Assembly: GCF_027625995.1 (NCBI RefSeq) | Contig: NZ_CP115396.1 | Span: 1,488,001-1,552,000, forward strand | DNA: 64,000 bases | Direction of reading: 5' to 3' | From: Hymenobacter yonginensis | GTDB lineage: Bacteria > Bacteroidota > Bacteroidia > Cytophagales > Hymenobacteraceae | In this document: positions 1 through 64,000 of the stretch, in pieces | Layout: each line of letters opens with the position of its first letter | How positions within the stretch are numbered: the stretch's first letter is position 1 | The notes under the pieces: generated by a model | Told to the model about the DNA's origin: nothing | Databases searched by the model: none | The model's input: only the letters and a program-made list of their open reading frames with translations | Program-made: the position numbers and the translations under genes

Positions 1-303
1 GTGGGGGCGCGGGGCAACGTCATCGGGCGCTACCTCGACCTGACCGGCTGGGGCGGCTGGGCCCTGAGCACCGCCCACCGCACCGAAGACCGGCCCGGCA
101 GCGGCGCCAAAAAAGTGCGCACCGCCGAAACCGGCTTGCCCTACCTGCGCCGCTGGCCATACGGGGTGGGGGCCCGGCTGGGCACGGGCCGCTACGCCGC
201 CGTGGCCCGCTACCGCCTCTCCGACACCTTCACGGCCAGTGCGCCCGCCACCTATCCGGAGCTTCCGCGCTGGACGCTAGGGGTGGAAATCGGGTGGCTA
301 TAG
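1..303 (+). CDS. Outer-membrane beta-barrel protein, C-terminal fragment
   Basis: The reading frame is open from the first base, so the true start lies upstream; the GTG at position 1 need not be the start. The visible 100 residues alternate aromatic/hydrophobic and polar residues (for example RYAAVARYRLSDTF) and end in LGVEIGWL, the pattern of final beta-strands of an outer-membrane barrel. No catalytic motif is visible. The family cannot be named from this fragment. The stop is TAG at 301-303. Localisation in the outer membrane is inferred from the strand pattern alone. Confidence 0.6.
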   Translation: MGARGNVIGRYLDLTGWGGWALSTAHRTEDRPGSGAKKVRTAETGLPYLRRWPYGVGARLGTGRYAAVARYRLSDTFTASAPATYPELPRWTLGVEIGWL

Positions 304-430
304 AGTAACAGATCCGCCAGCATCCCCCCCCAAAGCCGCCGTTCGCTCGGGCAGTATCTGCCGCTGGCATACTGGATTGGGGGCGGCGATGAAAAAGAAA
401 AAAGTAAACCACCCCAACCCTGTTCTATTT

Positions 431-462
431 TTTGGGTAGATAGGGGCAGAGCCGTAACTTTG
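431..462 (+). promoter_or_regulatory. Bacteroidota-type promoter for the 560 lipoprotein gene
   Basis: TTTG at 431-434 is followed after 20 nt by TAACTTTG at 455-462, a close match to the Bacteroidota -33/-7 consensus (TTTG, about 19 nt, TAnnTTTG). A start near 468 would leave a leader of about 75-90 nt before the gene. Confidence 0.6.
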
Positions 463-559
463 ATATAGAATTTCCTCGTTATGGCAGTTAGATACTTCCC
501 GTATACTAGGAAGTTTTGCCCATAGCTGACTAGACTTGCTAATGGTTTCGCACCACCAA

Positions 560-1159
560 ATGAAAAAAATCTTACTGGCCGCTGCCTGCACCGGAATTCT
601 GCTCCAGACGACCTCCTGCCTCAACACGGAGAAGGAAATGGGCACTTCCCGCAACCCTGACCGGCCCTTCACGCCCACGCCCGAAGGAGCCCGTGGCCGC
701 GTGAACGAGCGCACCGTGCTGCGCACGGTGAATGCCACCCATTACTTCTCGAATACCAAAACCAAGGATAATTTCGTGCTGCAGCTGCAAGGGACTAAAA
801 TCCTGAGCGCGCAGGCGCGGCTTATCATTATCAGCAGCGCCGGCGACACCCTCCGCAAAGAGTCGATGCCGGCTACCGCCCTGCTTGATCAGCGTGAGAT
901 GGACGACCCCCAGTCGGCCACGGTGCGCGACAAGGAAATTGCCATCCTGCAGGGCATGAATGCTTTCTTCCGCGAAGACCGGTTTATACAGCCTGCCGTG
1001 GCCCGCACGGCCACCCAGCCGGCTGAGGTAGATGCCGAAAGCTGGCAGGCCGTGAAAGCCGATAACAAGGCCTATGGCTTCGACTACATTGCCAACGGCA
1101 AAGAGCGCCGCCTGGCCTATGCCAAGAAGCTGCAAAAAGCCGTTATTGTAGCGCAGTAA
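560..1159 (+). CDS. Hypothetical lipoprotein
   Basis: 199 residues from the ATG at 560, chosen over the in-frame TTG at 536 and ATG at 542 because MKK then begins a clean SPII signal: hydrophobic run followed by the lipobox TTSC. The mature part is hydrophilic with no recognised domain; a Thr/Pro-rich stretch follows the lipid anchor and the C-terminus is Lys-rich (AYAKKLQKA). It stands alone between a good upstream promoter and a strong downstream terminator, so it is probably monocistronic. Function unknown. Confidence 0.8.
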   Translation: MKKILLAAACTGILLQTTSCLNTEKEMGTSRNPDRPFTPTPEGARGRVNERTVLRTVNATHYFSNTKTKDNFVLQLQGTKILSAQARLIIISSAGDTLRKESMPATALLDQREMDDPQSATVRDKEIAILQGMNAFFREDRFIQPAVARTATQPAEVDAESWQAVKADNKAYGFDYIANGKERRLAYAKKLQKAVIVAQ

Positions 1160-1180
1160 AGCTGCTTTCAGCAAATAGAA

Positions 1181-1213
1181 AAAAGCCCCGTTCGAAACCG
1201 AACGGGGCTTTTT
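1181..1213 (+). terminator. Rho-independent terminator after the 560 gene
   Basis: Perfect stem of 13 bp (1182-1194 with 1199-1211, core GCCCCGTTCG), four-base loop AAAC and T-rich tail. It lies 22 nt after the stop codon. The A-run on the left arm would also let it work for transcription from the right. Confidence 0.85.
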
Positions 1214-1485
1214 GTCTATGGATAGCCTCTGTTTCAGGAGACTTAGTAAGCAGTCCTGCGTTTAGCAGAGGTACTGCTACTTGTCCAATCACCGATGCAA
1301 GCTGCCACGCCGCCCATGAGTAATGCGTGAAGCAGTTGCGGCTATCCATTGCTGCGGCCTAGTGTCGGTACCTGATATGGCACGTGGCCTGCCGATGGTG
1401 CTACCAAGTGGCAAGACATGAGAAATGGGTATTTAGACGTTAGTCAAAAAGCTGTAAATCAAATTTTTGAACAACCCATGACTGC
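1214..1485. other. Intergenic, no gene seen
   Basis: Between the terminator and the convergent M23 gene. ATGGATAGCC at 1218-1227 has its exact inverted copy at 1340-1349, about 110 nt away; otherwise nothing recognisable. Confidence 0.5.
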
Positions 1486-2829
1486 TTAGGAGCCCAGGTT
1501 GGCGTTCATCAGCCAGCCCAGCTGGCCGGCGGCGCTGCGCACCAGCCGATAACCGCCAAACTCGCCCAGTACGGCTACCGAGCTGCGCGCCGGCAACGAA
1601 TCGAGGGCTGCGGCCCCGATGGCGGGGGCGGCGTAGAGGTCGGTGGCGGTGGGGAGGGCCAGGCGACGCAGGGCCGCGGCCGGCACCACGGCGCGGGCCG
1701 GCACATAGCCGATCTGGCCGTTGGGGTGCTGCACCCGGTACCAGTCGGCCTGGCTGCCGACTACTAGCAGGGGCGTATTGCGGGGCAGGGCGGCCACGGT
1801 GGCCTGTTTGGCTACTGGGCCGCGGCGCAGGTCGGTGCGTTTGTCCTGCACGCGCACCCACTCGCCGAGGCGGCCGGGGGCGGTGCGCGGGGCGGCGGGG
1901 TCGGTATCGGCGCGGCGCACAAACGGGAACGGGTCGACGGCGCCGCGGCCGCCGCGGTACACGCCAAAGTGCAGGTGCGGCGGGGTGGTGCGGGCGTTGC
2001 CGGTGTTGCCTACCAGCCCCAGCGTATCGCCGATGCGCACCTGCTGGCCGGGTTGCACCAGCTGCTTGTCAAGGTGGGCGTAGTAGATATGCTGACTGTG
2101 CTCGGTGTCCATGAGCCAGACCACGCGGCCGCCGCGCGGCGTCTCATTCACGCGGGTGATGTAGCCGTTGGCCGCCGCCACGGCCGGGGTGCCGCGCTTG
2201 GCGAAGATGTCGATGCCCTCGTGGCGGCGGGCGCCGCCGTCCCGATCAACGCCCCAGAAGCTGCCCACGGCCACGTCGTTTTTGCCGTGCACCGGAAAGC
2301 TCAGGCTGGGTGCCCGCTGAATCCGCAGTGTGAAGCGGCCGGTGCGCAGCAGCTCCGGCTGCACGCGCAGCAGGTGCTGACGGTCGTCCTCGGCCACGTA
2401 GCTGAAGGCCAGCGCCGTGGTGTCGGCGGAGGCCAGCGGGCGGGTAACACGGCGCTCGGGGTCCAGCTCGAAAGCATCGAGGAAGACGTGGGCGTCGGTG
2501 TTTTTGTCGAGGGTGAGGCTGATGCGGACGGTTTCGCCTTCGCGCACTTGGTAGCGGAAGGCGGCCGCCGTGGCGCGGTCGGCAGAGAAGTAGCCGGTTT
2601 CCTGGAAGGGCAGCGTCACCACCAGCGAGTCGCGCAGGGCGCGGTCGGCGGCGGCCAGCCAGTCGCGGCCCAGGGCGGTTTCCAAAAGGCCGGCCTGGCG
2701 CAGCTGGCGGGCGTAGGCTTCGTGGGGCGTGGTTTTCTGGAAGATGCCCTGCAGCGTCTGCTGCTTGCCGCAGGCGGCCAGCACTAAGCAGGATATAAAG
2801 AAGAGAGCGTAACGAACGGGGTGAGGCAT
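1486..2829 (-). CDS. M23 family metallopeptidase lipoprotein with SH3-like C-terminus
   Basis: 447 residues. SPII signal with lipobox LAAC (Cys20), then an N-terminal beta-rich domain (about 60-175), an M23/LytM domain (about 178-305) and one or two SH3-like repeats (about 325-447, with typical WYRVQ and LGWLMNANL strands). The zinc ligands expected for an active LytM enzyme are present: H203 and D207 in RRHEGIDIF, H252 in YYAHLD, and H285/H287 in HLHFG. It is therefore probably a lipid-anchored peptidoglycan endopeptidase, with the SH3 part binding the wall. It is convergent with the 560 gene and divergent from the XRE regulator at 2961. Confidence 0.92.
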   Translation of the reverse strand: MPHPVRYALFFISCLVLAACGKQQTLQGIFQKTTPHEAYARQLRQAGLLETALGRDWLAAADRALRDSLVVTLPFQETGYFSADRATAAAFRYQVREGETVRISLTLDKNTDAHVFLDAFELDPERRVTRPLASADTTALAFSYVAEDDRQHLLRVQPELLRTGRFTLRIQRAPSLSFPVHGKNDVAVGSFWGVDRDGGARRHEGIDIFAKRGTPAVAAANGYITRVNETPRGGRVVWLMDTEHSQHIYYAHLDKQLVQPGQQVRIGDTLGLVGNTGNARTTPPHLHFGVYRGGRGAVDPFPFVRRADTDPAAPRTAPGRLGEWVRVQDKRTDLRRGPVAKQATVAALPRNTPLLVVGSQADWYRVQHPNGQIGYVPARAVVPAAALRRLALPTATDLYAAPAIGAAALDSLPARSSVAVLGEFGGYRLVRSAAGQLGWLMNANLGS

Positions 2830-2960
2830 GAAGCGCGGTTGGTTTCCTGCTCAACCCCAAAAACCGCACCGTAGTTCGCCGTAAATCAGCAGATGAGGGG
2901 CCACTGCGGTTGCGGAAACCAGTATACTTGGGGCGATTTAAGCCAACTACGCTTGCTGCT

Positions 2961-3716
2961 ATGTTTTCTGCCGCCCGTATCATTACCATCCGCAAAAGCA
3001 GGGGTTTCTCCCAGGAAGTGCTGGCCGAGCAATCGGGCGTGAGCTTGCGCACCATTCAGCGGGTGGAGCAGGGCGACACCATGCCGCGTGGCCACACGCT
3101 GCTGGCACTGGCGGCGGCTTTGCAGGTACCACTGGAAGAGCTGCAGGTGGCTTCAACGTCAGCCACAGTCCCGGCCGATGCCTCAGTTGCGCCGCTACCC
3201 GAAGCTGCCGCGCCGCGCCATCCCTTGTTCCCAGAACTGCCCGTAACCTCAACAGCAATCCTGGCCACTGTTCCGGCTACGCTGCCCGCCAACCAGGCAT
3301 CCGGCGCGGCCACCGTAGTACCGACGACCGGGCCGGCTCCCACGCCCATCCTGCGCGCCGACCCCGATTTTCTGCAACTGCTCAACCTGAGCGCGCTCAG
3401 CTTGCTGTTGCTGCCACTGCTCAATCTGGTGGTGCCGTTTGTGCTGTGGCGGAAGCACCGACACACCATTGCGCACGCGGCCGAAGTGGGGCGGCGGGTG
3501 TTGGGCTTTCAGGTGCTGTGGCAGGTGGGTTGCTTTTTCGCGTACGTGCTGCTGGCTGTGGGGCAGGTGGTGGCGGTGCAGTTTCAGCGGGCGCCCATAA
3601 AAGGCGGCTTCCTGCTGGTGATGGTCGTGACGTACCTGCTCAATGTGCTGACGGTGGCCTACTATGCCCGCCGCCTGCGGCAGGGCCGGCTGGATATCTA
3701 TCCGGTGCGGCTGTAG
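2961..3716 (+). CDS. XRE-type regulator fused to a DUF4870-like membrane domain
   Basis: 251 residues from the ATG at 2961; an in-frame upstream start at 2910 would add 17 residues that do not belong to the HTH fold. Residues about 6-60 form a helix-turn-helix (RGFSQEVLAEQSGVSLRTIQ, then RVEQG). A Pro/Ala/Thr-rich linker follows (about 70-135). The C-terminal 110 residues contain three or four hydrophobic segments with the VLWRKHRHTIAHAAEVG loop characteristic of DUF4870 proteins. This implies a membrane-tethered DNA-binding regulator. It is divergent from the M23 peptidase gene, which could be a target; that link is inference. Confidence 0.85.
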   Translation: MFSAARIITIRKSRGFSQEVLAEQSGVSLRTIQRVEQGDTMPRGHTLLALAAALQVPLEELQVASTSATVPADASVAPLPEAAAPRHPLFPELPVTSTAILATVPATLPANQASGAATVVPTTGPAPTPILRADPDFLQLLNLSALSLLLLPLLNLVVPFVLWRKHRHTIAHAAEVGRRVLGFQVLWQVGCFFAYVLLAVGQVVAVQFQRAPIKGGFLLVMVVTYLLNVLTVAYYARRLRQGRLDIYPVRL

Positions 3717-3931
3717 CGGCAGTATCGCGGGGTGTTTTGTAACAGCTACAAGCAATGCGGCGCCTTGGAAACACTGCACTCTGCTAGCATCTGTATGATT
3801 GGAGAATTATGAAATGAATTGGCAGTAAGGTGCTTGCAAAAAGTGGCGGGCAAATGGCGGGGAAATGACGCACGGCCGGGTGAAGACAGCGGGTAGGTTT
3901 GCTGTCGTCTTCCAACCCCCATTTTCTCTCT

Positions 3932-4909
3932 ATGAAAACCCTCGTCAGAATCCTGCTTTCAATAGTGCTATTGCTCGCTGTGATCGGTCTGGGTGGCTAC
4001 TTCTACATGAAGCAGAAGTTCGCGCCGCCCGCCAATCAGCTTTCCATCACCAACCTGCCCGCCACCGGCCCGTTGCGCTGGACTGCCGACACCACGGCCA
4101 AGCCCGCCGTGCTGCACGAGGCGTTGCTGGTGCCCGTCCGGCTGCCGAACTGTCCGCGTACGCTCTACCTGCAGCTGGATACCGGCGCGCCCTATACGGT
4201 GCTCTACGCCCATCAGCTGGCAGTGCTGCGTCACCACTACCCGGCGTTACGTGCCGCGCTGCAGGCCCCGCAGGATACCGTCCGCAACTTCCGGTTCAGT
4301 TTGGGCGGGGCAGCCGTCACGATGCGCCGGAGCAAGGTGTTGCTGCTGGGCCGCCCGGAGTTGCTCGCCGATACCCTGGCGCCCTACATCATCGGAACGC
4401 TGGGCACGGATGTGCTGGAAGGCCGCGTGCTGCTGCTCGATTACGCTCGCAACCGGTTCACGCTGGACCAGCACGTGCCCGACAGTCTGGCGCGCCGCGC
4501 CGAGTTCGGGCCGCTGGCTTTCACCAACCGCCGCGTCCTGCTCGATGCCGGGCTGCAGCAAAAGCAACAGCAGCTTCTGTTCGACTCTGGTTCCAGCGCC
4601 AATGCCCTAATCACCAGCCAAACTATCTGGCAGGAGCTGGCTACACCGGGCGCGCCCACCCGCACCACGGCCTCCAGTTCTTGGGGTAAAAAGCTGCTCG
4701 TGCACACGGCCCCCACAGATGCCCAAATCCGCTTCGGTGCCATCGAGGCCCCGCTACGCACCGTCACGTACATCGAAGGCATGAACCTGATGCAGCGGAC
4801 GCTGATGCGCTTTTCGGGCATGGCCGGGATGCTGGGCAACGAGCCTTTTCTGGGTGCTATGCTCATTCTGGACGTGAAAGGCGGCCGCTACGGCGTAGTA
4901 CGGCATTAG
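3932..4909 (+). CDS. Membrane-anchored pepsin-like aspartic protease homologue
   Basis: 325 residues from the ATG at 3932. Residues 5-25 are one N-terminal transmembrane or uncleaved signal segment. Two Asp motifs in matching contexts are visible: LQLDTGAPYTVLY (D83) and LLFDSGSSANALI (D218), each preceded by hydrophobic beta-strand sequence, as in bilobal aspartic proteases. GTLGTDVL and GMLGNEPF are the matching downstream loops. Function is probably periplasmic proteolysis or peptide binding; activity is not proven. It is not obviously in an operon. Confidence 0.7.
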   Translation: MKTLVRILLSIVLLLAVIGLGGYFYMKQKFAPPANQLSITNLPATGPLRWTADTTAKPAVLHEALLVPVRLPNCPRTLYLQLDTGAPYTVLYAHQLAVLRHHYPALRAALQAPQDTVRNFRFSLGGAAVTMRRSKVLLLGRPELLADTLAPYIIGTLGTDVLEGRVLLLDYARNRFTLDQHVPDSLARRAEFGPLAFTNRRVLLDAGLQQKQQQLLFDSGSSANALITSQTIWQELATPGAPTRTTASSSWGKKLLVHTAPTDAQIRFGAIEAPLRTVTYIEGMNLMQRTLMRFSGMAGMLGNEPFLGAMLILDVKGGRYGVVRH

Positions 4910-4957
4910 CCCGCCAGAGTCGGGCGGGTCGCACCGGGCAGTTGTCGGGTAGGCTTC

Positions 4958-4965
4958 TACCTTTG
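4958..4965 (+). promoter_or_regulatory. Candidate -7 box upstream of HMG-CoA lyase gene
   Basis: TACCTTTG 26 nt before the start codon matches the Bacteroidota -7 element TAnnTTTG. No good TTTG lies at the usual distance upstream; only TTG at 4942 is present with short spacing. Confidence 0.35.
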
Positions 4966-4990
4966 CGGTTCCCCCCTCAGCTTGCTGCCC

Positions 4991-5842
4991 ATGAAACTCA
5001 TCGACTGCCCCCGCGACGCCATGCAGGGCTGGCCCACCTTCATCCCGACTACCCAGAAAATAGCGTACCTGAACGGGCTGCTGCGAGTGGGCTTCGACAC
5101 GCTGGACTTCGGCTCGTTTGTGTCGCCGAAAGCCATTCTGCAGCTGGCCGACACCACCGAGGTGCTGGATGGGCTGGACCTGGCGCAGTCGGGCACGCGG
5201 CTGCTGGCCATTGTGGCCAACCTGCGCGGGGCCGAAACCGCCGCCCAGCACCCCCAAATCCGCTACATAGGCTTTCCGCTGTCGGTGTCCGAAACCTTCC
5301 AGCAGCGCAACACTAATAAGAGCATTGCCGAGGCCTTCGACGACGTGACGCGCATGCAAGAGCTGTGCGCCCGCACCGGGCAGCAGCAGGTGGTGTACCT
5401 GAGCATGGGCTTCGGCAACCCCTACGGCGACCCGTGGAGCCCCGAAATCCTGGGCGAGTTCACCCAGAAGCTCGACGCCCTCGGCGTGGGCATCGTGGCC
5501 CTGTCTGATACCATCGGGGCTTCCACGCCGGCCACCATCGCGCCGCCCTTCCGCGAGCTGACGGCGGCTTTCCCGCACATCGAGTTCGGGGCGCACCTGC
5601 ACACCACGCCCGCCACTTGGCGCGAGAAGGTGCAGGCGGCCTACGAGGCTGGCTGCCGCCGCTTCGACGGCGCCCTGGGCGGCTACGGCGGCTGCCCCAT
5701 GGCGGCCGATGCTCTGACCGGCAACATGCCCACCGAGCGCCTGATTGAGTTTGCCACCGAAAAAGGGGAGGAGCTGCACTTGAACACAGAAGCGCTGGCC
5801 GAGGCCATGCAGCTGAATCAGGAGATATTTGCCGGGCATTAG
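4991..5842 (+). CDS. Hydroxymethylglutaryl-CoA lyase
   Basis: 283 residues from the ATG at 4991. HMG-CoA lyase cleaves HMG-CoA to acetoacetate and acetyl-CoA, the last step of leucine breakdown. The N-terminal DCPRDAMQGW matches the metal- and substrate-binding start of this DRE-TIM family (usually RDGLQ; here RDAMQ). The catalytic-loop sequence GGYGGCPMAADALTGNMPTE near the C-terminus carries the conserved Cys. Other TIM-barrel landmarks are LSDTIG and FGAHLHTTP (metal-ligand histidines). Genes downstream are co-directional: only 14 nt to the next start. The altered RDAMQ suggests a divergent subfamily, so substrate could differ. Confidence 0.85.
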   Translation: MKLIDCPRDAMQGWPTFIPTTQKIAYLNGLLRVGFDTLDFGSFVSPKAILQLADTTEVLDGLDLAQSGTRLLAIVANLRGAETAAQHPQIRYIGFPLSVSETFQQRNTNKSIAEAFDDVTRMQELCARTGQQQVVYLSMGFGNPYGDPWSPEILGEFTQKLDALGVGIVALSDTIGASTPATIAPPFRELTAAFPHIEFGAHLHTTPATWREKVQAAYEAGCRRFDGALGGYGGCPMAADALTGNMPTERLIEFATEKGEELHLNTEALAEAMQLNQEIFAGH

Positions 5843-5856
5843 GACGAGCATATTTG

Positions 5857-6372
5857 ATGGTGAAGCAGCGCAAGATGTCGGGCTGGCTAAATGCCAGTTG
5901 GCAACAGCGGTTACTGATGCTGGTTTTTCCTCTTGCATTGCTGAGCATGAGTGGGGTGCTGACCTACCGAGCCTTACGGCCTGCATCCTCACTGAATGTA
6001 CTACGCGGGACTGTGGAAGATGCCCGAGTCATTCGGGACAATGGCCGAACCCGTCCTTATGTCACTGTTTTCAAGCTCAAGAACAACGAAACTCTTTTAG
6101 GCATCTATGCTGGGCAAAACGACCAGCAAGCGTATGCGTCTCTTGCCTTGCTGAAGCCCGGAAACCGTGCTGTCGTGTATTTCGACCAGGAAGGAGCAAA
6201 AAGCAATGGCGTCAATCTGCATGTCTACCAAGTGAAAAGCAACGAGAAAGTGGTACTGGCAAGGCTCGAAACACAGAACCAAGACGGGATTATGGCCGTG
6301 CTAATGGCGGCTATGAGCGCCCTGTTTCTATGTGCTGCGTACCTTTCCCGGCGGAATACTGCTTCCCAATAA
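5857..6372 (+). CDS. Hypothetical protein with two transmembrane segments
   Basis: 171 residues from the ATG at 5857, one codon after a TTG. A hydrophobic segment near residues 18-40 and another near 145-162 bracket a periplasmic or cytoplasmic beta-rich domain (YVTVFKLKNNETLLGIY). This resembles small DUF3592-type membrane proteins in layout, but I cannot assign the family. It begins 14 nt after the HMG-CoA lyase stop and ends 19 nt before the Fe-S protein gene, so it is probably co-transcribed with both. Confidence 0.7.
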   Translation: MVKQRKMSGWLNASWQQRLLMLVFPLALLSMSGVLTYRALRPASSLNVLRGTVEDARVIRDNGRTRPYVTVFKLKNNETLLGIYAGQNDQQAYASLALLKPGNRAVVYFDQEGAKSNGVNLHVYQVKSNEKVVLARLETQNQDGIMAVLMAAMSALFLCAAYLSRRNTASQ

Positions 6373-6391
6373 CCTTTCGTCTTTGCAACTC

Positions 6392-7126
6392 ATGCCAACT
6401 GCCGTCGATATATTCATCCCCTGCTTTGTAGACCAGCTGTTTCCGCAAACTGCCATGAACATGGTGAAGGTGCTGGAAGCCGTGGGCTGCGAGGTGCACT
6501 ACAACAGCAACCAGACCTGCTGTGGCCAGCCGGCCTACAACGCCGGCTACAAAGCCGAAAGCCGCGAGGTGGCGTGCAAGTTTCTGGATGATTTCCCCAA
6601 CGAGCCGGGCCGCTACATCGTGAGCCCGTCGGCCTCGTGCGTGGGCATGGTGCGCAACTCCTACGCCGAGCTGTTCGACGGCAGCCCCGAGCAAAGCCGC
6701 TACCACGGTACCCAGCGCCGCATCTACGAGCTGACCGAGTTTCTGGTGGACGTGCTGGGCGTGCAGTCGGTGCCGAAGGCCCGCCTCAACGGCACCTACA
6801 CCTACCACGACTCCTGCTCGGCGTTGCGCGAGTGCGGCATCAAGGAAGGCCCGCGCCGCCTGCTCGACGCCGTTCCGGGCTTGCAGCGGCTGGAAATGGT
6901 GGAAAACGAAACCTGCTGCGGCTTCGGCGGCACCTTCGCCGTGAAGTTCCAGGCCATATCCGTAGCCATGGCCGAGCAGAAGGTGGAGCACGCTCTGGCC
7001 ACCGGCGCCAACTACATCGTCAGCACCGACACAAGCTGCCTCATGCACCTCGACGCCTACATCCGCCGCGAAAAGAAGCCCATCAAGACGATGCACATTG
7101 CCGACGTGCTAGCGAGTGGCTGGTGA
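6392..7126 (+). CDS. LutA/LldE-type (Fe-S)-binding oxidoreductase subunit
   Basis: 244 residues from the ATG at 6392. Two CCG domains are present: QTCCGQPAYNAGY (Cys43-Cys44) and ENETCCGFGGTF (Cys175-Cys176), with FIPCFVD near the N-terminus and YHDSCSALRECG between them. This is the pattern of LutA (YkgE/LldE), one of the three subunits of the LutABC lactate oxidation system, and of related heterodisulfide-reductase-like proteins. LutB and LutC are not adjacent here, so the partner must be elsewhere or the role differs. It sits in the co-directional HMG-CoA lyase cluster. Confidence 0.85.
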   Translation: MPTAVDIFIPCFVDQLFPQTAMNMVKVLEAVGCEVHYNSNQTCCGQPAYNAGYKAESREVACKFLDDFPNEPGRYIVSPSASCVGMVRNSYAELFDGSPEQSRYHGTQRRIYELTEFLVDVLGVQSVPKARLNGTYTYHDSCSALRECGIKEGPRRLLDAVPGLQRLEMVENETCCGFGGTFAVKFQAISVAMAEQKVEHALATGANYIVSTDTSCLMHLDAYIRREKKPIKTMHIADVLASGW

Positions 7127-7174
7127 ATCACTGATTGTGTTGATTGCAGGAATTTCGCGGATTTGGGTGACTAT

Positions 7175-7942
7175 ATGAAGCAGACCTTGCGGAGTTTTAT
7201 GGTAATTGTTCTACTTGGAACTGCTTCCTGCGGAACTCAGGCTGATACGTTGGAGTCACTTACCGCGGGAAGTAAGCCTGAATCGGCCAGGTCGGAAAAA
7301 ATCTTCACCAAGAACAAGGAGTTTATCTATGCGGTGAGTTGCTACGACGACCAACGGCAGCTTAAGGCCACGGACACTATTGCGCTGACCTCTACTGGCG
7401 CTGTTTGGGAAAGCGACTCGACGCAAACGAAAATTGGGTGGGGCAGTAGAATGGCCAACAAGACGGCCAGTACTGAATGGAGCGGAGTGAGGGAAAACAC
7501 TGTGGGCGTCTGGATACATCCGCCCCGTTTCGACAGATATGTTATTCTGAGAGTTAGTCCGTTTCCAGAAGTGAAGCTGCCATTTGTGAAAGGGCAGGAG
7601 TGGGATTGGGAACTAGCCGTAGGGGAGCAATGGGCGAACCCAGCTTGGGGTGTTTGGAAAGGTGATATGCTTGTGAAAAGCCATTATCGGGCAATAGGCG
7701 AACAGGTGGTAACGACTCCTTTAGGCCGCCTGGCGTGCCAACGGGTGGCGGCCGTATCCCGCTGCTCCCAAGGCAGCTCCACGCTAAACCTGTTGTTTCA
7801 TCCGCGCTACGGGTTTGTAGAGTTGGACTACCAAACAATTGACAGCAAAATATTGAAAATCAGATTGCTGTCAGCAGGTGTGGAAAGTAAGTTTGATGGA
7901 GGTGAATATTTTGGGCCGAAGCATAGTGGGGTCAGCAACTAA
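7175..7942 (+). CDS. Hypothetical lipoprotein
   Basis: 255 residues from the ATG at 7175. The N-terminus is an SPII signal ending GTASCG. The mature protein is soluble and beta-rich (WGVWKGDMLVKSHYRAIG, LLFHPRYGFVELDY) with no recognised motif; the general layout, ending in a strand pattern seen in TapB/DUF3108-type secreted proteins, is only suggestive. It follows the Fe-S protein gene by 48 nt and is the last gene before a palindrome-filled convergent junction with dapA. Confidence 0.75.
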   Translation: MKQTLRSFMVIVLLGTASCGTQADTLESLTAGSKPESARSEKIFTKNKEFIYAVSCYDDQRQLKATDTIALTSTGAVWESDSTQTKIGWGSRMANKTASTEWSGVRENTVGVWIHPPRFDRYVILRVSPFPEVKLPFVKGQEWDWELAVGEQWANPAWGVWKGDMLVKSHYRAIGEQVVTTPLGRLACQRVAAVSRCSQGSSTLNLLFHPRYGFVELDYQTIDSKILKIRLLSAGVESKFDGGEYFGPKHSGVSN

Positions 7943-7975
7943 CGGTTGCCTAGTATACCAACGACCATCCAGGTT

Positions 7976-8161
7976 GAGCCCCAGCGGGGCGGCATATCGG
8001 TAGCATTTGGCATTGTCTGCAAACCAAAAGCCCCAGCGGGGCGACAACTTAGCCACGTAAGCAAGGTGCCGCCCCGCTGGGGCTTTGATCTTTCAAGGGA
8101 CATGCTCACCAACCAAGATGCTGCCCCTCCGGGGCTTGCTATCGATTAGTGAGCATGTCCC
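7976..8161. repeat. Cluster of GCCCC/GGGGC palindromes at a convergent junction
   Basis: Four short palindromes with core GCCCC-N3-GGGGC lie at 7976-7993, 8028-8045, 8068-8087 and 8120-8139; the second and third are inverted copies of each other. The last is enclosed by a 13-bp inverted repeat (GGGACATGCTCAC at 8097-8109 with its complement at 8149-8161). The outer arm ends in the first base of the dapA stop codon. These are REP-like dispersed palindromes and may double as terminators for the two convergent genes. Confidence 0.75.
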
Positions 8162-9027
8162 TACATCAGCTGCTTCACCCGCTCCAGCAGGCCCTTTGAA
8201 GCCTCCAGCAGCGGCAGGCGCACGGCGCCGGAGCAGAGGCCCTGCGCGGCCAGGGCGGCTTTTACGCCTACGGGGTTGCTTTCCTCATACATCAGCGGGT
8301 TCAGGTCGGTGAAGCCGAACAGCAGCTGGCTGGCCTTCGGGAAGTCGCCGGCCAGGGCGGCGCGGGTCATGTCGGAGAAGCGGCGCGGGAAGGCGTTGGC
8401 CAGCACCGAGATGATGCCCACGGCTCCGAAGCTGATGAGCGAAGTCGTCATCATGTCGTCGCCGGAAATCAGCAGGAAGTCGGCGGGCTTGGTGGCGGCA
8501 ATGGCAATGCACTGCTCCAGGTTGCCGCTGGCTTCCTTGATGCCGATGATGTTGGGGTGCTGGGCCAGGTGCAGTGTGGTGGCTGCCGTGAGGTTGGAGG
8601 CGGTGCGGCCGGGCACGTTGTAGAGGATGATGGGCAGGGGCGAGGCGTCGGCCAGCCGCTCGTAGTGCGCGATGATGCCGCGCTGGCTAGGCTTGTTGTA
8701 GTAGGGCGAGGCCGACAGGATGGCCGAAACGCCGGTCAGGTCGGTGGAGCGCAGCAGGGCCTCCGTGGCGGCCGTGTCGTTGCCGCCGATGCCGTACACC
8801 AGCGGTACGCGGCCGGCGGTATGCTCCCGGGCCACGCGCAGGATTTCCGCCTTTTCGTCGGCGGAAATAGTGGGCGACTCGGCCGTGGTGCCGTTGATGA
8901 CGAGGTACTCCACGCCGCCGTCAATGACGAAATCGAGGAGGCGGCGCAAGGCCGGGTAGTCCACGGCGTGCGTATCAGAAGTAAAGGGCGTGACGAGGGC
9001 GACGCCGGTGCCGTGAAGCTTGTCCAT
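8161..9027 (-). CDS. dapA: 4-hydroxy-tetrahydrodipicolinate synthase
   Basis: 288 residues from the ATG at 9027 (longer in-frame extensions upstream are non-homologous low-complexity sequence). It condenses pyruvate with aspartate semialdehyde in the lysine/meso-diaminopimelate pathway. The Schiff-base lysine is K164 in IGIKEASG; the catalytic triad elements are T47/T48 in NGTTAESPT, Y110 in ASPYYNKP and Y136 in YNVPGRT. Length and motifs are normal for the family. It is divergent from the polysaccharide deacetylase gene; the minus strand carries a -7-like TACCTTCG at 9070-9077. Confidence 0.95.
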   Translation of the reverse strand: MDKLHGTGVALVTPFTSDTHAVDYPALRRLLDFVIDGGVEYLVINGTTAESPTISADEKAEILRVAREHTAGRVPLVYGIGGNDTAATEALLRSTDLTGVSAILSASPYYNKPSQRGIIAHYERLADASPLPIILYNVPGRTASNLTAATTLHLAQHPNIIGIKEASGNLEQCIAIAATKPADFLLISGDDMMTTSLISFGAVGIISVLANAFPRRFSDMTRAALAGDFPKASQLLFGFTDLNPLMYEESNPVGVKAALAAQGLCSGAVRLPLLEASKGLLERVKQLM

Positions 9028-9151
9028 GCGAGGAATTAGCTGTTGCTTTGTAGGGTAGGAGGTCGGGGGCGAAGGTACGCCGATGTTCTGCTGGACCTTC
9101 TTTCCACAAAAATACAGCATTTGCCGGCTCACCGGCCGCTTTCCCCTTTCC

Positions 9152-10075
9152 ATGAAGCTTACCCCCTCCGTGCTGCTGACCGCAGCCGCCCTGGCCTCGG
9201 CCCTCACGCTGCCTTCCTGCAACGACGCCAAAACGGCCGCCACCGCCGAAACCAGCACCCCTGCCAGCACCGCCATGAGCGGCACCGCCGCCACCGCGGC
9301 CGCCGAAGACTCTGCTGCTAAAGCCGATACCACCGCCGCTCCGGACCCCAGCACCATTCCGGCCGGCAGCATCGCCGATGCCGCTACCATCACGGCCCGG
9401 CCGCAGGTGCCCATCCTGTGCTACCACCAGATCCGCGACTGGCGCGCCAAGGACTCGAAAGGCGCCAAAGACTACATCGTGCCCGTCGATGCCTTCAAAA
9501 AGCAGATCCAGATGCTGGCCGACTCCGGCTACCACACCATTCTGCCCGACCAGCTCTACGCCTACCTGACCACCGGCGCCAAGCTCCCGAGCAAGCCCAT
9601 CATGCTCACCTTCGACGACACCGACCTCGACCAGTTCACGGTGGCCAAACCCGAGCTGGACAAGCACAACTTCAAGGCCGTGTACTTCATCATGACCGTG
9701 AGCCTGGGCCGGCCCAAGTACATGAGCAAGGCGCAGGTGAAGCAGCTTTCGGATGAGGGCAACGTCATCGGCTCACACACCTGGGACCACCACAACGTGA
9801 AGAAGTACCAGGGCGAGGACTGGGTGACGCAGATCGAGAAGCCCACCAAAACGCTGGAGGAAATCACCGGCAAAGACATCAAATACTTCGCCTATCCTTT
9901 CGGCCTCTGGAATCCCGAAGCCATTCCGGAACTGAAGAAGCGCGGCATGGTGGCCGCCTTCGTGCTGGCCGAAAAGCGCGACCCGCAAGACCCGTTGTTC
10001 ACCATCCGCCGCATCATCGCCAGCGGCTACTGGAGCGCCCGCACCCTGCACAACAGCATCGTGCAGAGCTTCTAG
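9152..10075 (+). CDS. Polysaccharide deacetylase family lipoprotein
   Basis: 307 residues from the ATG at 9152. SPII signal with lipobox LPSC (Cys23), then an Ala/Thr-rich linker of about 70 residues. The NodB-type CE4 domain follows: LCYHQIRDW, IMLTFDDTDLD (catalytic base and metal-binding Asp), SHTWDHHN (metal-binding histidines) and FAYPFGLWN. It probably removes N-acetyl groups from peptidoglycan or an exopolysaccharide outside the cytoplasm. It is divergent from dapA and ends before a strong bidirectional terminator. Confidence 0.92.
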   Translation: MKLTPSVLLTAAALASALTLPSCNDAKTAATAETSTPASTAMSGTAATAAAEDSAAKADTTAAPDPSTIPAGSIADAATITARPQVPILCYHQIRDWRAKDSKGAKDYIVPVDAFKKQIQMLADSGYHTILPDQLYAYLTTGAKLPSKPIMLTFDDTDLDQFTVAKPELDKHNFKAVYFIMTVSLGRPKYMSKAQVKQLSDEGNVIGSHTWDHHNVKKYQGEDWVTQIEKPTKTLEEITGKDIKYFAYPFGLWNPEAIPELKKRGMVAAFVLAEKRDPQDPLFTIRRIIASGYWSARTLHNSIVQSF

Positions 10076-10147
10076 GATCACGGATTAGCACGGGTTTTAG
10101 CTAATTGCACGGATTTTGTAGCTGGTTCGCTTCCTGATGCTTTCATG

Positions 10148-10183
10148 AAAACGCCCCGTCTGCTTGCGCAGGCGGGGCGTTTT
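10148..10183. terminator. Bidirectional terminator between deacetylase and rhodanese genes
   Basis: Stem 10148-10163 with 10168-10183 (core CGCCCCG/CGGGGCG), loop TTGC, A-run on the left and T-run on the right, so it can serve both convergent genes. Confidence 0.85.
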
Positions 10184-10210
10184 GCGTTGTCGAGTTTTTG
10201 AGCCCGGAGG

Positions 10211-10600
10211 CTACTCGGTTTTGGCGCCGGCTTGCTTGAGGTTGGGCAAAGAACCGCCGTTTACCACTTTGCGCAGGCCCTGCTGGCGCATGAGCGTGGC
10301 GGCTTTGCTGCTGCGGTTGCCACTGGCGCAGTACAGGAGGTAGGTTTGAGTGCTGTCGAGCTGGCTGACCTGTTGGGCGAAGTCGGCGGCTTTGAAATCC
10401 ACATTGCGGGCCCCCACGACGTGGCCGGTGGCGAATTCGGCCGGCGTACGCACGTCCAGCACCACCACTTTATGGCGCCGGATGAGCTTGGTGGCCTTGG
10501 CCGGTGCTACGTCGGGTGGGGGCGGCGTGGGCGCCTGGGCCAGCGCCGCGCTGCCCGTGAGCATGCTGGCCAGGGCCAGGGTGGAAAGGAAACGACGCAT
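10211..10600 (-). CDS. Periplasmic rhodanese-like protein
   Basis: 129 residues from the ATG at 10600; the reading frame stays open upstream into the ligA region but homology begins here. A cleavable signal peptide ends AALAQA. The rhodanese domain has the usual LDVRTPAEFATGHVVGARNVD and the active-site loop LLYCASGNRSSKA with catalytic Cys91. Such single-domain proteins transfer sulfane sulfur or bind thiosulfate; the substrate is not known. Its start lies 161 nt from the ligA stop, with a long inverted repeat between them. Confidence 0.9.
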   Translation of the reverse strand: MRRFLSTLALASMLTGSAALAQAPTPPPPDVAPAKATKLIRRHKVVVLDVRTPAEFATGHVVGARNVDFKAADFAQQVSQLDSTQTYLLYCASGNRSSKAATLMRQQGLRKVVNGGSLPNLKQAGAKTE

Positions 10601-10643
10601 AAGCAGGGAAATGATTTTGTGAGAGAGCAGGCCGGTGATCCAG

Positions 10644-10732
10644 CCTGTCATGCAGAGCGAAGCATCTCGCGTGTTGATGCATATATACTGTTGCAACTTC
10701 AACACACAAGATGCTTCGCTCTGCATGACGGG
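10644..10732. repeat. Long imperfect palindrome of the GTCAT-GAGC-GCGAAG family
   Basis: Arms of 34 nt (10644-10677 and 10699-10732) match with about four mismatches around a 21-nt AT-rich loop. The arm core GTCATGCAGAGCGAAGCAT recurs in diverged form near 37971-38000 and 40767-40855. It sits between the ligA 3' end and the rhodanese gene on the same strand. Confidence 0.8.
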
Positions 10733-10760
10733 TTTCTGGCTTACAGCCGACACGGTTACG

Positions 10761-12983
<2,223 letters not shown>

Positions 12984-13002
12984 TTATGGGTATTTGGAAC
13001 AG

Positions 13003-13036
13003 AAAAAGCCCGCCTGAAATCAATCAGACGGGCTTT
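13003..13036 (-). terminator. Terminator for the DUF4920 gene
   Basis: Read on the minus strand, arms 13036-13024 and 13017-13005 form a stem with core CCCGTCTG (one mismatch) followed by TTTTT. It lies about 48 nt after the stop of the gene at 13084. Confidence 0.75.
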
Positions 13037-13083
13037 CTAGTACCTGAAAACAGTCGGCTGCGCGGCCCAGCCGCAAACCTATG

Positions 13084-13602
13084 CTACAGCGTTTTGTCGG
13101 CTACCAGCACGCCGTCGGCCTCGAAGTTGAGCTGCTCCTCGGGCGTGGTAATGGCGGCTACTTCCTTTTCGGACTTGCCAGCATCCTTGGCATAGTGCTG
13201 CAGGTCCGACACGGGTACTACCTCGCGGTGCGCCCAGCCGTTTATCACCACCGTTTTGCCGCTGATGTCTTTAGGCACGAAGAAGGCGTAATCCTTGAAC
13301 CGCACCCGCATTTCCTGGCCTTCGGGCGTTTTCATGGTCAGCCAGCAGCCCTTGGCCTGGCACACGGCGTCGGCCTTGCCAATCAGCTTCACCTGGGCCG
13401 AGTCCTGGGTGCCCAGCACCTGCTTCAGTTCCGAAAGCGGCTTGGCGCCTTCGGCCGTGACGGCCGCGCCGTAGGTTTTGCCGGTGAGGGCCACCGTAGT
13501 AGCCGGGGCGGCGGTGGTAGCGGCCGTTTCGGTGGTGGGATTGGTCTGGCAGGCGGCCAGCGCCAGGAGGGAGGCGGCCAAACTGAATTGCTTGATGGTC
13601 AT
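13084..13602 (-). CDS. DUF4920 domain lipoprotein
   Basis: 172 residues. SPII signal with lipobox LAAC, then a Thr/Ala-rich linker and a compact domain with AVCQAKGCWLTM and FVPKDISGKTVVINGWA, which I recognise as DUF4920. The paired Cys in VCQAKGC suggests a redox or metal site; that is inference. The function of DUF4920 is not established. It has its own terminator and is separated by 34 nt from the next minus-strand gene. Confidence 0.82.
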   Translation of the reverse strand: MTIKQFSLAASLLALAACQTNPTTETAATTAAPATTVALTGKTYGAAVTAEGAKPLSELKQVLGTQDSAQVKLIGKADAVCQAKGCWLTMKTPEGQEMRVRFKDYAFFVPKDISGKTVVINGWAHREVVPVSDLQHYAKDAGKSEKEVAAITTPEEQLNFEADGVLVADKTL

Positions 13603-13636
13603 GGGGATGGGCGAGGATAAGGTCTCGGCCCGGAAA

Positions 13637-14455
13637 TTACGACTTTTTTATCTTGACCTTCACCTTGTCGTAAGTCTGGGTGGAAGCGGCCGTGCGCGAG
13701 GTCAGCTCGCGCACTTCGCTGAGCTTGCCGGTTTTGGTGTAGCGCTCGGTGCGCACGATGCCAACGCCGGGGGCGTAGAAATCAATCTGCTTGGTGCTGC
13801 TGCGCATGGCCATATCGGGGCGCGGAATGGTGGCTTCCTCGCGCTCGGCCTCCACCTTGTAGACCTGAAACGTGCCGGCCGGCGTGGTGAGGGCCATGGG
13901 CCCGCTCACTACGCGCCGCTTTTGCAGCGTAGTGCTGACGGTGGCAATGCTCACCACCGAACTGCTGATTTTGATGCTGACGCCGCCGGCCGGCAACTCC
14001 GTGCCTACGGTGGGCTGGTTGGGCCATGCCAGCGGCGTGGCTTCGTAGGCGAGCTTCCGGTCGCGGAAGGAGCGCAGGGCGTCGTTGTTGATTTCGCCCA
14101 TGCCGTCGGTGAAGCTGGTGTCGCGGCGGGCGCGGAAGGTGAGGTCCTGGATATGGTCTAGGGTGTTTTTGCGGGCGTAGTGGCCGCTTTTGAGCAGCAT
14201 GGTGTTCTCGGCGACCTTGCTTTTTTTGCCTTCCTCCCGCTCCCCGGTTTTCAGATCCACCACCCGCTGGCGCACTTCGCCCACCGGCTTGCCCCCGGCA
14301 TCGAGGACGCGGTACACGAGCTCCATGTTATCGGCAAGGCCGAATGGCTGGCCGGGGCTGGGGGCGGGGGCGTCGGGAGCCTGGGCGGAAACGGAAGAGG
14401 CGGCAGCGGCCAGCGCGGGCAGCAGCAACAGCGAACGGAAAAAGGAGAGGGGCAT
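13637..14455 (-). CDS. TapB/DUF3108-like secreted protein
   Basis: 272 residues from the ATG at 14455; the alternative start six codons upstream lengthens the signal for no gain. A signal peptide ends VSAQA. The mature part has the layout of TapB/DUF3108-like proteins, with beta-strands interrupted by TTPAGTFQVYKVEAE and a C-terminal FYAPGVGIVRTERY, typical of these lipocalin-like periplasmic proteins. The C-terminus is Lys-rich. Role unknown. It lies upstream of, and probably with, the DUF4920 gene on the minus strand. Confidence 0.7.
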   Translation of the reverse strand: MPLSFFRSLLLLPALAAAASSVSAQAPDAPAPSPGQPFGLADNMELVYRVLDAGGKPVGEVRQRVVDLKTGEREEGKKSKVAENTMLLKSGHYARKNTLDHIQDLTFRARRDTSFTDGMGEINNDALRSFRDRKLAYEATPLAWPNQPTVGTELPAGGVSIKISSSVVSIATVSTTLQKRRVVSGPMALTTPAGTFQVYKVEAEREEATIPRPDMAMRSSTKQIDFYAPGVGIVRTERYTKTGKLSEVRELTSRTAASTQTYDKVKVKIKKS

Positions 14456-14679
14456 AAGCCAGCAGAACAACAAAGGATGGAACGGGCCAACATACGCAAT
14501 CCGGCATATTTTGATTGCCAGGGCCCATGCTGCCTACGCAAAAGTGCGGCCAGAGTGTTTGCCTGTCTGCTCCGCCATTGCCCCGAATCCGGCAGGGGCA
14601 TGTAACTTGCGGGCCGCCGCGCCGTTTTCCGGCAAGGCTGGCCTGTGTGCGCCGCTACTTCCCCTAACCACCCTTTCTC

Positions 14680-15256
14680 ATGCCCGATTCTTCGCAACAA
14701 CCCGCTTCCTGGGCCGATACGGCCGCTTCGCTGCTGTCCAAAATCTCGGGCGGCGTAGAGCTGGCCCTGGCCTTCGACCAGATGGAGCTGCAGGTGCCCA
14801 ACCCCCAGAACCCCGCCGCGCCGGCTGCCACCTGGCGCCTCAATGGCTCGTTGCGCATCCGCACGCGCGGCGAAAAGCCGGCCGAGGCCGCCCTGCCACC
14901 TGCTACGCCCCCGTCCGTTGGCTAGCGGCCTCGAAATAGAGGCGCAGCTGGTGATTTCGCTGGATGGCTACGACGTGCAGGTAGCGGCTTCGGGCACCTA
15001 CCTGATTATCAACGTGCCCAGCCAACGGGTGCTCGACAAGCTCACCAGCGGCCCGCCCAAAGACCCCAACGCGCCGCCCAAGCCCAAAAACGCCGCCGAC
15101 CCGCTGCAGCAGCTCAACGACCTGGCCCTGCGCCTGGGCCTGGTGCTGGATCTGCGGGTAGCGGGCAAAACCTACGTCACGTTCGGCACAGGCCGCAGCC
15201 CCAAAATCACGCTCAACGCCGTGCTGGGCAAAATCGGGTCATTCTTTAAAAGTTAG
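14680..15256 (+). pseudogene. Hypothetical protein gene with an apparent frameshift
   Basis: Two overlapping frames look like halves of one protein. The first (ATG at 14680) runs 81 residues to TAG at 14923-14925. The second, in a +1 frame, continues with a coherent globular sequence from about 14915 (LASGLEIEAQLVISLDGYDVQ) to TAG at 15254-15256, giving about 190 residues in total. The switch falls at or near a C5 run at 14907-14911, where a one-base indel would join them. Alternatives are a sequencing error, a true pseudogene, programmed frameshifting, or a coupled second gene starting at the TTG overlapping the stop (TTGGCTAG). No domain recognised. A -7-like TAACTTGC lies at 14603-14610. 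Confidence 0.6.
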
Positions 15257-15350
15257 GGCTCAGGGCATAGCACTTAGGGCATAGGGCTTGGGTCGTCTAG
15301 CTAAATGAACTACCTAAGCCCCAAGCCCTAAGTGCTAGGCCCTGAGCCCT
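15255..15350. repeat. Hairpin of phased heptamer words after the 14680 gene
   Basis: Each arm is exactly five 7-nt units: 15255-15289 on the plus strand and 15350-15316 on the minus strand, separated by 26 nt. Units follow AGGGCNT, with AGCACTT as the third unit in both arms. The arms pair unit by unit with only a few mismatches. The first unit begins inside the TAG stop of the upstream gene. Confidence 0.85.
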
Positions 15351-15495
15351 AAAATACCCCGAATCCTGCTTGTCGGAGAGTGGGGGTTTTACGTATCTTG
15401 GAAGAAGGCTGAAAGCCTGGGCAGCGCCATTATACCGGAACTAAAGGCGGTTGGAATGGTTTGCCCTACAACCATTGCCACTTCCGCTGCCGCGC

Positions 15496-16140
15496 ATGAA
15501 CTCCGACAAAGAACGCAAAGACAAGGTGGGCGCCAACCAGCCGGCCACCTCCTTCCAACGCATGGAGCGGGTGCCGCCGCTGCAGATGATGCTGTACCTG
15601 GGTTTGGTGGGCATAGGCGTGCTATTTCTGTTCCTGACAGTGGCCTACATCAGCACCCGCTCGGCCACCCAGCTGCCGGCCGGAATTCAGCAGTTCCCCA
15701 AATTCTTTTCCATCAGCACCATCGTGCTGCTGCTTAGCAGCTACGTGGTGGCACAGGCCCCACGCCTCTACCGCGCCGACGATGTGAACGGGCTGGCGCG
15801 CTGCCTCGGGGCCACGCTGCTGCTGGGCAGCATCTTCGCGGGCCTGCAGGTGCTGGGCTGGCGCGAGCTGATGCTGCAGGGCGTGTTTTTCGAGGGCAAA
15901 GCCAGCGGCACCTACGTCTACCTGATTTCGGCGCTGCACGTGCTGCACCTGCTGGGCGGCATGCTGTTTCTGCTGGCCCTGCTGCTGCGCACCCTGCACG
16001 CCTCCCGCGACGCCGTGCGCAGCCTGGTGTTCATCCGCAACCCCTACCGCCGCCTGCAGCTCCGGATGCTGGGCATCTACTGGCACTTCATCGACGCACT
16101 CTGGGTACTGCTGTTCGTGGTGTTCGTGTTTATGTATTAA
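15496..16140 (+). CDS. Cytochrome c oxidase subunit III family protein
   Basis: 214 residues from the ATG at 15496. Five hydrophobic helices are apparent, with the family landmarks GTYVYLISALHVLHLLGG (His-rich helix) and the terminal YWHFIDALWVLLFVVF, typical of heme-copper oxidase subunit III. It would support the proton-pumping terminal oxidase in the inner membrane. No other oxidase subunit is nearby, so it is a solitary paralogue or part of a dispersed set. It is preceded by one word-repeat hairpin and followed by another. Confidence 0.88.
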   Translation: MNSDKERKDKVGANQPATSFQRMERVPPLQMMLYLGLVGIGVLFLFLTVAYISTRSATQLPAGIQQFPKFFSISTIVLLLSSYVVAQAPRLYRADDVNGLARCLGATLLLGSIFAGLQVLGWRELMLQGVFFEGKASGTYVYLISALHVLHLLGGMLFLLALLLRTLHASRDAVRSLVFIRNPYRRLQLRMLGIYWHFIDALWVLLFVVFVFMY

Positions 16141-16148
16141 GTGTTTTC

Positions 16149-16347
16149 GGGTGATGGGGTGAATGGTGATGGGGTGATGAAGTGAATAGTGATGAAGTGA
16201 ATCGTGACAGGTCATAAGCAAAGGAGGGTATGAAGTAATAGATGTGCGTGCACCATCCCAGTTACCTCATACCCTCTTTACTTTATTACCTGTGGCCTGT
16301 GACCTGTCACCTGTCACCTCATCACCATTCACCTCATCACCTGAAAA
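16149..16347. repeat. Long hairpin of 7/8-nt GTGA words at a convergent junction
   Basis: On the left, GTGA recurs at 16151, 16159, 16166, 16174, 16182, 16189, 16197 and 16204 (spacing 7 or 8). On the right, its complement TCAC recurs at 16307, 16314, 16322, 16329 and 16337 with the same spacing. Between them GGGTATGAAGTAA pairs with TTACCTCATACCC. The element fills nearly all the space between two convergent stop codons (16140 and 16353). Confidence 0.8.
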
Positions 16348-16352
16348 AACAC

Positions 16353-18620
16353 TTACCGCGCCAGCGTGACGGGGCCTTTGAACTTGCGGCCGTCGGTGAA
16401 TTCGATGAGGTAGAAGTAGGTGCCGGGCGCCAGCTGGCTGCCGTCCCAGCGAAAGTTGCGGTCGGTGCTGCGGTAGACTAGGTTGCCCCAGCGCGAGAAA
16501 ATCTTGATATCGGCGAAGCGGGAGTCGCAGAAGTCGGGCGGCAGGTTTTCCAGCTGGAAGTACTCGTTGAGGCGGTTGGGATCGTTATTGGGCGTGAAGA
16601 TGTTGGGCGGCGTGAAGGCCACGGTGTCGGGATTGATCAGCTCGAAGCGCACCACGCGGGAGCGGGGCTCGGGGCGGCAGGTTGTTTCCTGCAGCCGGAA
16701 TGTCACTTCCAGCGCCCCGTCGGGCAGCTTGAGGCCGGTGCAGTTGGGGTCCCAGCGGAAGGTGGCGGTGGCACGGCCGTTGCCGTTCTGCGGCCGGAAG
16801 CTCATGCCCGCCGCCGCCAGGTCGAACCCGTTGCCGGTAGCCGACAGCACCAGCGGATCGGTATCGGCGTCGGTGCCGGTGAAGGTGGCCTCATAGGCAT
16901 TCCCGATCAGGCGCCGCACCCGTACCGGCGCATCAATCGGGCCGGTAGTGCTGGGCGCGGGCAAACTGGAAACCAGCACCGGCGGCGTGTTGGAGTAGTC
17001 GATCTGAATGGGAATGCGCAGGCCGACGGCCGTGGGCTCGGAGCAGGGGCCGGCGCTGGCCGTAAAGTCGAACTCGTAGGAAGTGCGGGCCGCGGCCCGG
17101 CAGTCGACGCGCCACGTGAAGCGGCCCTGCAGCTGGTTGCCGCTGGCCTGCTGCACGAAGGTGATGCCCAGGTCGGCGGGCGAGAAGCCACGGCCGGCCA
17201 TGCTCAGCGTCATCGGGTCGTTATCGGCATCGAGGCCCGTTACGTCGAAGGTTATCAGGTCGCCGATGCGGGCGCGCAGGGGCAGCGCCGCTGTGCTGCT
17301 GATGGTGGGCGGGCTGTTGGGGTCCGGCACGGCCGTGAAGGCCAGCCGCACGGTGTCGCGCTTGGGCAGGCTGCAGCCGTTGTCGGCCACAATCAAATCC
17401 AGCAGATATACCCGGCCGCGCGTGTTGAAGCAGGCCGGAAAGCACAGCTGCGACACCAGCGTGTCGGGCGCGCCGGGGCTGCGCACCGTGCCCTGGGTGG
17501 TGCTGATGGTGGGCAGCTGACCGGCCGTGAAGTTCACGGGCCGCAGCGACATGGTAAGGCGCGAGGGCGAATCGGGGTCGGAAACCTTAAGTGTAAGGCA
17601 GCGGCTGAACCCCGGGCGCAGGCGCAGCGTGTCGCGGCCGGGCCGGAAGGTGCCCGCGCCGCTGGGCAGCGTCACGCGCATGGTGGGCGCGGCATTCTGG
17701 GCGCACCGGATGACTTTGAGCTGGAAGTCGCGCCGCGCTTCGCCAATCTTCATACCCCGCCGGTATTCTGCGCAGCGGATGCCGAACACAAACAGGCCCT
17801 CATCGGTGGGGCGCACCTGCAGGCGGCCGGTCTGGCGGTTGATGGTCAGGGTAGGAGCGCCGGGAATCTGGTTGAGCGTGCTCAGGCCGGCACTCCAGCG
17901 CACCGGCTGGTAGGGCTGCGGGTCGGCTACGGGCGGCTTGGGCAGGCCGGGGGTGGAGTGCCCGTTGAGCGGCGTGGCCAGCTCATACACCAGCGAGTCG
18001 CCATCGGCATCCTGCCCCCCGAAGTCGTAGTAAAACAGTTCCCCCAGGCAAGCATAGTCGCCGAGGGGCGGGAAGATGCGGGGCGTGGAGTCGCGGAAGG
18101 GCTGACCGTTACGCACCACCGGCGGAAACTCCAGGTAGAAGGTCTGGCCGGCGTCGGCTGGGTCCTGGATGTTGCGGATGCCGCTGTTGCGGCAGCAGCG
18201 CTCCACGGCCGCGTAGTAGCCGGCCGGGTTGGTGTACACGTTGGCCGGCAGCTCCAGCCGGCCCGAGTACACAAGTTTGCGCGTCACGAGCGAAGTGGGC
18301 AGCGCGCAGGCCGGGCTGGTGTAGTTTACCAGCGTGTTGGCGCCCAGCGGCAGCGTCAGGTTCTGCATGCGGCGGTCGGTGCCCTTCTCAAAAATACTAA
18401 CCGTCAGGTCGTTGTCAAGAGCGCCGGAGCTGCCGTTGATGGCGTCAAAGTACAGGTTGAGCGTGAGCTGGTAGGTGGCATTCTGCAGGTATTGCAGGTC
18501 CATTTCGCCGCCCACAATGTGCGTGGCCCGGACTGGCAGCACCAGCAGCAGCAGAAGGGCCAGCAGCAGCCCCCGGAACGGGCCGGCCGTGCGGCGCCGG
18601 GTAAGTAGAAGTGTAGGCAT
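16353..18620 (-). CDS. Gliding-motility C-terminal-domain (CHU_C) surface protein
   Basis: 755 residues from the ATG at 18620, which directly precedes a basic-hydrophobic signal peptide ending RATHIVGG. The central part repeats Ig/cadherin-like modules (FTGTDADTDPLVLSATGNGF, FDVTGLDADNDPMTLSMAG). The last 85 residues (PPNIFTPNNDPNRLNEYFQ, IFSRWGNLVY, WDGSQLAPGTYFYLIEF) are the gliding-motility-associated C-terminal domain that directs export by the type IX system. Expected at the cell surface or released; ligand unknown. It is divergent from the M1 peptidase gene. Confidence 0.92.
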   Translation of the reverse strand: MPTLLLTRRRTAGPFRGLLLALLLLLVLPVRATHIVGGEMDLQYLQNATYQLTLNLYFDAINGSSGALDNDLTVSIFEKGTDRRMQNLTLPLGANTLVNYTSPACALPTSLVTRKLVYSGRLELPANVYTNPAGYYAAVERCCRNSGIRNIQDPADAGQTFYLEFPPVVRNGQPFRDSTPRIFPPLGDYACLGELFYYDFGGQDADGDSLVYELATPLNGHSTPGLPKPPVADPQPYQPVRWSAGLSTLNQIPGAPTLTINRQTGRLQVRPTDEGLFVFGIRCAEYRRGMKIGEARRDFQLKVIRCAQNAAPTMRVTLPSGAGTFRPGRDTLRLRPGFSRCLTLKVSDPDSPSRLTMSLRPVNFTAGQLPTISTTQGTVRSPGAPDTLVSQLCFPACFNTRGRVYLLDLIVADNGCSLPKRDTVRLAFTAVPDPNSPPTISSTAALPLRARIGDLITFDVTGLDADNDPMTLSMAGRGFSPADLGITFVQQASGNQLQGRFTWRVDCRAAARTSYEFDFTASAGPCSEPTAVGLRIPIQIDYSNTPPVLVSSLPAPSTTGPIDAPVRVRRLIGNAYEATFTGTDADTDPLVLSATGNGFDLAAAGMSFRPQNGNGRATATFRWDPNCTGLKLPDGALEVTFRLQETTCRPEPRSRVVRFELINPDTVAFTPPNIFTPNNDPNRLNEYFQLENLPPDFCDSRFADIKIFSRWGNLVYRSTDRNFRWDGSQLAPGTYFYLIEFTDGRKFKGPVTLAR

Positions 18621-18770
18621 AATACAAGGGCGATGGATAGCGCGACTAGTCATCGAATATACGATACCCTGCCGGAACCTGAGTTCCGCTGGTGGCCGTT
18701 GTCTGCAACAGGCTCTGTATCTTGGGTGCCATATTCTTCACTTGCCACTCTTTCACTCATTTAGCCTTTC

Positions 18771-20774
18771 ATGCTGCGATTTTACTCTTTCCTGACGGGG
18801 CTGCTCCTGCTGGCTCCGGGCCTGCGGGCGCAGGCCCAATCCCCGGAAGCCACCCGGCTGGCCCCCGACGATGCCGCCCTGCTGTGCAGCCAGGCCCACA
18901 CCCGCACGGCCTTGCGCGGCCCCGCCACCACCGTAACGCACCGCCGCAAGATGGACCGCTACGATGTGAAGTATTACAAGCTCGACATTGCGCTGGAAAA
19001 CAACTCGCGCAACGTAGGCGGCAACGTGCGCATGCTGGCCCGTACCCTCGCCCAGCCCCTCGACTCGGTGGCGTTTGAGTTGTATCCGACCTTCACCATC
19101 GACTCGGTGGTGGTGAATGGGCGCCGGGCCAGCGGCATCCGCCGGGCCGCCTCCGACGTGACCGTGGCCCTGCCGCAGGTGGTGCCTGGCAATACGCTCT
19201 TCAATACGCTGGTATACTACCGCGGCACGGCGCCCAACGGCAACAGCGCCGCCATCGGCAACGCCCTGAACACGCAGCTGCAAAGCACTTACGGCGTCAA
19301 CGTGACCTGGAGCCTCTCGGAGCCGTTTTCGGCCCACGAGTGGTGGCCCTGCAAGCAGGTCCTGACCGACAAGGCTGACTCGCTGGATGTATGGGTGACC
19401 ACCAGCAACATCAACAAAGTGGGCTCCAACGGCGTGCTGGAGCGCGTAACGGCGCTGCCCACCGGCAAGAGTCGCTACGAGTGGAAGCACCGCTCTAAGC
19501 CCATTGCCTACTACCTCGTGTCGGTAGCCGTGGCGCCCTATCTGGAGTACGTGAACTACGCCAACCCCGTAGGCGGTCCGCGCATTCCTATCGTCAACTA
19601 CGTCTACAACCAAGCGGCCCTCAATGTCTTCCGCGCCGAAATAGACCGTACGCCGGGCTTCGTCGAAAACTTCTCCAGTCTGGTAGGCCTCTATCCGTTT
19701 GCCAGCGAGAAGTACGGCCACAGCATGGCACCCATCGGCGGCGGTATGGAGCACCAGACCATGACCACCCAGGACGGCTTCAGCTTCACCCTGACGGCCC
19801 ACGAGCTGTTCCACCAGTGGTTCGGCGACAACGTAACCTGCGCCTCGTGGGAGGATATCTGGCTGAACGAGGGCTTTGCGTCCTACGGCGAGTACCTATC
19901 GCTGCAGCGGTTTTCCACCGAAGCCAATGCCCGCAGCTGGATGAACAGCGCGCAGGCTACGGCCCGGCAGCAGCCTGGCGGCAGCATCAAAGTAGCCGAT
20001 ACCACCAACGTAGGCCGCATTTTCAGCTCGCGCCTGAGCTACAAGAAGGGCGGCGCCGTGATTCATATGTTGCGCTATCTGCTCAACGATGATGTGAAGT
20101 TTTTCCGGGCCCTGCGCACCTACCAGAGCACCTACAGCGGCAGTACGGCCCGCACCATCGATTTGCAGCGCATCTTTGAGGCCGAAGCCGGCCGGCCGCT
20201 GCAGTATTTCTTCGACCAGTGGTATGCCGGCCAGGGCTACCCTAGCTTCAATGTGCGCTGGAACCAAGTGGGCCAAAGCCTCTACCTGAGCACCACCGAA
20301 AACGTTTCGATGGCCTCGGCAACGCCGTTTTTCGATACCGAGGTGAATTACACCATTCGATTCTCCGATGGCACCGAGCAGGTGTCCCGCTTGCGCCAGG
20401 GGCAGCCTGTATCGTCGTTTTCCGTGCCGGTCAGCAAGGTGGTGTCCTCTGTAGATGTTGACGTGGAAGGCTGGCTGCTGAAAGGCCAGGGCACCACCGT
20501 GCGCGACAATACGCTGGTGCTGGCTACGGCCGCCGCCCGCGCCGCCCGCCTGAGTGTGTACCCCAACCCCTGCCGCGAAACGTTGCGCCTGCCCGACCTG
20601 ACGACCCGCGCCACCGCCGAAGTGACGGATGCTACCGGCCGCGTGCTCCTGCGCCAGACCGTAGACCCGCAGCACGCTCAGCTGGATACCCGCACGCTGG
20701 CAGCCGGGCTCTATCATCTGCGCCTCACCTCAAGCGCCGGCAACGTATCCGTGGCCCGCTTCGTGCGCGAGTAG
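18771..20774 (+). CDS. M1 family metallopeptidase with T9SS sorting domain
   Basis: 667 residues, signal peptide ending RAQA. The zinc site is HELFHQW (H344, E345, H348) with the third ligand E367 in WLNEGFASY. The exopeptidase motif appears as GGGMEHQ (E327) rather than GAMEN. The C-terminal 75 residues (LSVYPNPCRETLRL, AAGLYHLRL) form a type A sorting domain for type IX secretion. It is thus a secreted aminopeptidase for nutrient protein digestion. A -7-like TATCTTGG lies at 18718-18725 with TTG at 18699. A bidirectional terminator follows. Confidence 0.95.
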   Translation: MLRFYSFLTGLLLLAPGLRAQAQSPEATRLAPDDAALLCSQAHTRTALRGPATTVTHRRKMDRYDVKYYKLDIALENNSRNVGGNVRMLARTLAQPLDSVAFELYPTFTIDSVVVNGRRASGIRRAASDVTVALPQVVPGNTLFNTLVYYRGTAPNGNSAAIGNALNTQLQSTYGVNVTWSLSEPFSAHEWWPCKQVLTDKADSLDVWVTTSNINKVGSNGVLERVTALPTGKSRYEWKHRSKPIAYYLVSVAVAPYLEYVNYANPVGGPRIPIVNYVYNQAALNVFRAEIDRTPGFVENFSSLVGLYPFASEKYGHSMAPIGGGMEHQTMTTQDGFSFTLTAHELFHQWFGDNVTCASWEDIWLNEGFASYGEYLSLQRFSTEANARSWMNSAQATARQQPGGSIKVADTTNVGRIFSSRLSYKKGGAVIHMLRYLLNDDVKFFRALRTYQSTYSGSTARTIDLQRIFEAEAGRPLQYFFDQWYAGQGYPSFNVRWNQVGQSLYLSTTENVSMASATPFFDTEVNYTIRFSDGTEQVSRLRQGQPVSSFSVPVSKVVSSVDVDVEGWLLKGQGTTVRDNTLVLATAAARAARLSVYPNPCRETLRLPDLTTRATAEVTDATGRVLLRQTVDPQHAQLDTRTLAAGLYHLRLTSSAGNVSVARFVRE

Positions 20775-20794
20775 CAGCAGCTGGTTGCTGAAAC

Positions 20795-20832
20795 AAAAAA
20801 GCGGCTCACTTGATCAGGTGAGCCGCTTTTTT
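20795..20832. terminator. Bidirectional terminator after the M1 peptidase gene
   Basis: AAAAAAGCGGCTCAC at 20795-20809 pairs perfectly with 20818-20832 across an 8-nt loop. A- and T-runs at both ends serve the convergent genes. Confidence 0.9.
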
Positions 20833-20858
20833 GTGTGAATAGCGTCGGAAAAGCAATT

Positions 20859-21491
20859 TTAGTCCTTCCAGTAGTCTTTTACCAAGGCCTGCACCTCGGG
20901 CGGCGCGGGCGGCATGTCCAGCACGGCCGCCATCAGCTCATCAAAGCTGTGGGCCGGCGTGAAAATGGTGTCCTGATAGGGGTTGCTGACGAAGCGGATA
21001 AACCCTGGCTGGTCGTTTACGCGCACCAGATCCACCGTGACGTTACCGTAGCGCTGGTTGCAGCGGCCGGTGGCGGTGCAGTCGTTGGGCAGCGGCTTCA
21101 GGAAGTACTTTTCCACGGTTTCCGAGTACCGCTCGTGGTGCAGTGTGCGCTGGTCGGCGGCCGAGATGTTGTAGCCCAGCGCCTGCACCCGGTCGCGCAG
21201 CAGGTCGAAGAAGTGGCGGAAGTTGCCGGGGCCCATGCTGGGGTCGTACAGGAGCACTGCTCCCTGCCGACCGGCTTCTTCCAGCAGCTGCACCCGAAAC
21301 TGCTGCCCCGTGATGCCGGCCTTGCTGAAGTGGTAGGCTTTGAAATACGGACCCGCCCAGTTCAAATACACCTGCTGTTCCAGCCAGCGGGCACGGGTGC
21401 GCTCCTGCGCCGGCGTGCGGTGCAAGGGTTGCCAATCCGTGGTTTTGGGGGCGGCATCCGGCGAAAACAACTGTTTGAGAAAGTCGAGCAA
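20859..21491 (-). CDS. Hypothetical cytoplasmic protein
   Basis: About 210 residues if translation begins at the TTG at 21491 (LLDFLKQLFSPD); the frame is open to a GTG at 21620 but the extra residues are unlike protein-coding sequence. No ATG is available near the start of the globular part. Mixed alpha/beta composition, no signal, no membrane segment. WLEQQVYLNWAGPYFKAYH and DPSMGPGNFRHFFDLLRDRV are distinctive but I do not recognise the family. The start is uncertain. Confidence 0.65.
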   Translation of the reverse strand: MLDFLKQLFSPDAAPKTTDWQPLHRTPAQERTRARWLEQQVYLNWAGPYFKAYHFSKAGITGQQFRVQLLEEAGRQGAVLLYDPSMGPGNFRHFFDLLRDRVQALGYNISAADQRTLHHERYSETVEKYFLKPLPNDCTATGRCNQRYGNVTVDLVRVNDQPGFIRFVSNPYQDTIFTPAHSFDELMAAVLDMPPAPPEVQALVKDYWKD

Positions 21492-21647
21492 AACGGTAGA
21501 GGTGTATGAGGGAAGAACACCCGCCGCCGCAAATGGTTTTAAAGGGCGAGGTGCTTTAGCGGTCAATGAAAAGCGAATTTCAGTCCAAAAAATAAAGGGC
21601 AAACCCCGCCAGGAGCCCACCCTTCAGACTGCCGGTCCGCGCTGCCG

Positions 21648-22082
21648 CTACTTCACCCGCTGCCAGTAATGGGCCTTGCCAATCAGCGAAAACCCGATGT
21701 AGCCCTTCACCTCCAGCCGGTCTTTGCCGGCCGCGGCCACGTAGCAGGAGTAGGTGCGGCCGTTGTCGGGGTCGTAGATTTCGCCATCCTCCCACCGGTC
21801 GGTTTCGGCGTTGTAGCGCAGGTTCTGCAGCACCGTCAGGTTCAGCAGGGGCTGGGTGCGCCGTTCGGGAGTAGGGTGGTGCTCATCTAAGCGGGGCTTG
21901 CCGTTGGCATCGGTGGGGGTGCGCAACCATACAATACGGCCGCACAACTGCTCGCCACAGCGGTACAGCTCAATATGCGAATCGCCGGTATCGTCGGCCC
22001 ACACGCCCAGCGGGGGCGTTTGCGCCGCGGCCGGCAGCTGTGCCAGCAGGCCTATCAGTAAACTCAGCAGCAGGTATTTCAA
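21648..22082 (-). CDS. DUF2147 family secreted protein (second copy)
   Basis: 144 residues from a TTG at 22082, chosen because MKYLLLSLLIGLLAQLPAAAQ then aligns with the signal peptide of the neighbouring paralogue. The DUF2147 core is clear: PLGVWADD, ELYRCGEQLCGRIVWLRTP, EDGEIYDPDNGRTYSCY and EVKGYIGFSLIGKAHYWQRV. The paired cysteines in YRCGEQLCG are conserved with the upstream copy. It lies 135 nt downstream of that copy, with a terminator between, so it may have its own promoter. Function of the family is unknown. Confidence 0.85.
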   Translation of the reverse strand: MKYLLLSLLIGLLAQLPAAAQTPPLGVWADDTGDSHIELYRCGEQLCGRIVWLRTPTDANGKPRLDEHHPTPERRTQPLLNLTVLQNLRYNAETDRWEDGEIYDPDNGRTYSCYVAAAGKDRLEVKGYIGFSLIGKAHYWQRVK

Positions 22083-22151
22083 GCGCGAAAGAACCGTTAA
22101 GGAAACAGGATACTTTGCCCGCTGCCGGAGTTGGGCAGCAGGCGCAGACCA

Positions 22152-22187
22152 CAAAAAAACGACGCCTCCGCAGTGCGGAAGCGTCGT
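22152..22187 (-). terminator. Terminator between the two DUF2147 genes
   Basis: On the minus strand a 13-bp stem (22187-22175 with 22171-22159; core ACGACGC/GCGTCGT, one mismatch) is followed by seven T. It lies 30 nt after the stop of the 22217 gene. Confidence 0.8.
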
Positions 22188-22216
22188 CAAGTATACGCAA
22201 TCAATGGCAGACAGGC

Positions 22217-22657
22217 CTATTTCACGCGGGTCCAGGTCTGCGACTTGCCAATCATGGAGAAGCCGATGTAGCCTTTCACTTCCATGGAATTGGCGTTGAG
22301 CATCTTCATGTAGCAGGAGTACGTTTTGCCGCTTTCGGGGTCGTAGATTTTGCCATCGTCCCACTTGTTGTCGTCATCATACTCAAAGCCCTGCATAAAC
22401 ACCATGCCCAAGCGTGGGCGGGTGCGCAGCTTGGGGTTGGGATTCTGCGAGTCGGTTTTGGGCTTGCCGGTGGCGGGGTCGTTTGGTACGGTCAGCGTCA
22501 CGATCTTGCCGCAGAGCTTATCACCGCACTTATAGATTTCGAACGTGGCTTTCTTCTCCGAATTGGTCCATGTGCCCAGCGGAGACAGGGTTTGCGCCGA
22601 AGCCAGGCCGATGGCCCCGAACAGGAAGGCGAGAGAAAGGAACAGGAATTTTTTCAT
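22217..22657 (-). CDS. DUF2147 family secreted protein (first copy)
   Basis: 146 residues with a signal peptide ending GLASAQ. DUF2147 landmarks: PLGTWTNSEKKATFEIYKCG, DKLCGKIV, DDGKIYDPESGKTYSCYMK and EVKGYIGFSMIGKSQTWTRV. It is clearly paralogous to the gene at 21648, same strand, same length, so a tandem duplication. The family is a periplasmic or secreted small beta-barrel of unknown role. A -7-like TATCTTTT lies upstream on the minus strand at 22690-22697. Confidence 0.88.
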   Translation of the reverse strand: MKKFLFLSLAFLFGAIGLASAQTLSPLGTWTNSEKKATFEIYKCGDKLCGKIVTLTVPNDPATGKPKTDSQNPNPKLRTRPRLGMVFMQGFEYDDDNKWDDGKIYDPESGKTYSCYMKMLNANSMEVKGYIGFSMIGKSQTWTRVK

Positions 22658-22865
22658 GGTGTAAAATGAGGAATTGGGGTAAGGGTGGGAAAAGATAGGA
22701 GAAAACTCCTACATGGCAGCATCCGGCCATTACGAAAATGTTGATCTGGTGGATGGCAAGTTTGAGGCCAGGCTTTTAGCGGATAGGCTATGCAAAAGAA
22801 AGCGGCTGATCATCAGGGCGCTGGCCCCGAAACCCCGGTGGGGCCCTAAAAAAAGGGGTTTTTAT

Positions 22866-22895
22866 TTTGAACCATCCGGCAGGCTTATAACTTTA
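22866..22895 (+). promoter_or_regulatory. Promoter of the non-coding/sORF unit
   Basis: TTTG at 22866-22869, 18 nt, then TAACTTTA at 22888-22895, close to the Bacteroidota consensus. Predicted start near 22902. Just upstream (about 22830-22862) is an AACCCC/GGGGTT stem followed by T-rich sequence that could isolate the unit from upstream transcription. Confidence 0.6.
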
Positions 22896-22991
22896 CCTAT
22901 CGTAGTGAGTGCTACAGCCCCGCCCAAGCAGCCCTAAGGTGCTGGGAGGCGCGGCCGGGGTTATGTCGAACGTAAAGAAAGGAGGTACAAA

Positions 22992-23063
22992 ATGTCTAGT
23001 AGTCCCAAACAAATCCTGCCAAGCCTGTCGAATGTAGTTCGCCTCACCGCCGAACGCGCTTAA
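22992..23063 (+). CDS. Putative 23-residue peptide with perfect Shine-Dalgarno
   Basis: ATG at 22992, stop TAA at 23061-23063. AAAGGAGGT at 22978-22986 ends its GGAGG core 6 nt before the ATG, ideal spacing. The peptide begins MSSSPKQILP and ends VVRLTAERA; it is basic-amphipathic with no signal peptide. Shine-Dalgarno sequences are rare and mostly not used in this phylum, so such a strong one is unexpected. It may be a real small protein, a leader peptide or chance; codon content alone cannot decide. Confidence 0.4.
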   Translation: MSSSPKQILPSLSNVVRLTAERA

Positions 23064-23183
23064 CAACAGCTTTCGCGCGGAAAAACGCCCCATTTGGCTT
23101 TTTCCCGCATTCTGGCAAGGTCTTACACAACAGATGGCGGGGCTGTACCCCAGACTCGTCGCTTGGTAAGATTTGAAGGATTA

Positions 23184-23248
23184 GATGCCCGGTCCGCCCA
23201 GCAGCCTCTCAATTGAGGACTGCATAGGCGGCCGGGCATCGTTTTTTT
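23184..23248 (+). terminator. Three-tier terminator ending the RNA unit
   Basis: GATGCCCGG (23184-23192) pairs with CCGGGCATC (23232-23240), CCGCC with GGCGG inside it, and GCAGCCTC with GAGG-CTGC at the tip; seven T follow at 23242-23248. Confidence 0.85.
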
Positions 23249-23250
23249 AC

Positions 23251-23423
23251 GGAGTAGCTGAGTAGCGGAGCAACTGAGTATCTATGTTCGATACAACAGA
23301 ACGATTACTCACTGCTGTTTCGCAGTATGATGGTTTCAGTGGCGCAGGGACGCGAACTGCAAAGTTCGCGCTACTACCGTTGCCTAACAGCAGTTACTCA
23401 GTTACTCCACTACTCAGTTGCTC
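23251..23423. repeat. Hairpin of phased octamer words before the NlpC/P60 stop
   Basis: Left arm: four 8-nt units at 23251-23282 (GGAGTAGC, TGAGTAGC and variants). Right arm: four 8-nt units at 23392-23423 (AGTTACTC twice, then variants), complementary to the left. About 110 nt separate them. Read on the minus strand, the right arm begins in the TAG stop codon of the NlpC/P60 gene. Confidence 0.82.
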
Positions 23424-23968
23424 TACAGCACCCGTCGCACCTGCATGAAGCGCCGCTCATAGTCGGTGCCTTCCACCTGGCTGATTTTGACGCCTGACTC
23501 GCGGCGTGCCGACGAGGAGTGAATGAACTTCAGCGGCTGGCCCGGCTCCGAAACCACAATCCCGGCGTGCCCGGGCGTGGCAGCACCAGGCGCCGTACCC
23601 GTAAACACCACAATGTCGCCGCGGCGGGCCTGCTCCCGGGTCACGGGCCTGCCTACCGCAATCAGCAGGGCCGTGGAGTGCGGCATGGCCACCCGAAACT
23701 CCTGAAACACATACTGCACGAAGCCTGAGCAGTCGAAGCCGGTGGCGGGGGTGCTGCCGGCGTAGCAGTAGTTGGTGCCCAGCTGGCGCATGGCAAAGGC
23801 CACGACGCTGTCGGGCGTGGGGCGGGTGCCGGTGACCAGCGCCACTTGGTGCGTCGGCAGGTTCGATTGTTGGCTGGGGCCGGGAGCTGAGGCCGGGCGC
23901 GAAGTTCCGGCAAAGTAACCAACCAACAGGGCTGCCAGCACAAGAAAGCAAATCCAGACGTAGCGCAT
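23423..23968 (-). CDS. NlpC/P60 family cysteine peptidase
   Basis: 181 residues from the ATG at 23968; the frame is open far upstream but the extension is not homologous. Residues 4-22 are an N-terminal membrane anchor. The NlpC/P60 domain has Cys80 in TGFDCSGFVQYVF, His134 in PGHAGIVVS and a third polar residue in the HSSSARR region. GTNYCYAGSTP is the usual loop before the active Cys. It should cleave peptide stems of peptidoglycan from the periplasmic side. Divergent from the M61 peptidase gene. Confidence 0.92.
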   Translation of the reverse strand: MRYVWICFLVLAALLVGYFAGTSRPASAPGPSQQSNLPTHQVALVTGTRPTPDSVVAFAMRQLGTNYCYAGSTPATGFDCSGFVQYVFQEFRVAMPHSTALLIAVGRPVTREQARRGDIVVFTGTAPGAATPGHAGIVVSEPGQPLKFIHSSSARRESGVKISQVEGTDYERRFMQVRRVL

Positions 23969-24106
23969 ACCAAATAGCAGGGGTGAAGGCTTCGCTAACG
24001 GTGGAGCCAGGCCGGTAGTTTCCGCGGCGGCACCCTGCGGCTTGCAGCCCTGCCCGTTTTTCGCCGTTCTTTGCCCCAACGATAACCTCTCACTCACTTC
24101 CTTTTC

Positions 24107-25906
24107 ATGACCCATTCTCGTACCCGAGTGCTGCTGGCGCTGGTGCTGGGGCTGCTGCTGAGCCAGTTTGGCCCGGCTATGGCGGCTCCCGTGCTGCGCT
24201 ACACGCTGGCCATGCCGGCGCCCCAAACCCATTATTTCGAGGTCGAAACCAGCCTCAGCGGCTTCGGCAAGCCCTATACCGACCTGAAAATGCCGGTGTG
24301 GGCACCCGGCTCGTATCTGGTGCGCGAGTTTGCCCGCCATGTGGAAGGCTTCACGGCCCAGGCCGGCAGCGAAACGCTGCGCACCGAGAAAATCACAAAA
24401 AACACCTGGCGCGTATTTCACCCCAAGGCCAGCAGCTTCACGGTGCGCTATAAGGTGTACGCCTACGAGCTGAGCGTGCGCACCAGCTTCCTCGACGCGG
24501 CCCACGGCTACGTGAACGGCACCAGCGTGTTTATGTACCCCGCCGAGGCCAAGCAGCTGCCCAGCACGCTGGAAGTGAAGCCCGCCACCGGCTGGGCCCA
24601 GGTTTCGACCAGCCTCAAGCCGGCCGGCGCCCCCAACACCTTCCGCTCGGAGAGCTACGACGAGCTAGCCGATTCGCCTATTGAAATCGGCAACCAGAAG
24701 GTGCTGAGCTTCGAGGCCAACGGCACGCCGCACACGGTGGCCCTGTTCGGCGCCGCGAAAATGGACGAAGCCAAGCTGCTGGCCGACATGAAAAAGGTGT
24801 GCGAGGAAGCGCACCGCGTGGTGGGCAAAAACCCGCTGGACCGTTACGTATTCATCGTGCACAACATCGACCGGGGCACGGGCGGCCTGGAGCACCTGTA
24901 TTCCACCACGCTGTCGGTGTCGCGCAACGCCTATGCTTCCGATGCCGGCTACAAGGGCTTCCTGGGGCTGGTGGCGCACGAGTACTTTCACCTCTGGAAC
25001 GTGAAGCGCATCCGCCCCGTGGCCCTCGGCCCGTTTGACTACGACAACGAAAACTACACGCACATGCTGTGGGTGAGCGAAGGCGGCACCAGCTACTTCG
25101 GCGACCTGATTGTGCAGCGCGCCGGCTTTGTGAGCGTGGATGACTACCTGGCCAGCACCAGCAACGGCATCACCCGCGTGGAAAACACGCCCGGCAACAA
25201 GCAGCAGTCGGCCGCCGAAAGCAGCTTCGACGCCTGGATCAAGGGCTACCGGCCCAACGAAAATTCCAGCAACACCGGCATCAGCTATTACGACAAGGGC
25301 GAGCTGATCGGGGCCGTGCTGGATCTGATGATCATCAACGAAACCAAGGGCCAGAAGCACCTCGACGACGTGATGCGCTACCTCTACGATGAATATTACG
25401 TGCAGAAGAAGCGCGGCTTCACCGACGAGGAATACCAGGCCGCCGTGGCCAAAGTAGCCGGCCGCCGCTTCGACGACTTCTTCCGCCGCTACGTGTACGG
25501 CACCGAAACGCTGCCCTACGCCACCGCCCTTGGCTATGCTGGCCTGAAGCTGACCGTGTCCCCGGCTCCGGCCGAACCAGCGCTGGGTGCTACCATCAGC
25601 GGCGCCAACGGCAAATACACCGTGACCAGCACCACCCGCGACGGTAGCGCCTGGCAGGGTGGCCTGAACGTGAATGACGAAATCCTGGCCCTCGATGGCG
25701 CCCGCCTCACCGCCGACCCCACCCAGCAGCTCAGCAGCCGCGCCGTGGGCTCGGAAGTGAAGATGCTGGTGTCGCGCGACGGGCAGCTGCAGGAGCTGCG
25801 CTTCCCGCTGCTGGCCAGCACCACGCAGCGCTACCGCATCGAGCGGATGGAAAACCCCACCGCCGAGCAGAAAACCGTACTGGCTAAGTGGCTGGCGGTG
25901 AAATAA
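24107..25906 (+). CDS. M61 family (glycyl aminopeptidase-like) metallopeptidase with PDZ domain
   Basis: 599 residues with a signal peptide ending PAMAA. The N-terminal beta domain (about 30-200) is followed by DRGTGGLEHLYST and the zinc motif HEYFHLWNVKRIRP (H291, E292, H295), where WNVKRIRP is the M61 hallmark; the third ligand is in WVSEGGTSYFGD. A C-terminal PDZ domain lies at about 490-575 (SAWQGGLNVNDEILALDG). It probably trims extracytoplasmic peptides. Monocistronic, with a palindromic terminator following. Confidence 0.94.
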   Translation: MTHSRTRVLLALVLGLLLSQFGPAMAAPVLRYTLAMPAPQTHYFEVETSLSGFGKPYTDLKMPVWAPGSYLVREFARHVEGFTAQAGSETLRTEKITKNTWRVFHPKASSFTVRYKVYAYELSVRTSFLDAAHGYVNGTSVFMYPAEAKQLPSTLEVKPATGWAQVSTSLKPAGAPNTFRSESYDELADSPIEIGNQKVLSFEANGTPHTVALFGAAKMDEAKLLADMKKVCEEAHRVVGKNPLDRYVFIVHNIDRGTGGLEHLYSTTLSVSRNAYASDAGYKGFLGLVAHEYFHLWNVKRIRPVALGPFDYDNENYTHMLWVSEGGTSYFGDLIVQRAGFVSVDDYLASTSNGITRVENTPGNKQQSAAESSFDAWIKGYRPNENSSNTGISYYDKGELIGAVLDLMIINETKGQKHLDDVMRYLYDEYYVQKKRGFTDEEYQAAVAKVAGRRFDDFFRRYVYGTETLPYATALGYAGLKLTVSPAPAEPALGATISGANGKYTVTSTTRDGSAWQGGLNVNDEILALDGARLTADPTQQLSSRAVGSEVKMLVSRDGQLQELRFPLLASTTQRYRIERMENPTAEQKTVLAKWLAVK

Positions 25907-25926
25907 GCGCCAGCCAGCCATCAACT

Positions 25927-25964
25927 AAAAAAGCCTCTTCCGGAATTCCGGAAGAGGCTTTTTT
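25927..25964. terminator. Bidirectional terminator between M61 and S8 peptidase genes
   Basis: Perfect 17-bp stem AAAAAAGCCTCTTCCGG with AATT loop and its complement ending TTTTTT; the whole element is symmetrical. Confidence 0.92.
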
Positions 25965-25984
25965 AATGCCCAGGCAAGATTACT

Positions 25985-27550
25985 CTACAGCGGCTGTGCC
26001 CCAATGGCGGTAGCCACGTTCACGCGGCCCCAGCCGAAGCTGCTGCTGCGGGCGCTGCGGTTGGAGCTGGCTGCCACCAGCCGGCTCATGATCTGGGCGC
26101 GGGTTTCGGTGGGGTAGCGGGCCCACACCAGGGCCGTGAGGCCGGCCATGCTGCTAGTAGCCACGCTGGAGCCGCCTACGGTGCTGGGCGCATCGCCGGA
26201 CATGGCCAGCGTGAGCGGCCGCCGGTCGACGCTGGTGCGCTGCATCACTACCGTAAACTCCACGTCGGAGCCCACGTGGCACTCGTCGCAGCGGGTGGTG
26301 AGGTTGTCTTTTACGCCCGTTACGGCCACGGCTTCGGGCAGCGAGGCCGGGTAAATGACGCCTACCAGCCCCGCGCTCCAGTCGAAGGACGTGCCGGCGG
26401 CGCAGAAGATCAGCTTGCCACGGTCGTAGGCGTAGCGGATGGCGTCGGCCATCTGCGAGGAGCTGGTCAGGCGGCCCATGCTCATGCTGATGATGCGCAC
26501 GTCGGCGCGGTTGCCGGCCAGAATAAAGGCGTCAGAAACACCTTTCACTTCGCGGCTGGCGTCCAGGAACACGTCTTCGGCGGCGCGGACCGTAATCAGG
26601 CTGGCGTTGTAGGCCATGCCCACGGCGGCGCCGTCGGTGCCGCGGGGGGCGGCGCAGGCGCCGGCCATGCTGGTGCCGTGGCCGCAGCCGTCGTTGGGCG
26701 TTTCGGCGTCGCCGTACGGGATGCCGAAAATGGTGTTGCGGGGCATGGTCACGAGGCGCTCAATGGTGCGGCCTGAGCTGAGGCCCTGGTTGAAGGCTGA
26801 GCCAAGGTTTTCCTGCGCATCCGAGCAGCCCGAGTCGATGATGACCACCTTCACGCCCCGGCCGGTGCTCTGGTTCCAGGCCGTGCGCACGCCGTGGTAC
26901 TGGTCGGCCTGGTTCCACGACGACTTGCTGCCGTTGCTGAGCACCGTGTAGTCGGAGCCGGCTACGAGGCCGGCGGTGGCCGTGTTGCTGCCGCAGCCGC
27001 TGCTGCTCAGTACCGACTCGCCCCGGTTGGCCTCGGGGCGGTTGGGCTCGTAGCCCATGGGCTCGGCGTAGCGCACCAGCCCGGATGCCCGCAATGCTTT
27101 GATGGTGCTCAGCTCCCGCACGGTCACGTCCAGCACGGGCAATATGCTTTCATCGTAGGCCACCAGGTCGGCGGCTGTTAGGCCGGGGTGGGTTTTCTGC
27201 TCTTCGGCCAGAATGAGGGCCAGCACCTGGGCGCGGGCCTGCTGCCAGGCCGGGTTGCCGGCCGCATCGGCGGGCAGCTGACCGGAGAAGCGCGCCGGCC
27301 GGTAGCCCACCGACAGCACATAGTCGGAGCGGCGCAGGGCGCTCCACACAGTGTGGGCGCTGGCCTGGTTCCAGTCGAACTTGCCGGTTTCGCGCAGCCG
27401 CGCCATGATCTGGTCGTCGAGCTGCTGGGTGGTGAGGGCCTCGGTGGGCTCGGCTTCCAGCTGGGGAGTGGGTTGTTCGTCGGGCTGGCGCTGGCAGGCC
27501 GCCAGCAGCAAAGCCGCCAGCACCGCGCCGGACAGGGTAGAAGTACGCAT
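25985..27550 (-). CDS. S8 family (subtilisin-like) serine peptidase lipoprotein
   Basis: 521 residues. SPII signal with lipobox LLAAC (Cys19), propeptide-like region to about 200, then the subtilase domain. Catalytic residues: D239 in VVIIDSGCSD, H291 in DGCGHGTSMAGA, and S467 in SSVATSSMAGL. The serine motif is TSSMA instead of the usual GTSMA, so the residue two before the nucleophile is changed. The oxyanion Asn may lie in CAAGTSF, where the usual Asn is replaced, which raises doubt about activity. Extra cysteines (CDECH) suggest a disulphide or metal site. Confidence 0.9.
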   Translation of the reverse strand: MRTSTLSGAVLAALLLAACQRQPDEQPTPQLEAEPTEALTTQQLDDQIMARLRETGKFDWNQASAHTVWSALRRSDYVLSVGYRPARFSGQLPADAAGNPAWQQARAQVLALILAEEQKTHPGLTAADLVAYDESILPVLDVTVRELSTIKALRASGLVRYAEPMGYEPNRPEANRGESVLSSSGCGSNTATAGLVAGSDYTVLSNGSKSSWNQADQYHGVRTAWNQSTGRGVKVVIIDSGCSDAQENLGSAFNQGLSSGRTIERLVTMPRNTIFGIPYGDAETPNDGCGHGTSMAGACAAPRGTDGAAVGMAYNASLITVRAAEDVFLDASREVKGVSDAFILAGNRADVRIISMSMGRLTSSSQMADAIRYAYDRGKLIFCAAGTSFDWSAGLVGVIYPASLPEAVAVTGVKDNLTTRCDECHVGSDVEFTVVMQRTSVDRRPLTLAMSGDAPSTVGGSSVATSSMAGLTALVWARYPTETRAQIMSRLVAASSNRSARSSSFGWGRVNVATAIGAQPL

Positions 27551-27673
27551 ACGCTTGTGGGAGTTTGGGTTGTGGAAAAAGAGCGAGTCCTGAAGAGAAG
27601 GAAAATCTGCGCAAAATGCAAGTATTCGGCTTGCCTAATTTTCGGGAGAACCTACGCTAGATAGCCGAAACGC

Positions 27674-27709
27674 AAAAGCGCCTCACTGACTGGCAGTGAG
27701 GCGCTTTTT
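27674..27709. terminator. Bidirectional palindromic terminator near the kup 3' end
   Basis: AAAAGCGCCTCACTG at 27674-27688 pairs with 27694-27708. It lies in the gap between the S8 gene start and the kup stop, so on the minus strand it ends kup. Confidence 0.85.
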
Positions 27710-27738
27710 ACAGGGAGAGCAGCCGCAATTGGGAAGCG

Positions 27739-29673
27739 TTATTGAATCCGCTTCAGGGCCACGTCGCGCACCGGCGTGATGACGAGCGGCACCTTTTCCA
27801 CTTTCACCGAGCTGGTATCGAGGCCGAAGTATTTGTCTTCGGAGGCAATGAACTGCTTAATGTAGAAGTACGCCTGCATCACCAGCTTCTCGGCCCACGG
27901 AAACTCGTTTTCCACCGACAGGAACTTCTCCAGCACCACAAAGCGGAAGTCGCCGGTCACGTGCTGCTTGCTCAAAGACTCGTAGCGGGAGGTGATATCC
28001 ACCTCTTTGTTGCGCACCAAGTCTTCCACCACCTTGCGGAAGTACAGGTTGATGCGCTGCTCCACCCGGAAACCCAGCCGGAACGTGATGCGGAACACGT
28101 CGTCCTGGGCCAGCTCCGTTACCTTATACTCCATGGTATACGGCTCGTCGGTGGTGTCTACGTGCACAAACCAGTAGATATCGGCGCGCTTGGGGCGCTT
28201 CTGAAAGATGGAGTAGATGATCTTGCTTTCAATTTCCGACTGCCGCTCGGCCGACGACATGAACACGAGGTGCGTGGCGTATTTCGAGACGGTTTCGTCG
28301 TTGCTGAGCTCCTTGAGGGCCTCCACGTACGGCTCAATCTTCACAAACTCTGTGAGGCGGCGCTTGATGTAGAACGCCCGCAGCCACACGTACATCACGC
28401 CCATCAGCGTGGCGCCAATGGCCAGCGACACCCAGCCGCCGTGCGGGAACTTGATGAGGTTGGCAATCAAGAAGGAGCCTTCGATGGCGCCGTACACCAG
28501 CACAAACAGCGCAATGGCCGGCAGCGGCACCCGCTTAGTGCGCAGCCAGATGGTGAGCAGAATGGTGGTCATGAGCATGGTCAGCGTGATGGCCAAACCG
28601 TAAGCCGCTTCCATGTTTTCCGACTTCTGGAAGTAGAGCACCACGGCAATGCAGCCCAGCAATAGCAGCCGGTTCATGCTGGGCACGTAGAGCTGGCCTT
28701 TCACGTCGGTGGGGTAGTTGAGCTTCACTTTGGGCCACATGTTGAGACGGATAGCCTCGGCTACGAGCGTAAACGAACCCGTAATCAGGGCCTGCGAGGC
28801 AATGATGGCCGCAATGGTGGCAATGCCGATGCCGATGAGCAGGAACCACTCCGGCATCAGCTCATAGAACGGGTTGCGCTTGTTGAGCATCTCGCCCTGG
28901 TGCGCCAGCAGCCAGCCGCCCTGGCCCATGTAGTTGAGTACCAAGCAAGTCTTGACGAACACCCAGCTGATGCGGATGTTGCCCTTGCCGCAGTGGCCCA
29001 GGTCGGAGTAGAGCGCCTCGGCCCCGGTGGTGCACAGGAACACAGCGCCCAGCAGCCAGAAACCGCCCGGGTAGTTCACCAGCAGGTCGTAGGCGTAGTA
29101 GGGGTTGAGGGCTTTCAGAATTTCCGGATGATCCAGAATGCCGTTTACGCCCAAGGCAGCCAGCATCGAGAACCAGACGAACATGATGGGCCCAAATGCC
29201 TTGCCTACAATCTGAGTACCAAAGCTCTGGAGCAGAAACAGCCCCGCAATAATACCGATGACAATGGGCACGGTGGGAATATTCGGGTACACCGTTTCCA
29301 ACCCTTCAATGGCCGAGGAAACTGAAATGGGCGGCGTAATCACTCCGTCGGCCAGCAGGGCCGAGCCCCCGATGATAGCCACAGCCGAAAGCCAAGCCCC
29401 GCGACGCCGCACCAGCGCATACAGCGAGAAGATGCCGCCCTCGCCGTTGTTGTCGGCGTTGAGGGTGAGCATCACATACTTGATGGTGGTCTGCAGCGTC
29501 AGGGTCCAGAATACGCAGGAGATGCCGCCGTAAACCAGCATGGGCGTAATCTGCTCCGGAACAATGGCCTTCATTACGTAGAGCGGCGATGTACCGATGT
29601 CGCCGTAGATGATGCCGAGGGCAATGAGCAGACCTGCCGTAGAAATGGCCGTGTGCGAATGTTTGGCGTCCAT
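27739..29673 (-). CDS. kup: Kup-type potassium uptake permease
   Basis: 644 residues from the ATG at 29673. It imports K+ with protons across the inner membrane. The N-terminal signature GIIYGDIGTSPLYV is intact, about 12 hydrophobic helices follow (for example GGSALLADGVITPPISVSSA), and the C-terminal 200 residues form the usual hydrophilic cytoplasmic domain. Length is normal. On the minus strand TACCTTTG at 29714-29721 is a plausible -7 box. Monocistronic. Confidence 0.96.
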   Translation of the reverse strand: MDAKHSHTAISTAGLLIALGIIYGDIGTSPLYVMKAIVPEQITPMLVYGGISCVFWTLTLQTTIKYVMLTLNADNNGEGGIFSLYALVRRRGAWLSAVAIIGGSALLADGVITPPISVSSAIEGLETVYPNIPTVPIVIGIIAGLFLLQSFGTQIVGKAFGPIMFVWFSMLAALGVNGILDHPEILKALNPYYAYDLLVNYPGGFWLLGAVFLCTTGAEALYSDLGHCGKGNIRISWVFVKTCLVLNYMGQGGWLLAHQGEMLNKRNPFYELMPEWFLLIGIGIATIAAIIASQALITGSFTLVAEAIRLNMWPKVKLNYPTDVKGQLYVPSMNRLLLLGCIAVVLYFQKSENMEAAYGLAITLTMLMTTILLTIWLRTKRVPLPAIALFVLVYGAIEGSFLIANLIKFPHGGWVSLAIGATLMGVMYVWLRAFYIKRRLTEFVKIEPYVEALKELSNDETVSKYATHLVFMSSAERQSEIESKIIYSIFQKRPKRADIYWFVHVDTTDEPYTMEYKVTELAQDDVFRITFRLGFRVEQRINLYFRKVVEDLVRNKEVDITSRYESLSKQHVTGDFRFVVLEKFLSVENEFPWAEKLVMQAYFYIKQFIASEDKYFGLDTSSVKVEKVPLVITPVRDVALKRIQ

Positions 29674-29795
29674 GTGTGGAATAAGAGAAGGAAATGGTGC
29701 CGTAAAAAGCGCCCAAAGGTAGGGGAAGGCGCGCAAACGAGCCCTTACGCAATACGCGGAAAGAAAGCCGGAGTAAAAGAGAAAATCAGCGGCGG

Positions 29796-30350
29796 CTATT
29801 CCGGGGCCGGCAGCTCAGGGGGCAGCATAGCGGCCTGGGCGGCCCACAGCGCCTCGGCAGCCGCGCGGGCCGCTTCATCGTGGCGGCGCTGAATGCGGCG
29901 GTTGGCTTCGGCTACCAGCTTCTGCCAGCCAGGCAGCTCGCCGGGCAGGGCAAAGTTGGCGGTTTCGCGGCCCAGGCGGTGCAGGCGCAGGCGGTTGGTG
30001 CCGCGCTGGCCCCAGGCCAGCAGCACGGCGCCCACGGTGAGGCCCAGCGCGGCCGGCATGGTGCGCACCCAGTTTTGCAGCAGCCCCAGCAGGAAGCCGG
30101 CCAGCGTGAAGCCGCCCAGCAGAAACCACAGCAGCCACCGCACGTGGTGCACCTCCACGGCTTCCAGCTCCAGCAACGCATAGCGCTGCCCGTTCACCTG
30201 TAGCGAGTCGTCGGTGAGCACCAGGCGGCCATCGTCGCTGCGGAGGGTAGGCAGGGGCGGGGGCGCCGGCAGGGGTAGTGCCGGCGAGTAAGCCGGCTGC
30301 TGCGGCGCGGCGGGGTCGGGAGAAAGTTCTTCGGCAGGGAAGGCAGACAC
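29796..30350 (-). CDS. Hypothetical membrane protein
   Basis: 184 residues from a GTG at 30350; no ATG fits. The first 35 residues are Pro/Ala-rich. Two hydrophobic segments (about 73-93 and 98-115, WLLWFLLGGFTLAGFLLGLL and a second) are linked by a short loop, with a soluble C-terminal helical tail rich in Ala, Arg and Glu. This resembles small membrane sensors with a PH-like N-terminal part, but no family is recognised. It lies between kup and the FKBP gene, all on the minus strand. Confidence 0.65.
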   Translation of the reverse strand: MSAFPAEELSPDPAAPQQPAYSPALPLPAPPPLPTLRSDDGRLVLTDDSLQVNGQRYALLELEAVEVHHVRWLLWFLLGGFTLAGFLLGLLQNWVRTMPAALGLTVGAVLLAWGQRGTNRLRLHRLGRETANFALPGELPGWQKLVAEANRRIQRRHDEAARAAAEALWAAQAAMLPPELPAPE

Positions 30351-30367
30351 GGCAGGGCTATAACAGG

Positions 30368-30434
30368 TTCGCCCGGCTACCCCGGAGCCGTCCGCCCCAA
30401 TAGGGCGGCACCGATTCCACAGTAGCCGGGCGAA
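30368..30434. repeat. Nested hairpin downstream of the FKBP gene
   Basis: TTCGCCCGGCTAC (30368-30380) pairs perfectly with 30422-30434, with an inner CCGCCC/GGGCGG hairpin in the loop. It lies 13 nt after the FKBP stop on the minus strand. There is no T-run, so it may stabilise the 3' end rather than terminate. Confidence 0.65.
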
Positions 30435-30446
30435 GGACTGGTTACA

Positions 30447-31079
30447 CTAGTTGTTGACTTTCAGCAGCTCAACGTCGAAGATGAGCGTCGAGTCGGGGCC
30501 GATGTCGCGGCCGGCGCCACGCTTGCCGTAGGCCATATCCGATGGGATGTAGAGGCGCCACTTCGAGCCTTCGGGCATCAGCTGCAGAGCTTCTGTCCAG
30601 CCCGCAATTACTTGGTTTACGCCAAACGTGGCCGGCTGGCCGCGCTGGTAGGAGCTGTCGAATACGTTGCCGTTGAGCAGCGTGCCGTGGTAGTGGGTGG
30701 TTACCTGCGAGGTAGGGCCGGGCTTGCGGCCGCTGCCTTCGGTCAGGACTTCGTATTGCAGGCCACTGGGCAGCGTCGTGATGCCGGGCTTGCTCTTGTT
30801 TTCGGCCAGGAATGCCTCGCCTTCTGCTTTGTTGTTGTTCATGGCTGCGTCGTTAGTGGTGTCGTCGTCTTCTTCGGGGCCACCCATCTGCTGCTGCAGT
30901 TGCATCATGGCTTCCTGTACCTGCTCCTGGCTGAGGCGGCTGGGCTCGCCGCTCAGGGCCTCCTTCATGCTGCCGGCCAGAATGTCGATATCCAGGTCCA
31001 GGCCCTGCTGGGAGAAATTGCGGGCCATGTCGCGCCCGATGATGTAGCTGATCTGCTCTTTGAGGCTACTCAGGTTCAT
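30447..31079 (-). CDS. FKBP-type peptidyl-prolyl cis-trans isomerase
   Basis: 210 residues. The N-terminal part (about 1-85) is the alpha-helical dimerisation domain of FkpA/Mip-like proteins (SYIIGRDMARNFSQQGLDLD); a Glu/Asp/Asn-rich linker follows; the FKBP domain is about 105-208 with VTTHYHGTLLNGNVFDSS, GWTEALQLMPEGSKWRLYIP and the terminal LIFDVELLKV. No signal peptide is visible, unlike periplasmic FkpA, so this copy may be cytoplasmic. A -7-like TATCTTTC lies upstream on the minus strand at 31148-31155. Confidence 0.93.
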   Translation of the reverse strand: MNLSSLKEQISYIIGRDMARNFSQQGLDLDIDILAGSMKEALSGEPSRLSQEQVQEAMMQLQQQMGGPEEDDDTTNDAAMNNNKAEGEAFLAENKSKPGITTLPSGLQYEVLTEGSGRKPGPTSQVTTHYHGTLLNGNVFDSSYQRGQPATFGVNQVIAGWTEALQLMPEGSKWRLYIPSDMAYGKRGAGRDIGPDSTLIFDVELLKVNN

Positions 31080-31335
31080 AAATCAGTGGTTTTGGCTGTT
31101 TCCGGCCCGCCGTGGCGCTGCGCCACCCGGCCGGAGTGGTAGCCGATGAAAGATACCCGGGGCCCACCACGGGCTTCCGGACTGTGAAGTACCGAAAACA
31201 GCTGAGAATAGATGTGGTTTTTTGCCGCTAATCTGCTAAGCCCCTGATTCTGAATCGGGCTTTGTTTACGGGCCCAAACCAAACGAACCCTGCTGGGGGG
31301 CAGGGTTCGGGCAAAACGGCGGAAAAGGCAGCTGC

Positions 31336-31470
31336 CTAGAAGTGCAGCTCCTCCTCGTCGCGGAGGTCAAAAAACAGGTTCAGATCCAGAACCTGCGCGG
31401 CCAGATAGCTCAGCGAGCCAAGGCTTCCGAGTACCAGCAGCGAAGAAAGGGCGGCGTTGCGCTTGTTCAT
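31336..31470 (-). CDS. Small 44-residue putative membrane protein
   Basis: ATG at 31470, stop TAG at 31336-31338. The peptide has a basic start (MNKRNAALSS), one hydrophobic helix (LLVLGSLGSLSYLAA) and an acidic C-terminal tail (FFDLRDEEELHF), the layout of a single-pass small membrane protein. On the minus strand TATCTTTG at 31511-31518 is a good -7 box about 40 nt upstream. It stands alone on its strand between the FKBP gene and an esterase gene. Function unknown. Confidence 0.6.
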   Translation of the reverse strand: MNKRNAALSSLLVLGSLGSLSYLAAQVLDLNLFFDLRDEEELHF

Positions 31471-31626
31471 AACAAAGAGGGTATGTAGATGCAGATCAGC
31501 TTGATGGCTGCAAAGATACTACGGCCTGCTCGATAATTTGTTATGCAAGCATCATATTTTTGTTAGGCTTCTGTTACCGGTACAGCCGCGCAGGCAGCAA
31601 GCTGTACGCTACCAGTGCCCGAGTAT

Positions 31627-32625
31627 TCAGGGCTGCGGAAATACCTTGTTCAGGAAACTGACCGTGTAATCCAGCGTGGGCGTGAACCAGGGATGAAAGA
31701 GCGGAAACGGATGCGGCGCCTCCGGAAAATAATGGAGCTCGGTGTAGATGTGCAGGCCCGTGAGCTGGCGCATCATGTCGTCGCGGCCGGCGTGCATGCG
31801 CGCCACGCCGCTGTTGATGAACAGGGTGGGCGGGGTGTTGGGGCTGAGGTGGCTGAGGGCGGAGCCCTGCTGCCACAGCTCGGGGCGGGTGAGCTTGTTG
31901 CTGCCAAACCACTGCGTGGCGGCCGAAAGGCTCTTGCTGTCGTCGCCCTCGCCGGATTCCGGGTGCAGGAAGGCCAGGATGCCATCCACATCGACGATTG
32001 CCTGCACGCTGCTGGAGCGGCTGCGGAAGCAAGCGCCGGCTTCGTAGAGCGGGTCGTGGTTGGTGGTGCCCACGAGGGCCGCCAGCTGGCCGCCCGCCGA
32101 GAAGCCCCACACGGCCACCCGGCTGGTATCGAGGGCGTAGGGGCGGGCGTGGGCGCGCAGCCAGCGCAGGGCGGTTTTCAGGTCCTGCACGGCGGCCGGG
32201 TAAGGGGCTTCCGGGCTCAGGCGGTACTCGGCTGTGACGGCCACGAAGCCCCGCGCCGCCAGCTGCTGGGCCATTGGCACGTGCTGGCTTCGGTCGCCGG
32301 AGCGCCAGCCGCCGCCGTGCACCAGCAGCACACCCGGAAACCGTTGGCGCCGCTTGCTCTTGGGGTAGAAGACGTCCAACTGCAGCGCCCGGCCGTTTTC
32401 GGTGCAGTACGTGAGGTTGGTCTGGCTGCGGATGGTGGCCGGCACCGGCGGCCGGGCGATGCTGATGTATGGATGCTGGACTTTGGCTTTGGTGTAGGCG
32501 CTGTGTACCGTGAACGAAGTGTCGCGCTGGGCGGCTGGCTGCTGCGCCACAGCTGCCGATGACCAGAGGGCGCCGGCCAGCAGCAGCGTTTTTAGGAAGC
32601 CTGAACAATAGGTAGGGCGCGGCAT
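31627..32625 (-). CDS. Secreted alpha/beta hydrolase (esterase/lipase, HSL-like)
   Basis: 332 residues with a signal peptide ending AAVAQ. The alpha/beta-hydrolase core shows the oxyanion-hole motif VHGGGWRSGD (about 102-111), the nucleophile elbow VWGFSAGGQ (Ser176), an Asp in the SSGVARMHAGRDDM region and a His near the C-terminus (APHPFPLFHPW). HGGGW places it with the hormone-sensitive-lipase/BD-FAE type esterases, expected to remove acyl or acetyl groups from small or polysaccharide substrates. Substrate unknown. Confidence 0.88.
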   Translation of the reverse strand: MPRPTYCSGFLKTLLLAGALWSSAAVAQQPAAQRDTSFTVHSAYTKAKVQHPYISIARPPVPATIRSQTNLTYCTENGRALQLDVFYPKSKRRQRFPGVLLVHGGGWRSGDRSQHVPMAQQLAARGFVAVTAEYRLSPEAPYPAAVQDLKTALRWLRAHARPYALDTSRVAVWGFSAGGQLAALVGTTNHDPLYEAGACFRSRSSSVQAIVDVDGILAFLHPESGEGDDSKSLSAATQWFGSNKLTRPELWQQGSALSHLSPNTPPTLFINSGVARMHAGRDDMMRQLTGLHIYTELHYFPEAPHPFPLFHPWFTPTLDYTVSFLNKVFPQP

Positions 32626-32898
32626 ACGGGAGGTGATGAAGAGCGGATAGAACTGGCCCTAAGCTACGGCGCATACCCGTTTACGAATGCATAATAAGCC
32701 GGCAAAAACCCGGGCAACTCAGTAAACAGCCATTGCGGCCGCCGTACCTGCTTCCAAGTAAAGTGGGCCCGCGGCGGCTGACAGGCCGGTGATTTCGCCA
32801 TGAATGAGTTTACTGTGCTCAGGTGCGCCGACAGATACTTCGAGTGTAGGATTCTTCCGTAGCTTGCGCCCTTCTTCAATTACCTCTTTCATTTTATT

Positions 32899-33396
32899 AT
32901 GAAGTATATTCTTACCCTGGCAGCGGTGCTCACTATTCAGCAGGCGCAGGCCCAGATCGGGCTGATTATGGGCGGAACCCGGGCCGCGGTTTCGGTGGCT
33001 ACGCTGGCCGCCCGCCAGAAAAAGGCGAAGGCCGGCGCCCCCAAATCAGAAGGAGCTGCCGCCACGCCAACGCTGGGCCGGGGCGTTACGCTGTTCAATT
33101 ACCGCGGGCAGAGTGTCCAGCGCAAACGCACGGCCCCCGAAACCTTCAAAGGCAAAGGCGGCCCCGAAATCCAAGCCCTCGAAGCCCTGCTGGAGCAGCG
33201 CCACCAGGCCTTGCTGGCCGACTCCACCGCCTCGGTGCTGAGCCCAGAGCAGCTGACGGCCCTCACCACGGCCGCCCGCACCGCCGCCACCGCCCGCCCC
33301 GACTGGAACTACGCCCCTTACCAGCAGGAGCTGGCTTTCTACCAGAAGGAAGAAGAGCGCCGCCACCCGGCCGCCCAGCCGGTGCCAGCTAAATAA
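32899..33396 (+). CDS. Hypothetical secreted protein
   Basis: 165 residues with a signal peptide ending QQAQAQ. The mature part is Lys/Ala/Thr-rich and helical, with no Cys and no recognised domain. PEIQALEALLEQRHQALLADS is a probable amphipathic helix. Divergent from the esterase gene across a 273-bp gap in which I see no gene. A short palindrome follows the stop. Confidence 0.65.
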   Translation: MKYILTLAAVLTIQQAQAQIGLIMGGTRAAVSVATLAARQKKAKAGAPKSEGAAATPTLGRGVTLFNYRGQSVQRKRTAPETFKGKGGPEIQALEALLEQRHQALLADSTASVLSPEQLTALTTAARTAATARPDWNYAPYQQELAFYQKEEERRHPAAQPVPAK

Positions 33397-33427
33397 AGCG
33401 CCTGCGTCAGGCGTATTCCTGAATGAA

Positions 33428-33459
33428 AGTGGCCGCCTCTGAGCTCAGAGGTGGCCACT
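33428..33459. terminator. Palindrome at the convergent junction with the OmpA gene
   Basis: AGTGGCC...GGCCACT stem of about 15 bp with CCTCTGAGCTCAGAGG at its centre, one mismatch, and only a weak T-rich tail. Confidence 0.6.
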
Positions 33460-33511
33460 TCCCCTTTATAAAGCTGGCCAAGTTTAGCCACGGTTCTTGC
33501 GCTCAGCAGCG

Positions 33512-34573
33512 TCACTCTGCTTCGGCTGATACTTCTACGCGGCGGTTGCGGGCGTCGGGCGAGGGGTGTAGGGGGCGGGCGTCGCCGTAGCCGGTAGTGC
33601 TGATGCGGGCCTCTTCCACTCCCAACTGCACCAGACGCTGCTTTACGGCCTCGGCCCGCTGCTCACTCAAGACCTGGTTTTTCTGGGGTTCCCCGATGCG
33701 GTCGGTGTGGCCGGCTACGCGCAAGCGCAGGCTGGGGCGGGCTTTGAGCTCGGCTGCCAGCTGCTGCAGGGCCGGCTGCGCTTCGGGCAGCAGCTCGGCC
33801 GTGCCCAGCCGGAACAGCACCGTGGGCAGCACTACCGGCCGATCGGCTACCAGCGGGGCCGGGCGGGTGGTGTCGGGGGGCGCGGTTGGGGTGGGGGGCG
33901 TCGGGGCCGGGGTGGCAGCGGGGGGCGTGCCACTCACCCGGATGGTGATGGGCACGGCTGTGCTCTGGCGGGTGGGGTAGTAGCTCTGGCGCAGGTAGAA
34001 AGTGGTGGTTTTACTGAGCTTGGTGCGGTAGATGTTGCCGGTAGCCACGGGCTGCTTCAAACTAGCGTCGGTGTACCACAGCACGTTGCGGCCCGACACG
34101 CGCAGCGTGGTTTCGACGCCGGCCGGCACGGTGGCGTCTGATTTCAGCCGGACCCGGTAGAACGTGAGGGTGCCTTTGTCGCAGTCGTTGAGGGGGGTGT
34201 AGGTGGCGCGCCCGGTCAGCTTTTCCAGGGCCGGGTCGTAGGTGAAGGTGATAGAGCCTTCGCACCAGTAGGAAAAGGGCGTGCGGCCGGTTTCGGTGAG
34301 CTTGCGCACGTGCTCCAGCCGCAGGCCGGCGGCCGTGCGCGTGCCGGCCATCTGAAACGTGGCCGATACGCCCGGCTCGCCGCCCACTTCCTGATACAGC
34401 ACCCCAAATACGTTGGTGCCGGAGCTTTTCTGGAGCCGAAGCACCGCCGGCCACACGGCCCCGGGCTCCCCGGTGTCAGTTTCTACGCCCTGCCATTCGC
34501 CCGTCAGGGATTGGGCCTGCGTGGAAGCCAGGCTCAGCAGAGTCAGCACCACCAACCAAAAGCTGCGTTTCAT
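33512..34573 (-). CDS. OmpA family protein with N-terminal secreted domain
   Basis: 353 residues with a signal peptide ending STQAQ. Residues about 20-145 form a beta-rich domain; about 150-210 resembles a short SH3/Ig-like module; a Pro/Thr/Ala-rich linker follows (about 212-240). The C-terminal OmpA domain (about 245-350) has FRLGTAELLPEAQPALQQLA, VAGHTDRIGEPQKN and the NRRVEV end, so it should anchor the protein to peptidoglycan. Likely outer-membrane associated. The unusual N-terminus has no recognised family. Confidence 0.88.
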   Translation of the reverse strand: MKRSFWLVVLTLLSLASTQAQSLTGEWQGVETDTGEPGAVWPAVLRLQKSSGTNVFGVLYQEVGGEPGVSATFQMAGTRTAAGLRLEHVRKLTETGRTPFSYWCEGSITFTYDPALEKLTGRATYTPLNDCDKGTLTFYRVRLKSDATVPAGVETTLRVSGRNVLWYTDASLKQPVATGNIYRTKLSKTTTFYLRQSYYPTRQSTAVPITIRVSGTPPAATPAPTPPTPTAPPDTTRPAPLVADRPVVLPTVLFRLGTAELLPEAQPALQQLAAELKARPSLRLRVAGHTDRIGEPQKNQVLSEQRAEAVKQRLVQLGVEEARISTTGYGDARPLHPSPDARNRRVEVSAEAE

Positions 34574-34640
34574 GCCACGAAGTAAAATCAGATTCGCCGA
34601 AAAGAGTCGGGCTTGGCGGCGGGAGGTTGCAACCGGCCCG

Positions 34641-35516
34641 CTACTCCAGATACGCCATTTCCTCGGCGCTCAACCGGATAGTGGCGGCGGCCAGGTTCTC
34701 GCGCAGGTGAGTTAGCCGGGAGGTACCCGGAATCGGCAGCAGCCAAGGCGACTTGTGCAGCAGCCAGGCAATGTTGAGCTGGGCCTCCGTAACGCCGTGG
34801 CGGCGGGCTACTTCGGCCACGCGGGTATCGGCCTGGGGCAAAGCGTGAAGCAGCGAGAAGAACGGAATGAGCGGGATGCCATGCTGCTCGCACAGGTCCA
34901 GCACCTCCTCGCCGCCAGGGTTAGTGCCGTGGGCGTGCACCAGGGTGATGCGCTGGGCGTGGCCGTACATGTTCTCGACGGTGGCAATGGGTCCCTGCTG
35001 CAGCCCCGCTTCCAGCTCCGCCCGCGTGACGTTGCTCAGGCCCACGTGCAACACCTTGCCTTCGCGCTGCAGCTCAAACATGGCGCCCAGCTGCTCGTCG
35101 AGCGGCACCGGGCCCGCGCCCATCAGCCGCAGGTGTACCAGCTGAATCTGCTCCTGGCCCAGGGTGCGCAGGTTGTTGTCGATGCTGGCCCGCAGCTGCT
35201 CGGGGCGGTTATAGGGCACCCAGCTTTTATCGGGGCGGCGGGTGGCCCCCACTTTGGTGCAGATAACCAGTTCGGCCGGGTAGGGGTGCAGGGCCTCGCG
35301 GATGAGGCGGTTGGTCACGTCCTCGCCGTAGTAGTCGGCCGTGTCGAGGAAGGTGACGCCCGCGTCCACGGCTTCGCGCAGAATCTGCAGGGCCTCGGGG
35401 CGGTTAGCCGGCTCGCCCCAGATGTCGGGCCCGGTGAGGCGCATGGTGCCGTAGCCCAGCCGCGAAACAGTAAGCGGGTGGGCAGAGCGCGGGGCAATGG
35501 TGATAGTGGACGTCAT
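34641..35516 (-). CDS. Aldo/keto reductase
   Basis: 291 residues, cytosolic. The (beta/alpha)8 AKR fold is indicated by LGYGTMRLTG, the catalytic tetrad (Asp in LDTADYYGED, Tyr in YYGED, Lys in ICTKVGATR, His in LVHLRLMG) and the NADPH-binding C-terminal IPGTSRLTHLRENL. It reduces carbonyls with NADPH; the substrate cannot be told. It lies 67 nt from the OmpA gene start on the same strand; a weak TTCTTTG box lies upstream of its start. Confidence 0.93.
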   Translation of the reverse strand: MTSTITIAPRSAHPLTVSRLGYGTMRLTGPDIWGEPANRPEALQILREAVDAGVTFLDTADYYGEDVTNRLIREALHPYPAELVICTKVGATRRPDKSWVPYNRPEQLRASIDNNLRTLGQEQIQLVHLRLMGAGPVPLDEQLGAMFELQREGKVLHVGLSNVTRAELEAGLQQGPIATVENMYGHAQRITLVHAHGTNPGGEEVLDLCEQHGIPLIPFFSLLHALPQADTRVAEVARRHGVTEAQLNIAWLLHKSPWLLPIPGTSRLTHLRENLAAATIRLSAEEMAYLE

Positions 35517-35636
35517 AGCAGGAAAGGATGAGGGGGTAGGATTACCAAAGAATCAGCTGAGTGCCGGGCGCTGGCAATCTGTGTTACGTCAGATTAAACG
35601 GTGCAGCCGTTGGTGCTTCGGCAGTGGGATGAGTAC

Positions 35637-36707
35637 TCAACGAGCCGCCTTGTAGATCTTATCGGCCAGCACTTCCAGGTCGGCGGCGTCGGTGTTGGTC
35701 AGTAGAATAATGACATGGCGGAATTCCGGGTCGGTAAGCAGGACGGAGTTGAAGCCCTCGATGCTGCCGCGCCGTTCCAACACGGGCTGGGACAGGGTTT
35801 TGTCGTTGTAGTAAAAGCCGATGGTGGGGTAGCCCCGGGCGTAGTCGATGAAGGCTGACTGCTGCGGCTGCCGCACCAGCGCGGCCGTGGTAGCGGCCGA
35901 CAGCAGCGTGTGGTGGCGCAGGGCTTCCGTCAGGCGCAGCAGGTCGGCGGCGGTGGAGTAGAGGGCCCCGGCCCCGGCGTAGTTGGAGAGGTAGCGGGGC
36001 GCGTCGTTGCGAAGCGTGTCGCGGGCGGTGCCGGCCCCGAAGGTGTAGTTGTGGTAGCCATAGGCCAAGCGCGGTATCACCCGTTCTTCCTGCACCACGC
36101 CCGAGTCATACATCCGTAGCGGCGTGAGGATGCGGGCCTGCAGCAGGCGGGCAAACGGCTGCTGCGTTACTACCTCCAGCACCCGCGTCAGCACCACGTA
36201 ATCCACGTTGTTGTAATGAAACGTGCCGGGCCGGCGGGCTTCGTCGTGGCGCACAAAGCGGCTGACGTACTGGGCCGGCGAGTACGGGGCGGCGTAGGCA
36301 TCCTTGGGCTCATTCTGCAGGCCCGAGTGGTGGGTGAGCAGGTCCAGCAGGGTAATATCTTGGCAGTTGGCCGGCAGCTCCGGCAGGTACACACCAACTT
36401 TATCCGTGAGGCGGAGCCGGTTCTGCTCGACCAGTTGCAGCACCAGAATGGCCGTGAACGTCTTCGACAGCGACGCAATGGGAAAGCGGGTCTCGGGGCC
36501 GATGGGAACGGCGAACTGCTGGTTGGCTAGGCCGTGGCTGATGCGGGTGGTGGGCCGGCCCTCGCGGGCCACCAGCACCGTACCGCTGAAACGCCCGGCT
36601 TCGTATTCGGCCCGGAGCAGCCGGGTAATAGAGCCCTGCGCGTAGCCCCCGACGGGCAGTACCATCAACCCCACCACTAGCACCCGATACCAGAATAAGA
36701 AGGACAT
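35637..36707 (-). CDS. Serine hydrolase (class C beta-lactamase-like)
   Basis: 356 residues with a signal peptide ending GGYAQG. The SxxK motif is S79-L-S-K82 in FPIASLSKTF, the second motif is YNNVDY in FHYNNVDYVVL, and the third, usually HxG or KTG, is in the ERRGSIEGFNS region and less typical. The family includes class C beta-lactamases, esterases and D-aminopeptidases. The third motif leaves the reaction uncertain. No operon partner is obvious. Confidence 0.88.
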   Translation of the reverse strand: MSFLFWYRVLVVGLMVLPVGGYAQGSITRLLRAEYEAGRFSGTVLVAREGRPTTRISHGLANQQFAVPIGPETRFPIASLSKTFTAILVLQLVEQNRLRLTDKVGVYLPELPANCQDITLLDLLTHHSGLQNEPKDAYAAPYSPAQYVSRFVRHDEARRPGTFHYNNVDYVVLTRVLEVVTQQPFARLLQARILTPLRMYDSGVVQEERVIPRLAYGYHNYTFGAGTARDTLRNDAPRYLSNYAGAGALYSTAADLLRLTEALRHHTLLSAATTAALVRQPQQSAFIDYARGYPTIGFYYNDKTLSQPVLERRGSIEGFNSVLLTDPEFRHVIILLTNTDAADLEVLADKIYKAAR

Positions 36708-36934
36708 ACTTACAAGTTGATACGATAGGAAAAGCCTGGGTTATGGGTGCAGGCGGTGGTCCAGAACCAGGCTCCAACCGGCGCAAATGCGCGAAAAAGG
36801 TCCTATATCAACCCGGTTGGGGTGTCAATATATGAATTGAAGCACCTGAAGGTGGGTAGTTACCGTGCTTTGGCTCACATCCTGGCTGATTCCGCCCAGA
36901 CAAGTCTTTCCATTCACCCCCAACCCCCGCTGCC

Positions 36935-37813
36935 ATGCTCCGCTCCCTACGCCCGCTTCTCGAACCCGTTGTGCTGCCCCATTGGTGGCAGGATGCGTTG
37001 CTGCTGCTGCCCCGCGTGGTGTGCGGCTATCTGCTCACCGCCGAGTTCGGAGCCGCCAAGTTCGGCCTGCCCTGGTCACCGCCCGACAACAACCTAGGCT
37101 TGTTTGAAGTAGCCTTCTGGTTCCCGAACGATGTGGCGGAGTATGGTGGCATCTTCGCCCTGCTGCCCGCCTTCTTTGCCTGGATGGGGGCCTTCAGCGA
37201 AGCCGTGGGTGGCCTGCTGCTGCTGGCCGGGCTGGGTACGCGGGTGTCGGCCTTCCTGCTTAGCTGCACCATGCTGGTGGCTATCTTCATGCAGCAGCTG
37301 CCGCAGGGCATGTGGAATACGCTGCCGGCCGCCGGCTTTCTATGGGTCAGCCTGATGGCGCTGGTGCTCGGCTCGGGCCGCTTCGGCCTCGATTACCTGC
37401 TGGCCCGCTGGCTCAGCCGCCGCCCAACCGCCCCGGCAGCGGCCCCGGGGCGCCCCGCCGCGGCCCTGCTGCTGCTGCCCCTGCTGGCGCTGCTGCTTCC
37501 CGGCTGCGTGCAGCCCGCCCACGACAAAACCGTGGTGTACCTGCTCAACGTGAGCGGCCACGGCCCGGTGAAGCAGGTGGGCCTGCGCGGCCGCGACAAG
37601 CCCCTGAGCTGGGAGCAGGACCTGGTCCTCACGCCCGTAGTGCCCGACAGCCTCTACCGCGCCGTCGTGACCACCTACACCGGCTACCGCACCACGGAAG
37701 TCAAGTTCACCCTCAACGGCGACTTCGAGCTGGCCGGGGCGGATAACCGCCGCATCGAGTTCGGCCTTGGCGACACGGTGACCTACCGGGCCCGGCTGGG
37801 CGTGGCGCAGTAG
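36935..37813 (+). CDS. DoxX-family membrane protein fused to a lipoprotein-like domain
   Basis: 292 residues. The first 160 form four hydrophobic helices of the DoxX type (AEFGAAKFGLPW, GLLLLAGLGTRVSAFLLSC). A Pro/Ala linker then leads into a fifth hydrophobic stretch ending in a lipobox-like LLLPGC (Cys191), followed by about 100 soluble beta-rich residues (VSGHGPVKQVGLRGRDKPLSW) that look like a carbohydrate-binding or Ig-like fold. The lipobox is internal, so lipidation would need cleavage inside the protein; the helix may just be a membrane span. There is no start codon between the halves, so this is one protein. Confidence 0.75.
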   Translation: MLRSLRPLLEPVVLPHWWQDALLLLPRVVCGYLLTAEFGAAKFGLPWSPPDNNLGLFEVAFWFPNDVAEYGGIFALLPAFFAWMGAFSEAVGGLLLLAGLGTRVSAFLLSCTMLVAIFMQQLPQGMWNTLPAAGFLWVSLMALVLGSGRFGLDYLLARWLSRRPTAPAAAPGRPAAALLLLPLLALLLPGCVQPAHDKTVVYLLNVSGHGPVKQVGLRGRDKPLSWEQDLVLTPVVPDSLYRAVVTTYTGYRTTEVKFTLNGDFELAGADNRRIEFGLGDTVTYRARLGVAQ

Positions 37814-37818
37814 CGGGA

Positions 37819-38112
37819 CCTCACCCCCCGGCCCCCTCTCCTTGGGGAGAGGGGGAGCCTAACGATGCGTATCCGTCGGCCTTCTGTATCTAATGGATCT
37901 GTCATTGATGCTCTAACAGGTTTGTCGAAACAACACTACCGTTTCGTCTGCTTTGGCTCGATGAAGCGGTAGAGATGCTTCGCGGGGCTCAGCATGACTG
38001 TTCTGAACTTTCTAAATAGCTTCAACTGCAAATAACTCCTGTTCACAACTCCGGCACCTGATCATCTCATCCAGAACGCACCCCTCTCCCCCGGAGAGGG
38101 GCCGGGGTGAGG
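37819..38112. repeat. Palindromes filling the DoxX/GH133 convergent junction
   Basis: CCTCACCCCCCGGCCCCC at 37819 has its inverted copy (GGGGCCGGGGTGAGG) at 38098-38112, each also folding on itself with GGAGAGG/CCTCTCC. Between them, 37971-38000 carries a diverged copy of the GTCAT-GAGC-GCGAAG family. The outer arms start 5 nt after one stop codon and end 3 nt before the other. Confidence 0.75.
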
Positions 38113-38115
38113 CAT

Positions 38116-40458
38116 CTATTCCTTCTTGCCCACCTGCATTATGGGGTGGCGGCTGAGGTCGAAGGGCTGGGCGAAGGGCACGCCGGCCAGGGCGGCATCG
38201 TCCTGCTGCTGTTGGGCTTGGCGGGCCGCGTTGGGGCGCAGGGTGTGGGTGGCGAGGGGGCGGCCCTGGGCATCCAGCACCTGCACCCGCAGCTCCCGGG
38301 ACGACTGGTGCAGGTGCAGCGTGGCCCCGTCGGGCAGCTGCACTTCCTGGGTGGGGAAGGGCGCTACGTCTACCACGGCGGTAGTGCTGAAGCCGTGCAG
38401 GATGTAGCTGTGGGCGGCGGTGGGGCCGGGCTGGTACTGGGCATCGAGCTGGCCCGCGCCGAGGCGCACGGTGTAGCGGAGGGCCGGGCAGGCCTGGGGC
38501 AGGCGCGGGGCCAGGGTGAGGCGGCCGGTACCCAGGTCGGGGCGAATGCCGAGGAAGTACTGGTACCACACGCGCAGCTGCTCGGCGTTGGACCAGGCCT
38601 GCAGATAGGTGCCGGTGAGGCGGGGCCAGGCTTCGCCGGGGTGCGGGTAGGCGTCCATGTTTTCGCTCAGGCCGCCCACCACGCCGCGGGTCAGGGTTTG
38701 GCGGTTCATGTTCGCAAACAGCTGCCAGGCCGTGGCCGACTGCCCGGCCTCCAGCATGCGCTGCATGGCAATGCCGTTGTTCCAGAGCCACACGGCCCCG
38801 CGGTGGTAGGCCGCATCCTTGTGGTACACGCCGGGGGCGAGGTGGTAGGGGTGGAAGGCCGGGGCCTGGCGGTTGAGCGAGGCCACGCCCCATGGGTACA
38901 CCAGCTCCTGCCAGCACTGGCGCACCACCTGGCGGCGCAGGGCGGCATCGGGCACCAGGTCGAGGGCGTAGAGCTGGTTGGGGCGTAGGGTGAAATCGGG
39001 GCGGTTTTGGGCGTCGAGGCGGTCGGCCAAGTAGGGGTGCCGGGCGTCGGGGGCGAAGTCGCGGGCGAAGTGGGCCTGCACCCGGTCGGCCAGCTGCTGC
39101 CACTGCTGCTGGCGGCCGGCGTCGTGCAATAGAGCGGCGAAGGCCGCGCCGGCCCGCAGCTGCTCTACCCACAGGGCCTGGATGTCGTTGGCGCGGGTGC
39201 CGCGGGGCGTGTAGGCCACCAGGTTCTGGTCGCGGGCATCCATCCAGGTTTCGTTGTCCTCGTGCAGCAGGTAGCCTTTGTCGTCGGTCCAGTACTTCAG
39301 AGCCCCCTCAATGCTGGCCCGCACGTTGGGGTAGAGCTGCCGCACCAGGGAGGTGTCGCCGGAGTAGCGCACGTAGTCCTGCAGGCCCAGCACGAAGCGC
39401 GGGGTGCCGTCGGTGGTGTGGTAGTCGATGTTGCTGGGGTTGACGATGTTGGGCACCCGCCCGTAGTAGCGCGAGGTGGGGTCGAGCTGCTGGTACTGGG
39501 CAAACGACAGCAGGATGCGCCGGGCGGGCCCGAACTGCCCCGTCACCAGGGCCATGCCGGGCAGGGAGATGAACTCGTCGCGGCCCCAGTACTCGTTGAA
39601 CCACGGCAGCCCGGCGTAAATGCCCTCGCCCTGCTGGTGGGTGATGAGCTGGTCGGTGGTGGCGTGCAGCCAGCGCAGGGCTTGGGTCAGCGAGTCGTGG
39701 GGGCTGTGCAGGTACACGGGGCCGCGCAGGTACTCGCCCATGCGCGTGCGGCGGGCCTGCTTCAGCTCCTCGCCCCGCTGCTGCGCCTCCCGAATCAGGG
39801 CCGTGGCCTCGGCCTCATCCTTGCCCACGGCCACCAGAAAGCCGGTGCCGCCGGTAGTCTGGGCGCGTTGGTTCTGTACCGTCAGCGCCTGCCCGGCCTG
39901 GCGCGGGGCCACGGCTATGAGGAAGTTGCCCTCCCGCGCCGAGAAGAACGCCACGTCGGCCTGCTGGCGCAGGAAGTTTACTTTTTCGCCTTTCAGGTGC
40001 AGGGCCAGGGGCGCGTTGTGGGTCTGGTCGAGGTCCACGGCCAGCACGTTGCGCTCATCCAGCAGCCACAGGGTTTCCACCGCGCCGCCGGCGTGTCGGC
40101 GCTGCAGCAGGTGCGGGTACACGGCCACTTCGGTAGCGGCGGCGTTGTCGAGGGGCTGGCCGTTCACCCACAGCTCGTAGCCGCCGAACACGCGGTTTTT
40201 GGCTACGTTCAGGCCCTCAAACCAGCTCCACTCGGGGTGGTCGGTGCGGTGCGTCTGGGTGAAGTAGTAAGCGGCGGCTTTGTTGGTAAACGACACCGGG
40301 CGGTTGGCTGCGCGGGGCACCACCATGCGCATCTGCGCCAGCAAATCGGGGGCCGAGGGACGGGACATGGCAGTGGGGCGGCCGGGGCGGCCAGCGGTGC
40401 AGGCGGCCACGGCCAGCAGCAGCAGCGGCGCGGCCCGGCGAACCAGGAAGGAAGACAT
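38116..40458 (-). CDS. Amylo-alpha-1,6-glucosidase-like (GH133 type) lipoprotein
   Basis: 780 residues from the ATG at 40458, chosen over a TTG two codons upstream. SPII signal with lipobox AVAAC (Cys20). The central and C-terminal (alpha/alpha)6 domain has debranching-enzyme landmarks: PWFNEYWGRDEFISLPG, HTTDGTPRF, ETWMDARD, VEQLRAGAAF and YHRGAVWLWNNG. The N-terminal 270 residues form the usual beta-domain. Activity on glucan branch points is expected. Lipid anchoring outside the cytoplasm is unusual for a glycogen debrancher, so an external maltooligosaccharide substrate is more likely. Confidence 0.88.
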   Translation of the reverse strand: MSSFLVRRAAPLLLLAVAACTAGRPGRPTAMSRPSAPDLLAQMRMVVPRAANRPVSFTNKAAAYYFTQTHRTDHPEWSWFEGLNVAKNRVFGGYELWVNGQPLDNAAATEVAVYPHLLQRRHAGGAVETLWLLDERNVLAVDLDQTHNAPLALHLKGEKVNFLRQQADVAFFSAREGNFLIAVAPRQAGQALTVQNQRAQTTGGTGFLVAVGKDEAEATALIREAQQRGEELKQARRTRMGEYLRGPVYLHSPHDSLTQALRWLHATTDQLITHQQGEGIYAGLPWFNEYWGRDEFISLPGMALVTGQFGPARRILLSFAQYQQLDPTSRYYGRVPNIVNPSNIDYHTTDGTPRFVLGLQDYVRYSGDTSLVRQLYPNVRASIEGALKYWTDDKGYLLHEDNETWMDARDQNLVAYTPRGTRANDIQALWVEQLRAGAAFAALLHDAGRQQQWQQLADRVQAHFARDFAPDARHPYLADRLDAQNRPDFTLRPNQLYALDLVPDAALRRQVVRQCWQELVYPWGVASLNRQAPAFHPYHLAPGVYHKDAAYHRGAVWLWNNGIAMQRMLEAGQSATAWQLFANMNRQTLTRGVVGGLSENMDAYPHPGEAWPRLTGTYLQAWSNAEQLRVWYQYFLGIRPDLGTGRLTLAPRLPQACPALRYTVRLGAGQLDAQYQPGPTAAHSYILHGFSTTAVVDVAPFPTQEVQLPDGATLHLHQSSRELRVQVLDAQGRPLATHTLRPNAARQAQQQQDDAALAGVPFAQPFDLSRHPIMQVGKKE

Positions 40459-40580
40459 AAGCAACGGACTAGGGGCGGTAAAGGTAAGTCCTCAGGCCCG
40501 CCCGCCGCGCCCACCGTCGTCGAAAAGCCGTTTGCAGTACAGCTCAACAATGCCTCTGGAGCGGAATCAGGCCCAGTATC
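40459..40580. other. Upstream region of the GH133 gene, no gene seen
   Basis: The rest of this 433-bp gap (40459-40891) holds the two palindromes listed next. No promoter of the standard form was found. Confidence 0.5.
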
Positions 40581-40694
40581 CCGGTCCGACGGGCGTAGCT
40601 CGTCCGACCGGTTGTCGGCCGAGTTTGTTAGCGCATCGTCGTTCCTGCGTCAGCACGCAGCTAACCGGTCGGACGAGCTACGCCGTCGGACCGG
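40581..40694. repeat. Inverted pair of CCGGTCCGACG-CGTAGCTCG palindromes
   Basis: Arm 40581-40613 and arm 40663-40694 are inverted copies that differ by one extra G. Each arm is also a near palindrome (CCGGTCGGACGAGCTACG and complement). The 49-nt loop carries further short complementarity. Confidence 0.82.
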
Positions 40695-40766
40695 GGCACC
40701 GTTTCAAAATTCACCTGGCTTTCCCCGGCGTCACCCGTGTTCCATCATCATGAAGCGGCTTAAAAA

Positions 40767-40855
40767 CTGTCATCCTGAGCAGCGCGAAGGACCTTAACAC
40801 GCTTGAACAACCCGTTTCAACGTGATAAGGTCCTTCGCGCTGCTCAGGATGACAG
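40767..40855. repeat. Perfect 30-bp inverted repeat of the GTCAT-GAGC-GCGAAG family
   Basis: CTGTCATCCTGAGCAGCGCG begins the arm 40767-40796, which is identical to the complement of 40826-40855, with a 29-nt loop. It lies 37 nt downstream of the PBP2 stop on the minus strand and may act as its terminator. Confidence 0.85.
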
Positions 40856-40891
40856 ACAACTTGTCAAAGCCACCGGCTTGCTACATATCTG

Positions 40892-42715
40892 TTACTCCCG
40901 CCGCGCCCGGCTCATGATGCGCCGTTCCCAATGTTTGCGCTTGGGCGCTACGTAGCCGCGCAGGTATTTTTCCATCACCATCACGGCGCAGGGGGCGGCG
41001 GCGGTGGCCCCGAAGCCGCCGTTTTCCAGGTACACGGCCACGGCAATTTTGGGGTTGTTGGCCGGGGCGAAGCCCACGAAGGCGGCGTGGTCGTCGCCCT
41101 CGTCGTTCTGCACGGTGCCGGTTTTGCCCGCTACGGTAATGCCTACGTCGGCGAGGCTGGAGGCGTCGGCGGTGCCGCCGCGCTCCATTACAGCCACCAT
41201 GCCGGGTATCAGGGCCGCGAAGTGGGCGCTGTCGATGAGGGTGTGGCGCTTCTGCCGGAAGCGGGGCAGCGGGCCGCCCGCGCCCACGCCGCGCACCAGG
41301 TGGGGCGGATAGTACCAGCCCCGGTTGGCCACAATGGCCGCCATGTTGGCCATCTGCAAACCCGTCAGGTTGATTTCGCCCTGGCCGATGCTGAGTGAGT
41401 AGATGGAGCGGTAGGTCCAGCGGCGGCTGCCCCGGGTTTTGTCGTAGTAGGCGGCCGTGGGCAGGAAGCCTGGGGCCTCCCGGGGCAAATCCACGCCCAG
41501 CACCGAGTCGAGGCCGAAGGAGCGCACGTAGCGCCGCCACTGCGTCAGGTTGACGTGGCGGGCTGCCACGGTGTCCTGCACCAGCGAGTCGGGCACGTGG
41601 TTGATGACGCCCTGCATCACCTGGTAGAAGTAGGGGTTGCAGCTGTACTTGAGGCCTAGCGTGAGGCTGGTGGCCGGCCGGTGGTGGTGCACGCAACTCA
41701 CCAGGCTCTGGTCGCAGCGGAAGGCGGTGCCGGGGCTGATGGCGCCCAGCTGCAGGGCCACGGCCGCATTCACCAGCTTGAATACCGAGCCGGGCGGGTT
41801 GGCCAGCATGGCCGGCCGGTTCAGCAGGGGCATATCCTCGTGGGTTAGCAGCTCGGCCCGCACCCCAGCCTGGTCGGGGGCGGTGAGGGCGCTGGCCGGG
41901 TACACCGGCCCCGACACGTACGCCAGGATTTCGCCGGTGCGCGGGTCGAGGGCCACCAGGTAGCCCTTGCGGCCGCCCAGCAGCTTCTCAGCGTAAGTCT
42001 GCAGCTTCACATCCAGGGTGAGGTGCAGATCCTGGCCCTGCTGGAAGGCGGTATCCGGGGCCCAGCTGCCGTGCTGGCGGCCCTGCTTATCGAGCAGCGG
42101 GTGCTGGTAGCCGCGGTGGCCGCGCAGCAAGCCGTTGTAGTAGCTTTCCACGCCGCCGTTGCGCAGGCGGTAGAAGCGGCCCCGCCCGGTGCGGCGCGCC
42201 TGGCGGTAGAAACTCTGGGCCTCGGCGCTGAGGTAGCCCAGGGCATGGGCCGCGGCCGGAGAAGTGTACACCCGGCGGCGCTGCTCCACCAGCTTCAGCT
42301 GGGGCCAGGCGGCACTGTCCTGGCGCACGCGCTGCACTTCGGCGGCGGTCAGGCGCAGCAGGCCGGGGTAGCTGGCGGGGCCGGCGCCCGGGTAGGGCAG
42401 GGCGTCCTGGATGCGCCGCCGCACGGTGGTGGAGTCCCAGCCCAGCAGCACGCCCAGGGCCAGGGTATCGAGCGGGTAGCGGCGCGGCAGCTGCAGCAGA
42501 AACTGCGGCCGGGTAGCTACCAGCACTGAGTCGTGGCGGTCGAGGATGCGGCCGCGCTCCGGCACTTGGGGCAGCACCACGCGGCGGGCGGTGTAGCGCA
42601 CGCGCACGTCGGGGGCAGTGGGAGGGTGATTTGGCTGGTCGGGAGAGGAGCAGGCGGCCAGGCTGGCCAGCAGTGCCAGCAGGCTTATCCGCCAGCTGAT
42701 AAGGGCAGTGCGCAT
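40892..42715 (-). CDS. Penicillin-binding protein 2-like transpeptidase, lipoprotein type
   Basis: 607 residues. All class B PBP motifs are present: nucleophile S310 in PPGSVFKLVN (SxxK), S358-C359-N360 in KYSCNPYF (SxN) and K531-T-G in AGKTGTVQN. The N-terminal dimerisation domain starts with PERGRILDRHDSVL. Instead of a plain transmembrane helix, residues 8-22 end in a lipobox SLAAC (Cys22), so it may be lipid-anchored. It cross-links peptidoglycan. No MrdB/RodA, MreC or MreD gene is next to it, unlike the main PBP2 of this group, so it is probably an accessory copy. Confidence 0.9.
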   Translation of the reverse strand: MRTALISWRISLLALLASLAACSSPDQPNHPPTAPDVRVRYTARRVVLPQVPERGRILDRHDSVLVATRPQFLLQLPRRYPLDTLALGVLLGWDSTTVRRRIQDALPYPGAGPASYPGLLRLTAAEVQRVRQDSAAWPQLKLVEQRRRVYTSPAAAHALGYLSAEAQSFYRQARRTGRGRFYRLRNGGVESYYNGLLRGHRGYQHPLLDKQGRQHGSWAPDTAFQQGQDLHLTLDVKLQTYAEKLLGGRKGYLVALDPRTGEILAYVSGPVYPASALTAPDQAGVRAELLTHEDMPLLNRPAMLANPPGSVFKLVNAAVALQLGAISPGTAFRCDQSLVSCVHHHRPATSLTLGLKYSCNPYFYQVMQGVINHVPDSLVQDTVAARHVNLTQWRRYVRSFGLDSVLGVDLPREAPGFLPTAAYYDKTRGSRRWTYRSIYSLSIGQGEINLTGLQMANMAAIVANRGWYYPPHLVRGVGAGGPLPRFRQKRHTLIDSAHFAALIPGMVAVMERGGTADASSLADVGITVAGKTGTVQNDEGDDHAAFVGFAPANNPKIAVAVYLENGGFGATAAAPCAVMVMEKYLRGYVAPKRKHWERRIMSRARRE

Positions 42716-42840
42716 GCGGTAAAGCTAGCCAATTGTCGGGCTTCTGCGGCGTGGCTTTCGGTGAACGGGGTTCGGTGCCACCCGAACAGGTCCACGGGCC
42801 GGAACAGCCCACGCGAAAGCCATAACCGCTCCAACAGAGC

Positions 42841-43962
42841 CTACTCGGCGTAGCGGTGGAAGTACAGCATACCCCAGGCGGCCAGGAAGCTGCCGGCGGC
42901 CAGCAGCCCGGTCAGGCCAAACAAATCAATCAGCAGAAAACCGATAAACACGCCGAATACCATCCGTAGATACAACTTCATGCGCAGCCCCAGCCAATAC
43001 AGCACGGCCCGGAACAGCAGCGTAACGCCGAGCATCAGCAGGTTGCCGATAAGCGCCTTGGGCGCGGTGGTAATGCAGAAAAGCCAAAGTGCCTCGGGCA
43101 GCAGCAGGATGCCGTATAAAGCGACCTGCTGGGCGTATAGCCGCATTTTGCTGTAGGGAAAGTTGCGGGCAAAACGCAGATACGTCAGCTCGAACTCGCT
43201 GGCCTGATACACCAGCACCGCGTGACTCAGGGCCACGCACAGGCCCAGCAGGCCGATGAGCCGGAGGTCGGCATGGGAAGCGGGAAATACGGTGATAATA
43301 AGCGCAATACTGATGAACGAAGCGGCTTTGGTAACGGCGTAAGGAATCCGTTTGCGCAGAAGCACTTCATACAGAAAAACGCTGAACAACGGCTTGGGCC
43401 AGGTGCTCAGCCACGTAAGTCCGGCCGACCCAGCGGGAGTGGTGGTCAGGTTGTTGGTCAGGCCTACGTAGCGCCAGGCGCTGTACATGGTGAGGGCCAG
43501 CAGGTACCCCGGGAGGAGCAGCGGCACCAGCCAATACCCGTAGGCCAAACCCACCACCATGGCATATCCGCCCAGCACCACCAGCGGCAATGTCATCGTA
43601 AGCTGCACCACCGCCCACGCCCGCAGCTGCCGGGCCCGGCTCAGGGCATTGATGCTGTAGTACAGAAACGTAGTGTCCGGGGCCTGGAGGCGCGCCCCAA
43701 CATACTGCCAGGTTTTGGCGCTGTAGAAGAACAGCACAGCAGCAAACAGCAAAACGCCCAGCGGCTCACTGACAGTGGATATGACCAGTTTCAGCGCCGT
43801 TTCGAGGAGCTGCTCGGGCGTCAGGTGGCTTTGGTTGAGGACATTGGTGTAGAAGAAGTTGCTGAAGACAAGGATGAACAGCGAGAGCAGCAGACCGGTG
43901 TGCGCCTGGTAAAATCCTTTGGCCAGAAGCCTGGTCAGCACGCGTGTGTGGGCGCTGCTCAT
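42841..43962 (-). CDS. ABC transporter permease-like membrane protein
   Basis: 373 residues with about nine hydrophobic segments spread over the whole length (for example LLLSLFILVFSNFF, LIGLLGLCVALSHAVLVY). No signal peptide. It overlaps the ATPase gene by 4 nt, so the two are translationally coupled. Together they would form an export-type ABC system with a single permease. No substrate-binding protein or fusion subunit is near. The permease family is not recognised. Confidence 0.78.
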   Translation of the reverse strand: MSSAHTRVLTRLLAKGFYQAHTGLLLSLFILVFSNFFYTNVLNQSHLTPEQLLETALKLVISTVSEPLGVLLFAAVLFFYSAKTWQYVGARLQAPDTTFLYYSINALSRARQLRAWAVVQLTMTLPLVVLGGYAMVVGLAYGYWLVPLLLPGYLLALTMYSAWRYVGLTNNLTTTPAGSAGLTWLSTWPKPLFSVFLYEVLLRKRIPYAVTKAASFISIALIITVFPASHADLRLIGLLGLCVALSHAVLVYQASEFELTYLRFARNFPYSKMRLYAQQVALYGILLLPEALWLFCITTAPKALIGNLLMLGVTLLFRAVLYWLGLRMKLYLRMVFGVFIGFLLIDLFGLTGLLAAGSFLAAWGMLYFHRYAE

Positions 43963-44594
43963 AGGGCGTGCCGCAGCGTCTGGCGGTCCACCACAATTTC
44001 CCGCACATCGGGCAGCAGTTCCCCCTCAAACGCCTGGTGCGACGACAGTACAAACGTGGTGCCTTCCTGCCGGTGCTGGTCGGCAATCCAGGCGTAGAGC
44101 ACTGGCAGCGACTCCACGTCCAGGGTGGTGAGGGGCTCGTCGAGCAGGATGCAGGCCGGCCGCCCCAGGAAGGCCAGCGCCAGCGACAGTTTCTTGAGCA
44201 TCCCGCTGGAATAGGTGCTGATCCGGTCGGAGAGGTAGGCGCTCATGCCCATGCTCTCCACATACTGTTCCTCCTGCCGCGCTGGCGCCTCTTTGGCCGA
44301 CTTAAACAGTTGGATCAACTCGGTGCCGGTCAGGAAATCGGGAAATACGGGTTCGGCCTCGGCGAAATTCACCGCGCTGCGGTAGTCCGTCGGGTGCTTT
44401 TTGATGGAGAGCGTGTTGTGCAGGCTGATGTCTCCCTCGAAGGAAATAATGCCGGCTACCGTTTTCAGGAAGGTGCTTTTGCCGGAACCGTTGTGCCCGC
44501 GCAGCCAGTGAACACCGGAGTCAATGGTGAAAGCAGGGATGTCAAGAATCAGGTGGCCGTTATACGCTTTGTGATAGTTGTGTAGCGTCAGCAT
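43959..44594 (-). CDS. ABC transporter ATP-binding protein
   Basis: 211 residues, short but complete. Walker A GHNGSGKSTFLK, signature-type YSSGMLKKLSLALA and Walker B ACILLDEPLTTLD are intact, with VLSSHQAFEG as the switch region. It energises transport through the overlapping permease at 42841. The size fits ATPases of bacitracin-type or CcmA-like exporters. Its start lies about 400 bp from the RAYT cassette; no promoter was recognised. Confidence 0.95.
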   Translation of the reverse strand: MLTLHNYHKAYNGHLILDIPAFTIDSGVHWLRGHNGSGKSTFLKTVAGIISFEGDISLHNTLSIKKHPTDYRSAVNFAEAEPVFPDFLTGTELIQLFKSAKEAPARQEEQYVESMGMSAYLSDRISTYSSGMLKKLSLALAFLGRPACILLDEPLTTLDVESLPVLYAWIADQHRQEGTTFVLSSHQAFEGELLPDVREIVVDRQTLRHAL

Positions 44595-44710
44595 AAAGTA
44601 GTAGAAGCAGGGTGCAGGTTCCGGAGCAGACCTGCCCAGCAGAGGTCATATTTTTCCGTCAGCAACGCCCGAACCGCCTGCTTGTTGTACTATGCTCAAA
44701 TGCGTGGCAG

Positions 44711-44963
44711 ATGTAGAGACGCGTATTCGCGTCTCAATCGTTGCTGACGTTGTTTAGGCGGCGGAGTGCGGCGTGGTACTGGCCGCGTTCAACGACGAGG
44801 CGCTAATATGCGTCTCTACACCGGCGGTGATGTTGTTTAGGCAGCGCGGTTCGGTGCGGTACCGCCCGTTCAACGACAAGACTATGCGTCTCCACACCGT
44901 TGGCGATGTTGCTTGGGTGACGTGGTACCGGTTGTTCAACTACGTGACGCGAATACGCGTCTC
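44711..44963. repeat. REP array on the 3' side of the RAYT gene
   Basis: Four hairpins with core GAGACGCR-N4-YGCGTCTC lie at 44716-44735, 44797-44816, about 44883-44893 (half-decayed) and 44945-44963. The sequences between them are three diverged copies of one unit (about 75-90 bp, containing GATGTTGTTTAGGC and GTTCAACGAC). The last hairpin ends 6 nt before the RAYT stop codon. Confidence 0.85.
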
Positions 44964-44968
44964 TACAC

Positions 44969-45538
44969 CTAGCGGAACAGGCCTTCTTCGCCGGATTGCT
45001 CGTGCTGCCAGCGGGTGGGGTTAGTGAGGATGTAGTGGCGGATTTTGTCCAGCTCCTCGGGGCTGCGCACTACCCGGTCGTAGAAGCGGGGCTGCCAGGC
45101 GAGGGGCAAGCCGGCGCGGCGCGCCTGGGCAGTGGTGCCGGCCTTGAAGCCGCGCAGGACGGCCGCCAGGTTGTCGCGCTGCGGCGCAAAGCGGTTTTCG
45201 TAATGCAGAGACGGAGTAGGTTCGGTAGGCTTATCGAAGAATAACAGGCCGTGCAGGTGGTCGGGCATGAGGACGAAGGCATCCAGCGTGACGAAGGGAA
45301 AGCGAGCTGGAATCTGCTGCCAGCCGTCCAGTACCAGTGTGGCCACGGGCGTGAGGTCCAGGCTGGCCTGGTCCCAGTCGTGGTTGGGCACGATGATGTC
45401 GCCGAAGAAGCGGGTGCGGTGCTGGGTACAGATGGTGACGAAGTAGGCCCCGTTCTGCCCGTAGTCGTAGCCCCGTAGCCGGGCCGACGCCACCCGGTAT
45501 CTATCGTGGTATAATTCGCTATCTATGTAGAGACGCAT
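44969..45538 (-). CDS. REP-associated tyrosine transposase (RAYT, Y1/HUH type)
   Basis: 189 residues from the ATG at 45538. The family signatures are YFVTICTQHRTRFFG, the metal-binding HUH-like motif MPDHLHGLL (H94, H96), and the C-terminal RFYDRVVRSPEELDKIRHYI with a candidate catalytic Tyr at 169. Such single-strand transposases act on REP hairpins, which flank this gene on both sides. The start codon falls inside the right-hand hairpin. The gene seems intact, so the element could be active. Confidence 0.92.
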   Translation of the reverse strand: MRLYIDSELYHDRYRVASARLRGYDYGQNGAYFVTICTQHRTRFFGDIIVPNHDWDQASLDLTPVATLVLDGWQQIPARFPFVTLDAFVLMPDHLHGLLFFDKPTEPTPSLHYENRFAPQRDNLAAVLRGFKAGTTAQARRAGLPLAWQPRFYDRVVRSPEELDKIRHYILTNPTRWQHEQSGEEGLFR

Positions 45539-45630
45539 ATTTGCGTCTCGTCGTTGAACGAGGACGCCGGGGTTCGTTCACAGTAAATAACATCAGCAAC
45601 GATTGAGACGCAAGTATGTGTCTCTACATC
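45530..45630. repeat. REP pair on the 5' side of the RAYT gene
   Basis: Hairpins GAGACGCA-TATT-TGCGTCTC (45530-45549) and GAGACGCA-AGTA-TGTGTCTC (45605-45624). The right end, read in reverse, matches the left end of the 3' array (GATGTAGAGAC, then TCAATCGTTGCTGA), so the cassette is bracketed by inverted copies. Confidence 0.85.
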
Positions 45631-45695
45631 CGGTGGTACTGCTCAACAGAACGCCGCCCGGATTGCTTAGCGTGGAGCTTTATGGTTTGCATTAT

Positions 45696-46139
45696 TTAAG
45701 CGAATAAAATGATGTAGTAGTACATCATATATCCCAAGAAAGCTATTGGCAAAGCTGAGAGGAATACTTGTAATCTAGAGGAGATGCGCTTTACGCTATG
45801 AAATGACTTAATATGGTTTCGTATTAGTAAGACATTGATAAAAATGGGTAGGAAGTAAAGTAGAGCAGTAGCAAAATCACTGTTTATGGCGTACCCAATA
45901 CAAGCGTATGTCGGCCATAGGCACATGATAATTGCTGTGGCTATGGCAACTGATTTTCCTGATTTAGGAAATATTAAAAACAACCAGCTACTTATTCCAA
46001 TATGCAATATGCTTCCTGCGAAGCTGGCAATTGGTATCAATGTAATGCCTGCTGCTACTGCTGACATAGCAGCAAACATGAAATAGAGTAGCAATCCTGA
46101 AATTATTGTCAATGCATAAGATGTGTAAGTTCGGATCAT
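45696..46139 (-). CDS. Small membrane protein of atypically low GC
   Basis: 147 residues with about four hydrophobic helices (LTIISGLLLYFMFAAMSAVAAG, LHIGISSWLFLIFP and two more). No recognised family. The codons and flanks are clearly more AT-rich than all neighbouring genes, and it lies beside the RAYT cassette, so acquisition by transfer is possible. A terminator for the next gene (icmF) lies upstream of its start. Confidence 0.6.
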   Translation of the reverse strand: MIRTYTSYALTIISGLLLYFMFAAMSAVAAGITLIPIASFAGSILHIGISSWLFLIFPKSGKSVAIATAIIMCLWPTYACIGYAINSDFATALLYFLPIFINVLLIRNHIKSFHSVKRISSRLQVFLSALPIAFLGYMMYYYIILFA

Positions 46140-46161
46140 GTATGAAAAGCTCTGGAATAAA

Positions 46162-46196
46162 AAAAGGGCGCTACCCCGACAAGGTAGCGCCCTTTT
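46162..46196. terminator. Terminator downstream of icmF
   Basis: AAAAGGGCGCTACC at 46162-46175 pairs with 46183-46196 across a 7-nt loop. On the minus strand it follows the icmF stop by about 20 nt and ends with TTTT. Confidence 0.85.
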
Positions 46197-46216
46197 AACT
46201 TAGTCCGAAAGAGGAA

Positions 46217-49200
46217 TTACATATTCCGGCGGTACTGCCCGCCAACCTCGAACAGCGCATTCGTAATCTGCCCCAGGGAGCAGAACTTCACGGTTTCCAT
46301 CAGCTCGGCGAAGAGGTTGCCGTTGGCAATGGCGACTTGCTGAAGCTGCTTGAGGCGCGCTTCGGTCTGGTCGGCGTTGCGGGTGTGCAGGATGTTGAGC
46401 ATCTCGATCTGGTACTGCTTTTCCTCGTCGGTGGCGCGGATAACCTCGGCGGGCACCACCGTGGGCGAGCCTTTGGAAGACAGGAAGGTGTTCACGCCGA
46501 TGATGGGGTACTCGCCCGTGTGCTTGAGCATCTCGTAGTGCATGCTTTCCTCCTGGATCTTGCCGCGCTGGTACATGGTTTCCATAGCGCCCAGCACGCC
46601 GCCGCGCTCCGTGATGCGGTCAAACTCCAGCAGCATGGCCTCTTCCACCAGGTCGGTCAGCTCCTCGATGATGAAGGAGCCCTGCAGCGGGTTTTCGTTT
46701 TTGGCTAAGCCCAGCTCCCGGTTGATGATGAGCTGGATGGCCATAGCCCGGCGCACCGATTCCTCGGTGGGGGTGGTGATGGCCTCATCGTAGGCGTTGG
46801 TGTGCAGGGAGTTGCAGTTGTCGTAGATGGCGTAGAGGGCCTGCAGGGTGGTGCGGATATCGTTGAAGTCGATTTCCTGGGCGTGCAGGCTCCGGCCGCT
46901 GGTCTGGATGTGGTACTTCAGCATCTGGCTGCGGGCGTCGGCGCCGTACTTCAGCTTCATGGCTTTGGCCCAGATGCGGCGCGCCACGCGGCCAATCACG
47001 GCGTACTCCGGGTCGATGCCGTTGGAGAAGAAGAACGAGAGGTTGGGGGCGAAGTCGTTCACGCTCATGCCCCGGCTCACATAGTACTCCACGAAGGTGA
47101 AGCCGTTGCTGAGCGTGAGGGCCAGCTGGGTGAGCGGGTTGGCGCCGGCCTCGGCAATGTGGTAGCCGGAAATCGACACCGAGTAGAAATTGCGGACCTT
47201 CTCCTTGATGAAGTATTCCTGCACGTCGCCCATCAGGCGCAGGGCGAATTCGGTGCTGAAGATGCAGGTGTTCTGGGCCTGGTCTTCCTTGAGGATGTCG
47301 GCCTGCACGGTGCCGCGCACCTGGCTGAGGGTGCGCTTCTTGATGGTGTCGTACACGTCGGCGGGCAGCACCTGGTCGCCGGTCACGCCGAGCAGCATGA
47401 GGCCCAGGCCGTCGTTGCCGGCAGGCAGCTCGCCCTGATAGCGGGGGCGGGTCTGGCCCTGGTAGAGAGCGTCGATTTTCTGGTTTACCTCGTCTTCCAG
47501 GCCGTTCTCCTTAATGTACAGCTCGCACTGCTGGTCGATGGCGGCGTTCATGAAGAACGCAGCCAGCGTGGCAGCCGGACCGTTGATGGTCATCGACACC
47601 GAGGTGCTGGGGTTGGCCAGGTTGAAGCCCGAGTAGAGCTTCTTGGCGTCGTCGAGGCAGGCGATGCTCACGCCGGCGTTGCCGATTTTGCCGTAGATGT
47701 CGGGCCGCACGTCGGGGTCTTCGCCGTAGAGCGTCACCGAGTCGAAGGCCGTGCTCAGGCGCTTGGCGGGCAGGCCCATGCTCACGTAGTGGAAGCGGCG
47801 GTTGGTGCGCTCGGGGCCACCCTCGCCGGCAAACATACGCGTCGGGTCTTCGCCCTCGCGCTTAAACGGAAACACGCCGGCCGTGTACGGGAACTCGCCG
47901 GGCACGTTTTCCTGGAGCTGCCAGCGCAGCAAGTCGCCCCAGGCCGTGTAGCGCGGCAGGCTCACCTTAGGAATCTGCTGGTTGGAGAGGCTGGTGGTGT
48001 GGGTCTGGATGCGAATTTCCTTGTCGCGCACCTTAAACACAAACTCCGGGGCCTTGTAGGCGGCTACTTTTGCCGGCCAGGTTTCCAGGAGTTTCCAGTT
48101 CTGCCCGTCCAGCCGGAGTTTGACCTCCTCGAAGGTGCTCTCCAGGCCGGCCACGAGTGCTCCGGGCTCGGGTTGGTGGCTGCCGTTCCCGCTGCCAGGT
48201 CCGCCAGCGGGGTTTCCTGCGAGACTTTGGACGGCTCCGACGGCTTGTCGGATGCCATAGAGCTGTTGAGCAACGTCAGCTTGTTTTTGAACCCACTGGT
48301 CATATTGGCGGTTGGTTTCGGCGATTTCGGAAAGGTAACGCGTGCGATGCGGCGGGATGATATAAATCTTCTCGGAGTCCTCCTTGCTGGTGGCTAGCTG
48401 CGAGGCGAAAGGAACCCCGGTCTTGGCTTCTACGGTGCTCAGGATAGCGCGGTACAGGCGGTTCATGCCCGGGTCGTTGAACTGCGAGGCGATGGTGCCG
48501 AACACCGGCATGTCATCGAGCGGCTTGTCCCAGTGGCCGTGGTTGCGCTGGTACTGCTTGCGTACGTCGCGCAGGGCGTCGAGGGCGCCGCGCTTGTCGA
48601 ACTTGTTGAGGGCAATGACGTCGGCGAAGTCGAGCATGTCGATTTTCTCCAGCTGGGTGGCCGCCCCGTACTCGGGCGTCATCACGTAGAGGCTGGCGTC
48701 GGAGTGCTCGATGATTTCGGTGTCACTCTGCCCGATGCCGGAGGTTTCGAGGATGATCAGGTCGAACTCGGCGGCGCGCACCACGTCCACGGCGTCCTGC
48801 ACGTACTTGCTCAGGGCCAGGTTGCTCTGGCGCGTGGCCAGGCTGCGCATGTACACCCGCGGCGAGTTGATGGAGTTCATCCGGATTCGGTCACCCAGAA
48901 GCGCCCCGCCAGTCTTGCGTTTGCTGGGGTCTACGGAGATGATGGCAATGGTCTTCTCGGGAAAGTCCATCAGAAAGCGCCGCACCAGCTCATCCACAAG
49001 GCTCGACTTGCCCGCGCCGCCGGTGCCGGTGATGCCGAGGATTGGGGTTGGTTTAGTGCCTGGTGCCTCGTGCTTGGTGCTTAGGTCATTCTGGCTGCTG
49101 TCCGTCTTCTGGAAGTCGGCAACAAGCTGCTGACGCACCTTTTCGAACTCTTCGGGGAAGTTTTCGGCGGCCGAAATCAGGCGGCCGATGCTGCGGGCGT

Positions 49201-49690
49201 CTTTCTCCTTGAGGTGCTTTACTTCGCCGTTCAGGTTCTGGCCGGTAGGGAAGTCGCAGCGCTGGAGCAGGTCGTTGATCATGCCCTGCAGGCCCATGGC
49301 GCGGCCGGCGTCGGGGGAGTAGATCTGCTCGATGCCGTAGGCGTGTAGGTCCTCGATTTCGGTGGGCAGAATCACGCCGCCGCCGCCGCCAAACAGGCGG
49401 ATGTGGCCCGCACCCCGCTCCTTGAGCAGGTCGTGCATGTACTTGAAGTACTCGTTGTGGCCGCCCTGGTAGCTGGTAATGGCAATGGCCTGGGCATCTT
49501 CCTGAATGGCGCAGTCCACGATTTCCTGCACCGAGCGGTTGTGGCCCAGGTGAATCACTTCGGCGCCGCTGCTCTGGATGATGCGGCGCATAATGTTGAT
49601 GGCAGCGTCGTGCCCGTCGAAGAGCGCGGCGGCCGTGACGATGCGGATGTGGTTCTGGGGCTTATAAGGAGCAGCAGGAGCAGCTTGCAT
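46217..49690 (-). CDS. icmF: Fused isobutyryl-CoA mutase
   Basis: 1157 residues from the ATG at 49690. Domains in order: B12-binding (about 14-145, [13 protein letters not shown] with H27 as the cobalt ligand), a MeaB-type G-protein chaperone (P-loop GTGGAGKSS at 222-230, [21 protein letters not shown]), a linker, and the large mutase barrel (about 560-1157). This order is diagnostic of IcmF, which rearranges isobutyryl-CoA to n-butyryl-CoA with coenzyme B12. The linker before the P-loop is unusual: it contains a 35-nt array of five 7-nt words. Acyl-CoA breakdown fits with the HMG-CoA lyase at 4991, though they are far apart. Confidence 0.95.
49055..49089. repeat. Five-heptamer array inside the icmF linker
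   Basis: Five contiguous 7-nt units of the form NGTGCYT, with a final variant AGGTCAT. The total is 35 nt, the same length as each arm of the 15.25-kb hairpin. On the coding strand it translates as part of [13 protein letters not shown], between the B12 and GTPase domains. There is no nearby inverted partner. Confidence 0.7.
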
Positions 49691-49831
49691 AGCGCGGAGA
49701 TGTTGGGTGGAATTTGGGGTAGCGAAGGTACGCAAAAAGCCCCGGCGCGGTAGCGTCGGGGCCTTCAGGAGAAACTAAGCTAAGTGCCTGACAGATTTAT
49801 TATCCTCCAATTTAAGCAACTAAGAATGGCA

Positions 49832-50707
49832 CTAGCCTTTGGGACTCAGTGCCGTGACGTACAGGCTCACATTGACAAGTTGTACTTTCCACTGGTCTTC
49901 GGACTTATCGCGGAAAACCATACGATGGGTAGTTGACAAAGCCGCCGGGATGGTCAGGCAGTACCAGTCTTTTTTCACGTCGGGGGCGCCCCCCAGCCAT
50001 TCCAGGGTGATGGCCACCCGCTTTTGCTGCGCCACATTCACCTCATAGGGTTTTAGGTCGATGTGCTGCCATCCGGTAGCATGGTTAGCTACTGTGAACA
50101 GAATATCCTGGGTCAGTAAGCTGGCCGCTGGATGATCCTGGGCATCCAGTGCGCGCACGTTGAGCCGAAAGCGCAGGTTTTTGAAGTCATTCTGCCCAAA
50201 ATGAACATAGGCATCTTCCAGGTAGCTGCCGGGCGCAACGTGCAGAATGGTGCCTACTTCCCGGCCCAGCTTCTGGGCAGGATCTTTATCAGCATTCAGA
50301 TGAAAGTTGTAGAAGGTGATGCCCCAGGCTCCGTCCCGGCCAATGCGGTGTCGTTTCCAGCTTTTGGCACTCACCTTAACTTCTTGCAGCGCGTAGACCT
50401 GCGGCTGTAGCTGCACAACCGGCTGCCGACTGAACGCCGCGGCCAGCACCTTCCGCGACTGATACCCGACGCAGGAAACAACCACTGTATCGGTAGGGGC
50501 GGCGGCAGTGAATGGGGCAAGCGAAACTGCGCCCTGCGCATTGGCTACCGTACCGATGGGTTTGCCCAGCACGCCCACAGAAGCATACGCTACCGGAGTT
50601 CCGCTTGCAGTGCTGATCAGGCCTTGGTCGGGATTTTGAGCTGCCGCTCCCACAGGTATAGCGAGGGAAAGCAAGCACAGGCGCGAAGCGCAAATCAAAG
50701 AATTCAT
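49832..50707 (-). CDS. Secreted protein with carboxypeptidase-regulatory-like domain
   Basis: 291 residues with a signal peptide ending GAAAQ. Residues about 28-105 form a CarboxypepD_reg-like beta-sandwich (GTPVAYASVGVLGKPIGTVA, TVVVSCVGYQSRKVL), usually the N-terminal extension of TonB receptors. Here it is followed by a distinct C-terminal domain of about 180 residues (FYNFHLNADKD, GWQHIDLKPYEV), shared with the gene at 50787. No TonB plug or barrel is present. Function unknown, probably extracytoplasmic. Confidence 0.78.
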   Translation of the reverse strand: MNSLICASRLCLLSLAIPVGAAAQNPDQGLISTASGTPVAYASVGVLGKPIGTVANAQGAVSLAPFTAAAPTDTVVVSCVGYQSRKVLAAAFSRQPVVQLQPQVYALQEVKVSAKSWKRHRIGRDGAWGITFYNFHLNADKDPAQKLGREVGTILHVAPGSYLEDAYVHFGQNDFKNLRFRLNVRALDAQDHPAASLLTQDILFTVANHATGWQHIDLKPYEVNVAQQKRVAITLEWLGGAPDVKKDWYCLTIPAALSTTHRMVFRDKSEDQWKVQLVNVSLYVTALSPKG

Positions 50708-50786
50708 GCAGATAGGATGAATAGAGGTATAAGTTATATAGCAATAGAGGCCATTTACTGGCTGATGGGTTGCACCTGCGTACAGC

Positions 50787-51659
50787 CTACTCCTCCAGCA
50801 CCGTAAAATACAGGCTGGGCTGCAGCGGGTGCAGCGTCCAGACGGCCTCGCTGTTCTCGCGCTCTACCATCACCTGCTGACGCTGGCGCGTGACCGGGAT
50901 GGAAAAGTACTTGTCCTCCGGAGCGGTTTTCTCGCTTTGCAGCCACTGGATGGTGACCACTACCGGCTGGGCGGCCAGTTCCAGGGCGTAAGGGCGCAGG
51001 TCGATGGTGTGCCAGCCGCGGGCCTTGTTCGTGCAGGTAAGCTGAATGTCTTTGGTGAGCAGCGGCCGGCCCGGCCGGCCGTTTTCCAGGGTATACAGGT
51101 TCAGGCGGAAGCGCAGCTGCTCGTAGGTGTTGGCCGACAGGAACACGTGGAATTCCTCCAGGTAGGTGCGGTGCGCGGGCCGCAGGATGGCGCCCAGCTC
51201 CCAGCCCCACTCATCGTCTACGGTTTCCTTGCCGCTGGAGCCGCCGGTCCAGGGCAGGTCGCCGGTGGCGGTGCTGCGGCCCAGCTGGGCCGGGTGCATC
51301 CGGGCGTGCTCGGCCACGGCACCGTCCAGCGCCACCGCCAGCGGGGCCACCTGAAACACCCGTTGCCCACGGGCCAAAGCGGCCGGCGCTACGGTGGTGC
51401 GTGCAAAGCCCACGCTGGTTACTACCAGCGTGTCGGAGAGGTTGGGAGGGAGGCGGAGCAGGTAGCGGCCCTGCTCATCGGCCACGGTGCCGAGGCCGCG
51501 GCCTGGAAAGCCCAGCGTGGCGAAGGGCACCGGCTCGTTGGTATGGGCGTTCAGCACCTGGCCTTCCACCACCTGCACCGGAGCCGTCTGTGCCGACGCG
51601 GAATAAGGGGCCATGCCCAGCGCCGCCGAGCACACTATAGCTAGTAATAACCTAATCAT
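50787..51659 (-). CDS. Paralogous carboxypeptidase-regulatory-like secreted protein
   Basis: 290 residues with a signal peptide ending SASAQ. Same architecture as the gene at 49832: a regulatory-like domain (about 28-105, EPVPFATLGFPGRGLGTVAD, TLVVTSVGFARTTV) followed by a conserved C-terminal domain (YLEEFHVFLSANTYEQLRFRLNLY, ARGWHTIDLRPYAL). Shared landmarks and nearly equal length show a tandem duplication followed by divergence. A gap of 79 nt separates the two genes. Both may be co-transcribed. Confidence 0.78.
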   Translation of the reverse strand: MIRLLLAIVCSAALGMAPYSASAQTAPVQVVEGQVLNAHTNEPVPFATLGFPGRGLGTVADEQGRYLLRLPPNLSDTLVVTSVGFARTTVAPAALARGQRVFQVAPLAVALDGAVAEHARMHPAQLGRSTATGDLPWTGGSSGKETVDDEWGWELGAILRPAHRTYLEEFHVFLSANTYEQLRFRLNLYTLENGRPGRPLLTKDIQLTCTNKARGWHTIDLRPYALELAAQPVVVTIQWLQSEKTAPEDKYFSIPVTRQRQQVMVERENSEAVWTLHPLQPSLYFTVLEE

Positions 51660-51737
51660 ACGAAATGGGCCCGCCGCTGGCAGGCTCCGGTAAGCAATGA
51701 AGTAAAAGAAGTGCCGCTGGTAACGGCCTGCCGCATA

Positions 51738-52589
51738 TCAGCCGAAAGGCACGCCGCGGGCCAGCACCAGCCGGCCCACTACCAGCGCCCCGGCCAGTAG
51801 CAGCAGCAACCCCAGCGCCAGCCGCGGCCGGCCGGGCTGCGCGATGGTGCCCTCGAAAAACTCGGTGCTGCTGGCCATCCCCATCGGGCCCAGCAGCAGG
51901 AGCAGCAGCACGGCGTGGAGCTGCTCGGTGAGGGTTTGGGCGGGGAAGTAAAAGGCCGCCAGCAGGAGGGAGCCCACCACCCACGGCACCACCACGGTAG
52001 CCAGCAGCAGGCGGCGGCGGTTGTGGTGCTGCATCAGCGTGATGGAGTCGTGGCTTTGCAGAAACACCCGCGCCGCCAGAAACCCCAGGCCAATCTGCGC
52101 CGCGGCGGCCAGGATGGCCACTCCCACGTTCAGGCCGTTGCCGGCCCGGAACAGCCAGCTCGGCACGTACCACGCCCCCGACTGCGTAAGCGTATCGGCG
52201 GCCAGCACGCCCAGCGAGAGGTTGCAGCCGTGCAGCATCACCCACAGCAGAAACTGCTTGAACAGGCCCCGTTGCAGCCGCGCCCGTTTCCAGAACCACG
52301 CCAGCGCCGCCAGCGCCATCCCGCCGCACACCACCGGCCCGATGCCGTACACCGCCAGCACGGCCGCCTGCCACCATTCCGCATCGGCCATTTGAAACTG
52401 AACCCGGCCCAGCTGCCAAACGCCCCGGATGCCCAGCCGCGCCGCCATGCAAATAGTAGAGAGCTGGTACAGGCCCTGCAGCAGCAAATAGGCCAGCAGG
52501 TAAAGAATAGTGGCGTTGGCCGCCGCCAGCGTGGCTTTGCCGGTATCCGACTGGGCGAGGGGGTGATGGGTAGAAGACTGGATATCCAT
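51738..52589 (-). CDS. Hypothetical polytopic membrane protein
   Basis: 283 residues with seven or so hydrophobic segments (for example ILYLLAYLLLQGLYQL, LLATVVVPWVVGSLLLAAFYF, LGLLLLLAGALVVGRLVL). No signal peptide. LLLGPMGMASSTEFFEG may form a re-entrant loop. No family recognised. It lies 78 nt upstream of the 50787 gene on the same strand and might serve as its membrane partner; that is inference. Confidence 0.68.
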   Translation of the reverse strand: MDIQSSTHHPLAQSDTGKATLAAANATILYLLAYLLLQGLYQLSTICMAARLGIRGVWQLGRVQFQMADAEWWQAAVLAVYGIGPVVCGGMALAALAWFWKRARLQRGLFKQFLLWVMLHGCNLSLGVLAADTLTQSGAWYVPSWLFRAGNGLNVGVAILAAAAQIGLGFLAARVFLQSHDSITLMQHHNRRRLLLATVVVPWVVGSLLLAAFYFPAQTLTEQLHAVLLLLLLGPMGMASSTEFFEGTIAQPGRPRLALGLLLLLAGALVVGRLVLARGVPFG

Positions 52590-52658
52590 ATGGCAGCAGC
52601 AAGCACTAAAAGTAGAAACTTGCCGCCAGATGCAGTGCGTTGGAAATCCCCTAAAACA

Positions 52659-52696
52659 GAAACAGCCGAACTGCCATCAGGCAGCTCGGCTGTTTC
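52659..52696. terminator. Hairpin downstream of the formaldehyde dehydrogenase gene
   Basis: GAAACAGCCGAACTGCC (52659-52675) pairs with 52680-52696 around ATCA, one mismatch. On the minus strand it lies about 24 nt after the stop. Confidence 0.75.
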
Positions 52697-52719
52697 GGGT
52701 AGTTAGAAGGAGCCCGGCG

Positions 52720-53952
52720 TTATGCCTTTTCCTTCTCTTTCTTCTTGGCCTTAGGCTTCACGTCCGGAATCAGGTTGTGCGGGTTGATGACGAACTTCTT
52801 GGCCACCCCGCTGTCGAACTCGGCGTAGCCTTTCGGAGCGTCGTCGAGGCTGATAACTTCCACGTTCACGGCTTTGGCAATCTGCACCTTGTCGTATAGG
52901 ATGGCCTGCATCAGCTGGCGGTTGTAGCTGAGCACCGGTGTCTGGCCGGTGTGCAGCGAGTGGCTCTTGGCCCAGCCCAGCCCGAACCGGATGGACAGGC
53001 TGCCTTTCTGCGCGGCCTTATCCTTGGAGCCCGGGTCCTCGGTCACATACAGGCCGGGGATGCCGATGGAGCCGCCCGCGCGGGTGATTTCCATGAGTGA
53101 GTTGAGCACGGCGGCCGGTACTTCCGTTTTGGAGTCGGTGCCGTGGCCGCTGGCCTCGAAGCCCACGCAGTCGATGGCGCAGTCGATTTCCGGCACGCCC
53201 AGAATCTGGGTGATTTGCTCGGTGAGGGTGGCGTCCAGCGTCAGGTCCACGGTTTCGCAGCCGAAGGAGCGGGCATGGGCCAAACGGGCCTTGTTCATGT
53301 CGCCCACAATCACCACGGCGGCACCCAGCAGCTGGGCCGAAGCGGCAGCAGCCAGGCCTACGGGGCCGGCTCCGGCCACGTACACCGTCGCGCCCGGGCC
53401 CACACCGGCCTTCACGGCCCCGTGGAAACCAGTCGGGAAAATGTCGCTGAGCATGGTCAGGTCCCGGATTTTTTCCATGGCCTGGTCTTTATCGGGGAAG
53501 CGCAGCAGGTTGAAGTCGGCGTAAGGCACCATCACGTACTCGGCCTGCCCGCCAATCCAGCCGCCCATGTCCACGTAGCCGTAAGCGCCACCGGCGCGGC
53601 CTTCGTTCACGGTCAGGCAGATGCCGGTTTTCATCTCGCGGCAGGTGCGGCAGCGGCCACAGGCCACGTTGAACGGCACCGACACCAGGTCGCCCTTCTT
53701 AAGGAACTCCACGTCGGCCCCCATTTCAATCACCTCGCCCGTGATTTCGTGGCCCAGCACCAGGCCCGACGGGGCCGTGGTCCGGCCGCGCACCATGTGC
53801 TGATCGGAGCCGCAAATGTTGGTGGAAACCACCTTCAGTACCACACCGTGCGTGATTTTCTTGCCTTTCGGGTTCTTCAGCTCCGGAAATGCAATGTTCT
53901 GCACTTCCACTTTGCCGGGACCGGTATAGACTACGCCTCTGTTATCAGCCAT
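52720..53952 (-). CDS. Glutathione-independent formaldehyde dehydrogenase-like zinc dehydrogenase
   Basis: 410 residues. The MDR fold has the catalytic zinc site (STNICGSDQHM, GHEITGEVIE), the structural-zinc cluster (NVACGRCRTC, then further Cys), a Rossmann motif AGAGPVGLAAAASA and the long inserted loop GRAGGAYGYVDMGGWIGGQ typical of the Pseudomonas putida FdhA group, which oxidises formaldehyde with tightly bound NAD and no glutathione. The C-terminal tail (KPKAKKKEKEKA) is Lys-rich and unusual. It is 69 nt from the HbpS/GlcG gene, but a terminator separates them. Confidence 0.9.
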   Translation of the reverse strand: MADNRGVVYTGPGKVEVQNIAFPELKNPKGKKITHGVVLKVVSTNICGSDQHMVRGRTTAPSGLVLGHEITGEVIEMGADVEFLKKGDLVSVPFNVACGRCRTCREMKTGICLTVNEGRAGGAYGYVDMGGWIGGQAEYVMVPYADFNLLRFPDKDQAMEKIRDLTMLSDIFPTGFHGAVKAGVGPGATVYVAGAGPVGLAAAASAQLLGAAVVIVGDMNKARLAHARSFGCETVDLTLDATLTEQITQILGVPEIDCAIDCVGFEASGHGTDSKTEVPAAVLNSLMEITRAGGSIGIPGLYVTEDPGSKDKAAQKGSLSIRFGLGWAKSHSLHTGQTPVLSYNRQLMQAILYDKVQIAKAVNVEVISLDDAPKGYAEFDSGVAKKFVINPHNLIPDVKPKAKKKEKEKA

Positions 53953-53979
53953 CTGAGTAGGAATTTTGGGTGGAGAGAT

Positions 53980-54012
53980 AAAAAAAGCCCGCCCCCAGAG
54001 CTGGGAGCGGGC
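53980..54012 (-). terminator. Terminator of the HbpS/GlcG gene
   Basis: On the minus strand, GCCCGC-TCCCAG pairs with CTGGGG-GCGGGC, one mismatch, tip CT, followed by seven T. Confidence 0.85.
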
Positions 54013-54021
54013 GGGTAGGCG

Positions 54022-54429
54022 TTAGCGGCCTTCCACGGCCTGTACGCCGGCTTCGGCTACCGTGTGGTCGTTCTCTACCGAGTCGCCCGACACGCCGATG
54101 GCGCCGATGACTTTGCCCTCGGCATTCTTAATCGGAATGCCGCCGGGGAAGGTGATGAGGCCCAGGTTGGAGTGCTCGATGCCGAAGAGCGAGCCGCCGG
54201 GCTGGGAGAGACCCCCGATGGTGCCGGTAGGCATATCGAAGTAGCGGGCGGTTTTGGCTTTCTTGATAGAAATGTCCAGCGAGCCGAGCCAGGCGTCGTC
54301 CATGCGGGCGAAGGCCGTCAGGTTGGCGCCGGCATCCACCACGGCAATGTTCATCTTCACGCCCATTTCCAGGGACTTTTCGTGAGCGGCCTTCACGGCG
54401 GCCTGGGCTTGTTCGAGGGTGATACCCAT
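54022..54429 (-). CDS. GlcG/HbpS family heme-binding-like protein
   Basis: 135 residues, no signal peptide. The family core is clear: [53 protein letters not shown] and [16 protein letters not shown]. HbpS members bind heme or related ligands; GlcG is in the glycolate cluster. The Gly-rich GGIPI loop with the small final domain is normal. The role cannot be fixed. It is next to a zinc dehydrogenase, so an aldehyde- or glycolate-linked role is possible. Confidence 0.9.
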
Positions 54430-54677
54430 AATGCTTGGTTGGGATGGTTAGGTGAAAGAACAGTCCTCGTTACAACGGGGATTCTCTCACCTTGTTCAGT
54501 TCCAGGCTCGCAGTTGCGACGATCCGTGCGCTTTTTGCGACGATACTGTACCGTTGCGCCGGGTTTGCCACTGCCGTTAGCCACCAGGCCGGGCCCAATC
54601 CAACCGAAACCGGGTTGAGAAGGACGGCCGGCATGCATAGAGAGTTGGCCATTTTAGCTTTTCCCGGGCCTTTCCCG

Positions 54678-54685
54678 TATCTTCG
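54678..54685 (+). promoter_or_regulatory. Candidate -7 box for lepA
   Basis: TATCTTCG 22 nt upstream of the GTG start, with TTTTAG at 54655-54660 about 17 nt earlier. Confidence 0.4.
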
Positions 54686-54707
54686 CCACTGCAAAAAACC
54701 GCCTCTA

Positions 54708-56495
54708 GTGAAGAACATCCGCAATTTCTGCATCATCGCCCACATCGACCACGGCAAGAGCACCCTGGCCGACCGCCTGCTGGAATTTACCAGCACCGTC
54801 TCCAAGCGCGATATGCAAGCGCAGCTGCTCGACAACATGGACCTGGAGCGGGAGCGGGGCATCACCATTAAGAGCCACGCCATTCAGATGCAGTACCCCT
54901 ACAAAGGGGAAATGTACACGCTCAACCTGATTGACACCCCCGGTCACGTCGATTTCAGCTACGAAGTATCGCGCTCCATTGCCGCCTGCGAAGGCGCTTT
55001 GCTGATCGTGGACTCGTCGCAGGGCATCGAGGCCCAGACGATTTCCAACCTCTACCTGGCCATCGGCTCCGATCTGACCATCATCCCGGTCCTCAATAAA
55101 ATCGATCTGCCCCACTCCATGCCGGAGGAGGTCAGCGACGAAATCGTGGACCTCATCGGCTGCGAGCGGGAGGAAATCATTCCCGCCTCGGGCAAGTCGG
55201 GCATCGGCATCGAAGCCATCCTGAACGCCATCTGTGAGCGTATTCCGGCCCCGAAGGGCGACCCGGACGCGCCGCTGCAGGCCCTCATCTTCGACTCGGT
55301 ATTCAACTCTTACCGCGGCATCGAAGTCCTGTTTCGCATCAAGAACGGCACCATGAAGAAGGGCGACAAGCTCCGCTTCATGGCTACCGGCAAGGAATAC
55401 GGCGCCGATGAAATCGGTATCCTGGGCCTCAACCAGGAGCCCCGCCCCGAAATCGGGGCCGGCAACGTGGGCTACCTCATCTCGGGCATCAAGGAAGCCC
55501 GGGAGGTGAAAGTGGGTGATACCATCACGCACGTAGCCCGGCCTACGCAGGAAGCCATTGTTGGCTTCGAGGACGTGAAGCCAATGGTATTCGCTGGTAT
55601 TTATCCGGTAGATACTACTGAGTATGAAGAGCTTCGCTCCTGCATGGAGAAGCTGCAGTTGAACGACGCTTCTCTGGTGTGGGAGCCGGAAACTTCGGTG
55701 GCTCTGGGCTTCGGCTTCCGCTGCGGCTTCCTGGGCATGCTGCACATGGAAATCGTGCAGGAGCGCCTGGAGCGCGAGTTCAACATGACGGTGATTACCA
55801 CTGTGCCCTCGGTGCAGTTCCACGCCACCGGCACCAAAGACCAGCGGCTGACCATCAACGCGCCGAGCGAAATGCCCGAGCCGAACATGATCAAGCACAT
55901 CGAGGAGCCATACATCAAAGCCCAGATCATCACGGCGGCCGACTACGTGGGGCCCATCATCACGCTGTGTATGGAGAAGCGCGGCATCATCAAAGGCCAG
56001 AGCTACCTGACTTCCGAGCGGGTGGAGCTGACCTTCGAGCTGCCGCTGTCGGAAATCGTGTTCGATTTCTTCGACAAGCTCAAGACCATTTCGCGCGGCT
56101 ATGCCTCGCTGGATTACGAGCTGATCGGCTTCCGCGAGTCGGATATGGTGAAACTGGATGTGATGCTGAACGGGGAGAAGGTGGATGCCCTTTCGGCCAT
56201 CGTGCACCGCTCCAAGAGCTACGAGTGGGGCCGCCGCCTCTGCGAAAAGCTCCGCGAGTTGCTCCCGCGCCAGCAGTTCGAAATTGCCATCCAGGCCTCC
56301 ATCGGGCAGAAAATCATTGCCCGCGAAACCGTGAAGGCCCTGCGCAAAAACGTAATTGCCAAATGCTACGGCGGCGACATCAGCCGCAAGCGCAAGCTGC
56401 TCGAAAAGCAGAAGGAAGGCAAGAAGCGGATGCGTCAGGTCGGCTCCGTAGAAATTCCGCAAGAGGCCTTCTTGGCCGTCCTCAAAATCGACTAA
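54708..56495 (+). CDS. lepA: Elongation factor 4
   Basis: 595 residues from the GTG at 54708, because the conserved N-terminus [17 protein letters not shown] starts there; the in-frame upstream extension is unconserved. LepA is a ribosome GTPase that acts on stalled or back-translocating ribosomes. GTP motifs: AHIDHGKST (G1), DTPGHVD (G3) and LNKIDLP (G4). The C-terminal unique domain ends [20 protein letters not shown], as expected. A strong terminator follows. Confidence 0.97.
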
Positions 56496-56503
56496 CGAAG
56501 TGG

Positions 56504-56532
56504 AACGCGCCCCATCGGGGCGCGTTTTTTTT
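56504..56532 (+). terminator. Terminator after lepA
   Basis: AACGCGCCCC (56504-56513) pairs with GGGGCGCGTT across ATC, followed by eight T. Confidence 0.92.
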
Positions 56533-56608
56533 GTGCTCACACCGAAAACGCATTTTCCACCTCATACACTTCTTGACACGGCGTGCTATGATTTACTCAT
56601 TCTAAGAC

Positions 56609-56800
56609 ATGTCCTCAACCCTTCTCAAGAACTGTACGAGCCAGGAACAGCTGGAAAAAATCATCAAAGGCCAGGAGCGTAAGTTCCGGTGGAGAGATGA
56701 CTGGCCCACGATGGAAGCCGCCCTGCAAGCCGCCGGCGCCGCCGCCATTGCCGCCCACGAAAGCAAGAAAACCTCCGACCAACCCCAGGACCCTGCTTAA
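56609..56800 (+). CDS. Hypothetical small protein
   Basis: 63 residues, ATG at 56609. The N-terminal half is a charged helix ([21 protein letters not shown]), followed by an Ala-rich helix ([14 protein letters not shown]) and a polar tail. No signal or Cys. It ends 13 nt before the folD start, so it may be co-transcribed with it. No family recognised. It may be a real small gene given its position between two terminated genes, but support is limited. Confidence 0.5.
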
Positions 56801-56813
56801 TACCAACTACCCC

Positions 56814-57725
56814 ATGACCACTGCCCCCGACGCCACCACCTACCGCCTCATCGACGGCAAGCAAACCGCCGAGGCCATCAAGGAAGAAATTGCTGCCGAA
56901 GTAACCCAGCGCAAAGCCGCCGGCCAGAAGACGCCGCACCTGGCCGCCATTCTGGTGGGCCACGACGGCGGCTCGGAAACTTACGTGCGCAACAAAGTGC
57001 TGGCCTGCGAGCGGGTGGGCTTCGAGAGCACGCTGCTGCGCTACGAAGACACCATCACGGAGGCCGAGCTGCTGGCCAAGGTGCAGGAGCTGAACGAGGA
57101 CGACAGCATCGACGGCTTCATCGTGCAGCTGCCGCTGCCGCGCCATATCGACACCAACAAGGTGATTGAGGCGGTGCGGCCGGAGAAAGACGTGGATGGT
57201 TTCCACCCGATGAATATTGGGCGGATGGTGGCCGGCTTGCCGGCACTGCTGCCCGCCACGCCCTCGGGCATCGTGGAGCTGCTGCGTCGCTACGAGCTGC
57301 CTACCGACGGCAAGCACTGCGTGGTAATCGGGCGCAGTAACATTGTGGGGACGCCGGTTAGCATACTGCTGGCCAAGAACTTGGAGCCAGGTAACTGCAC
57401 CGTGACTTTATGCCACTCGCGCACCCAGAACCTGGCCGACATCACCCGCACCGCCGACATCCTGGTAGCCGCTCTGGGCCGCCCGGAGTTCGTGACGGCC
57501 GATATGGTGAAGCCTGGCGCAGTGGTCATCGACGTGGGCACCACCCGCGTGGAAGACGCCGACAAGAAGTCGGGCTGGGCGCTGAAGGGCGACGTGAACT
57601 TTGCCGAAGTGGCGCCGCTCACGTCCTACATCACGCCCGTACCGGGTGGCGTGGGGCCGATGACCATTGCCATGCTGCTGCTCAACACGCTGAAAGCCGC
57701 CAAAGGGGAGGTGTACCCTAAGTAG
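56814..57725 (+). CDS. folD: Bifunctional methylenetetrahydrofolate dehydrogenase/cyclohydrolase
   Basis: 303 residues from the ATG at 56814. It interconverts methylene-, methenyl- and formyl-tetrahydrofolate for purine and Met/Ser metabolism. Landmarks: [13 protein letters not shown] (YxxxK, catalytic Lys), [14 protein letters not shown], and the NADP-binding [29 protein letters not shown] near the end is the folate-binding signature. Length is normal. A heptamer-word hairpin begins in its stop codon. Confidence 0.97.
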
Positions 57726-57846
57726 TTGATAGTTGTCTGTTGTTCGTTAATAGTTGTCCGTTGTCAGTTGCTGGTTTGTTTGCAAAAGCACCTCATCAGA
57801 TACTGACAAAAGACAACTATCAACGGACAACTCCTAACCGACAACT
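57724..57846. repeat. Hairpin of phased heptamer words after folD
   Basis: Left arm: eight 7-nt units at 57724-57779, consensus AGTTGTC. Right arm: six 7-nt units at 57805-57846, complementary (GACAACT on the plus strand). The first unit begins in the TAG stop codon of folD. Units within an arm differ, so this is not a simple tandem repeat. Confidence 0.85.
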
Positions 57847-57893
57847 CACTTCCAGCACTCAACTGTAAAATCCAATAAAACCTGCCCCGGGCT

Positions 57894-57923
57894 TTTGAAT
57901 TTCGGGGCGTTGTACTACTTTTA
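57894..57923 (+). promoter_or_regulatory. Promoter for queE-porE
   Basis: TTTG at 57894-57897, 18 nt, then TACTTTTA at 57916-57923. It resembles the promoter at 22866 in spacing. Predicted start near 57930. No preQ1-type riboswitch is recognised in the leader. Confidence 0.55.
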
Positions 57924-58008
57924 AAGTCGGGCCGACGGGGAAGGGGCCGAATCGGTTGAGATTCGGCGTGCCTGCCGGCGGCCCGGCTTTACCTGTTTTC
58001 TACCCATT

Positions 58009-58662
58009 TTGCTGCACGAACTTCCTCTTGTGTCGGCGGCCTCAAGCAACTCTGAGGTTCCGGCCGCTGCGCTGCCCCTCATGGAGCAGTTTTATACCAT
58101 TCAGGGCGAGGGCTACAACACGGGCCGCGCCGCCTATTTCCTGCGTCTGGGCGGCTGCGACGTGGGCTGCGTCTGGTGCGACGTGAAAGAGTCGTGGGAC
58201 GCCGACAAGCACCCGCGCGTCGCTATTGCGGATATGGTGGCTGCTGCTACCGCCCACGCGGGCCGCAACGTTGTGATTACCGGTGGCGAGCCGCTCATGT
58301 ACGAGCTGGGGCCGCTGACGCAGGCCCTGCACGCTGCTGGCTGCCAGAACTGGATTGAAACCTCCGGCGCCTATCCGCTCAGTGGCGAGTGGGACTGGAT
58401 CTGCGTATCGCCCAAGAAATTCAAGGCCCCGCTGCCCGAAACTCTGCGGGAAGCACACGAGCTTAAGATTATCGTTTTCAATAAGTCGGACTTTGCCTGG
58501 GCCGAAGAGCACGCCGCGCAGGTAGGCCCCGACTGCCGGCTGTACCTGCAGCCGGAGTGGAGCAAGGCCTCGCAGATGATGCCGCTGATTGTGGACTATG
58601 TGAAAGACAATCCGCGGTGGCAGGTGTCGTTGCAGACCCATAAATTCCTCGATATCCCGTAG
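58009..58662 (+). CDS. queE: 7-carboxy-7-deazaguanine synthase
   Basis: 217 residues if it starts at the TTG at 58009; a GTG at 58030 or the ATG at 58081 are alternatives, but the first gives a normal N-terminal length. It is a radical SAM enzyme that makes 7-carboxy-7-deazaguanine for queuosine. The [4Fe-4S] motif is CxxxCxxC (GGCDVGCVWCDVKESW) with FYTIQGEGYNTGRAAYFLRL before it and ITGGEPLMY for the SAM-binding site. It is 11 nt from the next gene, so probably co-transcribed. Confidence 0.93.
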   Translation: MLHELPLVSAASSNSEVPAAALPLMEQFYTIQGEGYNTGRAAYFLRLGGCDVGCVWCDVKESWDADKHPRVAIADMVAAATAHAGRNVVITGGEPLMYELGPLTQALHAAGCQNWIETSGAYPLSGEWDWICVSPKKFKAPLPETLREAHELKIIVFNKSDFAWAEEHAAQVGPDCRLYLQPEWSKASQMMPLIVDYVKDNPRWQVSLQTHKFLDIP

Positions 58663-58673
58663 TATCCCGCTCT

Positions 58674-60614
58674 ATGCGCCTATCCCTGTCTGCTGTGCCG
58701 CTGCTGGCCTGTATGCTGCTCCCACTAGGGGCGGCGGCGCAAGCCACCCTGGCTACCGCCAATACCAAAGCCCGCAGCCTATGGGACAAGGCGCAGACCC
58801 AGGCCAAGGAGCGCAACTTTGCCAAGGCCATCGAAACCCTGACGGTGCTCAACCAGAAGTTTCCGTCGCTGGGCGAGCCCTATGTGCTGCGAGGCTCCCT
58901 GCTGAAGGCCATGGGCGAAAACCGTCCGGCCTTCGAGGCCTACCGCGACGGGCTGGCCAAGCTGCCCGCCGACGCCAACCGCGCCAACGACTACTATACG
59001 CTGGGCGAGCTGGCCATGAGCTTCGGTGAGTACCAGACGGCCGCCGAAAGCTACCGCCGCCTGCTGAAGTCGGGGCCCAAAGCCCAGCGCTTTGCCCCGC
59101 GGGCCCATCGCCAGCTGCTCAACTGCGAATTCGCCGCTAAGGCCATGGCCAGCCCCATCGGGGTGCAGCCCGAGCGCCTCGGGGCCCCGCTCAACACGTT
59201 CCGGTTTCAGTACTTCCCGGCCCTCACCGCCGACAACCGGTTTCTGCTCTATACGGGCCGGCCTACCTCCGAAAGCGGGGAGGACTTGTTCGTTTCGAAG
59301 ATGAACAAGGATGGCAGCATCGGCGACCCGGCTTCCATCTCGCCCTTCATCAACACGCCCTACAACGAAGGCGCCGGCACGATTTCCGGCGACGGCAAAA
59401 CCCTGGTATTTGCCTCCTGCGACCGGCCCAACTCGGTCGGCAACTGCGACCTGTATATCTCGCGCCGCACCGGCAACAACTGGAGCAAGCCGCAGAACCT
59501 GGGTCGCACCGTCAACTCGGTGGAGTGGGACTCGCAGCCCACGCTGTCGGCCGATGGGCGCACACTGTACTTCACGTCCACCCGGCGGGGCGGGCAGGGG
59601 CAGGAAGATATCTACGTGACCACCCTCGACGCCAACGGCAACTGGACGCCGGCCCGCAACCTGGGCCGTCCCGTGAACACGCCCGGCAAAGACATGGCCC
59701 CCTTCATCCACGCCAGCAGCAGCACGCTCTACTACGTGACGGACGGGCTGGTAGGCATGGGCGGGCTGGACGTGTACCGCTGCGAGCAGCAGAGCGCTAC
59801 CACCTGGAATGAACCCATGAATCTGGGATATCCGCTTAATACACACGAGAATGAGGCCTCCCTGTTCATCTCCTCCGATAACCGCCGCGGCTTCTGTTCC
59901 CGCTCCCGGGCCGCGGAGCCGGGTGTGCGCAAAGAGCAGGACCGTCCGGTAGAGCTGTTCAGCTTTGAGGTGCCCCAGCAGGTGCGGGCCCGCGAAACCA
60001 GCACCTACACCCAGGGTCGCGTCTTCGATGCCGTCACCAAAAAGCCTATTCAGGCCGACGTGCAGCTCTACGACCTAAACACCGACGAGCTGACCCAGTA
60101 CGTCACGTCCGACTCGGAAAACGGCGACTATACGGTGGTGCTGAACGAAGGCCGACAGTACGCCATGTACGCGGCGGCCGACAAATACCTGATGAGCAGC
60201 CTTAGCTTCGATTACAGCGACAAGCGCAGCTTCGATCCGCTGGTGCTGGACATCTACCTGGAGCCGGTGCGCTCCGGCCGCAGCATCGTGCTCAACAACC
60301 TGTTCTTCGACACCCGCGAGTACGCCCTCAAGCCGAAGTCGCGCACCGAACTGAACCGGCTGGTGGGCTTCTTGAAGCAGTACCCGGAAGTGCAGGTGGA
60401 AATCATCGGCCACACCGACGACGTGGGCTCCGACGACGACAATCTGGTACTCTCACAGAACCGCGCCAAGTCGGTGTACAGCTACCTCATCAGCCAGGGA
60501 GTGAAGGTAAACCGCCTGCGCTTTAAAGGCTATGGCGAGAGCAAGCCGTTGGTAGCGAACGACACAGAAAGCCACCGCCAGCAAAACCGGCGGATCGAGC
60601 TTAAAATCCTGTAG
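58674..60614 (+). CDS. PorE-like T9SS component (TPR, PD40, OmpA)
   Basis: 646 residues with a signal peptide ending GAAAQ. Domains in order: TPR repeats (about 25-155), a PD40 beta-propeller (about 160-420, LYTGRPTSESGEDLFVS, LVFASCDRPNSVGNCDLY), a carboxypeptidase-regulatory-like domain (about 430-530) and a C-terminal OmpA domain (about 535-646, LFFDTREYALK, IIGHTDDVGSDDDN, NRRIEL). This order is that of PorE, an outer-membrane-associated T9SS protein that binds peptidoglycan; several related proteins of the same layout exist, so PorE itself is not certain. It follows queE by 11 nt. Confidence 0.88.
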   Translation: MRLSLSAVPLLACMLLPLGAAAQATLATANTKARSLWDKAQTQAKERNFAKAIETLTVLNQKFPSLGEPYVLRGSLLKAMGENRPAFEAYRDGLAKLPADANRANDYYTLGELAMSFGEYQTAAESYRRLLKSGPKAQRFAPRAHRQLLNCEFAAKAMASPIGVQPERLGAPLNTFRFQYFPALTADNRFLLYTGRPTSESGEDLFVSKMNKDGSIGDPASISPFINTPYNEGAGTISGDGKTLVFASCDRPNSVGNCDLYISRRTGNNWSKPQNLGRTVNSVEWDSQPTLSADGRTLYFTSTRRGGQGQEDIYVTTLDANGNWTPARNLGRPVNTPGKDMAPFIHASSSTLYYVTDGLVGMGGLDVYRCEQQSATTWNEPMNLGYPLNTHENEASLFISSDNRRGFCSRSRAAEPGVRKEQDRPVELFSFEVPQQVRARETSTYTQGRVFDAVTKKPIQADVQLYDLNTDELTQYVTSDSENGDYTVVLNEGRQYAMYAAADKYLMSSLSFDYSDKRSFDPLVLDIYLEPVRSGRSIVLNNLFFDTREYALKPKSRTELNRLVGFLKQYPEVQVEIIGHTDDVGSDDDNLVLSQNRAKSVYSYLISQGVKVNRLRFKGYGESKPLVANDTESHRQQNRRIELKIL

Positions 60615-60660
60615 CAACAGACCGAAAACAGGAGAGGGGCCGGCCCTGAAACGGCCCGGT

Positions 60661-60695
60661 AAAAGTCCGACAGCATAGGCTGTCGGACTTTTTTT
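60661..60695 (+). terminator. Terminator after the PorE-like gene
   Basis: AAAAGTCCGACAGC (60661-60674) pairs with GCTGTCGGACTTTT (60679-60692), followed by T. A further GGCCGG/CCGGCC-type hairpin lies just before it. Confidence 0.9.
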
Positions 60696-60794
60696 GTTTG
60701 CATTATCTCTTTCTGCCAGGACTTTAAGTGGCTGATAATCAAAGGCAGGATAGGGGCCTGAAAAAGCTAGAAATTAGAATAGTTATAAAAATAA

Positions 60795-60825
60795 TTTGTA
60801 TTATTAAATTTTGATTGTACATTTG
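60795..60825 (+). promoter_or_regulatory. Promoter for the small secreted protein gene at 60919
   Basis: TTTG at 60795-60798, 19 nt, then TACATTTG at 60818-60825, a perfect match to the consensus, within an unusually AT-rich stretch (60765-60830). Start near 60832. The rest of the 304-bp gap holds no gene. Confidence 0.7.
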
Positions 60826-60918
60826 GTTATCCCGAGGGCCTAGCTCCTCCCCCCTACTGCCGGGCCCCGGGTATCAAAATCAGCATTCACATCTTTCACC
60901 TTCCAAACCCCTAGTAGT

Positions 60919-61281
60919 ATGAAACACGTTTTTCTCACTGGTGTGGCAGTGGCCCTGTTCTTCGTAGCACAGGCCAAATCGAATGGCGACGCCGCCCTAG
61001 TGGCCCGCGCCACGGCGCTGACCCGCATCCAGGCCGAAAAGGCCCATCTCGATGAAGGACAATACCTGCGGGTGAAGCAGCTCAACATCCGCATGTTCTC
61101 GGAAATGGAGGACCTGAAAACCCGCTTCGCTGCCGACCCGGCCATTATGGACGAGCGGCTTGCCGTAGCCCAAGCCCGCTACGAAATGGCGCTGACCGCC
61201 CTGATGCGCCCGGCGCAGCTGGCCGTATTCCAGCAGTCGCGCTCCACCATGACGGCGCTGAGCACACCGGCGCCGCGCTAG
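60919..61281 (+). CDS. Small secreted helical protein (first of a pair)
   Basis: 120 residues with a signal peptide ending VAQAKS. The mature part is helical with a repeated pattern ATALTRIQAEKAHLDEGQYL and MDERLAVAQARYEMALTALM. The layout resembles Spy/CpxP-type periplasmic chaperones (LTxxQ-like), but the motif is not exact. It is paralogous to the gene at 61586: same length and shared ATALTR and DEGQY landmarks. It has its own promoter and terminator. Function unknown, perhaps a stress or envelope response. Confidence 0.75.
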   Translation: MKHVFLTGVAVALFFVAQAKSNGDAALVARATALTRIQAEKAHLDEGQYLRVKQLNIRMFSEMEDLKTRFAADPAIMDERLAVAQARYEMALTALMRPAQLAVFQQSRSTMTALSTPAPR

Positions 61282-61304
61282 CCGCTGGTAGATTACCGCC
61301 ACAT

Positions 61305-61332
61305 AGAAAAGCCCGTTTATGCGGGCTTTTCT
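61305..61332. terminator. Terminator after the first small gene
   Basis: AGAAAAGCCCG (61305-61315) pairs with CGGGCTTTTCT (61322-61332), 6-nt loop. Confidence 0.85.
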
Positions 61333-61585
61333 ATTGTAAGGAGGCTGTCGGCCGCAGCTCCTGTTAGTTGCATCGTTTGACGGGTAGCCTTCCTGCTTAG
61401 GTACAGCGAGCAAGCCGGGATAGTGCTATAAAGGCGGTTTTGTAAATAAATCGTTAAAATATGTGGATATTCATTTAATAAGTATTATATTCAATAGTGC
61501 CTTACCGCAGCCAGCCGCCTTGGATGCGCTGGGTGGCACCATCCCTGATTGTTACCGTTCAACCTCCACCAAAATCCCAACCATC

Positions 61586-61945
61586 ATGAAGAACCTCTCC
61601 GCATTTCTCCTGCTTGTGCTCCTGATGACTGTTGGCGTAGCAAAAGCCGGCCCTGGTGATCAGCAGAAGCTCACTTCGCGGGCTACCGCGCTTACCCGGC
61701 AAATGGCCCGCGTAACGCCCCTCAACGAAGGTCAATACGTGAAAGTCCGCCAGCTGAACCTGCGCCTGCTCGGCGAAGTGCAGGCCCTGCAGACCCGCTT
61801 TGCCAACGATGCCGCCACCCTCGACCAGCAGATGGCCGAAGTACAGGCCCGCTACGAGTGGGACCTCGCCACGATTCTGTGGCCCCGCCAGATGGTGGCC
61901 TACACCCAGGCCAAAGCCGACCTCATGGCCTTCGGTAGCCGCTAA
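61586..61945 (+). CDS. Small secreted helical protein (second of a pair)
   Basis: 119 residues from the ATG at 61586; an earlier in-frame ATG at 61463 adds unrelated residues. Signal peptide ending GVAKAG. The mature part matches the 60919 product (SRATALTRQMARVTPLNEGQY, VQARYEWDLATIL). The gap between the pair is 304 bp, AT-rich before the start and with no other gene. A tandem duplication is likely. Function unknown. Confidence 0.75.
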   Translation: MKNLSAFLLLVLLMTVGVAKAGPGDQQKLTSRATALTRQMARVTPLNEGQYVKVRQLNLRLLGEVQALQTRFANDAATLDQQMAEVQARYEWDLATILWPRQMVAYTQAKADLMAFGSR

Positions 61946-61963
61946 GCTGCTTTCCGGATTAGT

Positions 61964-62015
61964 AGAACAAGAAGAAGGCCCACTCTCAACCGAGAGTGGG
62001 CCTTCTTCTTGTTCT
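61964..62015. terminator. Perfect 24-bp hairpin at the citrate synthase convergent junction
   Basis: AGAACAAGAAGAAGGCCCAC begins the left arm 61964-61987, perfectly complementary to 61992-62015, loop AACC. It starts 19 nt after one stop and ends 15 nt before the other, and can serve both genes. Confidence 0.92.
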
Positions 62016-62029
62016 AGTGCAGTTTGCTA

Positions 62030-63319
<1,290 letters not shown>

Positions 63320-63551
63320 AAAGGAGGATTAGAGGGTGGTTCGGGGGCGAAGCTAAAGAATTACCGGGTAGCCGGAAAGCTTGAGCTTGTTTGAGTACTG
63401 CTACTACAAACCGTACCCCTGGGTTGTTTGAGAATGAATGTATCCGCAAAGAAAAGCAGTCCGGCCGTACGGGTAGTATGCTAAGCGGCAATTTAATGCA
63501 GATTAAATGTGGCTGCCAGCGAAAATTCGCCTGCAAGATACTGGCTCCGCC

Positions 63552-64000
63552 TTATTTACCGATGCAGAACTGAGTGAAAATACTGGTCAGCAAATCGTCG
63601 GAAGAAATTTCGCCAGTGATTTCGCCCAGCGCCGCCAGGGCGTGGCGCAGGTCGGCGGCCAGCAGCTCGGTGCCGGCGCCTGTCGCCAGGCCCGTCAGCA
63701 CGGCGTTAAGCGCCAGCGCGGCCGCTTCTAGGCTGCGGGCGTGGCGCAGGTTCGTGACGATGGTGCTGCTGCCCAGCCGGTCGAGGCCTTCGCCACGCAC
63801 CAGTTGCAGCAGCGCCTGCTGCAGCTCGTCGAGGCCGTCGCCGCGGCTGGCCGCAATGAGCACGGTGCCGGGGCGGCTGCGGAAGGCATCCAGTTCGGGG
63901 TCGGAGGCGGTGTCGAGCTTATTGCCGACGGCCAGCACCGGTACGCCGGGGGCCAGTCCCAGGGCCTGAATCTCCGCTTGAAGCTCGGTGGGATTAGTGG
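63552..64000 (-). CDS. mnmE: tRNA-modifying GTPase MnmE, C-terminal part
   Basis: The frame runs off the right edge, so only about 149 C-terminal residues are seen. MnmE with MnmG adds the cmnm5 group to wobble uridines of tRNA. The G4-like motif is VLAVGNKLD, followed by the helical domain (LRHARSLEAAALALNAVL, ELLAADLRHALAALGEITG) and the family-defining C-terminus SIFTQFCIGK with its catalytic Cys. The C-terminal end is complete and normal. Confidence 0.95.
   Translation of the reverse strand, partial: TNPTELQAEIQALGLAPGVPVLAVGNKLDTASDPELDAFRSRPGTVLIAASRGDGLDELQQALLQLVRGEGLDRLGSSTIVTNLRHARSLEAAALALNAVLTGLATGAGTELLAADLRHALAALGEITGEISSDDLLTSIFTQFCIGK

Follow-up and report, generated by a model that had tools for sequence, protein, structure and literature searches.

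Bacteroidota ribosomes hide the tail of their 16S rRNA, and the best-studied extended Shine-Dalgarno (SD) sequence in the phylum is that of rpsU. A 765-bp intergenic gap (22658-23422) in the window, the 64-kb stretch of Hymenobacter yonginensis DNA analysed here, holds an SD sequence of that kind just before a 23-codon ORF. The original prediction placed in this gap a promoter, a foldable 5' domain, a perfect SD, the ORF and a terminator with seven T, and proposed an undescribed RNA or peptide family that might sense the free 16S tail or the ribosome state, act as a leader peptide or encode a small protein. The elements of the locus are as follows.

22866-22895, + strand: Bacteroidota-type promoter read from the sequence, TTTG (22866-22869), 18 nt, TAACTTTA (22888-22895)
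22902-23248, + strand: whole RNA gene, ~347 nt, its start estimated from the promoter and the first hairpin
22902-22915, + strand: 5' hairpin P1 (GUAGU GAGU GCUAC)
22918-22960, + strand: second 5' stem-loop domain (P2, P3)
22976-22986, + strand: extended SD AGAAAGGAGGT, 11 nt complementary to the 16S tail
22992-23063, + strand: ORF MSSSPKQILPSLSNVVRLTAERA, stop TAA
23001-23005, + strand: clamp strand a (AGTCC), partner 23178-23182
23011-23024, + strand: clamp strand b within the ORF, partner 23161-23174
23161-23182, + strand: 3' clamp strands GCTTGGTAAGATTT (23161-23174) and GGATT (23178-23182)
23184-23248, + strand: intrinsic terminator GATGCCCGG...CCGGGCATC followed by T7

Homologues were gathered by searching GTDB contigs for the M61 gene, which gave 80 loci; the M61 peptidase of the window shares 94% identity with its counterpart in Hymenobacter sp. 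BT190. The RNA region was matched by BLASTN in 42 of these loci, and together with the window they form a 43-row alignment covering Hymenobacter, Solirubrum, Adhaeribacter and Rufibacter. The predicted coordinates of the gap and the promoter were borne out; the TTTG-18 nt-TAACTTTA arrangement fits the consensus of Bacteroidota promoters, and TTTTGAAC and the -7 element are nearly invariant across the 43 rows. The ORF with its TAA stop and the terminator ending at 23248 are likewise present as described. The stem of the terminator appears in the predicted fold and is conserved in the same alignment; in many relatives the T run has fewer than seven T or is interrupted. A consensus terminator scan of the window did not list 23184-23248, the stem being interrupted. 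As a whole, the segment 22895-23250 folds at -141.9 kcal/mol, compared with -114.9 kcal/mol (sd 5.7) for shuffled sequences (z -4.7, reached by 0/100 shuffles).

Minus-strand genes flank the gap, DUF2147 on one side and NlpC/P60 on the other. The DUF2147 side (21648-22657, minus strand) carries two adjoining DUF2147 genes that are 48% identical over 129 residues. On the NlpC/P60 side, an inverted repeat (23252-23423) separates that gene from the RNA terminator; it has 32-nt arms that are 84% complementary and with tandem TACTCAGTTACTCCAC-like units; a related stretch occurs in locus L004.

To follow the RNA across genomes, we used two models, a covariance model of 136 positions covering the 5' part and the ORF start (R1) and a sequence model of 91 positions (R2). 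R1 matched exactly once in each of the 150 genomes sampled from the family of BT190 (Hymenobacteraceae by NCBI), so that homologues in sister genomes, which the original prediction had called for, are plentiful. Across the order sample, R1 matched in 54/291 genomes at E 0.01, among them G395, whose match was judged false, and R2 in 61/291 at the same threshold. Fifty-four of the R2 matches were below 1e-9; 45 of these strong matches lie in the 150 family genomes and 9 in the other 246 genomes, including two Cytophagales bins (L044 and L049). No family member was found in named Spirosoma, Larkinella, Fibrella, Fibrisoma and Emticicia genomes, nor in named Mucilaginibacter, Pedobacter, Flavihumibacter and Solitalea genomes, where the weak matches that were read proved to be other sequences; these absence calls are weak because scoring was limited to the best 10 to 22 candidates in each genome (the best 120 in the named-genome search). 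In the class sample, R2 matched 22/395 genomes at E 0.01, comprising four family genomes, six members accepted by eye (L183-L188) and 12 matches that were not accepted. Common to the six distant members are the 5' hairpin, a similar SD, an ORF of 19-23 codons, a 3' element of the AGGA type and an end resembling a terminator. The SD pattern by itself was rejected as a class-wide family finder: it matched in 41/395 genomes, mostly at unrelated sites, and 7/30 loci that were read were members. Viral contigs gave no exact match to AGAAAGGAGGTN{2,6}ATGTCTARTCC.

None of the 4227 models of Rfam 15 reached its gathering score in the window (the best sub-threshold match, mir-370, scored 18.6 vs 70 bits), and none did so at the RNA in the loci of 12 relatives. 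The sole Rfam match in those 12 loci was a cobalamin riboswitch just downstream of the RNA in L185 (1191-1417). In the full-text literature searched on Cytophagales and Bacteroidetes RNAs, on SDs with small ORFs and on rpsU autoregulation, which takes in no preprints and few subscription papers, no description of the RNA stood among the matches listed; PMC11109978 and PMC8632094 gave no match to Hymenobacter, Pontibacter or Cytophaga, and PMC2864571 gave none to Cytophaga. With homologues, covariation (see below), a conserved SD and no Rfam match at gathering score, the idea of an undescribed RNA or peptide family has held, and the RNA family, its structure, its SD and its ORF are well supported by comparison of sequences. 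It adds a family that Rfam does not contain.

The predicted foldable 5' domain was confirmed by covariation. For P1-P3 we used 31 of the 43 rows, leaving out 12 close Hymenobacter relatives. In P1, 98.1% of cells are paired, with two of the five pairs varying on both sides and three invariant; both-side changes occur in 5/5 and 2/2 pairs of P2 and P3. Taken together, the three stems have 94.8% of cells paired and both-side changes in 9/12 pairs, values reached by 0/500 shuffles and compared with 28-52% in slid controls. The second structural element is a clamp, which joins codons 4-11 of the ORF to a strand ~150 nt downstream. In 46 joined rows, clamp strand a is paired in 100% of cells, four of its five pairs never varying, while the long helix formed by strand b shows compensatory, both-side changes in 13/14 pairs, one column containing all six standard pair types. 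None of 500 shuffles reached any of the covariation measures, and slid controls gave 24-48%; the pairing percentage of the clamp leans upward because the register was fitted. In 74 unique sequences, strand b kept 12.8/14 pairs, compared with 8.7 for shuffled strands allowed the same freedom of register, a count that left out L146, L183, L185, L187, L188, the loci lacking the AGGAT element and two loci that were too short (L139 and L140); a further multi-locus row set left out L146, L154 and L183-L188. One pair of the AAUCC/GGAUU part has undergone a compensatory swap in L183, L185 and L187, distant members in which this part reads GUUCC/GGAAU. Cross-clade energies showed that own clamp partners beat the cross-clade mean in most clades; they were not better in C139, L146 and L188 and hardly so in X166, and the Pontibacter-like clamp strands pair even better with the partner from one Hymenobacter clade. 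In single-sequence folding the clamp forms partly, with a mean probability of 0.57 over 35 sequences and 0.24 in the window.

The SD itself was partly misdescribed in the original prediction. The element is present before the ATG, and AAAGGAGGT ends 5 nt, not 6, upstream of it; its match to the 16S tail is perfect and longer than had been stated, AGAAAGGAGGU pairing over 11 nt at -17.7 kcal/mol. The conservation that was to be looked for is nearly complete: AGAAAGGAGGT is exact in 148/150 family genomes. One tail sequence being assumed for all, pairing is -16 kcal/mol or better in 150/150 family genomes and, on the same assumption, -16.8 to -20.3 kcal/mol in 127/128 loci of a wider set. Of the 19 genomes tried, 15 contain the genomic 16S end GGATCACCTCCTTTCT (the BT190 draft does not), and at 10/10 loci read it stood in a 16S context. 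Within the window, AGAAAGGAGG occurs once, with a chance mean of 0.07 and at least one copy in 6/100 shuffles. The pattern GAAAGGAGGTN{2,8}ATG has 1-5 matches per genome in 19 genomes, and the reversed control pattern matched in 11. In the 11 genomes with a Hymenobacter-type ORF, the RNA is always among the matches and is the sole match in six; of the six other matches in those genomes, the five that were read all fall short of the full 11 nt. Two observations stand apart. One family member, L261 (G232, ~1501-1562), which is the exception among the 128 loci, has an SD that lacks three bases (AAAGAAAGGTGC, -8.2 kcal/mol) and keeps the ORF and the 3' clamp strand; the missing bases reflect a real loss or an assembly error. 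Moreover, L294 and L308 (G015 and G011) carry GAAAGGAGGT before the ATG of an ORF of 393 codons whose N-terminal stretch is hydrophobic, another possible SD-read gene.

Is the ORF read? In the 150 family genomes, anchored at the start region with no length filter, its length is 23 codons in 103 genomes and 22 codons in the other 47; it begins with ATG in 134 and GTG in 16 and ends with TAA in 103 and TAG in 47. The wider set of 128 loci (130 examined, minus the false L147 of G395 and L031 at a contig edge), in which 15-30 codons were admitted, gave lengths of 19-23 codons and the stops TAA (99), TAG (22) and TGA (7). L091-L099 are absent from all counts on these 128 loci (ORF, clamp, 16S pairing and downstream ORF) and are included among the 150 family genomes. 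Indels between Hymenobacter and Adhaeribacter or Rufibacter are in-frame. We then counted single changes on minimum spanning trees of the unique ORFs. In frame 0, 44/104 changes were synonymous in the 23-codon group (0.423 vs 0.285 expected, p 0.0018) and 38/100 in the 22-codon group (0.380 vs 0.258 expected, p 0.005), a test that is not pure because RNA stems within the ORF also restrict change. On the same trees, frames 1 and 2 showed no significant excess; they contain 53 to 130 in-frame stops, compared with none in frame 0. An earlier pairwise count agrees in two of three groups, and in the third, the Pontibacter-like group, frame 1 is as high as frame 0. Since frame 0 combines a synonymous excess with the lack of in-frame stops, translation of the ORF is very likely and the peptide is under weak to moderate constraint, as judged from these comparisons. 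By this comparative evidence, the translated ORF that marks a dual-function small RNA is supported here.

How would such a message be read? Ordinary ribosomes should ignore the SD, because bS21, bS18 and bS6 normally hold the 16S tail in this phylum. A strong SD followed immediately by a clamp therefore suggests a message that is best started by ribosomes whose 16S tail is available and is opened by being read. In the mechanism that we propose, a stand-alone, single-copy RNA gene would yield a folded message in which an SD of 11-12 nt matches nearly the whole 16S tail and codons 4-11 are clamped to the strand ~150 nt downstream. Ribosomes with a free tail, either lacking bS21 or immature, would bind the SD and initiate, and their reading of the 22-23 codons would pry the clamp open and change the RNA fold. 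The changed fold might expose the 3' strand, or the RNA might become loaded with free-tail ribosomes; in either case it would report or buffer such ribosomes, which is the role of the rpsU SD elsewhere. We infer the transcription of the gene, the kind of ribosome that reads it, the unclamping and the output of the opened RNA or of the peptide. A clamped mini-message that is opened by free-tail ribosomes and reports ribosome state is the reading we favor, tentatively and at somewhat less than an even chance. In its favor are the single copy per family genome, the conserved ORF and SD, the 16S pairing energies, the covarying clamp and the rpsU contrast given below; against it weigh the kinship behind that contrast, the weakened SD of L261, the lack of a signal for RNA-rpsU pairing, the partial clamp in single-sequence folds and the few strong R2 matches (9/246) beyond the 150 family genomes. 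The sensing that the original prediction had suggested would fit, by analogy, the published bS21 mechanism.

The main rival is a functional small peptide: the RNA would be mainly the mRNA of a product of 22-23 residues, made when bS21-less ribosomes rise, and its structure would tune translation. The synonymous excess confined to frame 0 and the absence of in-frame stops speak for it, as do the MS(S)[SN]P-like starts of the peptides in the 150 family genomes and an IL or VL in 143/150. It is harder to reconcile with the 58-62% of counted ORF changes that alter the peptide, with the distant members, whose peptides look unrelated (e.g., MSCSNCNLINFITINAYRR), and with the conservation of structure beyond the ORF; the three peptides tested had no Pfam or NCBIfam match. 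We consider this explanation somewhat unlikely. Another rival makes the SD-like element a dock, either for a protein or for the free 16S tail, and the RNA a decoy or an assembly chaperone whose translation is incidental. The coding start is clamped in a helix and the SD is conserved well past the needs of initiation, as this idea would expect, but an untranslated RNA would need neither the three kinds of stop that end the 19-23 codon ORFs of the 128 loci nor a frame free of stops next to frames with dozens, which makes it improbable. A leader peptide or attenuator, also named in the original prediction and suggested by an SD, a short ORF and a terminator in one transcript, is not supported and is very improbable: the nearest downstream ORF of at least 100 codons is on the opposite strand in 105/128 loci and varies in length and distance in the other 23, and the next gene in the window (NlpC/P60, ORF 23423-24505, minus strand) is convergent to the RNA gene. 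A divergent housekeeping RNA (tmRNA, 6S, SRP or RNase P) would account for the single copy per genome, the ~350 nt and the tmRNA-like internal ORF, and is just as hard to credit, given the lack of Rfam gathering-score matches in the window and at the relatives' RNA loci; tmRNA as a candidate was rejected, with no ARAGORN hit in the window and no tmRNA model match or tRNA-like ends, and tmRNA is present in 10/10 genomes searched, at another place in the RNA-bearing ones.

We fetched bS21 genes from 44 genomes (14/14 and 30/30), all at sites apart from the RNA. A strong rpsU SD was found in none of the 23 RNA-bearing Cytophagales genomes (+0.7 to -9.9 kcal/mol) and in nine of 15 genomes without the RNA (-17.0 to -19.8 kcal/mol), namely two Emticicia, three Pedobacter, two Mucilaginibacter, Flavihumibacter and Solitalea. 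The remaining six without the RNA also lack a strong rpsU SD (two Spirosoma, two Larkinella, Fibrisoma and Fibrella). Pedobacter, Mucilaginibacter and Solitalea belong to the Sphingobacteriales and Flavihumibacter to the Chitinophagales; because these seven genomes, all with a strong rpsU SD, are from other orders, the contrast within the Cytophagales is 0/23 vs 2/8 (Emticicia). Among six distant RNA-bearing genomes, three have both the RNA and a strong rpsU SD, two have the RNA alone and one was unparsed; three of the six carry additional bS21 genes beside those compared. The contrast follows lineages and is confounded by kinship, and is for that reason only suggestive of the RNA having taken over, or come to share, the sensing role; it may loosely support ribosome-state sensing. 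Direct pairing between the RNA and rpsU gave no signal in any of the 17 genomes scored, out of 18 listed (z -2.2 to 1.5), a weak test that used crude duplex energies and very long duplexes. A bolder reading is a trans-acting RNA sensor, in which the control that bS21 elsewhere exerts through its own SD would have moved onto, or be shared with, a dedicated RNA in the Hymenobacteraceae and some relatives, and free-tail ribosomes would switch its fold; we regard this as rather unlikely.

Two further observations were made during this comparison. The distant genomes G754, G697 and G717 each have two or three bS21-like genes. Spirosoma terrae, with no detected RNA copy and no strong rpsU SD, encodes at L262:1338-1505 (minus strand) a 55-residue protein with a still stronger SD, AAAAAGAAAGGAGGTG (-22.2 kcal/mol); it has no clear family and one Pfam match far below the cut-off, and its identification as rpsR was rejected, since the translation is a different protein.

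Lastly, the RNA family can be set beside known systems. tmRNA has ~350 nt, an internal short ORF and a long-range helix, features that are found in the RNA family too; the family differs in its SD, its AUG or GUG start and its own terminator, and no tRNA-like ends were found. The VcdRP-type dual-function small RNAs (PMC8672173) are similarly small and stand-alone, with a short ORF and conserved RNA parts, whereas the RNA family has no known base-pairing targets, an extended SD and an ORF within a long-range helix. The Downstream-peptide motif/yfr6 (PMC2864571) is likewise a structured RNA (~250 nt) with a short ORF and indels in multiples of three; it is cyanobacterial, and only its 5' UTR seemed conserved there, in contrast to the RNA family, in which the SD, the ORF ends, the 3' clamp strand and the terminator are conserved as well. 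The closest comparison is with the rpsU messages. According to PMC9976891, F. johnsoniae ribosomes without bS21 gain SD use, the extended SDs of rpsU in Bacteroidota have 9-13 bp and about -14 to -21 kcal/mol, the criteria for them apply to ~20% of Cytophagales and not to ~80%, and the whole-genome SD screen covered Flavobacteriales. Pairing in the RNA family lies within that range and is below -13 kcal/mol in 150/150 family genomes, and both belong to a phylum with ribosomes that largely disregard SDs. The differences are that the RNA family encodes no bS21 or other ribosomal protein, having a 22-23 codon ORF instead, and that it is a stand-alone structured RNA with a covarying clamp. With a conserved non-ribosomal RNA that carries an rpsU-like SD, what bS21-less ribosomes read becomes directly testable.
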